Below, one piece after another: positions 1 to 34,833 of a stretch of DNA of 34,833 bases (its first letter is position 1; each line of letters starts with the position of its first letter). The stretch is from positions 1 to 34,833 of the IMG/VR virus record IMGVR_UViG_3300021406_000028; one strand, 5' to 3'. This DNA is from a virus. A model generated the notes under the pieces. That model did not search any database and had not been told where the DNA came from. It saw nothing but the letters and a program-made list of their open reading frames with translations. The translations under genes and the position numbers were made by a program.

Positions 1-1
1 T

Positions 2-1441
2 ACATGCGTGGGTGATATTCGTAGAGCAGATTGGGCAATTGACGTTCGTTTCATGGACTTTTATCAGTTGCAAGATTTGATTAAAGGTATTGCTACTCTT
101 CCTGATGACCATCCTGATAAAGAGGGATGGACACTTCCTACTGAATCTGAGTTGAAGAGTTGGTTCATGCCTCCTACAGACGCCGGTCAGCTTGGAGAAT
201 CTGTAAGTCAGCAAGCAACTTACGTAAAAGGTATCGTACATCACTCAGAGGATATTAACATTCAAGTTAGCCCAGATGTGCTCTTTAAGAAGTTAGAAGT
301 TCTTGAGTACTGGGATAAGCGTAGAAAGATTATTGTTGTCCAGCGTAAGAAGAAAATCTGTGCACAGGACAATCAATTCGGAGTTATCCCCTTCCTTTCA
401 GCTAATTGGTGGAATAGACCAAGAGCATTTTACGGAATGGGACTTGGCCTGATTGTTGGACAGAATCAACGTGTAGATCAGGGAACTATCAACGCAATTC
501 TAAAAATCCTGTCATTCGGTGTCAATCCTATTTATTTGCGTAGACGTGATTCAAACGCGCCTACTCAAATGATTCGCACGGGATTGGGTAAAATCCTGAC
601 AGTAGATGGTGAAGTTGATAAGGCTTACAAGTTACTTGAAAGTCCTAAAGTTCCTAATGATATTTGGTCCGCGTTGCAGGAGTCCGAAAAGGCTACGGAA
701 AGTAGCTCAGGAGCCGATAGTCAATTGATTCAAGGCTCATCAGCAGGCCCAAGATCGTCAATGGGGCGCACGGCAACGGGTGCTACCAATCTAGCAGGAG
801 CATCTGCTACACGTCTTGATGGACCACTCGATAACTTTATTGAGCAAGTCTTCAAGCCTTGGCTGTACATTCTGGACATGCTTGTATTCGAATATTTCTC
901 TGACGCAGAGATTTATAGAATCCTAGGCGAAGAGCACGGTAAAGACTTTGAAGTAGACTTGCAAGAATATCATGACGGCGCGATTGAGTTTGAAACTCTA
1001 GCCGGTGCGTCACTAGCTGCGAAGAGAACTATGAGTCAGTCAATGACTCTTATCACTCAGCTTCTAGAGAATCCGAACATATCTGAATTCCTAGCAGATA
1101 TCAATGAAGAATATATTGATTGGAAGCGAATCATTAAGATGGAAATGGAAGCTTCAGAATGGAAGGACATTGATGACATCATCAAACCTATGACGCCTAA
1201 GATGATTCAGAAGAGACAGCAACAGTCTCAGGCCGCACAGCAACAGTCTAAACTAGCAACACAACAGGCAGTTAGCGCACAAAATGCACAACAGAAATCA
1301 AAGCTACAGGCGGAAGCTACTCAGCAACGCATTCAAGAAAGACTTACTGTAGGCGCAGTTTTGAATAGTGCAAAAGGTGAAGCTAACGAAGGTTCTCCTA
1401 CTGACGCAGGTTTAGGCGGCGGCGAACCTGAAGTACAATAA
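2..1441 (+). CDS. Portal protein (5' end outside the window)
   Basis: The reading frame is open to the left edge, so this is the C-terminal 479 residues or so of a longer protein; the GTG at 8 is probably internal. The product most resembles podovirus-type portal proteins, which form the dodecameric vertex ring through which DNA is packaged and ejected. Supporting features are a central region typical of portal clip and stem segments (GMGLGLIVGQNQRVDQGT followed by an amphipathic helix), and a C-terminal Gln/Ala-rich helical tail (about residues 400-450) like the barrel of podovirus portals. Position agrees: upstream of a scaffold-like gene and the capsid gene. Terminase would be expected further left. 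The family call is by overall resemblance and gene order; no single motif proves it. Confidence 0.8.
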   Translation, partial: TCVGDIRRADWAIDVRFMDFYQLQDLIKGIATLPDDHPDKEGWTLPTESELKSWFMPPTDAGQLGESVSQQATYVKGIVHHSEDINIQVSPDVLFKKLEVLEYWDKRRKIIVVQRKKKICAQDNQFGVIPFLSANWWNRPRAFYGMGLGLIVGQNQRVDQGTINAILKILSFGVNPIYLRRRDSNAPTQMIRTGLGKILTVDGEVDKAYKLLESPKVPNDIWSALQESEKATESSSGADSQLIQGSSAGPRSSMGRTATGATNLAGASATRLDGPLDNFIEQVFKPWLYILDMLVFEYFSDAEIYRILGEEHGKDFEVDLQEYHDGAIEFETLAGASLAAKRTMSQSMTLITQLLENPNISEFLADINEEYIDWKRIIKMEMEASEWKDIDDIIKPMTPKMIQKRQQQSQAAQQQSKLATQQAVSAQNAQQKSKLQAEATQQRIQERLTVGAVLNSAKGEANEGSPTDAGLGGGEPEVQ

Positions 1442-1642
1442 AAATATGGATATGTGCCAGATAACCGGGACATATTAAACGAGAGGGTATATCACGTCCG
1501 TAAGCCGAGATGGGTGGGTACTTTTTCCAAGCGTGTACGTGTAAACGTGACCGCTTAGAGTCATCTCAAGAACCCCACAAAAGCCGGGTTTTCAGGTGCT
1601 TTTCCCTTACAAAAGCGCCAGCTTCATCCTTGGGAGGGGACG
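1442..1642 (+). promoter_or_regulatory. Structured non-coding leader between portal and the next gene
   Basis: This 201-base stretch has no credible gene but several helices. Hairpin 1450-1475 pairs ATATGT with ACATAT plus an inner CC/GG. GAGATG (1507-1512) pairs with CATCTC (1562-1567) and encloses AAGCG/CGCTT (1529-1533/1552-1556), capped by ACGT-GTAA-ACGT with a GNRA-type tetraloop. A 9-bp stem, 1595-1603 with 1611-1619, ends 12 bases before the ribosome site GGGAGGGG. AAAAGC at 1579-1584 can pair instead with GCTTTT at 1598-1603, so the last two helices exclude each other. No U-tract follows, so this is not a plain terminator. It could be a cis-regulatory RNA or processing site. Function is inferred from structure only. 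Confidence 0.55.
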
Positions 1643-2002
1643 ATGGAAGAGTTTGGTTTTAATCCTGACCTTGTGCTAGAAAGAGAGGAAGTTGCATATC
1701 TAGCTGCTCTCGTTAGCCAACCGGGATTTAAGATTTTACAGAAGATTTTCAGAAGTGGCGTAGATCAGTTTGCAGTTCAAATGATTAACGCAGATCAGAA
1801 GAATGAGAAAGAAGTTCTAGCGCGGCATAATGCAGCGAGAACGGCAGCACAGTTTTACACTTGGGTAGTAAACTCTATCAACAACGAAGTTCAAGAGTAC
1901 ATCCATTCGGCCCCAAATGACAAGCCGATACAGTCAGCAGAAAATATAGACATTGGTGAATACACTAGTGAGGAAACTATTACGGAAGAGGAACCTTGGT
2001 AA
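1643..2002 (+). CDS. Small acidic protein between portal and scaffold, unknown function
   Basis: The product is 119 residues, predicted mostly helical, with a very acidic C-terminus (residues 100-119 include EETITEEEPW). The ATG follows GGGAGGGG with good spacing. I do not recognise the family. Its place between portal and scaffold-like genes suggests a head-assembly role, such as a small scaffold partner or portal accessory. Its stop codon (2000-2002) overlaps the TTG start of the HNH gene, so before the endonuclease arrived it was probably followed directly by the scaffold-like gene. Confidence 0.75.
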   Translation: MEEFGFNPDLVLEREEVAYLAALVSQPGFKILQKIFRSGVDQFAVQMINADQKNEKEVLARHNAARTAAQFYTWVVNSINNEVQEYIHSAPNDKPIQSAENIDIGEYTSEETITEEEPW

Positions 2003-2421
2003 AACCCAATTTCAACAGAACTCATTGTAAAAACGGTCACGTATTCACAGAAGATACTAAGTATTTTCATCGCAAAGATAGTGACGGTAATATTTTATAT
2101 AACTATTTCTCTTGTAAAATATGCCGCAAAGAACGGGATTTTTCTATACAGAGTGCTCTTGTGGATGAGCTATATCAGGCTTATGGTAATAAGTGCTCAT
2201 GTTGTGGGGAAACTAATAAATACTTCTTCACCATCGATCATATATTTAACGATGGAAATATAGAACGCCGTGAGTCTGGAAAAGGCAAACACATTTACCG
2301 AAAATTAAGGGAACTGAACTACCCGCAAGATAGATATAGAATCTTATGTTTTAATTGCAACATGGGTAGAGAACGAAATGGGGGAATTTGCCCTCATGTT
2401 TCTGGAGGGAAACAATCGTGA
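1996..2421 (+). CDS. Free-standing HNH homing-type endonuclease
   Basis: The product is 141 residues. An N-terminal zinc-knuckle-like part (C11, H15, C40, C43; HCKNGHVFTED) is followed by an HNH core with C67/C70, the metal-binding D81-H82 in TIDHIFNDGN, and C118/C121 (CFNC). This architecture is typical of small phage HNH nucleases that cut DNA and promote their own spread. The TTG at 1996 is the only start near an AGAGG sequence. It overlaps the stop of the gene before it, and the TGA stop overlaps the GTG of the scaffold-like gene, so the insertion is translationally coupled on both sides. The gene looks AT-richer than its neighbours, which fits recent acquisition. It shares its N-terminal zinc motif with the endonuclease at 10206-10661. 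Confidence 0.85.
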   Translation: MVKPNFNRTHCKNGHVFTEDTKYFHRKDSDGNILYNYFSCKICRKERDFSIQSALVDELYQAYGNKCSCCGETNKYFFTIDHIFNDGNIERRESGKGKHIYRKLRELNYPQDRYRILCFNCNMGRERNGGICPHVSGGKQS

Positions 2422-3332
2422 GCGAACAGCTAATCGAAAAGACATATACGTATCAGCCTACCGATGAAGAAGGCAGACCTATTGGTGGAAAACAAGTAAT
2501 CAAGTACACTACTCAAGATGAGCTAGTGGACAAGCTACGCACGCAGAATACACTTCTAATTCGTAAGCTACGTCAGGAGACAAAGAAAGGCCGTCTTGGT
2601 ATTGGTGAGGATGAAGTAGTTCCCAAGAATGCACAGCGCTTTAGTGATCCTCTGGAATTCAATCCTCGTGAACTTACACAGGACGAGCGGTACGATATTT
2701 CGCGTAGACTACTCGATCCTACAACTTCTGCTGAAGCGGCTTCCGCTCTAGTAGAAGCGCAGCTTGGCGCACCGCTGTCACAAATCGGCAGAACGATGCA
2801 GACCATTCAGCAGGACAACATTAGTCTAAGAGCCAAGGTAGAAGCTAATGCATTCGTCGCGGAGAATCCTGACTATTACAAGTGTCAAGAGAACTTTGAA
2901 GCATTGGCTAGTTGGATTGTACGCTACAATCTTGCTCCTGTCAAGGATAACTTCCAAAAGGCATACGATACGCTTAAGGCGCAAGGTATCCTTATTGAAG
3001 GTGCAGCGTTGCCGCCTGAGCCGGTTGCTCCCGTAGAACCTGTAGTTGTTCCGGTAGAACCCGTTGTGGTTGAACCTGTTCCGGTAGTTCCGGTAGTTCG
3101 CATTCCCACTGGCCTAACTAGGGAAGAAGCATCTGACTCCGGTGTACTAGTGAAAACAGGAAGCGATATAACTTATGAACTTACCGTTGGTGGACAGAAG
3201 AGAGTGCTAACTGGACTGGCAGCAATTAATGCCATGCCGGGAGAAGAGTACAAGCGCCGTCTGCTTACTGACCGTGAATTTGGTAAGAAGGTAGAGAAGT
3301 TGGAAACTGAAGCCAGAAAGCCGAGAGGTTAA
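2418..3332 (+). CDS. Probable scaffolding / capsid assembly protein
   Basis: I start the gene at GTG 2418, eight bases after GGAGGG; a longer reading from 2388 has no ribosome site and lies inside the HNH gene. The product is 304 residues, charged and mostly helical. A Pro/Val/Glu-rich linker at about residues 199-229 (repeats of PVEPVV) precedes a C-terminal part ending in basic residues (KKVEKLETEARKPRG). Scaffolding proteins sit between portal and capsid genes, are charged and helical, and often bind capsid through a basic C-terminal helix; all three features are seen here. The assignment rests on position and composition, not on a recognised family motif. Confidence 0.6.
   Translation: MSEQLIEKTYTYQPTDEEGRPIGGKQVIKYTTQDELVDKLRTQNTLLIRKLRQETKKGRLGIGEDEVVPKNAQRFSDPLEFNPRELTQDERYDISRRLLDPTTSAEAASALVEAQLGAPLSQIGRTMQTIQQDNISLRAKVEANAFVAENPDYYKCQENFEALASWIVRYNLAPVKDNFQKAYDTLKAQGILIEGAALPPEPVAPVEPVVVPVEPVVVEPVPVVPVVRIPTGLTREEASDSGVLVKTGSDITYELTVGGQKRVLTGLAAINAMPGEEYKRRLLTDREFGKKVEKLETEARKPRG
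3010..3105 (+). repeat. Pro-Val-Glu coding repeat in the scaffold-like gene
   Basis: Short in-frame repeats encode units such as EPV, VPVEPVV and VPVV. They form an extended, probably disordered linker. Degenerate codons separate the units, so this looks like an old protein-level repeat, not a recent slippage product. Confidence 0.6.
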
Positions 3333-3333
3333 C

Positions 3334-3783
3334 ATGGTAATCAGAGACTTCGAAGCTAAAGATTTTGACCGCGTAATGCAGATTAACGATGCATCCTTCG
3401 ATGCGCCAGCTACTAGGAAGTTTGTCCTAGATAGTATTACAGATGGCAAAGCTTGGGTAGCTATTGAGGATGACGTAATTGTCGGATTCCTAATCGGCAA
3501 GATGAAGCACAACACACCTTATGTAAATAATATAGCCGTTGATCCTGCCTATCGTGGTAAAGGAATTGCAAAGCTTCTATTTGCAAAGTTTGAAGAATTA
3601 TTTGGAATGAATCAAAAACCTGAGAGCACTATTTTCTGGCTTCAGGTTCAATCGGATAACCCCGCTCAAAAGCTGTATTTCGACTTAGGATACAGAGTTG
3701 GTTGGGTAGACCCGAATTACTATGGATGGGCTAAACATGCGTTATGCATGTATAAAAGTAGCCGTCCACTAGCACAGTTTTAA
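3334..3783 (+). CDS. GNAT-family N-acetyltransferase
   Basis: The product is 149 residues with the complete GNAT order: an N-terminal strand (MVIRDFEAKDFDRV), a middle strand WVAIEDDVIVGFLIG, then motif A with NNIAVDPAYRGKGIAKLLF, where R74-G-K-G-I-A79 is the acetyl-CoA pyrophosphate loop. The C-terminal part QSDNPAQKLYFDLGYR is the usual motif B. Members move an acetyl group from acetyl-CoA to an amine, often a protein N-terminus. It is nested between scaffold-like and capsid genes and starts two bases after the scaffold stop, so it is likely made with them. A virion protein may be its substrate, but that is inference. Confidence 0.88.
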   Translation: MVIRDFEAKDFDRVMQINDASFDAPATRKFVLDSITDGKAWVAIEDDVIVGFLIGKMKHNTPYVNNIAVDPAYRGKGIAKLLFAKFEELFGMNQKPESTIFWLQVQSDNPAQKLYFDLGYRVGWVDPNYYGWAKHALCMYKSSRPLAQF

Positions 3784-3968
3784 GATAGGGCATTCGCTGT
3801 CGGATTACAGTAGAGCCACCAATGAGCGTGAGGCAACCTTAGTTGAAGTCTTAACAAAGGGCATCGAATAGCACAGTCGGATTACTGATGTGAGTAGATG
3901 ACGCATAAGGACATGGATTTCTATTCTGGGAGGAATAGTAGGAATTCCACTAAAAAAGGAAGACTAAC
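3784..3968 (+). promoter_or_regulatory. Structured leader of the capsid gene with two CGGATT-loop hairpins
   Basis: The 185 bases contain no gene. Two related elements 77 bases apart each begin with GGGCAT (3788, 3859) and carry a hairpin with the same six-base loop CGGATT. At 3797-3810 the stem is CTGT/ACAG; at 3874-3887 it is CAGT/ACTG, so the stem sequence changed while pairing was kept. A third hairpin, CTATTC-tgggag-GAATAG (3921-3938), and the palindrome GGAATTCC (3941-3948) precede the ribosome site AAAAAAGGAAG. A related hairpin occurs at 7183-7195. Possible roles are translational operator, mRNA stabiliser or processing site for the most abundant virion protein; none is proven. Confidence 0.6.
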
Positions 3969-5003
3969 ATGGCCGCATACAGTCCATCAAGTAATAGTCA
4001 GTCAAATCTGCCTCAGTCAACGGTACGTTACTACGACAAAAAGTTCCGTGAAAACCTGAAGGCACAAACCCCCTTCGTAGCATGTTCAGAACGTCTGGAC
4101 CTTCCTATGAAGAGTGGTAACCAGTACGAAATGTTCATGTACGTTCCGTTCGCTGCAAACACTACGCAGACAACTGAAGGTACAGTAGGTAGCGGTATCA
4201 GCATTAACGTGCTGACTACTACTGCAACCATCGGTGAATATGCCGACTACGCCAACTTCTCAAGTCTATCTCTTGCTACGGCAATTGACAACACTGTAGA
4301 GAACGTTGCTCGTGAACTTGCATATCGCCTTGGTGAGTCTCTAAGCGCTCTTGTCCGTGCAACTGCTGACGGTGCAAACGCTGTTGACTCTAGCGTTCTG
4401 GTATCTCTAGGTGCAACTTCAACAACTTCATTCACCACTCTGAGCCTTAACCAGATTCGTAACTCTGTTCAGAGCCTAGCTGGTCGTTCGGTTCGTCCGT
4501 TCGATGAAGCTTCAAAGTCTTTCTGCGGTGTAATCCACCCGTTCGCCCTTGGCGACGTGCTTGCTGATAACAGCAACGATTCCCCAATCGACATCCTGAA
4601 GCACACCCCAGTTGGTCTAGCACGTATGGAAGACCTAATCTCTGTTGACCTAACAGAAATGATCGAACTGCCTTCAACCGGTGTTCGTTTCTTCCAGACT
4701 AACCAAGTTACTAGCACTTCGAACTACAAGGGCGTAACCGGTCTAACCGCGCTTCGTACCTACATCTTCGGACGTGACGGTATCTTTAGCATCAAGCTTG
4801 GAGCGCAGGGTGATACCGGCTTCGGCGACGGTGAATGGCAGAACATTAAGTGCAACATTGTGCAGAACGCAGAGCCAACTGTTGCTGATCCTGAAGGTCT
4901 AATCCCCGGATGGACAAGCTATCGTGTTCACTTCACCACATCTCTTGGACCTGATACCACTATCCGTATCCGTGAGATTGATGCAGCTAGCGCCATTAGC
5001 TAA
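3969..5003 (+). CDS. Major capsid protein, N4-gp56 family (HK97 fold)
   Basis: The product is 344 residues, the usual size for N4 gp56-type capsid proteins. It shows recognisable family segments: TVRYYDKKFRENLKAQTPF near the N-terminus, then ATIGEYADYANFSSLSLATA and NTVENVARELAYRLGES, which correspond to the conserved region before the spine helix. The C-terminal third is the expected beta-rich part. It forms the icosahedral shell. The ATG follows AAAAAAGGAAG, preceded by the structured leader and followed by a hairpin at 5010-5040. Codon choice appears more uniform than in neighbours, as expected for a highly expressed gene. No separate decoration protein is obvious, but the next gene is a candidate. 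Confidence 0.9.
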   Translation: MAAYSPSSNSQSNLPQSTVRYYDKKFRENLKAQTPFVACSERLDLPMKSGNQYEMFMYVPFAANTTQTTEGTVGSGISINVLTTTATIGEYADYANFSSLSLATAIDNTVENVARELAYRLGESLSALVRATADGANAVDSSVLVSLGATSTTSFTTLSLNQIRNSVQSLAGRSVRPFDEASKSFCGVIHPFALGDVLADNSNDSPIDILKHTPVGLARMEDLISVDLTEMIELPSTGVRFFQTNQVTSTSNYKGVTGLTALRTYIFGRDGIFSIKLGAQGDTGFGDGEWQNIKCNIVQNAEPTVADPEGLIPGWTSYRVHFTTSLGPDTTIRIREIDAASAIS

Positions 5004-5009
5004 CCAATG

Positions 5010-5040
5010 AGGGGCGTTTAATTATGCCCCTTGTTCTTTG
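5010..5040 (+). terminator. Possible intrinsic terminator after the capsid gene
   Basis: A 7-bp stem (5010-5016 with 5025-5031, AGGGGCG / TGCCCCT, one G-U pair) has an 8-base loop and is followed by TTGTTCTTT. The U-tract is interrupted, so it may end only part of the transcripts and reduce expression downstream of capsid. Confidence 0.6.
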
Positions 5041-5055
5041 GTAAAAAGGAGAAAA

Positions 5056-5577
5056 ATGAGTCTGCTTAATCAAGTTTTCCAAGGGTCGCCCCTTTCATTA
5101 GGTGCTACGGCAGCGGGTGGAAGTCCAATTGCCCCTAACGTCGCCATTGATACAGTCAATAACGTTCTGTATCTAAGTGCCGGAAATGGATGGCAACCCG
5201 GAGTCCCCTCAATGCTACAAAAGGCATTTCTATTGAATCAGTCAGCTAACGTAGCCAACGTGTCAACGTTTGCCGTTCCTGCCAGCCTAGGTGGCCTATA
5301 TAGCGTTGAAATTTATGAAGTATCGTCAAATACCCCAACAGGCGCTACACTGCCTGCGGTAACCGTGACATTTACGGATATTGACCTTGGTACTTCAGTA
5401 ACAAACACTCTTGCATCTGTTGGAAGTGTATCTGCGGCTGGCGTTGTCAACCAAGGTATTCTATATGCAAACGCAAAGGGTGGTACAAACATCGTCGTAG
5501 CAACGACAAGCTATGCTGCCGGTAGCGGAACAGCATTAACCTACAATATCAAGGTTCGTTTTACTTGGTTGGGGTAA
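5056..5577 (+). CDS. Beta-rich virion protein candidate downstream of capsid
   Basis: The ATG at 5056 follows AAGGAG and is preferred over the in-frame TTG at 5038, which lies in the terminator hairpin tail. The product is 173 residues, rich in Ala, Ser, Thr, Val and Gly and poor in charged residues, as seen in beta-sandwich phage surface proteins. I do not recognise the family. Position right after the capsid gene makes a head decoration or head-fibre protein plausible. No signal peptide or membrane segment is present. Confidence 0.7.
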   Translation: MSLLNQVFQGSPLSLGATAAGGSPIAPNVAIDTVNNVLYLSAGNGWQPGVPSMLQKAFLLNQSANVANVSTFAVPASLGGLYSVEIYEVSSNTPTGATLPAVTVTFTDIDLGTSVTNTLASVGSVSAAGVVNQGILYANAKGGTNIVVATTSYAAGSGTALTYNIKVRFTWLG

Positions 5578-5589
5578 TCAGGAGATATA

Positions 5590-6783
5590 ATGGCTAATAT
5601 TCAAGAATCTTATCCTGCACAAACTACCGGTCTTGGTGTAGCTGCTAAGATTGCAGTGCAGGGCAATCTAGGAACAAGTACTAAGCCCGGTTACAACAAC
5701 GTGACCCTTTCAGTGGGCGGAACTAACGGACAGACAACTTTCCAGTTGAACCCACAAATTCAGGATGCTTCAGGTGCAGCTTATGATCCTAGCACAGACA
5801 CCGTATTCGCAATTACCAGTGTCGCCAACTCTTCACCGGGGTCACTGACTCTGACTTCAGTTGCGGCATCTGTAAATGGTGATGCTGTTTACGCTGGTAC
5901 TATCACAAGCGGCGGTTCAAACGCTTTTGTAGGTTTGCTATTTACTGTTGCAGGATTTACCGGTGCTAACAACAATGGTACATTCGTTTGTGTGGCATCA
6001 ACCACACTTGCTCTTACACTGGCTAACGTAGGTGCGACGGCAGAAACTCATGCGGGAACTGCAACTTCGGAAGAAGGAACAGCCGTATACACTGGTACTA
6101 TCGGCGTGAAGGCGAACAGCCTTGTTGGTCAGACATTTGTTATTGCTGGATTCGTAACTAACCCTTCGAATAACGGTACATTCATTTGCACAGCGAACAA
6201 CGGCAGCACCACAATCACTCTTGAGAACAACTTTGCTGTCTCGGAAACTGCTACAGCATCCGCAACTTCTCAGGAATCAAGTGAACCTGTATTCACTCTT
6301 ACATCAGTAGCTACCACAAGCGGTGGTGTAGCAGTTTATACGGGAACCATTGGCGTAGCCGCAAGCAGTCTCGTAGGTAAGACATTCACTGTAACAGGAT
6401 TCGTAACAACTCCTGCAAACAACGGTACGTTCGTAGCTACTGCTAATAACGGCAGCACTACACTTACTCTTGCTAACACGGCGGCTGTTTCGGAAACGCA
6501 CGCAGCTACGGCTACGGGTGTTCCTCTGTCCAACCTGCTGACTTATGTGGCTTACCCCGCAAAGACCCTGACCGGGAATACCTATCAGCCTTCAGGTACA
6601 AGCACAGCAGTTGCTACCGTATCAACGTCCGGTGTAATTACCGCCGTTGCTCCGGGCGGAGTTGAAGTTGAAGTATCGTTCCCGGCGTTTAACAACACAT
6701 CAGGAACCACAGGAAATACATTTGCGGGTAACCTACCTTTGGGTAAGATTTACGCTACCGTGAACGTTCAAGTCCTGCCCTAA
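5590..6783 (+). CDS. Ig-like/beta-repeat virion surface protein
   Basis: The product is 397 residues and starts after CAGGAGATATA. It contains three copies of a 60-70 residue beta module at about residues 95-158, 163-227 and 246-309, each with the order VYtGTI - LVGxTFxxxGFV - NNGTF - TLxL - ETxxATAT. The C-terminal 80 residues (AVATVSTSGVITAVAPGG) look like a bacterial Ig-like group 2 domain, a fold common on phage capsids and tails that can bind host surface sugars. Overall it looks like a surface decoration or fibre-like protein. The same type of module appears once more in the protein at 11369-12670. Confidence 0.7.
   Translation: MANIQESYPAQTTGLGVAAKIAVQGNLGTSTKPGYNNVTLSVGGTNGQTTFQLNPQIQDASGAAYDPSTDTVFAITSVANSSPGSLTLTSVAASVNGDAVYAGTITSGGSNAFVGLLFTVAGFTGANNNGTFVCVASTTLALTLANVGATAETHAGTATSEEGTAVYTGTIGVKANSLVGQTFVIAGFVTNPSNNGTFICTANNGSTTITLENNFAVSETATASATSQESSEPVFTLTSVATTSGGVAVYTGTIGVAASSLVGKTFTVTGFVTTPANNGTFVATANNGSTTLTLANTAAVSETHAATATGVPLSNLLTYVAYPAKTLTGNTYQPSGTSTAVATVSTSGVITAVAPGGVEVEVSFPAFNNTSGTTGNTFAGNLPLGKIYATVNVQVLP
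5872..6515 (+). repeat. Three-copy internal repeat encoding beta modules
   Basis: Copies lie at about 5872-6063, 6076-6270 and 6325-6515. Copies 2 and 3 are the closest pair, sharing long near-identical stretches such as those encoding NNGSTT and SLVG; copy 1 is more diverged. This suggests stepwise duplication inside the gene. Confidence 0.75.
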
Positions 6784-6808
6784 GCAGTAATACTTTGAGG
6801 AGGGTATT

Positions 6809-7129
6809 ATGGCGGAATGGAATGATGATAACGAGCGAGAACTTGTTATCAAGAACCACAATCGAGTACTACGGAGGGTGAATAAAGCCCTTCGTAGTTC
6901 TCACCGAATTACACAAGAGTATAATGATACTCTATTTAAAGAACTATGTCATGCAGACAAGAATCAAGAGGCTGCATTGGCCCTGCGGAGACTCTGGGAA
7001 GAAGGCGGGTTTCAACCTCCCTGTAGTCCAGAGGATTATGACACCATAATCGATGTGTCCATACGAGCGTTGAAAGCCTATCGTGACACGGCTACTAAGC
7101 CAACCCAGAGCCAATATTTCTTTGATTAA
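6809..7129 (+). CDS. Small charged helical protein, unknown
   Basis: The product is 106 residues, hydrophilic and helical, starting after GAGGAGGG. I do not recognise it. It is the last gene before a strong terminator, so it closes the capsid transcription unit. Size and position allow a head-completion or head-tail joining role, but nothing in the sequence proves one. Confidence 0.7.
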   Translation: MAEWNDDNERELVIKNHNRVLRRVNKALRSSHRITQEYNDTLFKELCHADKNQEAALALRRLWEEGGFQPPCSPEDYDTIIDVSIRALKAYRDTATKPTQSQYFFD

Positions 7130-7134
7130 CCATC

Positions 7135-7160
7135 GCGGCCCTTGTGGCCGCACCTTTTTT
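7135..7160 (+). terminator. Intrinsic terminator closing the head operon
   Basis: GCGGCC (7135-7140), loop CTTGT, GGCCGC (7146-7151), then ACC and six T (7155-7160). The stem is perfect and GC-only; this is the clearest terminator in the window. Confidence 0.9.
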
Positions 7161-7325
7161 GTTGTATGGGTAAACGTAAATAGGGTGGATTACCCGAAGT
7201 TACTCAATAACTATACGACTACATCTCTTTCTGTCAGGTGTGTACAGCCGGGTAAAGAGACTCCCACCTTATGAGTGTTATAGACTTCGTTTGGATGGGA
7301 GACATGTTTTTAGGAGAGGAGCCTA
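7161..7325 (+). promoter_or_regulatory. Structured leader of the tail operon with a GGATT-loop hairpin
   Basis: The stretch has no convincing gene. GGGT-GGATT-ACCC (7183-7195) resembles the two hairpins ahead of the capsid gene. A second structure pairs TCTCTTT (7224-7230) with AAAGAGA (7254-7260) around CTGT/ACAG (7231-7234/7244-7247). A third pairs CTCCCA (7261-7266) with TGGGAG (7296-7301). The ribosome site GGAGAGGAG and the ATG at 7326 follow. Because a terminator lies immediately upstream, a promoter is expected here, but I see no good sigma-70 hexamer pair. Confidence 0.5.
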
Positions 7326-7985
7326 ATGACACAGCCTACAATGCAGGAAATACAAGCGGCACAGGGAACGCGTTTAAGCGAAACTGCCCCTTGGGAGTCT
7401 TATGAAAAGGAACTAGTTGGCCGTCAGGTAACCCCTGAACTGGCCGCGCAGATCGCGGATTACGCTAACAAGAGACATCAAGACGCGCCTGTAAGTTCCC
7501 AGACTAAAGAACTACTAGCTGAGAACCAAGAAATCAATGAAGGCATCGCCAGTCAGTATCAATGGCTCCAACCCGGTGACTATGCCGATGTGGAAGCTAG
7601 AATCGGCAAGGTAATGTCACATGCTGAGTTTATTACTAAACTTAGACAGGCCGGAGTATCCTGCCATTATAGACAACATCCACATGCGGATAAAGTTACA
7701 CTATTGTATACAAAACTTGGTGTAGCCGAGCCGGAAATAGCATGTTGGGCGCAATACGGACAAATGCCGGAACTGTCCATTATGAACTTTGACCAGTACG
7801 GTGCGCCTCTAGCAGAACGTCGCAGAGGGTGGCGTACATGTTTGCTTCAGATCATTCTTAAAGGAATTCTGACTGAGGAAAAAGCAAACGAAGTATTTGG
7901 AAGGCCCGGTCAAGGCAAAGCTTTTGCCAGATACAATTCAACACTACAGGCATTCAGAAACGCAGGTAGTAGTTTAGGTGAATAG
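7326..7985 (+). CDS. Unknown protein, first gene of the tail operon
   Basis: The product is 219 residues with no membrane segment. The middle (residues 100-160) contains HYRQHP and the run LGVAEPEIACWAQYGQMPEL; the C-terminal 50 residues are helical. I cannot assign a family. It starts after GGAGAGGAG and is followed ten bases later by another unknown gene with which it may act. Its place between head and adaptor genes suggests a virion or assembly protein. Confidence 0.7.
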   Translation: MTQPTMQEIQAAQGTRLSETAPWESYEKELVGRQVTPELAAQIADYANKRHQDAPVSSQTKELLAENQEINEGIASQYQWLQPGDYADVEARIGKVMSHAEFITKLRQAGVSCHYRQHPHADKVTLLYTKLGVAEPEIACWAQYGQMPELSIMNFDQYGAPLAERRRGWRTCLLQIILKGILTEEKANEVFGRPGQGKAFARYNSTLQAFRNAGSSLGE

Positions 7986-7994
7986 AGGAGATTC

Positions 7995-8603
7995 ATGGGT
8001 AAACTTGGAGATATCGTAGAGGGGGCGAATCAACAGTCTGCTCCCCAGACAAATCAATTGGCCGCTAAAGCGCTGCCTACAGAGCTAGAAAGCATCGCTC
8101 TAGAAAACGCGAAGCTTGAACAGCAGAGACTAAAGCTTGAACTTCTTGAGAAGCAAGCAAACATTCAAGACCTTCAGGAACGTCTTGCAGAACGTGAACT
8201 ACGCCGCGAAACTAAACGTCAGCGTAGCCTCACAAACGGCGCTACCTTGAAGCAACTTGCACAGCAGGATAACGCGGCACAGAAGCGCTGCAATCACCGC
8301 AAAGGTGGTGACGGACTCCACGCTATTGTAGGTGGACAGGGTACAGACTCGCAGTACGCAGTTATGAAGCATACCTTCTGCAACGGCGACATGTGGGTAC
8401 GCTGTCTACGTTGCGCCAAGACATGGAAGCCTCCCGTTAAGGAAAGCTACAACAGTGAGCAGGACTTCTTGAAGGCAGTGGTTGAATACGAGACTGCTAT
8501 CAATTTCCAGACGCGTAATGTGGCATCTGGTTCGGTACAGTTCCGCTTCTCGGACAACGGTGCGTTTTATCGTGAAGTAACCGCGAGTACGACACTTCGA
8601 TAA
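7995..8603 (+). CDS. Coiled-coil plus zinc-ribbon-like protein, unknown
   Basis: The product is 202 residues. Residues 31-75 form a strong charged coiled coil (ENAKLEQQRLKLELLEKQA and on). A Cys/His cluster follows: C99, H101, C129, C137 and C140, with the pair RCLRC, a likely zinc ribbon. A C-terminal beta-like segment ends the protein. I do not recognise the family. The coiled coil suggests oligomers, and the metal site a structural or nucleic-acid-binding role. It follows the 7326 gene after AGAGGAG. Confidence 0.65.
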   Translation: MGKLGDIVEGANQQSAPQTNQLAAKALPTELESIALENAKLEQQRLKLELLEKQANIQDLQERLAERELRRETKRQRSLTNGATLKQLAQQDNAAQKRCNHRKGGDGLHAIVGGQGTDSQYAVMKHTFCNGDMWVRCLRCAKTWKPPVKESYNSEQDFLKAVVEYETAINFQTRNVASGSVQFRFSDNGAFYREVTASTTLR

Positions 8604-8611
8604 GGAGACAC

Positions 8612-8836
8612 ATGCAGGAAAATGTGACCATTCCATTCACAACATCAGCACCGGGTAATTTTACCTTGGCTCATAACCTTGGAATGGTCCCTACCACGGT
8701 GATCTTTGAATTTACAAACGGTGGAGTCGTGTGGTTTCAAAATCCACGATACGACTCCATGAATCTCTATTTAGTAGCATCAGGTACAGGAATTACAGGC
8801 GTTGCAATAGTGTTCGCAACATGCAGCAGTTGTTAA
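8612..8836 (+). CDS. 74-residue beta domain protein, stand-alone copy of the next gene's N-terminus
   Basis: The product is a single small beta-rich domain: PFTTSAPGNFTLAHNLG, then TVIFEFTNGGVVWFQ, then NLYLVASGTGITGVAIVF. The first 70 residues of the protein at 8846 align with it without gaps, with about 46 identical positions. The HNLG...P..VIFE pattern recalls small domains at the tips of phage fibres. It starts after AAGGAGACAC and ends nine bases before its fused copy, so this is a tandem duplication in which one copy stayed free. Confidence 0.75.
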   Translation: MQENVTIPFTTSAPGNFTLAHNLGMVPTTVIFEFTNGGVVWFQNPRYDSMNLYLVASGTGITGVAIVFATCSSC

Positions 8837-8845
8837 GGAGATAAG

Positions 8846-10192
8846 ATGTTAACACAAGTTCAAGTAGCATTTACAACTACCGCGCCCGGTAACTTTACCT
8901 TGCCACACAATCTGGGAGTCGTTCCCGGAAGCGTAATATTCGAGCTTACATCAGGCGGGGCAATTTGGTTCCAATCTACTAAATATGATGCTAATAACCT
9001 GTATCTAGTGGCGTCTGGTGTAGGTATAACAGGATTTGCAATTATATTTGCCAGTGTTACTCCAGCGTGCACAGTATACGGTAATTCCACAATTAGACTA
9101 CAAGATGTTGTAGATGATGCTAATACGCTAGGAGATGTTGCTCCGGCTCTATCAACGGGCGGGTCTGCCATGCAGCCAGCTATGTCTATTGCGAACGATG
9201 TTATGCAGCAATTGATTAACGGTGGTCCCGGTGGGCAACCTTATAACTGGAAATGGAATCGCTATAACATTCCAGCGTTTACAACTATCAGTCTTCAGCA
9301 AGACTACTTTATCCCCGGACTTGTCAACCTTGGTTGGTTAGAATCCGCATGGGCAGTAAATCTTAATCAGACATCTGTGCCTAAGCAGAAAACATACCTA
9401 GAAGTTACGAAGGATTTGATGGTAACAAATAACCAGACTTCGTATCCCGGTAAGATTAGCTGGCTTCCAAATTCAATGTTGAATACAGGAACATGGGGAC
9501 AGCACCCATTAGGGCCTACGGCTGCAAATCCAGCAGGCGAGACGGTAGTATCTGGACCCGGAGCAACCGGACAACAGAATCCCGGCCCGAACGTAGTATA
9601 CACTAATCCTATTGGAACTTTACTAACCCCACAGAATGCTATTACGGCGATTAAGGACCCTTATGGAAACCTATGGTGCTTGACAACATTCGGTACGTGC
9701 GGTGCAACTCAACCCGCTTGGCCTACTAACCCAACGTTCCCCACTCTCCGTAACCCAAACATCTTGGCGACAACGGTAGTAGATGGTACATCCGTATGGA
9801 CGGCAATTAATCCTGTAGGACAGGGTATTAGACTTCTACCTATCCCGCCTCAGACCGGAGTGGTATGGCAGATTCAGGCAGTAGGACAAATGAAGGCTCC
9901 ACGCTTCTATAACCTATCACAATATCTCAATCCAATTCCCGATGACTGGGAATGGGCATTCAAGCAAGGTTTCTTTGCAGAATGCTTTAGACGTAACCCT
10001 GATCCTCGTGTGAGAGCTAAGTATCAGCAAGAAAGACAATGGTGGTTAGAATCACTCGATAAGGCTGTACGTCAGGCTGACCGTGAGATGGATGACTTTG
10101 GCTTCTATCCTGCCAGCCTTGTAATGGACACGGGTTGGGGAGTAAATCCTTTGAACCCGGCTCAACCCTTCGGCCCCTGGTCAGGTTGGTGA
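8846..10192 (+). CDS. Adaptor-like protein with N-terminal beta domain (first copy)
   Basis: The product is 448 residues. Residues 1-70 repeat the small domain of the gene before. Residues 80-140 (LQDVVDDANTLG..., then NDVMQQLINGGPGGQPYNWKWNRYNIP) match the start of the protein at 12679, which resembles T7 gp11-type tail adaptors that join portal to nozzle. An insert at about residues 265-325 carries a D-x-x-GN-x-W...DGTSVWTA module also found in 12679 and 19086. The C-terminal part has PIPDDWEWAFKQGFFAECFRR, comparable to PIPDEYSRLYNWGFLMF in the second copy, then a charged helix. The adaptor role is inferred from fold-like similarity and context. It may also be a fibre-anchoring protein. 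Confidence 0.6.
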   Translation: MLTQVQVAFTTTAPGNFTLPHNLGVVPGSVIFELTSGGAIWFQSTKYDANNLYLVASGVGITGFAIIFASVTPACTVYGNSTIRLQDVVDDANTLGDVAPALSTGGSAMQPAMSIANDVMQQLINGGPGGQPYNWKWNRYNIPAFTTISLQQDYFIPGLVNLGWLESAWAVNLNQTSVPKQKTYLEVTKDLMVTNNQTSYPGKISWLPNSMLNTGTWGQHPLGPTAANPAGETVVSGPGATGQQNPGPNVVYTNPIGTLLTPQNAITAIKDPYGNLWCLTTFGTCGATQPAWPTNPTFPTLRNPNILATTVVDGTSVWTAINPVGQGIRLLPIPPQTGVVWQIQAVGQMKAPRFYNLSQYLNPIPDDWEWAFKQGFFAECFRRNPDPRVRAKYQQERQWWLESLDKAVRQADREMDDFGFYPASLVMDTGWGVNPLNPAQPFGPWSGW

Positions 10193-10205
10193 TAACAAAG
10201 GACTT

Positions 10206-10661
10206 ATGCGTACTGGACCTGCTCACAAAACACACTGTAAACGCGGACACGAGTTCACCGAAGCGAATGCTATTCAGTTGTTTAAGAACGGCATTAAGAA
10301 TGGACGTAGGTGCCGAAAGTGCCACAACGAACGAGTAAAAAAGAACGCCTTGGAAGATAAGAACGGAACTTTTTACAGGAATAGAACGCATTTCCAGTTA
10401 CGTTCCCGTTACGGTATTGAATCTTTAGAAGAACGGGAAGCATTGCTAACCGCTCAAGACAATAAATGTGCCATTTGTGGAACCGATACCTGTACATGGG
10501 GAAAAGGATTTGAAAACAAGTGGCACATAGATCATAAACACGATGGCACTGCCAACCATCGCGGCATCTTATGTTCACGATGCAATTTGGTTATAGGTAA
10601 GGTCAATGATGATCCTGACCTGTTAGAGAAAATGGCAAAGTATCTAAGGGGTGGATTATGA
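10206..10661 (+). CDS. Endonuclease VII-like HNH nuclease
   Basis: The product is 151 residues. The N-terminal zinc motif (C11, H15, C36, C39; HCKRGHEFTEAN) is followed by a recombination endonuclease VII-type core: C88/C91 (CAICG), W-H107-I-D109-H110 with KHDG, H118-R-G, C123/C126 (CSRC) and the usual tail NLVIGKVNDDPDLLEKMAKYL. Such enzymes cut branched or specific double-stranded DNA; free-standing forms like this act as mobile endonucleases. It starts after AAAGG, and its TGA overlaps the ATG of the next gene (ATGA), so it is coupled to the structural operon. It shares the N-terminal motif with the HNH gene at 1996-2421 but has a different core. Confidence 0.9.
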   Translation: MRTGPAHKTHCKRGHEFTEANAIQLFKNGIKNGRRCRKCHNERVKKNALEDKNGTFYRNRTHFQLRSRYGIESLEEREALLTAQDNKCAICGTDTCTWGKGFENKWHIDHKHDGTANHRGILCSRCNLVIGKVNDDPDLLEKMAKYLRGGL

Positions 10662-11359
10662 GCACTAAGGTTCAACTTACAGGCGGAAACTATCAAGATG
10701 CCGCTGGAAACCCGTTGGCTAATGGCTTTCTTATCTTGGAACTATCACAAGACGGGCAAGTAAATACTTCTACAGAGGTTGCTGCGGGAAGAAAGATCAA
10801 AATCCTACTAGACTCTAGTGGCAATGTGGTCACTTCCCCGCCTCAGTATGTGTGGCCTAATGATGTAATTACCCCGTCCAACACATTCTATATTGCATCT
10901 GCTTACACAGCAGCGGGACAATTGGTATGGGGACCTAACGCGGTACAAGTATTCAGTACGCCTTCTCCGTTTCCTATCGGCACTTGGCCTCCCGGTGGGG
11001 GGTTATCTCCAGTTCCTACAGTTGTAACTTATGATATAGGTTGTTTTGTAGGCACATACACAACAGTTCAAACGTTACTTCTACTAGCCTTGGAACGATC
11101 AGTAAGATTTGCAGCTAATATGGTTCCAAGTACAGCGGCTTGCGGGACCGATTCAACAGGAACCGTAGTTTTTTCTATACAACAAAATGGCGTACAGTTC
11201 GCAACGGTAACCTTCTCACCTAGTTCTTCAGTAGGAGTATACGCCAGTGCGGGAGCTACGTTCTTTGCCGGAGATGTTTTGACAATCATTGCACCATCCG
11301 GCCTAGACGCAACTCTAGCGAACATTGGATTCCTACTAAGTGGAACCGCTTTGAACTAA
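10658..11359 (+). CDS. Short fibre-like virion protein (first set)
   Basis: The product is 233 residues in two parts. Residues 1-100 (GNYQDAAGNPLANGFLILEL, KILLDSSGN, PNDVITPSNTFYI, GQLVWGPN) match the whole 93-residue protein at 13605. After a Pro/Gly-rich linker (about residues 103-122), the C-terminal 110 residues form a beta domain ending FFAGDVLTIIAPSGLDATLANIGFLLSGT. That end is close in pattern to the end of the protein at 13895 (LAAGDYVEITGPATADATLATIGG). These are typical of phage tail-fibre tips. The ATG overlaps the endonuclease stop. Confidence 0.65.
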   Translation: MSTKVQLTGGNYQDAAGNPLANGFLILELSQDGQVNTSTEVAAGRKIKILLDSSGNVVTSPPQYVWPNDVITPSNTFYIASAYTAAGQLVWGPNAVQVFSTPSPFPIGTWPPGGGLSPVPTVVTYDIGCFVGTYTTVQTLLLLALERSVRFAANMVPSTAACGTDSTGTVVFSIQQNGVQFATVTFSPSSSVGVYASAGATFFAGDVLTIIAPSGLDATLANIGFLLSGTALN

Positions 11360-11368
11360 GGATGAATA

Positions 11369-12670
11369 ATGGCAACCTATACAGAATCTCCTACATCTCT
11401 TGTAAGTGCGGGAACCGGTGTTCCTTGGCAGAATCCTACTGAGGCAACTGGTTCTGGAATAGGCTCTACCAGTACAGTTATTGTACAATCAGTTACGATA
11501 TCTTCAAACGTAGTATCCTTTGTCACCACGACACAATTCACCCCATTAGTAGCAGGACAGACTGTAATAATGGGGAACATGGTAAATAGTACATTTTTGA
11601 ATGGTGTTAGTCTTGTGGTTCTTTCAAGCGGATTAAGTACAACTTCGTTCTCAGCTAATTACACACACACTAATATTTCTACTACAACAGACGCAGGCAC
11701 AGCAACTCCTACTACCACATATTCATTCGCGCAGAACATTGACGGTGCTTTTACTCCCGGTCCCGGTCAATTCGTGGTATACGCTGCCTGTGAAGGGCCT
11801 TGGACCGGAGGGGGTACTGTTACTTCTAATCAACTACATGAACCATGTGCATATAGTGTATTTGATAGAGGATGCGCCGGATTTGGTGGAGGTTCTTTTA
11901 ATCCACAAATTTCTACTACTAGTCCATTTGCTACAATTCCTACTTTACCTGCCGGAGCAACTGTAGTAGGTATATATGGAGTAGCTAACGCCTTATCAAC
12001 TTCAGTTTCTGGATCGTTCATTTCATTAAAGTTATTTTATTCAGGGGCAGGAAGTCCTAGTTCATTTCTTATGAACAGCACGGCAGAAGTTACAGGTACT
12101 CTAGGAACGAACCTAGCCATTTTAAATACAGCCTTTTTTCAACTAGGCATCGAAGCAACTTTAGCAGGCATTGGTGGGTATTATGGTGGAGTAGGTTACG
12201 CGGGATTCGCCATCGTGTATACATTACCGGGCGGCGGCACTCCAACTCCACCCAATCAACTACAGACCCTTGAGGGAACTGATTCAGGGTTCGCTCTACC
12301 TGTAGGATCAGTAGTCAACGGAGTGGAAGTAGCATTCAGTACTGGCATAGCATCAGGAACATCCTGTACATTGGATATACAACTTACTGTGGCAGGTACA
12401 CCTATTGGTACACCAAAATCTATCACAGTAGGAAGTTGGTCTACTAGTTATGTGCTAGGAAATTCAACAGATTTATGGGGTACAGGTGGACTCAGCTTGA
12501 GCCAAGTTAACGGCAGCAATGGATTAGGTGTAAACATATATGGCACCATAGCAGATAACAGTCAAGTTAATTTGAACGGACTATCTATTACTATATTTGC
12601 AAGCCTTATAGTACTTTCTCACATTCCTGTAGTTTGGGTAAGCGTAGGTAACACCAGAAAACAAAAATAA
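11369..12670 (+). CDS. Fibre-like beta-rich virion protein
   Basis: The product is 433 residues, very rich in Ser, Thr and Gly with few charged residues until the basic end GNTRKQK. Residues 41-112 contain a module (FVTTTQFTPLVAGQTVIMG, STFLNG, LSSGLSTTSFSA, DAGTAT) of the same type as the repeats in 5590-6783. The rest is predicted beta structure, consistent with a fibre or spike protein that meets the host surface. It starts after AAGGATGAATA. No enzyme motif is visible. Confidence 0.6.
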   Translation: MATYTESPTSLVSAGTGVPWQNPTEATGSGIGSTSTVIVQSVTISSNVVSFVTTTQFTPLVAGQTVIMGNMVNSTFLNGVSLVVLSSGLSTTSFSANYTHTNISTTTDAGTATPTTTYSFAQNIDGAFTPGPGQFVVYAACEGPWTGGGTVTSNQLHEPCAYSVFDRGCAGFGGGSFNPQISTTSPFATIPTLPAGATVVGIYGVANALSTSVSGSFISLKLFYSGAGSPSSFLMNSTAEVTGTLGTNLAILNTAFFQLGIEATLAGIGGYYGGVGYAGFAIVYTLPGGGTPTPPNQLQTLEGTDSGFALPVGSVVNGVEVAFSTGIASGTSCTLDIQLTVAGTPIGTPKSITVGSWSTSYVLGNSTDLWGTGGLSLSQVNGSNGLGVNIYGTIADNSQVNLNGLSITIFASLIVLSHIPVVWVSVGNTRKQK

Positions 12671-12678
12671 GGAACCTA

Positions 12679-13605
12679 ATGGCAAATTCTTCAATAACAG
12701 TACTTCAAACCGTTGAGTGGGCAAAGCGTTTTGTATTCCGCCGCCCGTTGGCACTTGGTAATTTTCTAGAGCCTGCTATCACGAGCGCTAATACCATTCT
12801 TCAAACTATCATTGGCGCTCCTTTTGCATGGCGCTGGAATAGAGTGGCAACTGGATTTATTACCAATCCCGGTCAACAGGATTACACCATATTCAACTGG
12901 GGAGCGACCACATCGGTTTCACTTGGTTATGTACTGGTAGATTCAAATGGGTTCTCTCAGCAAGTAACCACAGCGGGTACAACTGGAAGCACCATTCCAA
13001 CTCCATTCAATGTAACTGTAGGCCAAACGACTACGGATGGCTCCGCTATCTGGACCAATATGGGCCATATTGGAACATCAAATCTCAGCCAAACATATTC
13101 TCTAAACTGGATTGAAAACGCATCTATTCAAGATCAAGATCAGAATACATGCGCGTTAGTATGGAAGCAGATTACTCCGCACCTTGACCTTGCTTTGGAA
13201 ACCCAAACAGCTAGACCACATAGTATATCCGCCCAATTCGACGTAGGTAATAATAATGTAACATTCCGTCTAATGCCTTGTCCTGATAAAGCATATCCAG
13301 TTGTCATTCAACTTCAACAGAAGCCGCCCATTATCGACGGATTGGATGATACATGGTCACCAATTCCAGACGAGTACTCCCGTCTTTATAACTGGGGTTT
13401 TCTAATGTTTATGTATCAGTTTGCCGATGATAATAGATGGCAAATGGCTAGCCAGAAGTTTGTAACCAACCTATTAAGTACGGCTGAGGGCCTGACTGAT
13501 ACGCAACTGAATATCTGGCTCAATAATTGGGAACAGGTAACCGGGGCATCCACTGTTAAAGGTCAAAATCTACAACAAGGACATCAAGCAAAGGGAGCGA
13601 TCTAA
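12679..13605 (+). CDS. Head-tail adaptor-like protein (T7 gp11-type, second copy)
   Basis: The product is 308 residues. The N-terminal part (SITVLQTVEWAKRFV, ANTILQTIIGAPFAWRWNR) and the later part (LDDTWSPIPDEYSRLYNWGF, followed by a helix) correspond to the adaptor-like protein at 8846. They recall the helical bundle of T7 gp11-type proteins that sit below the portal. Residues about 85-130 hold an inserted module with VDSNGFSQQ and TTTDGSAIWTNMG. Overlap of its TAA with the next ATG (TAATG) indicates coupling. Which of the two copies is the real adaptor cannot be decided here; this one lacks the extra N-terminal domain. Confidence 0.65.
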   Translation: MANSSITVLQTVEWAKRFVFRRPLALGNFLEPAITSANTILQTIIGAPFAWRWNRVATGFITNPGQQDYTIFNWGATTSVSLGYVLVDSNGFSQQVTTAGTTGSTIPTPFNVTVGQTTTDGSAIWTNMGHIGTSNLSQTYSLNWIENASIQDQDQNTCALVWKQITPHLDLALETQTARPHSISAQFDVGNNNVTFRLMPCPDKAYPVVIQLQQKPPIIDGLDDTWSPIPDEYSRLYNWGFLMFMYQFADDNRWQMASQKFVTNLLSTAEGLTDTQLNIWLNNWEQVTGASTVKGQNLQQGHQAKGAI

Positions 13606-13886
13606 TGGCAAGAAGCCCACTTCCAATCACTAATTTTCAAACACCGGATGGAAATCCCGTTGTCAATGGGTACGTTTTGATCCGTTTGAGCGATGATGGA
13701 ATGGCTTCGGGGGATCAAATTCAGAGTAATTTTACAAAGCTTCTATTAGATTCAAGCGGTAACTTAATTGGGACTCCGTTGTTTTGGCCGAACGCGAGTA
13801 TTACCCCTGCGGGAAGTTACTATATCATTCAAGTATACGAAGCAAACGGCCAACTAGTTTCAGGGCCTAATAAGATAACAGTTTAA
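13605..13886 (+). CDS. Small fibre N-terminal-domain protein (second set)
   Basis: The product is 93 residues: NFQTPDGNPVVNGYVLIRL, LLLDSSGNLIG, WPNASITPAGSYYI, GQLVSGPN. It matches residues 1-100 of the protein at 10658 throughout and stops exactly where that protein continues into a linker and tip domain. It could be an attachment domain working with the fibre-like product of the next gene. It is coupled to the adaptor-like gene (TAATG). Confidence 0.7.
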   Translation: MARSPLPITNFQTPDGNPVVNGYVLIRLSDDGMASGDQIQSNFTKLLLDSSGNLIGTPLFWPNASITPAGSYYIIQVYEANGQLVSGPNKITV

Positions 13887-13894
13887 GGAGATAC

Positions 13895-15397
13895 ATGAAA
13901 TTTATCAAGAATATCATTCTTAGTCTAGCCCTGATGGCGAGTACTATGGGCCTTATCGCGCAGCAGCCCCAAGCTGCTCCCGGTACTCCTCCGTTTAACG
14001 CCGATGCCACTACAACGAACGGCGTGGCTCCCGGCTATTATCCAACTGCCGGAACTGGATTGGTTTTGAAAATAGGGCCGGGAACTGTGTACTGTTCTCT
14101 AGGAACGTTCGTAACCTATCCCGGTGGAACACTGACAATGGCGGCGAACGCGACTAATTATGTATACCTTAATGGTGCTAGTAGCTGTACTCCAGCCTCT
14201 AATACTTCAGGATTTGGTGCAAGTCAATTTCCTATCGCTATTGTCACAACCGGGTCTAGTGCTATTAACTCAAACGGTATCGTTGATGACAGAACCTTCT
14301 TCTCTATTGTTACAGTTGGAACTTCATTTACTCTAACCACAACTGGCACAAGTGGAGCAGCTACATTTAGCGGCAGCATTCTTAACATTCCACAGTATCA
14401 AGGTCAAATTACTCTAACCACAATTGGTTCTAGTGGAGCAGCTACATTTAGCGGTGGAACCTTGAATATTCCCAATTATACCTTTAGCAGTGGAATATCA
14501 GGTGGCACATCCGGCCAAGCTGCCATTATGGGGTCATCATCTACAATTACCAGCAGTAAAGCTTTAGCAGGAAGTGGCGCAGGACTGACTACAGGACCTA
14601 CGTCTGGTACTACAGCAGGCGATGTTGTTACGTATTCTGATACGAGTGGTACTACACAAGATAGTGGAACACCAGTTGCATCATTAGCTCCAAAAGCAAG
14701 TCCTGCATTTACGGGAACACCCGATGCAAGTGGCGCAACCCAATTTAAGCTACCCGTAACGGCTGGAGGAGCGTCTGCGGCTAACGGTGAAATTATATAC
14801 GACTCTACTAACAAAAACTGGCACATTTGGAAAAATGGTGCTGATACCCTTCTTATCCCTTTTCCAGCATCTCCAGTTAGTGGAGATTGCTATGAACCTG
14901 TCGTAAGCGGCGGTACATGGTCAATGGTAGATGCAGGGGGACCGTGCGGAATTTCGGGCGGTGGTGTTACATCTGTAACGAACTCAGATGGTACGATAAC
15001 AGTGAGTCCTACAACGGGCGCTGTAGTAGTAAGTGTCACACCAAGAGCAGTACAGATATCTTCTACATTCGTAGGCGTTCCGGCTAACAATCAAGTTATG
15101 CTGTTTATTCCAATCTCTCTAACTATAACTATCCCATCGTCTTGCACAGGATCGTACATGGGCGCACTAGTAGCCGCAACTGGTTCTACAACATTTACTG
15201 TTACCAAATTGGCCGGTGGACCTACCGGAAGCCCTACAACACTTTGCACGGCAGTATTTTCAGCATCGGGTACCTCTGCGACCCTCTCAGGGAGCGGCGG
15301 ATCATTAGCGGCAGGGGACTACGTTGAAATTACAGGACCGGCAACTGCTGATGCTACGTTAGCTACCATAGGAGGAGCTATACATGGGACTCATTAA
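13895..15397 (+). CDS. Tail-fibre-like protein with a Sec signal peptide
   Basis: The product is 500 residues. Residues 1-22 form a classic signal peptide: basic MKFIKN, hydrophobic core IILSLALMASTMGLIA, likely cut before QQPQ. After it come fibre features: two 27-residue units with SGAATFSG and LNIP (about residues 146-196), the segment PKASPAFTGTPDASG common in tail fibres, then EIIYDSTNKNWHIWKNG. The C-terminal 115 residues end in AAGDYVEITGPATADATLATIGG, related to the 10658 protein. A virion fibre with an export signal is unusual; it may be exported to the cell surface, or the N-terminus may serve another purpose. It follows AAGGAGATAC and overlaps the next gene by 14 bases. Confidence 0.7.
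   Translation: MKFIKNIILSLALMASTMGLIAQQPQAAPGTPPFNADATTTNGVAPGYYPTAGTGLVLKIGPGTVYCSLGTFVTYPGGTLTMAANATNYVYLNGASSCTPASNTSGFGASQFPIAIVTTGSSAINSNGIVDDRTFFSIVTVGTSFTLTTTGTSGAATFSGSILNIPQYQGQITLTTIGSSGAATFSGGTLNIPNYTFSSGISGGTSGQAAIMGSSSTITSSKALAGSGAGLTTGPTSGTTAGDVVTYSDTSGTTQDSGTPVASLAPKASPAFTGTPDASGATQFKLPVTAGGASAANGEIIYDSTNKNWHIWKNGADTLLIPFPASPVSGDCYEPVVSGGTWSMVDAGGPCGISGGGVTSVTNSDGTITVSPTTGAVVVSVTPRAVQISSTFVGVPANNQVMLFIPISLTITIPSSCTGSYMGALVAATGSTTFTVTKLAGGPTGSPTTLCTAVFSASGTSATLSGSGGSLAAGDYVEITGPATADATLATIGGAIHGTH
14329..14475 (+). repeat. 81-base tandem coding repeat in the fibre-like gene
   Basis: Two units 81 bases (27 codons) apart share an identical 23-base core (14351-14373 and 14432-14454) and the flanking TACTCTAACCACAA. 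They encode the SGAATFSG...LNIP fibre repeat. The near-identity suggests recent duplication or gene conversion. Confidence 0.85.
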
Positions 15398-18300
15398 AAA
15401 ACTACTATCGTCGGTGGTACTTTTTGCAGCACTGATGGCCCCGGTTGCACACGCGGCTCACGTACAAAATGTACACACAGGCGGTAGTGTAACTACAATT
15501 AACATTACACCAGTTACTACAGGGAATTTGCTAGTTCTATCGTTTCACACGGAAAGTTCATCTACTCCAACTGTATCAGATAACCATTCTAATACTTGGA
15601 CTATGGCAACTAATACTAATATATCAGGGTCATTCCTGTCTACTTGGTATGCCTTTGCAAATACAAATGCTGCAACTACTATAACAGTAACTCCTTCTAA
15701 CGCATTTAACCAGCTAGCCGTAGATGAATACTCAAATGTAACAGCTTTTGATACCTCAGTTACTACTACAGGAACGTCAGCAGGAACAGTAACTAAAAGT
15801 ATAACTGTAGGAAGTGCTAATGAATTGATAGTTTCAGCAATTGATGGATTCCATAGTTCTAACACTTTCACAGCAAACTCACCATTTACTCTAGGTGGTC
15901 AAAACAATGGTGCAGATGCGCTGGCAACTTCTTACTTTTCAGCCGCCACTTCGGGAACATATACGTCATCATTTACTATTTCAGGCGGCAGCACACAGTA
16001 TAACCTGCCTGTATTGGCTTTCACAACATCCACGTTCTCTGTTTCCGGTAGCATCCCCAGTACAGCTACTCCTACAAACATTGCTGTAAAATCTGGATCG
16101 ACAATAGTAGCTACTACATCTGTAACAGGTTCAACTTCCTATACCATATCAGGTATACCTAATGGTAGCTACACAATAGTACCCGCAGGCGGATGTATTA
16201 ATTTCTCACCAGCAACTATCAGCATAACAGTTAGCGGGGCAAATCTTACAGGAGAAAACTTTACTACAGGAGCGGGGTCCGCGCCTTGCTTTGTCCAAAG
16301 TGCCGGATCATCGACTACGACCACAGCTACATCAAAGACATTAACTTTAACAGGTATAACTGCCGGTGATGCTCTGGTAGTAATGGCTGTGTGCAACGCT
16401 AGTCCATATCCCGGCCCATACGTATCACTTACTGATAGTGCAAGTAATGGATTCAAAGTAGTTAGTTCCACAAATTCAACGTTTGCTTCAGCGGTAGTTG
16501 CCGTAGCTGGAAACGTTTCGGCTGGCTCAGATACAATCACATATACTTGTACAGGTGCCGGTCAAATAACAATGTACGTGCAAGAATTCTCAGGAGTCGA
16601 TTCTAAACCTTTAGAGGGAGCAAGTCTGCTTGTAACTTCTACATCTGCTTCATTATCCTCTGAACAGATGTTTGCTCCAGTAGGAGATTTAGTAGTAGGC
16701 ATGGTAGCTAATGAGTTTCAACCCGGAAGTATCATTAGTGCTAGTTCTGGCTATACAACTACAGGAAACGTGGTTGGTGCCACGAACGGAGTAATAGCGG
16801 GATTCTACCAAGCTTCCGTTGGAACAACGTATTCTAATACGGCCTCGATAAGCGGTGGCACGCAAGCCTCATTTAATGAAATTATTACACTAAGAGCGCC
16901 GACATCCTCTACTCCTAGATTCCTTCAGGCAGTCAGAGCAACATCAAGCACTGCGGTTAGCAGTTTGGCATTTCCATCCATAACTGTTACCGCTGGTGAT
17001 ACACTTTTAGTATCAGCCACGGGAGGCACGTCTCCATCTGTCAGTGGATGTGGGGCAACTTGGAACTTGCTATCCTCTACAATTAACAATGCTAGTGCAA
17101 CTGTTTTCTATGCTACTAACGTAAGTGCGGGAGCTTGCGCTCCTACTGTCAGTTACACATCATCTGTTCAAGCCTGTAATTTATTACTGGAATATACTGG
17201 TGTAAGTACTACTTACACTCCTGATGTATGGACTGTAGGCTCAGGGTCCGGGGCCATTGCAACAACCGGCTCTAACGAAGTGCTCGTATCTCTTTTCAGT
17301 ACATACCAGATTGGTAGTCAGGGTCAATTTTCTGGCGGAAGCGGAAGTTATATTTACCGACTTGAAACTAACGCTGGAAGTCAGTTCGAAGAATACGCCT
17401 ACGACCAAGTTATTAGCTCACCTACAAGTTTTTCATTCACTACTTCAGGTGGGTTTGGCTCCGGTGTAACTAATGTTGGATTTTTGGTTGTAGGTCTTAG
17501 ATCGGCAACTCCTACTTTTGGTGAAATGCAAACAGCTTTTAAAAGCGGAACTGCAACCACTCAAACTTTAACTCTGCCATTTCCTGTAACTTCTGGAGAT
17601 ACTCTTATACTTGCTGTTACTTCAGCTAACAGTTCATATCCGATAGTGAGTGATAACAAGGGAAACACTTGGACCGTTGTTCCATATGTAAATAATAGTG
17701 GTGACGTTCCGCAAACAACGACTACCTTCTATGCTACAAACGTAGCAGCAGGAGCTACAACCATTTCTGTAACTGAGACTGGTGCTCCTTCTGTAACCTA
17801 CGATCTAAATGCAACAGAAGTAATAGGATTAGGAAACGCAAGTCCGTTTGTCGCTGTCCGTAATGTGCAACCCAACTCCACTCAAAATACCCAGACAGAT
17901 TCAATTACATTAGGTTCTGGTAATTATTATTTGTATTCTTTGATCGGAGATAACGACACATCTCAGTTTTTTTATACAAATTCATCTGGTTGGGTGCAAC
18001 GCGGATATCCAATTGGTTCGCACTTTTTAAAGCAAGTGTGGGACGAATCGGTTACGGCTGGAACTTATTCTAGTCACGTAGCAACAAGTGGAAGTTTTAC
18101 AAACAATCTATCAACAATGTTAGTTTTCTCAGCAGCTAACAATAGCATAACCGTTCCTCACCGTGTTCAGACTATGAACGGAGGAACGTTTGCCGGAGCA
18201 AATACTCCAACTGCTACACTTGTTCAAAATATAACATCAGGACATTTACTTGTTGTCATAGGGGCGTGGCAGTCTGGGACGGGAACAATTTCCGACTCAC

Positions 18301-18788
18301 TTAGCAATTCATGGACGCTGCTTCGCGGAGGAGGAACGAATGGTTTTGGCGTATGGTATACAACTGCTAGTTCAAGCGGAGCCGATACTGTAACCCTTAC
18401 TACGACTGATCTTGCGGCATTACAAGTTATCGAAATAGCCGGAACACATCCATCTATTGATACTTCTAATGGTGCAACAGTTACTAGCACATCCGCCCCA
18501 ACTGGTAGCATTACTACAGCAGGGGCCAATGAGTTAATCATATCGTTCTATCTAGGTGCAGGTCCAGCTATCATCATTGCAGATTCAGGTGCTCCATTTT
18601 ACTTTGGGTCTTATGGATACTCACATGGACCTATAACATTAGCATGGGAACAGTTTGCGACAACATCTGGTTCCTTTTCAGATACAATGACGCAAGCTAG
18701 CAGTGGTTTGATGAACGTAGGTATATTAGCTATTAAGGTATTATCTACAGGTGGCCAACCTATTGTAGACATTATAATGGGAGATTAA
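15384..18788 (+). CDS. Large exported protein with five ~200-residue repeats
   Basis: The product is 1134 residues. Residues 1-24 are a textbook Sec signal peptide (MGLIKK, hydrophobic SSVVLFAALMAP, cut after VAHA). Five related domains follow at about 26-216, 300-512, 513-711, 712-924 and 925-1134. Typical marks are T.GdtLlv, a SD..gNtWt segment, fYAtnv.AGA..itVt and an e.sGv motif, each ending in a hydrophobic strand such as NVGILAIKV. Between the first two lies a carboxypeptidase-regulatory/CNA-B-like domain (217-299; TTSVTGSTSYTISGIPNGSY). It is predicted all beta, with very few charges. It may be displayed on the infected cell surface or form a long fibre. No catalytic motif is seen. The ATG follows GGAGGAG, overlapping the previous gene. 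Confidence 0.7.
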   Translation: MGLIKKLLSSVVLFAALMAPVAHAAHVQNVHTGGSVTTINITPVTTGNLLVLSFHTESSSTPTVSDNHSNTWTMATNTNISGSFLSTWYAFANTNAATTITVTPSNAFNQLAVDEYSNVTAFDTSVTTTGTSAGTVTKSITVGSANELIVSAIDGFHSSNTFTANSPFTLGGQNNGADALATSYFSAATSGTYTSSFTISGGSTQYNLPVLAFTTSTFSVSGSIPSTATPTNIAVKSGSTIVATTSVTGSTSYTISGIPNGSYTIVPAGGCINFSPATISITVSGANLTGENFTTGAGSAPCFVQSAGSSTTTTATSKTLTLTGITAGDALVVMAVCNASPYPGPYVSLTDSASNGFKVVSSTNSTFASAVVAVAGNVSAGSDTITYTCTGAGQITMYVQEFSGVDSKPLEGASLLVTSTSASLSSEQMFAPVGDLVVGMVANEFQPGSIISASSGYTTTGNVVGATNGVIAGFYQASVGTTYSNTASISGGTQASFNEIITLRAPTSSTPRFLQAVRATSSTAVSSLAFPSITVTAGDTLLVSATGGTSPSVSGCGATWNLLSSTINNASATVFYATNVSAGACAPTVSYTSSVQACNLLLEYTGVSTTYTPDVWTVGSGSGAIATTGSNEVLVSLFSTYQIGSQGQFSGGSGSYIYRLETNAGSQFEEYAYDQVISSPTSFSFTTSGGFGSGVTNVGFLVVGLRSATPTFGEMQTAFKSGTATTQTLTLPFPVTSGDTLILAVTSANSSYPIVSDNKGNTWTVVPYVNNSGDVPQTTTTFYATNVAAGATTISVTETGAPSVTYDLNATEVIGLGNASPFVAVRNVQPNSTQNTQTDSITLGSGNYYLYSLIGDNDTSQFFYTNSSGWVQRGYPIGSHFLKQVWDESVTAGTYSSHVATSGSFTNNLSTMLVFSAANNSITVPHRVQTMNGGTFAGANTPTATLVQNITSGHLLVVIGAWQSGTGTISDSLSNSWTLLRGGGTNGFGVWYTTASSSGADTVTLTTTDLAALQVIEIAGTHPSIDTSNGATVTSTSAPTGSITTAGANELIISFYLGAGPAIIIADSGAPFYFGSYGYSHGPITLAWEQFATTSGSFSDTMTQASSGLMNVGILAIKVLSTGGQPIVDIIMGD

Positions 18789-19076
18789 ATGGAAGCAAAT
18801 ATTCAAAAGAGTCTGACTTGGATAAAGTCTATATGGAGTGAGCCTGACGGATCAGGCTCCTCTACTCGTATACACATTACTGCTTTAATCGCATTCGTAC
18901 TAGGCGTTGGTATTTCCTTTGGAATAGCCACGCATCAGAAGAAATTCAGCATTGAGCAGTTCAACTCATTCCTAGCATCAGCTAGCGCATTCATCGTCAG
19001 CACATGCGGCCCTCTGTATGGAGCTAACAAGTTGGCAGATTGGGCTAAGAATAAAGATAACAACAAGCCGCAATAA
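18789..19076 (+). CDS. Small membrane protein, holin candidate
   Basis: The product is 95 residues with two hydrophobic segments: about 29-48 (HITALIAFVLGVGISFGIA) and about 61-80 (FLASASAFIVSTCGPLYGAN). The tail KLADWAKNKDNNKPQ is charged. The pattern of a short charged N-terminus, GSGSSTR, one membrane helix, then a second ending in LYGANKL, resembles a group of small phage membrane proteins often annotated as holins. It follows the exported 1134-residue protein directly, so it could also serve that protein. Lysis function is inferred. Confidence 0.6.
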   Translation: MEANIQKSLTWIKSIWSEPDGSGSSTRIHITALIAFVLGVGISFGIATHQKKFSIEQFNSFLASASAFIVSTCGPLYGANKLADWAKNKDNNKPQ

Positions 19077-19085
19077 GGGAGTGTC

Positions 19086-21821
19086 ATGCCTAATAATCTA
19101 GGGCTAGCCGGAGCGCAGCCGCAAAAACAAACTAAGTTTACCCCGCTCTACACAGGTAGATGGTCCAGTGGTATTTGGACTAATCGTTCTCCGTTGAGAG
19201 ACGCGGCCACAAGTCGTATTGCTGAAAAGTTCTACGGACAGGCAGGAGATGCCCTTATTGCGGGTTCGAACGTAGAAATTACCAACAAGCTAACCCTAGC
19301 CCGTAGACCGGGAACATCCGTATTCGATAGCAATAGCTACTCCAATGTGGACCGCTTCTATGAGTTTCGTCTGTTTAATCAAAACACAGAAGAAATCATA
19401 ATCATGGTAGATCAGTCTAATGCCTTGTACTCCCTAGAGAGTGGAACTAAGACTCTCGTATTTACAAAAAGCACAGGATCGGGCGAAACTTACATGCAGT
19501 CTGTAGGTAACATTCTGTACTTCGCGGACGGCATTGACAACAAGAAATGGCTACAGACTCTAAACACATGGCAAGCTAACTATAGCTATGGAGTAGGAAC
19601 TACCCCATTCCTGACCACTTATATCATAGATGTCAACGGAAACATCCAGCAGTTGTATGGCACTTATATCCCTATTAATTCGTTCTCAATTGTAGGGCCT
19701 ACTTCCACATCTGGACCCATTGTTACATTACACTCAAGCGTAACATTAAGTAACATTGTAGCTGTTGGAGACATTTTAGAAACTCATGGTATATTTACCA
19801 CAGCGTACGCTTATCCGAATATACCGTTTCCTGATGTAACTATTTTGAGCATAACCGGGACATCAATGACTGTGAATTGGCCATTTCCAACAGATGTTGG
19901 TTATACCTTTCCATATACTAGTCCTACTATCACGGCGCTCTGTTATGCAATCAACGCGGGAACACCTGTATCTGGATCGACTATTCCGACGTTCAGCACT
20001 GTTACCCCTAGTGTATCAACTCGCTTCCAAGGTGGAATCACTATAGATAACTCCGTAGTGTGGGTAAACAGAGGAGCGCCTGTTGAAAATTGGGGCATTG
20101 CTAACACTAATAATGTTCCAGTTGTGCCGCAATTCTCCCCTTCTAGTAATCTAGGAGATGTCAACAATCTTCAGTTCTGGAAGACAGGAACTAGCTATGG
20201 CTCTGGATCGTTTGTAGTAGATGCTAATAACAATGTGCAGGAAGTAACCACAGGCGGCACACCGGCAGGACCGGAACCTAATTGGGCGCAAACGCTAGGA
20301 GCAACTACGACAGATGGCACGACAATTTGGACGTTAGTCTATCTAGCGGCTCAAAGTCCTCAGAACGGCGGATATCGTTATTCTGTTGCGTTGGTAAATT
20401 CTTTGGACAATACCGTATCAAATGGTTCTCCTATGTCAGCAGTAACCGGTAATTTCATCGGATCGCAGGGTATTTTTCTTGCTCCCGGTGCGGGACTACC
20501 TCCCATCACGCGTGCTCCTCATAGTGCATTATCTAACACGGTAATTGATACGCAATCTGACTATGTTGCTATTTTTAGGACCACAGATGGACAATCAGTG
20601 CCGTTTTTAATTCCCGGACAGAATGGTCAAACGTGGACCGTATCGCTATCAAGTTATTTAAACAATGGATATCTTGATACTACATTAGATACAGGACTAG
20701 ACAATTTGATATCTGCTCCTATCAACGATGAAAACACTCCTCCACCTGTAGGAGCACTAAACCTTACATACCATTTGAATAGAAATTGGTACAGCATAGG
20801 TAATGTGGTTTATTGGACATCGGGGCCGGATGACCCGGCTGGCAACGGACTAAATGGTTCCAATCCTTTGAACTTCGATTATTGCCCATCATTGGTAAAA
20901 CGTCTAGTAAAGACCACTGCGGGTATGTTAGTATTCACTGTATCAGACGTTTACATCATTCAAGGATTAGGTACAGCCTCAAGTCCCATACAAGGATCAC
21001 AACCATTACTTCCCGGCATCGGACTGTTAAACTACAATGCATTGGACGTGAATGGGGCCATTATCGGTCTATTTACTACTGACAATCAATTTATCATTCT
21101 TGATCCTTCTAACGGCGTAAGCTATGCAGGGTTTCCAATCGGCGACCAATTCCGTCTAAACAATGGTACTCCGGGTCAAAGTTGGAATCCCAATAACGTA
21201 TATGTTGCGTGGCACGTTCAAGGCGAAGATGCAGCTTGGTATGTAGCCGATGGTGTTAATGGTTGGTATCGACTTATGTCAACACCGGCTCCTGAAACTG
21301 GATACACATGGTCACCTTTTGCTACTATCGTAGGTGGCGTGCAAGCTGTTCAGTCTATTGAAGTATCACCGGGCGTTCACCAGTTGCTACTTGGACCTAC
21401 ACTAACGGGTCCTATTTCAAAACGAGATTTGAGTGTATTTAGTGACGATGGAACCCCATATTCTGCGTATGCGGTTATTGGGTCTGCCGTTCTGACACAA
21501 CCCGGTCAGATTGCTCTTGTAGATCACATTGTAACGGATGCTGTGAAACTTGGTTCTCCTTTGACTATTGGACTTCTAATAGATGAAGCGCTACCTTATT
21601 ACACAGGACCAATTGATATCATCAAGAACTGGGAATCTGATCCGCCTAATCTTCCAGAAAGTAGATCGTTATATAGTCAGCGTTTCTATCTATCTCAACT
21701 TAGAGAAGATGCAGCAGCATGTAGGCACATGCAGATTCAGGTAATATTCTCACCTAGCGACACCGTGATGAATGAGTTATTTACTTTGAGTATCTTCGGC
21801 AGTTACCAACAGGAGATATAA
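19086..21821 (+). CDS. Tail nozzle-like protein (T7 gp12-type candidate)
   Basis: The product is 911 residues, beta-rich, starting after AAGGGAGTGTC. The N-terminus (TGRWSSGIWTNRSPLRDAA, then NKLTLARRPGTSVFD) and later segments (SVGNILYFADG, RNWYSIGNVVYWTSG, KTTAGMLVFTVSDVYIIQG, ALDVNGAIIGLFTTDNQF) have the spaced strand-turn pattern of podovirus nozzle proteins with beta-propeller folds. Inserted modules at about residues 180-330 and 360-420 carry DVNGNIQQ, DANNNVQEVTTGGTPAGPEP and TTTDGTTIWT, which are shared with 8846 and 12679. The large size and position downstream of an adaptor-like gene support the call; the family is inferred. Confidence 0.65.
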   Translation: MPNNLGLAGAQPQKQTKFTPLYTGRWSSGIWTNRSPLRDAATSRIAEKFYGQAGDALIAGSNVEITNKLTLARRPGTSVFDSNSYSNVDRFYEFRLFNQNTEEIIIMVDQSNALYSLESGTKTLVFTKSTGSGETYMQSVGNILYFADGIDNKKWLQTLNTWQANYSYGVGTTPFLTTYIIDVNGNIQQLYGTYIPINSFSIVGPTSTSGPIVTLHSSVTLSNIVAVGDILETHGIFTTAYAYPNIPFPDVTILSITGTSMTVNWPFPTDVGYTFPYTSPTITALCYAINAGTPVSGSTIPTFSTVTPSVSTRFQGGITIDNSVVWVNRGAPVENWGIANTNNVPVVPQFSPSSNLGDVNNLQFWKTGTSYGSGSFVVDANNNVQEVTTGGTPAGPEPNWAQTLGATTTDGTTIWTLVYLAAQSPQNGGYRYSVALVNSLDNTVSNGSPMSAVTGNFIGSQGIFLAPGAGLPPITRAPHSALSNTVIDTQSDYVAIFRTTDGQSVPFLIPGQNGQTWTVSLSSYLNNGYLDTTLDTGLDNLISAPINDENTPPPVGALNLTYHLNRNWYSIGNVVYWTSGPDDPAGNGLNGSNPLNFDYCPSLVKRLVKTTAGMLVFTVSDVYIIQGLGTASSPIQGSQPLLPGIGLLNYNALDVNGAIIGLFTTDNQFIILDPSNGVSYAGFPIGDQFRLNNGTPGQSWNPNNVYVAWHVQGEDAAWYVADGVNGWYRLMSTPAPETGYTWSPFATIVGGVQAVQSIEVSPGVHQLLLGPTLTGPISKRDLSVFSDDGTPYSAYAVIGSAVLTQPGQIALVDHIVTDAVKLGSPLTIGLLIDEALPYYTGPIDIIKNWESDPPNLPESRSLYSQRFYLSQLREDAAACRHMQIQVIFSPSDTVMNELFTLSIFGSYQQEI

Positions 21822-22069
21822 TGCCAGCACTTAATGAAATGCTACAATCAAATCTTGACCTATCTGGGTATGAGCCGGTTGATAAGCCGACTCCACCCGG
21901 AGGCGGGTCATTGTCTAACAACTTGGAACCGGGAACAAGTATCTTCTTGAGAACTCCGATTCCTCCAGTATGGCAAGCTACATCAGACTCCCTTAGAACG
22001 TTCTTTAACGGCGGCACTGTTCCTCAACATAGAGTAATGGCTCCCGGTAATAGACAACTAGGAAGCTAA
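21821..22069 (+). CDS. Small proline-rich protein, unknown
   Basis: The product is 82 residues, mostly unstructured, with PVDKPTPPGGGS and PGTSIFLRTPIPPVW. It starts after CAGGAGATATA, and its ATG overlaps the end of the nozzle-like gene. I do not recognise it. It is probably a small virion or assembly protein made together with the nozzle-like protein. Confidence 0.65.
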   Translation: MPALNEMLQSNLDLSGYEPVDKPTPPGGGSLSNNLEPGTSIFLRTPIPPVWQATSDSLRTFFNGGTVPQHRVMAPGNRQLGS

Positions 22070-22076
22070 GGAATAA

Positions 22077-22490
22077 ATGGTAACCAATAGATTAATTACA
22101 GAGAATGACTACACTACACTAGCAGATTCTCTTATATCTGACGAATATCATAGAGAAACTTCCCCAGAATTCTTCTATGAAGAAGGATCAGTATGTTTAG
22201 TGTATGAAGATAGCAATGGGCCTATTTGTTTCGTACGTGGTCAAGCCTTTGGTGTTGAATCGTGCAAATTTATTCAACTAGACATCCAATATATAAACAA
22301 CATGGATGCTAAACGTAATATGAAAGCTATGCTAGAAGGCTTTCCAGAACTAGAGGCTAAAGCCAAAGATAATGGCTTCACTGGATTCTTCTTCTCCAGT
22401 GAGGTCCCTTTGTTAAGAAAATTCTGTGTCAAGCGATTGGGGTTTGAAGAATTCAGCGAGAGCGTGCTCGTTAAGAGATTGAGGGAATAA
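22077..22490 (+). CDS. GNAT-like acetyltransferase, divergent
   Basis: The product is 137 residues. The order MVTNRLITENDYTTLADSL, a middle strand GSVCLVYEDSNGPICFVRG, a central strand KFIQLDIQYINN, a helix with KRNMKAMLEGFPELEAKAKDN, and a final FCVKRLGFEEFSESVLVKRL match the GNAT fold. The usual acetyl-CoA loop R/QxxGxG/A is not conserved: NNMDAKRNMKA stands in its place. It may be a degenerate or structural GNAT. Similar proteins lie between tail and internal virion genes in several podovirus genomes, as far as I recall. The TAATG overlap couples it to the next gene. Confidence 0.6.
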   Translation: MVTNRLITENDYTTLADSLISDEYHRETSPEFFYEEGSVCLVYEDSNGPICFVRGQAFGVESCKFIQLDIQYINNMDAKRNMKAMLEGFPELEAKAKDNGFTGFFFSSEVPLLRKFCVKRLGFEEFSESVLVKRLRE

Positions 22491-23338
22491 TGAAAATCTA
22501 TACGAAATTGCAGTATCATTGGGATGATAGTCTGAATTCCTATGTCCTTGACAAATCAGAGTCTTTTGAGTATAATGGAATTATTGAATTGATGTGCGGG
22601 GCATCCAGCCAACAGAAGGATATTGGCGCGTCTCAACAAACGTTCATGAATCAGTTGCAATCACAAGCTGGACAGGTTTTCGGCGCATCTTCAACTGTGT
22701 TCCAAAACCTCTTAAACACATTTACACCAACTGTTCAAGCAGGTCCTAATCAACAAGGATTCTCTCCGGCAGAACTGGCGGTTAGAAACTCACAAGCGAT
22801 CACTAATGCAGGAACGGCGTATAAGAATGCCAAGGCTGCTTTGGGCGAGAACAATGCAGCTACGGGCGGCGGGAACACAGGATTGCCTAGCGGAGCCGCT
22901 GCAACTGAAGCAACAGAATTGGCGAATGCTGGCGCAAACAATACAGCCAATCAGCTTAACCAGATTCAAGAAGAGAACTACGCAACTGGTAGACAGAATT
23001 ATGATACAGCAGTATCGGGATTAGCACAAGCACCTAATGTATTTGGGGCGGCAACTAGTGCAGCCGGAGCCGCTAATAATGCAGGTGAAGCTGCTGCTAA
23101 CACAGCTAACCAAATATCTCAACAGAATAATAGCTGGATGTCAGCAGTTGGAGGTATTCTTGGTGGAGTTGCTGGCGCTGCTACTGGCGGATTAGTAAAG
23201 GGATTCGGCGGCGGTGGTAGCAGCATGTTTAACGGCATGAGTGGTTCACAGATTCAAGGTGCTACTGGCTATGCCGGAGATGGCTCAGGAATCTCAACCA
23301 CAAGTCCTGATCTTGGCAACAACACGATAGGCGAATAA
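22490..23338 (+). CDS. Internal virion / ejection protein candidate
   Basis: The product is 282 residues. After a short N-terminal segment (about 1-40), the body is Ala/Asn/Gln-rich and helical (QQTFMNQLQSQAGQVFG, ANTANQISQQNN), then a Gly/Ala hydrophobic stretch, WMSAVGGILGGVAGAATGGLV (about 216-236), that may insert into a membrane. Such composition is typical of small ejection proteins (T7 gp14-like) that form a channel in the host envelope during DNA entry. It is followed by two large internal-type proteins, as in T7 order 14-15-16. Assignment rests on composition and order. Confidence 0.6.
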   Translation: MKIYTKLQYHWDDSLNSYVLDKSESFEYNGIIELMCGASSQQKDIGASQQTFMNQLQSQAGQVFGASSTVFQNLLNTFTPTVQAGPNQQGFSPAELAVRNSQAITNAGTAYKNAKAALGENNAATGGGNTGLPSGAAATEATELANAGANNTANQLNQIQEENYATGRQNYDTAVSGLAQAPNVFGAATSAAGAANNAGEAAANTANQISQQNNSWMSAVGGILGGVAGAATGGLVKGFGGGGSSMFNGMSGSQIQGATGYAGDGSGISTTSPDLGNNTIGE

Positions 23339-23346
23339 GGGGACAA

Positions 23347-26217
23347 ATGGCAGACGATACACAGAATATGCAAGGCGTTTCAAACCCACCTAACGGCGGG
23401 AACATCACTGACGTTGCTAACCCAGAAGCTAATGATGCTACGGTTTCACAAACTGCCGTAGCCTCACAGCAACAGCCTCCGCAATCGCCAGCCGATAAGG
23501 GTCCTCAGACTCCTACACCACAGGCTCCTCAAGCTGCGCAGGCTCCCGGACAGCCACAGGATCAAAGTAACGGACCACAAGGAAAACAACCTGATCTTTC
23601 AAAAGGACAGCAACCAGTTCCAGCAGCGGCCCCGGCTCCTACCCAGAATCCGGTTACTGCTAAAGCTAGTATGTTCCATGACATTGCTGAGACTCTTGCC
23701 GGTGGACCGCGCTATAAGTATGATGTAGATGCTTATGGTAATACTACGAAGCAAAAAGTTCCCGTCAGTGGTCAGCATCTTGCCCTCGCCCTAGCGATGG
23801 AAGCATTGACAGGTGGAATCACTGGATTAGCAAACGGTCAAGGTCCTAACGGAATTGCTAAGGGAACTGCCGCAGCTATGGCGCAGAGTAATCAAAAAGT
23901 ACAAGACCAAGACGAGCAGGCGAAAAAGCAAGCACAGGATGACTTTGCCCGTCGCGCACAAGTTACTGAGACTAACATGCGTCTATACGCAAATGCTCGT
24001 AATATTGGGCGTATGGATGCAGAGGATACTGATAAATATCTTTCGCAATATAAGCCAACTATCGATCAAATTCAACAAGAATATCCCGGCATGGTAAAGG
24101 GCATTGTTAAATATGCTGATCTTGGTAAGTATAACGCTACCGCTGATACTGCTATTCCCTATGCTCGTGTTCCTCGTCTAGACCAGAATGGTCAACAAGC
24201 TACAGACCCTAGTGGCGTCCCACAATGGGACATGGACTACATGGTTCTTGATCCAAAGTTTACAGCACAATTCGAGCCAACAGATGAAGAGCGTAAGAAC
24301 TATAAGGAAATGACTGGACAGGATTTACCTCCAATGACTGGTAACACGGCCATGAATGCAGGCTTGTGGATGAATAAGAAGTCACAGCTAGCAGGGTGGG
24401 GAGTAGCTAAGACTAACTTCAAGGACTTCGAAACAACGCTTAACAAAGCGGAAGAAGAACAAGGCGGCAGAACTTCTACGGCTGATCTTACTCAGGAAGG
24501 CGCATTAAAGGCTCCTCCAATTAAAAATGCACAGATTCAAAGTTTGGCAGATTCTACTGCAACCGCTATAGCTCCACAGGTTAAGACCGTTGTAACTCCT
24601 GATAATTTCCAAGCACTTATTCATGGTATTATTCATCAAGAGTCCGGTGGAGATGCAAACGCTGTAAGTCCTACCGGCGCTACAGGAGTCATGCAACTTA
24701 CGCAAGCAACTGCAAAGCAAATGGGAGTTACTGATAGAACCAATGCTGAACAAAATATTAAAGGCGGAACACAGTACTTTGCACAGTTATTGAATCAATA
24801 CAAAGACCCAAAGCTTGCACTGGCCGCGTATTACAGCGGACCCGGAGCCATTCAGAATGGTAAGATTGTGGATACACAACTGCATACAGCGGCGGATACA
24901 AATAACTATGCTCAGTCTATTGCGAATAACATTGGATTACAAGCTGTAGCTCCTGTAAAGGAAGGCGACCAGTTTAAGCTTCCAGATATCGGTCAGTTCT
25001 CTCAGGCACACCCAACGTTTCCATCTGCCGTAGAAAAGTTCAATGCTTCTTTAGGACATACTGATGGAAGTTTTGGTGCAGCTTTGAAGGATATGGAATC
25101 AAAAGGATTCGGTAAGGATTCAGCTTTGATCCAGAACTACCTTGGCAGTGCACAGAACATTAAGAATCACGATGATTATATGCAGACTCAAGCTGAAGTT
25201 CGTAAGGCTCAAGTCGCAACTGATGCTCAAGAAGAACGTGCCGCTAATAAGGCAGCGCAATCCGCTCAGGCCGATGCCAAGGCTTACGATGATAGACAGG
25301 AAAAGATTGGAACTTTGATTAATGCAGATGTTCCTAAAGATTCTCTGAACATGTCTGATAAGGATTTGACAGCAAATCTAGCAAAGCAGGGAGTAACTCT
25401 TCCTCCTTCTGTTCTTATTGACGCCAAAGCAATTGGAAGATATGAAGCGCCACTTAGCAGTGTATCTAATAAAAAGTGGTACAAGGATCATGGCGTCACT
25501 CAAGATGAAATGGTCAGCATTGTAAGACAACTAAATCCGTCTTATAGTGAACCACTATACACTAACCTTAAGAAGTTCCAAGACCCGAATAGTGCTGACA
25601 TGAAGACCATCACGGCTTCTGCTGGCGTTGCGAACCACTTGAATATGTTACTTGATGCCGCTGAAGAAGCAAAGAATGGCGGATCAGGTGTTGCGGGACA
25701 ATTCCCTGCAATGAACAAACTCGCCAATGCGTTTAATTATCAAATGGGCGGGAATACATATTCGAACCTATCCGCTTTAACCAATGCGGTTAACGGTGAA
25801 ATGGGTAAGGTTCTATCGGGCGGATTTGCTCCTGATAAGGCTGAAATCGAAGCTCTGATGAAGAACATGAATCCTAATAACTCCTACCAACAGATTCATT
25901 CGTTGGCAAAGTTGTACACTGGAGTTATGCACGGTAAGGTTGCTCCTCTTGACGAAGAGTATAGTCAAGGCACAGGAGGAGTTGCACATTTACGTATGAT
26001 TCCTAAGTCTTCAGATAGACTATATCAGCGTATGGGTTATGAGACACCTTGGGACACGGAACATGCTTCGCAGAGCGGAACAGGCGGCGGTCAGCAAGCA
26101 TTTGCACCTAAGCCGGGGAATGCTAACCAGTATAAACAACTGAGTAGAGATGGAAAACTTGGCATAGGGACCGATGGTAAGAAGTACGTAGTTGCTACAG
26201 GCCAACTAGCTCAATAG
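23347..26217 (+). CDS. Internal virion protein with lytic transglycosylase (SLT) domain
   Basis: The product is 956 residues. Residues 1-105 are a disordered Pro/Gln/Ala-rich region. Residues about 420-520 form a soluble lytic transglycosylase domain: IIHQESGG with predicted catalytic E432, NAVSPTGATGVMQLTQATA, NIKGGTQYFAQLL, and LALAAYYSGPGAI. Such domains cut peptidoglycan between MurNAc and GlcNAc, opening the wall locally during DNA ejection. The rest is long and helical. Large size, position between two other internal-type proteins, and the embedded SLT fit a T7 gp16-like ejection protein. It starts after AAGGGGAC. Confidence 0.85.
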   Translation: MADDTQNMQGVSNPPNGGNITDVANPEANDATVSQTAVASQQQPPQSPADKGPQTPTPQAPQAAQAPGQPQDQSNGPQGKQPDLSKGQQPVPAAAPAPTQNPVTAKASMFHDIAETLAGGPRYKYDVDAYGNTTKQKVPVSGQHLALALAMEALTGGITGLANGQGPNGIAKGTAAAMAQSNQKVQDQDEQAKKQAQDDFARRAQVTETNMRLYANARNIGRMDAEDTDKYLSQYKPTIDQIQQEYPGMVKGIVKYADLGKYNATADTAIPYARVPRLDQNGQQATDPSGVPQWDMDYMVLDPKFTAQFEPTDEERKNYKEMTGQDLPPMTGNTAMNAGLWMNKKSQLAGWGVAKTNFKDFETTLNKAEEEQGGRTSTADLTQEGALKAPPIKNAQIQSLADSTATAIAPQVKTVVTPDNFQALIHGIIHQESGGDANAVSPTGATGVMQLTQATAKQMGVTDRTNAEQNIKGGTQYFAQLLNQYKDPKLALAAYYSGPGAIQNGKIVDTQLHTAADTNNYAQSIANNIGLQAVAPVKEGDQFKLPDIGQFSQAHPTFPSAVEKFNASLGHTDGSFGAALKDMESKGFGKDSALIQNYLGSAQNIKNHDDYMQTQAEVRKAQVATDAQEERAANKAAQSAQADAKAYDDRQEKIGTLINADVPKDSLNMSDKDLTANLAKQGVTLPPSVLIDAKAIGRYEAPLSSVSNKKWYKDHGVTQDEMVSIVRQLNPSYSEPLYTNLKKFQDPNSADMKTITASAGVANHLNMLLDAAEEAKNGGSGVAGQFPAMNKLANAFNYQMGGNTYSNLSALTNAVNGEMGKVLSGGFAPDKAEIEALMKNMNPNNSYQQIHSLAKLYTGVMHGKVAPLDEEYSQGTGGVAHLRMIPKSSDRLYQRMGYETPWDTEHASQSGTGGGQQAFAPKPGNANQYKQLSRDGKLGIGTDGKKYVVATGQLAQ

Positions 26218-26224
26218 GAGAAAT

Positions 26225-28846
26225 ATGGAAAATCAACAGGCAGGTACTACTCCACAAACCGGAAGTGCGGTACCTGCATCTCCTGATTTCGTGGATAACC
26301 CAAATTATCAACCACCCCTTGCGAATGCTTCTAGCGATTTCGTAGATAACCCAAACTTCGGAAAGCCACAGTCTGATGAGATTCAGTCAGGGCCAAATGA
26401 TAGTTGGGCAACTAAAGCGGCTAAGGCTGGAGCCGGTACCCTAGAGGGCATCGGCGAAGGAGTATTCGGTACGCTAGCTGGCGGTGCCGATATTGCTAAC
26501 AAAGTAGGGTCACACCTTGGATTAAGTAATGGTCAGCCGGGAGTAGTAAGTAAAACACTCCACGGGCTAGCCGGTGATAATAACGCTACGCACGGAACGG
26601 CACAAAATATCGGACAAGGAATTGAAAACATTGCTGAGTTCATGATGGGCGATGAAGCCTTGAAGGGACTATCAATGGCTGATAAACTAAAACAAGTTTC
26701 CAGCGTAATGAAATACATTGAGAAGTCACCCGCAATTGCCAAGGCATTAGAACTTGGTATCAACGTTGGAAAGGCTGGTACAGAACTTGGTCCTGAAGAA
26801 CGTGCAGCTTTGCAAAAGTATCCTGTCCTTGCTCGTCTTGCAGGACACGGATTAGCAGCGCTTCGTCAAGGTGTAGTACAAGGTGCACAGACAGCAATTA
26901 AGACTGGCGGTGATCTTGGTGAAGCTGCGAAGAGCGGACTTACTACCGGTGTAACATCGGGAGTTCTTGGCGCAGGAATGGGAATAGCAGGCGGGTTACT
27001 TGAGAAGGGAGCCAACGCTGCAAACACCGCTGAAGAATTGGCAAGTAAAGCCGCAGCGGGTCCCACTGAAACTGAACTTAATAAACAGTTAGGACAACAT
27101 GTAGAAGGCGCATTACAACCCCAGATTGATACCGCACAGGCTGCTAAGGATGAAGCTGAGGGAAGACTAGCTAACGCTGCTCAATCTCCAGCAACGATGG
27201 CGGCTAACGCTCCTGAACACGCAGCTATTACAAGTGCTGCTCAGAAGGCCGCGCATAGTGCCTACGAAGCTTTGGGCAACGAATTCGAGAAGGGACGTGA
27301 TACACTTAAGGCTGCCACAGAAGGACACGAACTAACCTATGAGAATAGCCCACTACATCAAACAGCTAAAGAAGTAATGGGAATTGGAAAGGACGAAGCG
27401 CATCCTCTAGATGAAGCTTTTAGTCAGACCCGTCCGGGTTCTGATAAAGCTAACACTATGTTGGATAAGCTAATTGATCCATACGGTGAAAAGGAACTGC
27501 AAGAAGCTGCTAAGGAAACTACTACCGGTGCAGATGGCGTTGAAACTCCTACACCTTCGGCGCAAGAAGCACAGGACGAACTTGCTAAGATTGCTCAGAA
27601 GAAAGAAGACGAGCCGATCACTTTGAACATGGAACAACTGCTCGATAGACGTAAACTTCTTAACGAGCGTATCAGAAAGACAGGATGGGCAACGGATGAG
27701 CAAAGAGCAGATAGAGATATCTACCACAAGCTTATCAACGGAGTCGATGATTCTATTCAACAACTAGCCGAGCAGAGCGGAGCACCGCCTGAAACCATGC
27801 AAACGTTGCAGAAAATGAATGCAGACTACAAGACTGGTATTGCACGGTTTAAGAATACAGATGTCAAAGCATTGCTCAAGGGCGGTGATAATGACGTGGC
27901 TAAGAGGTTGATGAGCGGCGGCACAAGTATCTCTGACATTAACACAGTACGTGATGCTATTGGTAAAGACGCATTCAAGCAACTAGCTGATTCATCTGTA
28001 CAGCGCATGGCAGCAGATGCAGTAGACAAAGCTACAGGACAGTTTAACTTCAAGACGTTTTTCAATAACTGGACTCGTATTCCTCCTCAAGTCAGACAGA
28101 CTATGTTTCAAGAATCATTGAACGGCGGTGCTGTTGAAAATGCTATTAAGCAGGCTCAACAGATTAACGGGTCTGGAGTAATACCCGGCGCTGAGGCAAC
28201 TATCAAGGATACTACTAAGACTATCTCAGATTTGATGGGTAATGGAAGTGTGAAGTCCTTACTTGGCGATACTGAACGTGTGCAGCAACTATCACAAACA
28301 GTAGGACCGGAAGCAATGGGTGAACTTGGTAATTCCGTTCTTCAGAACCAACTACGTGAAGCTGCTACGAATGATAAAGGAGTAGTGGGAAGTGTCAACA
28401 CAGATAAGCTAATGAAGTTTGTTAGTTCATTAAAAGATTCTCCTGAAGTTGTGGATGCTTTGTTCAAATCAACCCCCGAACGTGCCACAGCTTATGACAA
28501 ACTACTCAAGGATGTACAGAACGTAAATGGTGTTAAGAACCTTGTGAAGTTTGGGGTAATCACTCCGGCACTCGGCGCGGTAGGTGGAGCAGTAGTAGGA
28601 CACGGTATAACTACGGCACTACTAGGAGCATTTGCAGCCGAGGGTGCTAACGGATTCACCGCAGCACGGGAATTCCTAGATCACATTGCGAACCACCCGG
28701 CGACATGGGCTACTTTGAAAGCTGCCAATAAATCAGCATCTAGTTCAGTAGCAACTGGGGCTGGAATTGTAAGTAAAGTAGCCGCTGGTAAAACAGCCAA
28801 TGCTCTACGTCATGCTATCATGGGAACGCAAAATAGTCTGCAATAA
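26225..28846 (+). CDS. Large internal virion / ejection protein
   Basis: The product is 873 residues, Ala-rich and mostly helical. The N-terminal region holds a duplicated motif DFVDNPN (residues 21-27 and 38-44). Glycine-rich hydrophobic stretches occur near residues 70-95, 230-255 (GVTSGVLGAGMGIAGG) and 775-810 (ITPALGAVGGAVVGHGI), which could contact membranes. Residues 280-520 contain charged helices. This is the composition of podovirus ejection proteins that leave the capsid with the DNA. No enzyme motif is visible. It follows the SLT protein after TAGGAG. Confidence 0.7.
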   Translation: MENQQAGTTPQTGSAVPASPDFVDNPNYQPPLANASSDFVDNPNFGKPQSDEIQSGPNDSWATKAAKAGAGTLEGIGEGVFGTLAGGADIANKVGSHLGLSNGQPGVVSKTLHGLAGDNNATHGTAQNIGQGIENIAEFMMGDEALKGLSMADKLKQVSSVMKYIEKSPAIAKALELGINVGKAGTELGPEERAALQKYPVLARLAGHGLAALRQGVVQGAQTAIKTGGDLGEAAKSGLTTGVTSGVLGAGMGIAGGLLEKGANAANTAEELASKAAAGPTETELNKQLGQHVEGALQPQIDTAQAAKDEAEGRLANAAQSPATMAANAPEHAAITSAAQKAAHSAYEALGNEFEKGRDTLKAATEGHELTYENSPLHQTAKEVMGIGKDEAHPLDEAFSQTRPGSDKANTMLDKLIDPYGEKELQEAAKETTTGADGVETPTPSAQEAQDELAKIAQKKEDEPITLNMEQLLDRRKLLNERIRKTGWATDEQRADRDIYHKLINGVDDSIQQLAEQSGAPPETMQTLQKMNADYKTGIARFKNTDVKALLKGGDNDVAKRLMSGGTSISDINTVRDAIGKDAFKQLADSSVQRMAADAVDKATGQFNFKTFFNNWTRIPPQVRQTMFQESLNGGAVENAIKQAQQINGSGVIPGAEATIKDTTKTISDLMGNGSVKSLLGDTERVQQLSQTVGPEAMGELGNSVLQNQLREAATNDKGVVGSVNTDKLMKFVSSLKDSPEVVDALFKSTPERATAYDKLLKDVQNVNGVKNLVKFGVITPALGAVGGAVVGHGITTALLGAFAAEGANGFTAAREFLDHIANHPATWATLKAANKSASSSVATGAGIVSKVAAGKTANALRHAIMGTQNSLQ

Positions 28847-28855
28847 GGAGAGGAA

Positions 28856-29263
28856 TTGCTTAGACAAGATGACTTTCAAAAAGCCCAACTAGTATTAGCG
28901 GGTTGGAAACATGGTAAAGACTTTGGGGGTCACCTTGGAAGTTGCATGGTGATGTCCTGTTTAGCTAACCGTCAGCGTTTAGGATGGGGAAGCTGGTTAG
29001 AGATTATTGATGGGATTCCCACGAAAGCTGCCACTATAGAGCAGCCGGAGGGAACCCCGTCAGTATGGGAACCGAACTTTGTACGATTACTTCATGAAGT
29101 TGAAGCGATCTATGATGGTTCAAAAGATTATGCAAAGGGTGCAGTATATTGGGCCGATACATCTAAACCGATTACTAATCCGTGGTTTCAAGAGAAGATT
29201 CTAAACAACCTCACGAATCATCCAAAAGTAGCTGATATGAATTCGTTGATGTTGTTCCGTTAA
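28856..29263 (+). CDS. Possible SleB-like cell-wall hydrolase relative
   Basis: The best start is TTG 28856, five bases after AAGGAG; the next ATG would remove the conserved-looking N-terminus. The product is 135 residues. The order GHLGSCMVMSCLANRQRLGWGSW, then FVRLLHEVEAIYDG, then KGAVYWADTSKPITNPWF resembles cell-wall hydrolases of the SleB type, where a V..NR helix is followed by a G A.yy segment. The EARGE segment that carries the catalytic glutamate in that family is not seen, so activity is doubtful. It may be an endolysin, a virion-associated hydrolase or a relic. Confidence 0.5.
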   Translation: MLRQDDFQKAQLVLAGWKHGKDFGGHLGSCMVMSCLANRQRLGWGSWLEIIDGIPTKAATIEQPEGTPSVWEPNFVRLLHEVEAIYDGSKDYAKGAVYWADTSKPITNPWFQEKILNNLTNHPKVADMNSLMLFR

Positions 29264-29273
29264 AGGAGAAGTA

Positions 29274-29627
29274 ATGGTCGATCCTATTAGTGCAGTAGCA
29301 GTACTTGGTGGAATAAAAGTTGCCAGCGGTGTAGTATCTGGTTTAGGTTTAATCTTTGGAGTCTTCAAAGTGATTACATGGATCAAGAATAAGTTTACTA
29401 GTATAGATGCTAATGTGGTAGAATTAAAGAATAGCATGGATACACATATTACGGGGTTACGCGAGGACGTTAAAGCCCAAACAGCAACAATTGCGGCGGC
29501 TCTATCCGAGCAGCGCCAAGACTTCCGTACTTTTTACGCTCCCACACTTTGGGCCATGCAGCAGACACAGCAACCGGCCCCCGCGAGAGCCAAGCCCCGT
29601 AAACGGGCAGTTGACAAAAGGAAATAG
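29274..29627 (+). CDS. Single-pass membrane protein with coiled coil
   Basis: The product is 117 residues. A hydrophobic N-terminal segment at about residues 8-37 (VAVLGGIKVASGVVSGLGLI, FGVFKVITWI) is followed by a charged coiled coil (about 40-85) and a very basic tail (PARAKPRKRAVDKRK). It could be a holin, spanin-like or other lysis-linked membrane protein; the preceding hydrolase-like gene supports a lysis context. The last codons carry the -35 element of the promoter at 29611-29639. Confidence 0.55.
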   Translation: MVDPISAVAVLGGIKVASGVVSGLGLIFGVFKVITWIKNKFTSIDANVVELKNSMDTHITGLREDVKAQTATIAAALSEQRQDFRTFYAPTLWAMQQTQQPAPARAKPRKRAVDKRK

Positions 29628-29639
29628 ATGTGTTACTAT
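29611..29639 (+). promoter_or_regulatory. Sigma-70-type promoter TTGACA-N17-TACTAT
   Basis: A perfect -35 hexamer (29611-29616), optimal 17-base spacing and TACTAT (29634-29639), preceded by TG at 29631-29632 (extended -10). Start of transcription would be near 29646, just ahead of the ribosome site GGAGGAG of the phosphoesterase gene. The -10 sits in the palindrome TTACTATAGTAA, which could also be an operator. The same hexamers and spacing recur at 32536-32564. Confidence 0.8.
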
Positions 29640-29668
29640 AGTAATGAAATCGAAACCTATGGAGGAGA

Positions 29669-30946
29669 ATGGAAGCCGTAACTAAAGAACAACTGATCGT
29701 GGATTTACAGAATCTTTTGTGGCTGTATGGGGAAGTAAGCCGAGACTTTTACAGAGATAAAGGCGCATTCACTGAAGCGCAATGGACAGCGCACTTTCCG
29801 ACGTTTAAGTCATTCCTAGCCGCTGCTACAGGCGTACCGGATATGCCAGAGGAACACGAGTTCCACGGCGACAAGTGGGACATCTCACTAAAGACTACGA
29901 TTAGTACGTTACCTGAACTACTGGAGCATTGCAAGGTAGACCTTGGTATTTGGGAAGTCGAACGTTTCATTGTAAACAAATGGGACATGGGATATGTAAC
30001 CAATGTCGGTGAAGACCGCATGGCAAAATCTCACCAACTGTTTCAAGTAAAGGCTACACTAACTAAGCGCAAGGCAATCATTGCAGCACGCCAAGAACTT
30101 GAAGACCTAAAAGCATTGTATAAGGAATCGGCGCATTGGCCGAAGAAAGCCAGCAAGCCAATTGCTATAACAGGTAATAGCTTAGAGCTACTTGTACCTG
30201 ATCTTCATGCTGGTAAGTTTGCATGGGGCAAGGAAACCGGTCACCAAGATTATGACACGCCAACCGCTATCGAAACCTATGAACGTGCCATTGATACGAT
30301 TCTAGGTAGAGCAAAGGGTTATGTGTTTGACGAGATTCTATTAGGAGTCGGAAATGATCTTCTAAACTCTGATGACTATAACAGTCAGACAACTAAAGGC
30401 ACACTGGTTAATAGTGACACGCGCTATCAGAAGACATACAAAGCTGTCCGTGAAATGCTATGCAGAACCATCGAGAAGCTAAGGTCACATTGTAAGGTAG
30501 TACGGGTAAAGGTAATCCCCGGTAACCACGATACACAGAGTACGTTCACACTGGGCGATTCACTTGAATGTTACTTCCATAACTACGATGACGTTGAAGT
30601 TGATAATGGTCCTAGCCCACACAAGTTCTATCGTTGGGGCAGAGTGTTACTAGGCTTCACGCACGGGGACAAAGGAAAAAAAGCTGACTACGGCCTATGG
30701 ATGGCAACAGAACGTCCACAAGACTTTGGTGAGACTAAGTTCCGTGAAATTCATATCGGGCATACACATGGGCTAAAGGTAGATGAAAAGTTCGGCGTTA
30801 GAGTGCGAACATTTGCGGCCCTCTGTCCACCCGATGCTTGGCACAGTGCTGAACACTTTGTTGGCAATCTACGTCAAGCTGAGGCAATCGTCTGGAATAA
30901 AGAACAAGGACGTATTGCTGAATTCATTCATACAGAAATTGATTAG
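29669..30946 (+). CDS. Calcineurin-like metallophosphoesterase
   Basis: The product is 425 residues. Residues 1-170 are a helical extension; the catalytic part has all metal motifs in order: D178-x-H180 (VPDLHAGKFAW), G-N229-D230 (GVGNDLL), G285-N-H-D288 (IPGNHD), H332 in GFTHGDKGK and H365-T-H367 (IGHTHG). These bind two metal ions for hydrolysis of phosphoesters. Similar enzymes are common in phages as stand-alone proteins, with nucleotide or DNA phosphoester substrates suspected but mostly unproven. It is the first gene behind the strong promoter, so it probably belongs to an earlier-expressed set than the virion genes. The second motif has Asn-Asp in place of the usual GDxxD form. Confidence 0.9.
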   Translation: MEAVTKEQLIVDLQNLLWLYGEVSRDFYRDKGAFTEAQWTAHFPTFKSFLAAATGVPDMPEEHEFHGDKWDISLKTTISTLPELLEHCKVDLGIWEVERFIVNKWDMGYVTNVGEDRMAKSHQLFQVKATLTKRKAIIAARQELEDLKALYKESAHWPKKASKPIAITGNSLELLVPDLHAGKFAWGKETGHQDYDTPTAIETYERAIDTILGRAKGYVFDEILLGVGNDLLNSDDYNSQTTKGTLVNSDTRYQKTYKAVREMLCRTIEKLRSHCKVVRVKVIPGNHDTQSTFTLGDSLECYFHNYDDVEVDNGPSPHKFYRWGRVLLGFTHGDKGKKADYGLWMATERPQDFGETKFREIHIGHTHGLKVDEKFGVRVRTFAALCPPDAWHSAEHFVGNLRQAEAIVWNKEQGRIAEFIHTEID

Positions 30947-30954
30947 GAGATAAC

Positions 30955-31134
30955 ATGCCTGCTTGTTGGGAAGAGTCCGAAGAGGCTATGGAACCAATTC
31001 ATGCCGCAAAGGTAGGAGATATCATTACTGTTCGCGGTAAGCGATATCGATTAGATAAGAAGACTACCACGGCTTGTGCAATCACACGTTACTATTGGTG
31101 GGATGAACTTTACGACAAGTACATGAGGAAATAA
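30955..31134 (+). CDS. 59-residue unknown protein
   Basis: The ATG follows TAGGAGATAAC, and the TAA overlaps the next ATG (TAATG). The product starts MPACWEESEEAMEPIHAAKV, then has a strand-like segment GDIITVRGKRYRLDKK and an aromatic C-terminus YYWWDELYDKYMRK. The middle looks like a small beta-barrel fragment. Family not recognised. Good start, tight coupling and amino-acid use support a real gene. Confidence 0.75.
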   Translation: MPACWEESEEAMEPIHAAKVGDIITVRGKRYRLDKKTTTACAITRYYWWDELYDKYMRK

Positions 31135-31373
31135 TGAAATACTTTATCTTCAAGCCGGGTGAGAACCTTTGTGATGTCGAAATTGGTCAAGAGTTTAGAC
31201 TAAAGAATGACGGACGTTGGTACGTTCTTTTACAGCGAAACATTATTCATTGCGTAGTTGGAAGGGAAACTTGGTGGGATATAGTAAGGAGATTCTTTAA
31301 AGGAGAGAAAAAGAATGTCAACCGCTACAAAGGGAACGGGAATTCAACTCCCAACGGACCCACAAGCACGTAA
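31134..31373 (+). CDS. 79-residue unknown protein
   Basis: Translation is coupled to the gene before through TAATG. The first 55 residues (MKYFIFKPGENLCDVEIG, DGRWYVLLQRNIIHCVVG) form a plausible small beta domain; the C-terminus is basic and polar. Its last 59 bases overlap the next gene, a larger overlap than elsewhere here, so the tail may be dispensable. Function unknown. Confidence 0.65.
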   Translation: MKYFIFKPGENLCDVEIGQEFRLKNDGRWYVLLQRNIIHCVVGRETWWDIVRRFFKGEKKNVNRYKGNGNSTPNGPTST

Positions 31374-31659
31374 ACGGATTCCTATTTATTCAGGAGTTCT
31401 AAAGTATTTTCCAGACGCTATCGCAGAGATTGCCAAGGTATCATTCGCCGGAAACGAGCAGCACAATCCCGGCCAGCCTTTGCATTGGGCAAGAGAGAAG
31501 TCAACAGATCAAGAAGATACGCTAGCACGTCATCTGATGGAATCAGGAACTATTGACAGTGACGGCCAGCGCCATAGCGCCAAGATGGCTTGGAGAGCAC
31601 TAGCAATCCTACAGCTTGAGATTGAGCGCGATAGGAGAGAGGATGCCGTACAAAAGTAA
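31315..31659 (+). CDS. dATP/dGTP diphosphohydrolase N-terminal-like protein (DUF5664 type)
   Basis: The product is 114 residues. It shows the pattern of this phage family: RKRIPIYSGVLKYFPDAIAE, then AKVSFAGNEQHNPGQPLHW, then STDQEDTLARHL and DGQRHSAKMAWRALAIL. These align with the R-P...G...YFP.A / S..GN..H.PG / S.D..D...RH / DG..H.A...WRA.A.LQ pattern. In some phages such proteins hydrolyse purine dNTPs and take part in base replacement, but most carriers have unmodified DNA. It follows AAAGGAGAG. No partner genes for modified purines are in this window. Confidence 0.75.
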   Translation: MSTATKGTGIQLPTDPQARKRIPIYSGVLKYFPDAIAEIAKVSFAGNEQHNPGQPLHWAREKSTDQEDTLARHLMESGTIDSDGQRHSAKMAWRALAILQLEIERDRREDAVQK

Positions 31660-31786
31660 AGCACAAGCAGCATTCTTCAACGCTAACAAGAAGAAACTTG
31701 AGAAAGAAGGCGTTGATGTAAATGAATGGAACGCAGCTTCTAAGGGAAAGAAACTTCCTAAGAAAGCTAAGAAACACGCGAGGTAA
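31643..31786 (+). CDS. 47-residue basic protein
   Basis: The ATG lies in GGAGAGAGGATG and overlaps the end of the preceding gene by 17 bases. The product MPYKSKAQAAFFNANKKKLE continues with an EGVDVNEWN turn and ends in SKGKKLPKKAKKHAR. It resembles small phage proteins that start MPYKSKAQ and end in K-G-K-LP, of unknown function. The net charge suggests nucleic-acid binding. Confidence 0.75.
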   Translation: MPYKSKAQAAFFNANKKKLEKEGVDVNEWNAASKGKKLPKKAKKHAR

Positions 31787-31787
31787 T

Positions 31788-31973
31788 ATGGCACAGGATA
31801 GATTAAACCCAAAGACTACTGAAGATAGACTACACCCTAAGCCGGAAACAAAACCTACTAATGGATGGAGTCAATTTCAGGAGTGGGCCGGGATGGATTG
31901 GTTTAGTAATGAACCTTTGCTCCCACCATGTAGTGAGGAGATAACACATGAACGAGCCAACAAACGAACTTAA
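31788..31973 (+). CDS. 61-residue unknown protein
   Basis: I choose ATG 31788, one base after the previous stop and five bases after GAGG; a longer frame from 31722 runs through the 47-residue gene and lacks a ribosome site. The product is polar with a repeat-like start (DRLNPKTTEDRLHPKPETKP) and a Trp-containing middle (GWSQFQEWAGMDWF). It overlaps the next gene by 26 bases. Function unknown. Confidence 0.55.
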   Translation: MAQDRLNPKTTEDRLHPKPETKPTNGWSQFQEWAGMDWFSNEPLLPPCSEEITHERANKRT

Positions 31974-32670
31974 GGTTACGGAATCGTGGCTTAAGGTTCA
32001 TGAACGTCTTATCATTACGGTTCTATTAGTTGGGGTTTCATTCTTTGCCGTTAATAAAGGTCTGGGCATTGTGTCAACGTATGAAGGCCACAAAGCAACT
32101 GAAGCTGCCGCTGTAACAGCCGCGCAAGCTGCTAAGAACCAAGAATCGCTGACACAAGCACAGCAAACGTTACAATCATATCAGCAACAGTTAACAGTGT
32201 TCGCAGAGGCTAACCAAAAGCTAGCAACTGCTATCAGCGCTCGTGACAGTCAACTATCCGTACAGCAAAAGACAGATTCAACTCTTGCACCAAGTGATCT
32301 AGCATTTCGTTGGAGCACATTGGTAAATGATAAGGGAGTTGGGCCGTCAGCCGGAGGATACGCTGTTACAGAATCCGCAGCCGTGGCAACGGTCATCCAA
32401 CTGGAATCTGTTCCGGTATTGACAAAAGACTTGAGTGATGAGAAAGTAAAGGAGTCCAATCTTCAGGCCGATGTCAATAAGGCAAACGGGCTGATAGATC
32501 AGGGCAAGAATCTTGTAGGCGGTTTGCAGTTGCAGTTGACAGATCAAACGAAGCAGTGTACTATTGATTTGAACGCTGAGAAGGCTAAGGCCCGTGTAGG
32601 GAAACTGAAGGCTTTCGGTATTGGATACGTAGCAGGCGTTATTAGTGGCGCTTTGTTACATTTGTTTTAA
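31948..32670 (+). CDS. Coiled-coil protein with membrane segments at both ends
   Basis: The product is 240 residues. A membrane helix at about 21-37 (LIITVLLVGVSFFAVNK) is followed by an Ala/Gln-rich coiled coil (about 50-105), a middle part with one predicted break (SAGGYAV), a second coiled coil (about 155-215), and a Gly-rich hydrophobic end at 222-240 (FGIGYVAGVISGALLHLF). It could be a spanin-like, superinfection or membrane-anchored protein; I cannot decide. It follows GAGGAGATAACAC. A promoter for the tRNA cluster lies inside its 3' part. Confidence 0.65.
   Translation: MNEPTNELKVTESWLKVHERLIITVLLVGVSFFAVNKGLGIVSTYEGHKATEAAAVTAAQAAKNQESLTQAQQTLQSYQQQLTVFAEANQKLATAISARDSQLSVQQKTDSTLAPSDLAFRWSTLVNDKGVGPSAGGYAVTESAAVATVIQLESVPVLTKDLSDEKVKESNLQADVNKANGLIDQGKNLVGGLQLQLTDQTKQCTIDLNAEKAKARVGKLKAFGIGYVAGVISGALLHLF
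32536..32564 (+). promoter_or_regulatory. Second TTGACA-N17-TACTAT promoter, ahead of the tRNA cluster
   Basis: TTGACA (32536-32541), 17 bases, TACTAT (32559-32564): both hexamers and the spacing equal those of the promoter at 29611. It lies inside the coiled-coil gene, about 110 bases before the first tRNA, and would give the tRNA cluster its own start. Coding constraint makes chance possible, but identity to the first promoter makes it unlikely. Confidence 0.65.
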
Positions 32671-32672
32671 AT

Positions 32673-32748
32673 GGGCTGAGTAGCGGGTCTACGGGTCTGC
32701 CTTGCAAGCAGACTGTCTAGAAGGGTTCAACTCCCTCATGGTCCACCA
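32673..32748 (+). tRNA. tRNA-Ala (TGC), unusual D-arm
   Basis: The anticodon arm TCTGC-CTTGCAA-GCAGA (32696-32712) gives anticodon TGC at 32703-32705. The T-arm is AAGGG-TTCAACT-CCCTC with one A-C mismatch. The acceptor pairs GGGCTGA with ATGGTCC, with three G-U pairs and an A-A mismatch at its base; the third pair is G-U (32675:32742), the known alanine identity element. CCA is encoded at 32746-32748. The D-arm is short: GTAG-CGGGT-CTAC (32680-32692). Confidence 0.75.
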
Positions 32749-32754
32749 AATTAC

Positions 32755-32829
32755 GGGGTATTCTGCCAGCGGTTAGGCAACTGGACCTTCACTCCAGGAA
32801 CCAGAGTTCGAATCTCTGATGCCCCACCA
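32755..32829 (+). tRNA. tRNA-Glu (TTC)
   Basis: The acceptor GGGGTAT/ATGCCCC, D-arm TGCC/GGCA, anticodon arm CTGGA-CCTTCAC-TCCAG and T-arm CAGAG-TTCGAAT-CTCTG are all fully paired. The anticodon TTC is at 32788-32790 and CCA is encoded. Position 33, before the anticodon, is C and not the nearly invariant T. Confidence 0.92.
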
Positions 32830-32889
32830 AGTCGGTGTCAAGTAAAACTATCGGGGTCTTGCGAAAACATCCGAGCCGAGAAAGGAAAC

Positions 32890-33054
32890 ATGGAATCTAC
32901 TAGAGCAGCGCGAGTTGAACAGCGTAGGATTCTCGGGGAGTACTACCGGGACTTGGCAACTAACTATGATGAATACCACAAGCTGGCGAAGGAGATTGGT
33001 CCAACGCTTGCATGGCCTAGTAAGCCAAATGTACCGGAGTTTGAAAATGCTTAA
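32890..33054 (+). CDS. 54-residue helical protein between tRNAs
   Basis: The ATG follows AAAGGAAAC. The product is MESTRAARVEQRRILGEYYR, then DLATNYDEYHKLAKEIG and a Pro-rich end (WPSKPNVPEFENA). It looks like a small charged helical hairpin. Its end overlaps the start of the next gene by eight bases. Family not recognised; coding potential is supported by the ribosome site and coupling. Confidence 0.65.
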   Translation: MESTRAARVEQRRILGEYYRDLATNYDEYHKLAKEIGPTLAWPSKPNVPEFENA

Positions 33055-33169
33055 ATGGTTACAAGAACATCACTGGATTCATACGTGGAGTAGATGGCAG
33101 GAATGGGGAATTACTTACAACAAGAGAACTTGCAGCGTATGTGGCATAAGTGAAGTTATCAGCATGTAA
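33047..33169 (+). CDS. 40-residue Trp-rich CxxC protein
   Basis: I choose ATG 33047, seven bases after CCGGAG and overlapping the previous gene; a longer frame from 32915 is the shadow of that gene. The product is MLKWLQEHHWIHTWSRWQEW, then GITYNKRTCSVCGISEVISM. The H-x-W..W and C-S-V-C-G pair look like a half zinc ribbon, similar to tiny phage proteins of unknown role. It ends three bases before tRNA-Gln. Confidence 0.65.
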   Translation: MLKWLQEHHWIHTWSRWQEWGITYNKRTCSVCGISEVISM

Positions 33170-33172
33170 AAC

Positions 33173-33246
33173 ACCCATTTCGTTTAGTGGTAGGACCGCT
33201 GACTCTGACTCAGCAGGCCGATGTTCGATTCATCGCGTGGGTGCCA
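33173..33246 (+). tRNA. tRNA-Gln (CTG)
   Basis: The acceptor ACCCATT/CGTGGGT has a T-C mismatch at its base. D-arm GTTT/GGAC, anticodon arm GCTGA-CTCTGAC-TCAGC with anticodon CTG at 33205-33207, and T-arm CGATG-TTCGATT-CATCG. Discriminator G and encoded CCA. The weak A1-U72 pair and G73 fit glutamine identity. Confidence 0.9.
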
Positions 33247-33257
33247 AGAAAGGTTAT

Positions 33258-33623
33258 ATGAACTGGAAGGAATGGAAAGCACAACCGGGCCATTTCTGTG
33301 CACAGGTCACGAGTCCTGATACCTGTTGTCCATTGGGGCATAATGAGAAGGACGAACGTTTCTGTACATGTAAAGTAAGCCGCGAAATGGCAAAAGCGGT
33401 ACGTCAGTTTCAGCATGAGTTATATCTAGAGACATACAGACAGTTTGATGAAGTAGAACGTAAATTCATCCTACGCAATCATAGGTCGTATTTGGTACCG
33501 GAGAGTAAAATTGGCCCATACACACGGGTTGACTGTAGATTAAGACGTGGGTCAGCACAGATTAAAGATGACGGTACTTGTAAGATGTGCGGTGAGAAAG
33601 TTGATTGGGTATGCGAAGACTAG
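33258..33623 (+). CDS. 121-residue Cys-rich protein, unknown
   Basis: The ATG at 33258 follows AGAAAGG; earlier in-frame starts lie inside tRNA-Gln and are rejected. The N-terminal half has WKEWKAQPGHFCAQV, DTCCPLGHNEKDERFCTCKV (several Cys and His), the middle is a charged helix, and the end has CKMCGEKVDWVCED. Two metal-binding clusters flank a helical core. I do not recognise the family. Its place inside a tRNA cluster could suggest an RNA-linked role, but that is only context. Confidence 0.7.
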   Translation: MNWKEWKAQPGHFCAQVTSPDTCCPLGHNEKDERFCTCKVSREMAKAVRQFQHELYLETYRQFDEVERKFILRNHRSYLVPESKIGPYTRVDCRLRRGSAQIKDDGTCKMCGEKVDWVCED

Positions 33624-33628
33624 GCGCA

Positions 33629-33832
33629 ATGGACCATGACGAGTGCGCCCCGTGGTGTGACCACAATCCGGCCAATCATGCACCGGACTGTGATGATTCA
33701 TTATGTGATGGAGATAGATGTCAACCGGGCCAGAATGACCAATGCTTCGGTAAAGGCAAAGACAATGTTCGTGGCTGTAGATGTAAGTTAGTTTTCACAA
33801 TGTTGTGGAATACACGCCACATGAAGTTTTAA
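33629..33832 (+). CDS. 67-residue protein with eight cysteines
   Basis: I prefer ATG 33629, six bases after AGG and after the previous stop at 33623; ATG 33611 is an alternative adding six residues. The product starts MDHDECAPWCDHNPANHAPD, with Cys at 6, 10, 21, 26, 31, 39, 50 and 52 and nearby His and Asp. This density suggests bound zinc or a disulfide-rich fold. No signal peptide is present. It ends directly before tRNA-Gln(TTG). Function unknown. Confidence 0.6.
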   Translation: MDHDECAPWCDHNPANHAPDCDDSLCDGDRCQPGQNDQCFGKGKDNVRGCRCKLVFTMLWNTRHMKF

Positions 33833-33833
33833 C

Positions 33834-33907
33834 ACGGGGTTCGTTCAATGGTAGGACGGTTGGCTTTGACCCAACAGACCGAGGATCGATACCTTGCCCC
33901 CGTGCCA
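33834..33907 (+). tRNA. tRNA-Gln (TTG)
   Basis: The acceptor ACGGGGT/CCCCCGT has a T-C mismatch at its base, as in the other Gln tRNA. D-arm GTTC/GGAC, anticodon arm GTTGG-CTTTGAC-CCAAC with anticodon TTG at 33866-33868, T-arm CGAGG/CCTTG. The T-loop is ATCGATA, so position 54 is A and not T. Discriminator G and CCA are encoded. Confidence 0.88.
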
Positions 33908-33912
33908 AATTA

Positions 33913-33988
33913 GGGGATATGGTCTAATGGTGATGATGCCATCTTGTCAAGGTGAAAGGTGCGGGTTCGAATCCCGCTATTCCCGCCA
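33913..33988 (+). tRNA. tRNA-Asp (GTC)
   Basis: The acceptor GGGGATA/TATTCCC is fully paired (one G-U), with T-arm GCGGG-TTCGAAT-CCCGC and discriminator G plus CCA. The anticodon arm CCATC-TTGTCAA-GGTGA has one C-A mismatch and anticodon GTC at 33946-33948. The D-stem is weak. Confidence 0.9.
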
Positions 33989-34001
33989 ATAGAAGGTGAG
34001 T

Positions 34002-34178
34002 ATGGATTGGATTTTACTTGCACCGCAGTATCACGCAATTATATTAGTGCTAGTACTTATGGCACTCACTATGATCTTTAGGATATATAGGAAAGTCTGT
34101 AAGGAGGAGTATGAAGCAGTTACTATTTTCGTTAACCGCCAAAGACTTCGAATTTCAAACCTTCTGTACCGGAGGTAA
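34002..34178 (+). CDS. 58-residue single-pass membrane protein
   Basis: The ATG at 34002 follows AGAAGGTGAG; a GTG six bases earlier is less likely. A membrane helix at about 12-30 (AIILVLVLMALTMIFRIYRK) is followed by a charged cytoplasmic tail. It overlaps the GGQ-protein gene by 68 bases, so the last third of its coding is shared with the start of that gene. Function unknown; a regulatory or membrane-targeting role cannot be judged. Confidence 0.55.
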   Translation: MDWILLAPQYHAIILVLVLMALTMIFRIYRKVCKEEYEAVTIFVNRQRLRISNLLYRR

Positions 34179-34479
34179 CGGTGGACAGCATCGAAACGCT
34201 AAACAAAATGGTGTACGATGCATTCACACTGCTTCAGGCGCAGTCGGGGAACATAGAGACGGACGTGAGCAGTATAAGAATAGACAAGAGGCGTTCCGTA
34301 AATGCTGCGAATCAGATAAGTTTCGAGCGTGGCATAAGCTGGAGACTATGCGAAGATTGGGCCAACTTGACGGCATCGATTCTAGAGTAGACGCCATGAT
34401 GCAGGAACAGAATTTGAAAGTAGAGTACTTTGCTACTCCTGAAGAACGTCGCAATATGAAAGGCATACACGGGAGTTAA
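34111..34479 (+). CDS. Stand-alone RF-1 domain (GGQ) protein, release-factor-like
   Basis: The product is 122 residues, starting after AAGGAGGAGT. The catalytic GGQ of class I release factors is at residues 24-26 in the context TFCTGGNGGQHRNAKQNGVR, followed by IHTASGAVGEHRDGREQYKN, the usual RF-1 domain pattern. The domains that read stop codons are missing, as in ArfB/ICT1-type rescue factors and short phage homologues. It would hydrolyse peptidyl-tRNA on the ribosome. Its C-terminal tail (EERRNMKGIHGS) is not the long basic tail of ArfB. The gene ends one base before tRNA-Gly, inside a tRNA cluster. Confidence 0.9.
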   Translation: MKQLLFSLTAKDFEFQTFCTGGNGGQHRNAKQNGVRCIHTASGAVGEHRDGREQYKNRQEAFRKCCESDKFRAWHKLETMRRLGQLDGIDSRVDAMMQEQNLKVEYFATPEERRNMKGIHGS

Positions 34480-34555
34480 GCGGGATTAGTGTTTAATAGC
34501 AGCATACGTGGCTTCCACCCACTAGGTAAGAGTGCAACTCTCTTATTCCGCTCCA
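34480..34555 (+). tRNA. tRNA-Gly (TCC)
   Basis: The acceptor GCGGGAT/ATTCCGC (one G-U), D-arm GTGT/GCAT, anticodon loop CTTCCAC with anticodon TCC at 34514-34516, and T-arm AAGAG/CTCTT are paired; the anticodon stem has a C-T mismatch at its base. Discriminator T fits glycine, and CCA is encoded. The T-loop TGCAACT has G at position 55. It begins at the base after the stop of the GGQ gene. Confidence 0.85.
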
Positions 34556-34619
34556 GTTTTCCTACGCCTTAGATGCACCTACTAATAGGCGTTTGTAGGC
34601 AATGGGGTGCAATACTTGT
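34556..34619 (+). other. Structured spacer between tRNA-Gly and tRNA-Cys
   Basis: CCTACGCCT (34561-34569) pairs with AGGCGT...GTAGG (34586-34598, with a two-base bulge). A competing pairing is TGCACC (34574-34579) with GGTGCA (34606-34611). It is neither a tRNA nor a gene and may be a processing site or a remnant. Confidence 0.45.
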
Positions 34620-34701
34620 CTACCTATGGCGAAGTGGTTCAACGCGGGTGGCTGCAACCCACCTATATATATCAGGGGTTCGAATCCCTTTGGGTAGTCC
34701 A
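34620..34701 (+). tRNA. tRNA-Cys (GCA)
   Basis: The acceptor CTACCTA/TGGGTAG (one G-U), anticodon arm GGTGG-CTGCAAC-CCACC with anticodon GCA at 34654-34656, and T-arm AGGGG-TTCGAAT-CCCTT are paired. Discriminator T fits cysteine identity; CCA is encoded. The variable loop (34664-34673, TATATATATC) is longer than usual for this class. Confidence 0.92.
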
Positions 34702-34833
34702 AATTGAAGCGCGTCCACGTTCTTCCTCTATACCGTAGCCGGGTCAAGGCGCTAGTATATGAAACGTGCCTCTACGTACTCTACAGGGAGAAGTTGACCT
34801 ATCTGTAGAAACGCTGACAAGATTAGAGGATTG
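34702..34833 (+). other. Right-edge region without a recognised gene
   Basis: No credible start with a ribosome site is seen. A hairpin pairs TCTACAG (34780-34786) with CTGTAGA (34803-34809). The region may continue into further RNA genes outside the window. Confidence 0.4.

Follow-up and report, generated by a model that had tools for sequence, protein, structure and literature searches.

The DNA analysed here, called the window throughout, is a virus record of 34,833 nucleotides (34.8 kb) from a clade of tailed phages of soil Acidobacteria with genomes of roughly 90–99 kb. Its closest cultured relative is the 97.6-kb podovirus Tunturiibacter phage Tunturi_3 (PMC11924767), for which the host is Tunturiibacter psychrotolerans. 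When IMG/VR was scanned with the capsid protein, 208 stretches were confirmed as related, and 80 of these were retained. In the window, a portal gene is followed by a gene in the scaffold position (2388–3332), an acetyltransferase gene (3334–3783), and the major capsid protein gene (3969–5003). Three more genes, a terminator (7135–7151), and a tail operon that begins at 7326 come after the capsid gene. The features under study, all on the plus strand, are as follows:

3788–3916 (+), capsid-leader RNA, whole element (covariance model R1), about 129 nt, pseudoknotted, ahead of the major capsid gene
3789–3818 (+), P1: short outer helix, internal loop AUUCG/UAGA, inner helix, and hexaloop CGGAUU
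3826–3904 (+), P2: GCGU (3826–3829) paired with ACGC (3901–3904), closing a three-way junction
3837–3860 (+), P3 hairpin, variable in sequence, with the loop GAAGUCUU (3845–3852)
3862–3900 (+), P4: outer helix CAUC/GAUG (3862–3865 with 3897–3900) and hexaloop CGGAUU
3848–3912 (+), pseudoknot: GUCUU of the P3 loop (3848–3852) with AGGAC (3908–3912), just 3' of P2
3921–3938 (+), hairpin with an upstream Shine-Dalgarno-like GGGAGGA in its loop and stem (CUAUUC-UGGGAG-GAAUAG)
3969–5003 (+), major capsid protein gene (PHROG 1357, major head protein, E = 1.8e-17), the gene that the capsid-leader RNA precedes
7135–7160 (+), intrinsic terminator, abutting the tail-leader RNA
7161–7301 (+), tail-leader RNA: P1, P2 (7224–7260), and P3 (7261–7301) of the minimum-energy fold, ahead of the tail operon
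7310–7326 (+), hairpin with the Shine-Dalgarno sequence of the first tail gene in its loop (UUAGG-AGAGGAG-CCUAA), similar in relatives
7326–7985 (+), opening gene of the tail operon, preceded by the tail-leader RNA, without a family match

Elsewhere in the window, five tRNA genes are clustered at the right end (32755–34698), and the gene at 5590–6783 contains diverged internal repeats (5884–6497, with 168-nt copies at 6081 and 6330 that are 70% alike), which suggest repeated domains of a structural protein. In many relatives, the capsid gene is split after about 23–53 or 110 codons by inserts with apparent group I intron ends and HNH-type ORFs (L037, L052, L053, L055, L068, L076, L081, and L098); Rfam gave no intron match in these eight loci, and the insert type is thus a candidate assignment.

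Hairpins ahead of the capsid and tail genes

The initial annotation of the window described three hairpins with a common (C)GGATT loop, and these are present as CTGTCGGATTACAG (3797–3810), CAGTCGGATTACTG (3874–3887), and GGGTGGATTACCC (7183–7195). The first two occupy the capsid leader, between the end of the acetyltransferase gene (3783) and the start of the capsid gene (3969); the third follows the strong intrinsic terminator (7135–7151) and precedes the first gene of the tail operon (7326). Within the window, the exact 10-mer GTCGGATTAC is confined to the capsid-leader pair, with one copy in each hairpin. Across 13 genomes or records of the clade, it has 23 matches, nearly all at hairpin sites, versus one match of the reversed control, and GGTGGATTACC has 10 matches versus one in clade genomes and records. 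The whole genome of Tunturi_3 contains two GTCGGATTAC hairpins ahead of the major head gene, as in the window, and one GTGGATTAC hairpin (GGTGGATTACC) before the tail genes, together with one extra match that lies on the opposite strand and forms no hairpin.

Many other relatives carry two pre-capsid hairpins with differing, complementary stems. A scan of IMG/VR contigs for the tandem pattern found 52 contigs, in 51 of which both copies are stemmed; the capsid gene lies directly downstream in 49, and the remaining three contigs end within 70 nt. Relatives thus carry the hairpins at the same sites, their pairs covary, and the (C)GGATT loop is conserved, which rejects a chance origin and strongly supports the view put forward in the annotation that a selected structure stands ahead of both structural operons. 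Most single matches of CAGTCGGATTACTG in viral contigs, being scattered and mostly coding-looking, were taken as chance occurrences.

Other details of the initial description require amendment. The inner G-C pair of the stems, held to be invariant, is A-U in relatives L164, L069, and L070. GGGCAT does precede both capsid-leader hairpins, as had been pointed out, but it is not a motif, and neither copy is conserved. The first forms the 5' side of the outer helix of P1, whereas the second spans the end of P3 and the start of P4.

Two structured RNAs and their relatives

Comparison of sequences indicates that two larger structured RNAs underlie the three hairpins, which are only their tips. In the capsid-leader RNA, the first hairpin is the inner helix of P1 (CUGU/ACAG, 3797–3800 with 3807–3810) and the second is the inner helix of P4 (CAGU/ACUG, 3874–3877 with 3884–3887), which is separated from the outer P4 helix by the internal loop GAA/AGUA (3866–3868/3893–3896). 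P2 and P3 are joined by a conserved GUGAGG. The Shine-Dalgarno-like hairpin that follows the element is found, as UCUGGGAGGAGA, in most relatives of the intergenic type.

The first alignment comprised 13 relatives and was made with MAFFT from sequence alone, independently of the structure. Standard pairs account for 94.7% of its base-pair cells, and 14 pairs show two-sided changes compared with 6.5 after shuffling (0 of 500 shuffles as high) and at most 6 in slid controls. Two-sided changes occur in six of the nine pairs of P3 and in all four pairs of the outer P4 helix. A search with R1 yielded 64 hits (46 distinct) at E ≤ 1, among which the window copy scores 137 bits (E = 5e-26; it is itself one of the sequences from which the model was built). 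In the 46 distinct relatives, 92.8% of the cells are paired, 27 of the 28 pairs have two-sided changes, and covariation is 0.64 versus 0.19, although this alignment was fitted to R1 and is biased toward the model, a bias of which the 13-relative alignment is free. The loop U[CGGAUU]A is kept in 43 of the 46 relatives in P4 and in 36 in P1.

To evaluate the pseudoknot, the loops and tails of 37 phages were re-dealt among them 2000 times. The observed score is 10.3, compared with 9.23 (sd 0.27) in the re-dealt sets, none of which scored as high; the partners differ among phages (ACUCUU/AAGAGU, AGUCC/GGACU, GUCUU/AAGAC, and CCCU/AGGG). Folding of the window capsid RNA as a single sequence returns the same helices with unremarkable stability (z = -0.56), and for this reason the case for the RNA rests on comparison. 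Exactly one match to the capsid RNA is present in 11 of 12 large contigs. In Tunturi_3, R1 found nothing at E ≤ 0.001 when run over the entire record, and the match at the capsid locus is weak (E = 0.065), R1 having been derived from the other sub-family; the assignment of Tunturi_3 is therefore carried by its two loops and the layout.

The third hairpin caps P1, the first arm of the tail-leader RNA, with an outer helix at 7161–7169/7211–7219, a middle helix at 7176–7179/7200–7203, and the apex GGGU-GGAUU-ACCC at 7183–7195. An alignment of 11 phages of the sister sub-clade (A3), made by sequence alone, has 89% paired cells, two-sided changes in 23 of 28 pairs (13.9 when shuffled), and covariation of 0.67 versus 0.24; GTGGATTAC, by which the members were selected, is invariant in it. 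In this sub-clade, P2 ends in a CGGCCA-type loop and is followed by P3. A GUGUC/GACAC pseudoknot, considered for the tail RNA on the basis of some members, is inconsistent across members and is not claimed. Relative L029 has AGGU-CGGAUU-ACCU at the position of the tail-leader hairpin. The third hairpin thus tips a separate tail RNA, so that two different RNAs, of head and tail, bear one loop.

The annotation had left open whether the selected structure is RNA or single-stranded DNA. G-U exceeds A-C among wobble cells in the capsid RNA (72 versus 27) and in the tail RNA (26 versus 9), which indicates an RNA in mRNA sense and speaks against single-stranded DNA.

The terminator at the border between capsid and tail genes is found in four of five members of the window's sub-clade and is absent elsewhere (4 of 23 tail leaders checked); a universal border terminator is accordingly rejected. 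In several other members, P1 of the tail RNA is followed by a U-run. No promoter-like site was found on the plus strand at 6926–7575, an interval that includes the stretch from the border terminator to the tail gene. Shine-Dalgarno sequences also lie in the loops of perfect hairpins elsewhere (window 6809 and 7995; Tunturi_3 8550 and 33005), at a minority of genes, with the longest stems reaching 10 bp (GTAATACTTT-GAGG-AGGGTATTAT at window 6809).

The phages that lack the intergenic RNA group as a single clade in the capsid-protein tree, next to L069 and L070 (read without row L024, which was misread in frame). These phages have no acetyltransferase gene. In them, the gene that immediately precedes the capsid gene contains hairpins with (N)GGATT hexaloops, located roughly -390 to -440 and -280 to -325 relative to the capsid start; their stems measure 4–11 bp (e.g. 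CTTCGTTCAGC-CGGATT-GCTGAATGAAG). When synonymous codons were permuted within each gene, 1.0 such hairpins were expected (sd 0.9, maximum 4) and 35 were observed, a count inflated by shared ancestry even though the stems differ between phages. The two embedded hairpins of L029 each contain the exact 10-mer, translated in one frame as P-V-G-L-L and in another as V-S-R-I-T, with the piece GCGUGAGG between them, an arrangement shared with the intergenic form. R1 matches the embedded form at E = 0.006–0.9 across the set, at 8e-4 for L020, and at 6e-4 for L029 as a single genome. The embedded form consists of twin hairpins; a full junction with pseudoknot is at most a candidate there.

Possible modes of action

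Both RNAs are folded and conserved, both display (C)GGAUU as the loop of a short helix, and they precede the capsid and tail operons. On balance, we favour the view that the hairpins are docking tips, for a protein or for RNA polymerase, of two cis-acting mRNA elements in the capsid and tail leaders. Both elements would be part of the late structural transcript, and one trans-acting factor, of the phage or of the host, may read the identical loops and thereby place capsid and tail under joint control. The factor would act on the nascent or full-length transcript, by way of elongation, put-like antitermination, or protection or processing of the mRNA. Action on the transcript rather than by covering a ribosome site is suggested because the embedded hairpins lie 280–440 nt upstream of the capsid start, inside a translated gene. 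Two points weigh against this explanation: translating ribosomes would disrupt the embedded form, and the intergenic RNA, which ends 17–81 nt from the capsid start, is followed by Shine-Dalgarno hairpins, so that translational control would fit as well.

Control of elongation in particular is a tentative proposal. It is favoured by the terminator that immediately precedes the tail RNA in the sub-clade of the window, by the finding of no promoter-like site before the tail gene, and by the U-run of several other members, and disfavoured by the scarcity of the border terminator among tail leaders. We regard as a more speculative proposal still that twin GGAUU hairpins on a pseudoknotted three-way junction represent a new class of nascent-RNA control, which would carry transcription through the capsid–tail border of the late operon, the hairpins loading a factor on the host RNA polymerase or acting on it directly. 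If this were true, selection would have been strong enough to place the hairpins in a protein-coding gene once the leader was lost.

A translational operator or riboswitch is a possible, though rather doubtful, alternative. The pseudoknotted RNA would be the sensor and the Shine-Dalgarno hairpins the switch for translation of capsid and tail genes, with a phage protein (e.g. excess structural protein) or a small molecule as ligand. The short distance of the intergenic RNAs to the capsid start and the Shine-Dalgarno hairpins in the start region are consistent with such a role, as are the pseudoknot strand of L069 and L070, which is 17 nt from the start codon, and the riboswitch-like build of a three-way junction with a pseudoknot. 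Precedents exist in the pseudoknot operator of T4 gene 32 and the hairpin-loop operators of RB69 and T4 gene 43 (PMC3014915). The distant position of the hairpins in the embedded sub-clade, within a translated gene, argues against it, and Shine-Dalgarno hairpins are found also at genes that lack this RNA.

It is unlikely that the RNAs serve processing or stability, whereby an endoribonuclease or a protector would bind the GGAUU loops and set the ratios of scaffold-like, capsid, and tail mRNAs. Such a mechanism would work equally from a coding or an intergenic position, and T4 RegB cleaves within GGAG/U (PMC3014915). Conservation of hexaloop, helices, and pseudoknot alike, however, exceeds the needs of a cut site, and no RegB family member was matched in four phages of the clade, in a search that is uninformative for want of a working positive control.

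We give little credence to a trans-acting or packaged RNA, or to a DNA hairpin that serves as a promoter, replication site, or packaging site. Structured RNA in the head-gene region of a phage would suit the former, but the elements are always in cis, immediately ahead of capsid and tail genes, and the RNA-sense wobble bias, the several helices and internal loops, and the pseudoknot speak against DNA. The hairpin promoter that the initial annotation had offered as one function loses ground on three counts: the absence of a promoter-like site at 6926–7575, the embedding of the hairpins in multi-helix RNAs, and their position within coding sequence in one clade. The other two functions offered there, a protein-binding operator and an RNase site, stay candidates. 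Hairpin promoters of the N4 type are DNA hairpins with a stem of 5–7 bp and a loop of three bases; they were rejected on account of the loop of five or six bases found here, the RNA-sense wobble bias, and the multi-helix context.

Recruitment of host CsrA by the loop GGA (a CsrA/RsmA-type system) is very improbable: GGA is apical and each RNA has two sites, but the CsrA consensus has A two bases before GGA, a position occupied by U in most P1 loops and in nearly all P4 loops and never by A in the hexaloop forms, while conservation reaches well past GGA and no CsrA is encoded in Tunturi_3.

Significance and known systems

Most known regulatory RNAs of tailed phages come from a small number of Escherichia coli phages. 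Here, two covariation-supported RNAs with one loop precede capsid and tail genes throughout a clade of soil phages. The capsid RNA resides in the leader or in coding sequence, and in the latter case selection acts on RNA structure in addition to protein sequence. With a phage and host in culture (Tunturi_3 and Tunturiibacter psychrotolerans), the balance of head and tail production is directly testable, and the fixed loop is a ready bait for the putative factor.

As far as Rfam and the open-licence literature reach, both RNAs are undescribed. Rfam 15 matched only tRNAs in the whole window at gathering thresholds, nothing in the interval 3700–7400 at E up to 10, and nothing relevant in five relatives; no description of these RNAs was found in open-licence papers.

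Proteobacterial REP-like repeats of the form GTCGGATTAC...TAATCCGAC share the 10-mer and can be tandem, and the tandem pattern picks them up in bacterial genomes, where they were rejected as homologues. They are unrelated to the phage RNAs, since their 10-mer pairs with an inverted TAATCCGAC copy rather than looping on itself (111 of 138 hits). They are abundant in tandem in L232–L311 (e.g. Marinimicrobium alkaliphilum and Marinobacter), and the shared 10-mer is coincidental.

The coat-protein operator of MS2 depends on the tetraloop AUUA, carried by G-C pairs with a bulged A. The stretch GGAUUACC, and with it GGATTACCC at window 7187–7195, resembles the loop region of the wild-type operator. 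In the phage RNAs described here, covariation fixes a hexaloop CGGAUU or a pentaloop GGAUU closed by U-A, and no RNA phage is involved; the likeness was judged a coincidence because the conserved loop is of a different size.

The operators of T4 and RB69 (the gene 32 pseudoknot and the gene 43 hairpin loop) are located at the ribosome-binding site of an autoregulated gene (PMC3014915). They resemble the present RNAs in being a conserved pseudoknot or a fixed-loop hairpin in a phage mRNA leader, and differ in that two distinct RNAs here share a loop before capsid and tail genes and that one sub-clade has the hairpins embedded in coding sequence. The position of a T4-type operator is a loose fit for the intergenic forms, 17–81 nt away, and a misfit for the embedded sub-clade.

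The put RNA of phage HK022 is about 70 nt long, comprises two adjacent stem-loops, is located in early operons, and requires no protein factor (PMC9378689). Like the RNAs described here, putL and putR are cis-acting phage RNAs with two stem-loops, present at two places per genome in long phage operons. The capsid-leader RNA, in contrast, has about 129 nt, a three-way junction, and a pseudoknot, and belongs to late structural operons; it thus falls outside put in size and build. Suppression of termination by put proceeds through the zinc-binding domain of the RNA polymerase beta-prime subunit, at which the sole hint here is the terminator by the tail RNA. In our analysis, both RNAs would belong to a known kind, that of cis-acting structured RNAs in phage transcripts, and may at most be put-like or T4-operator-like in action.
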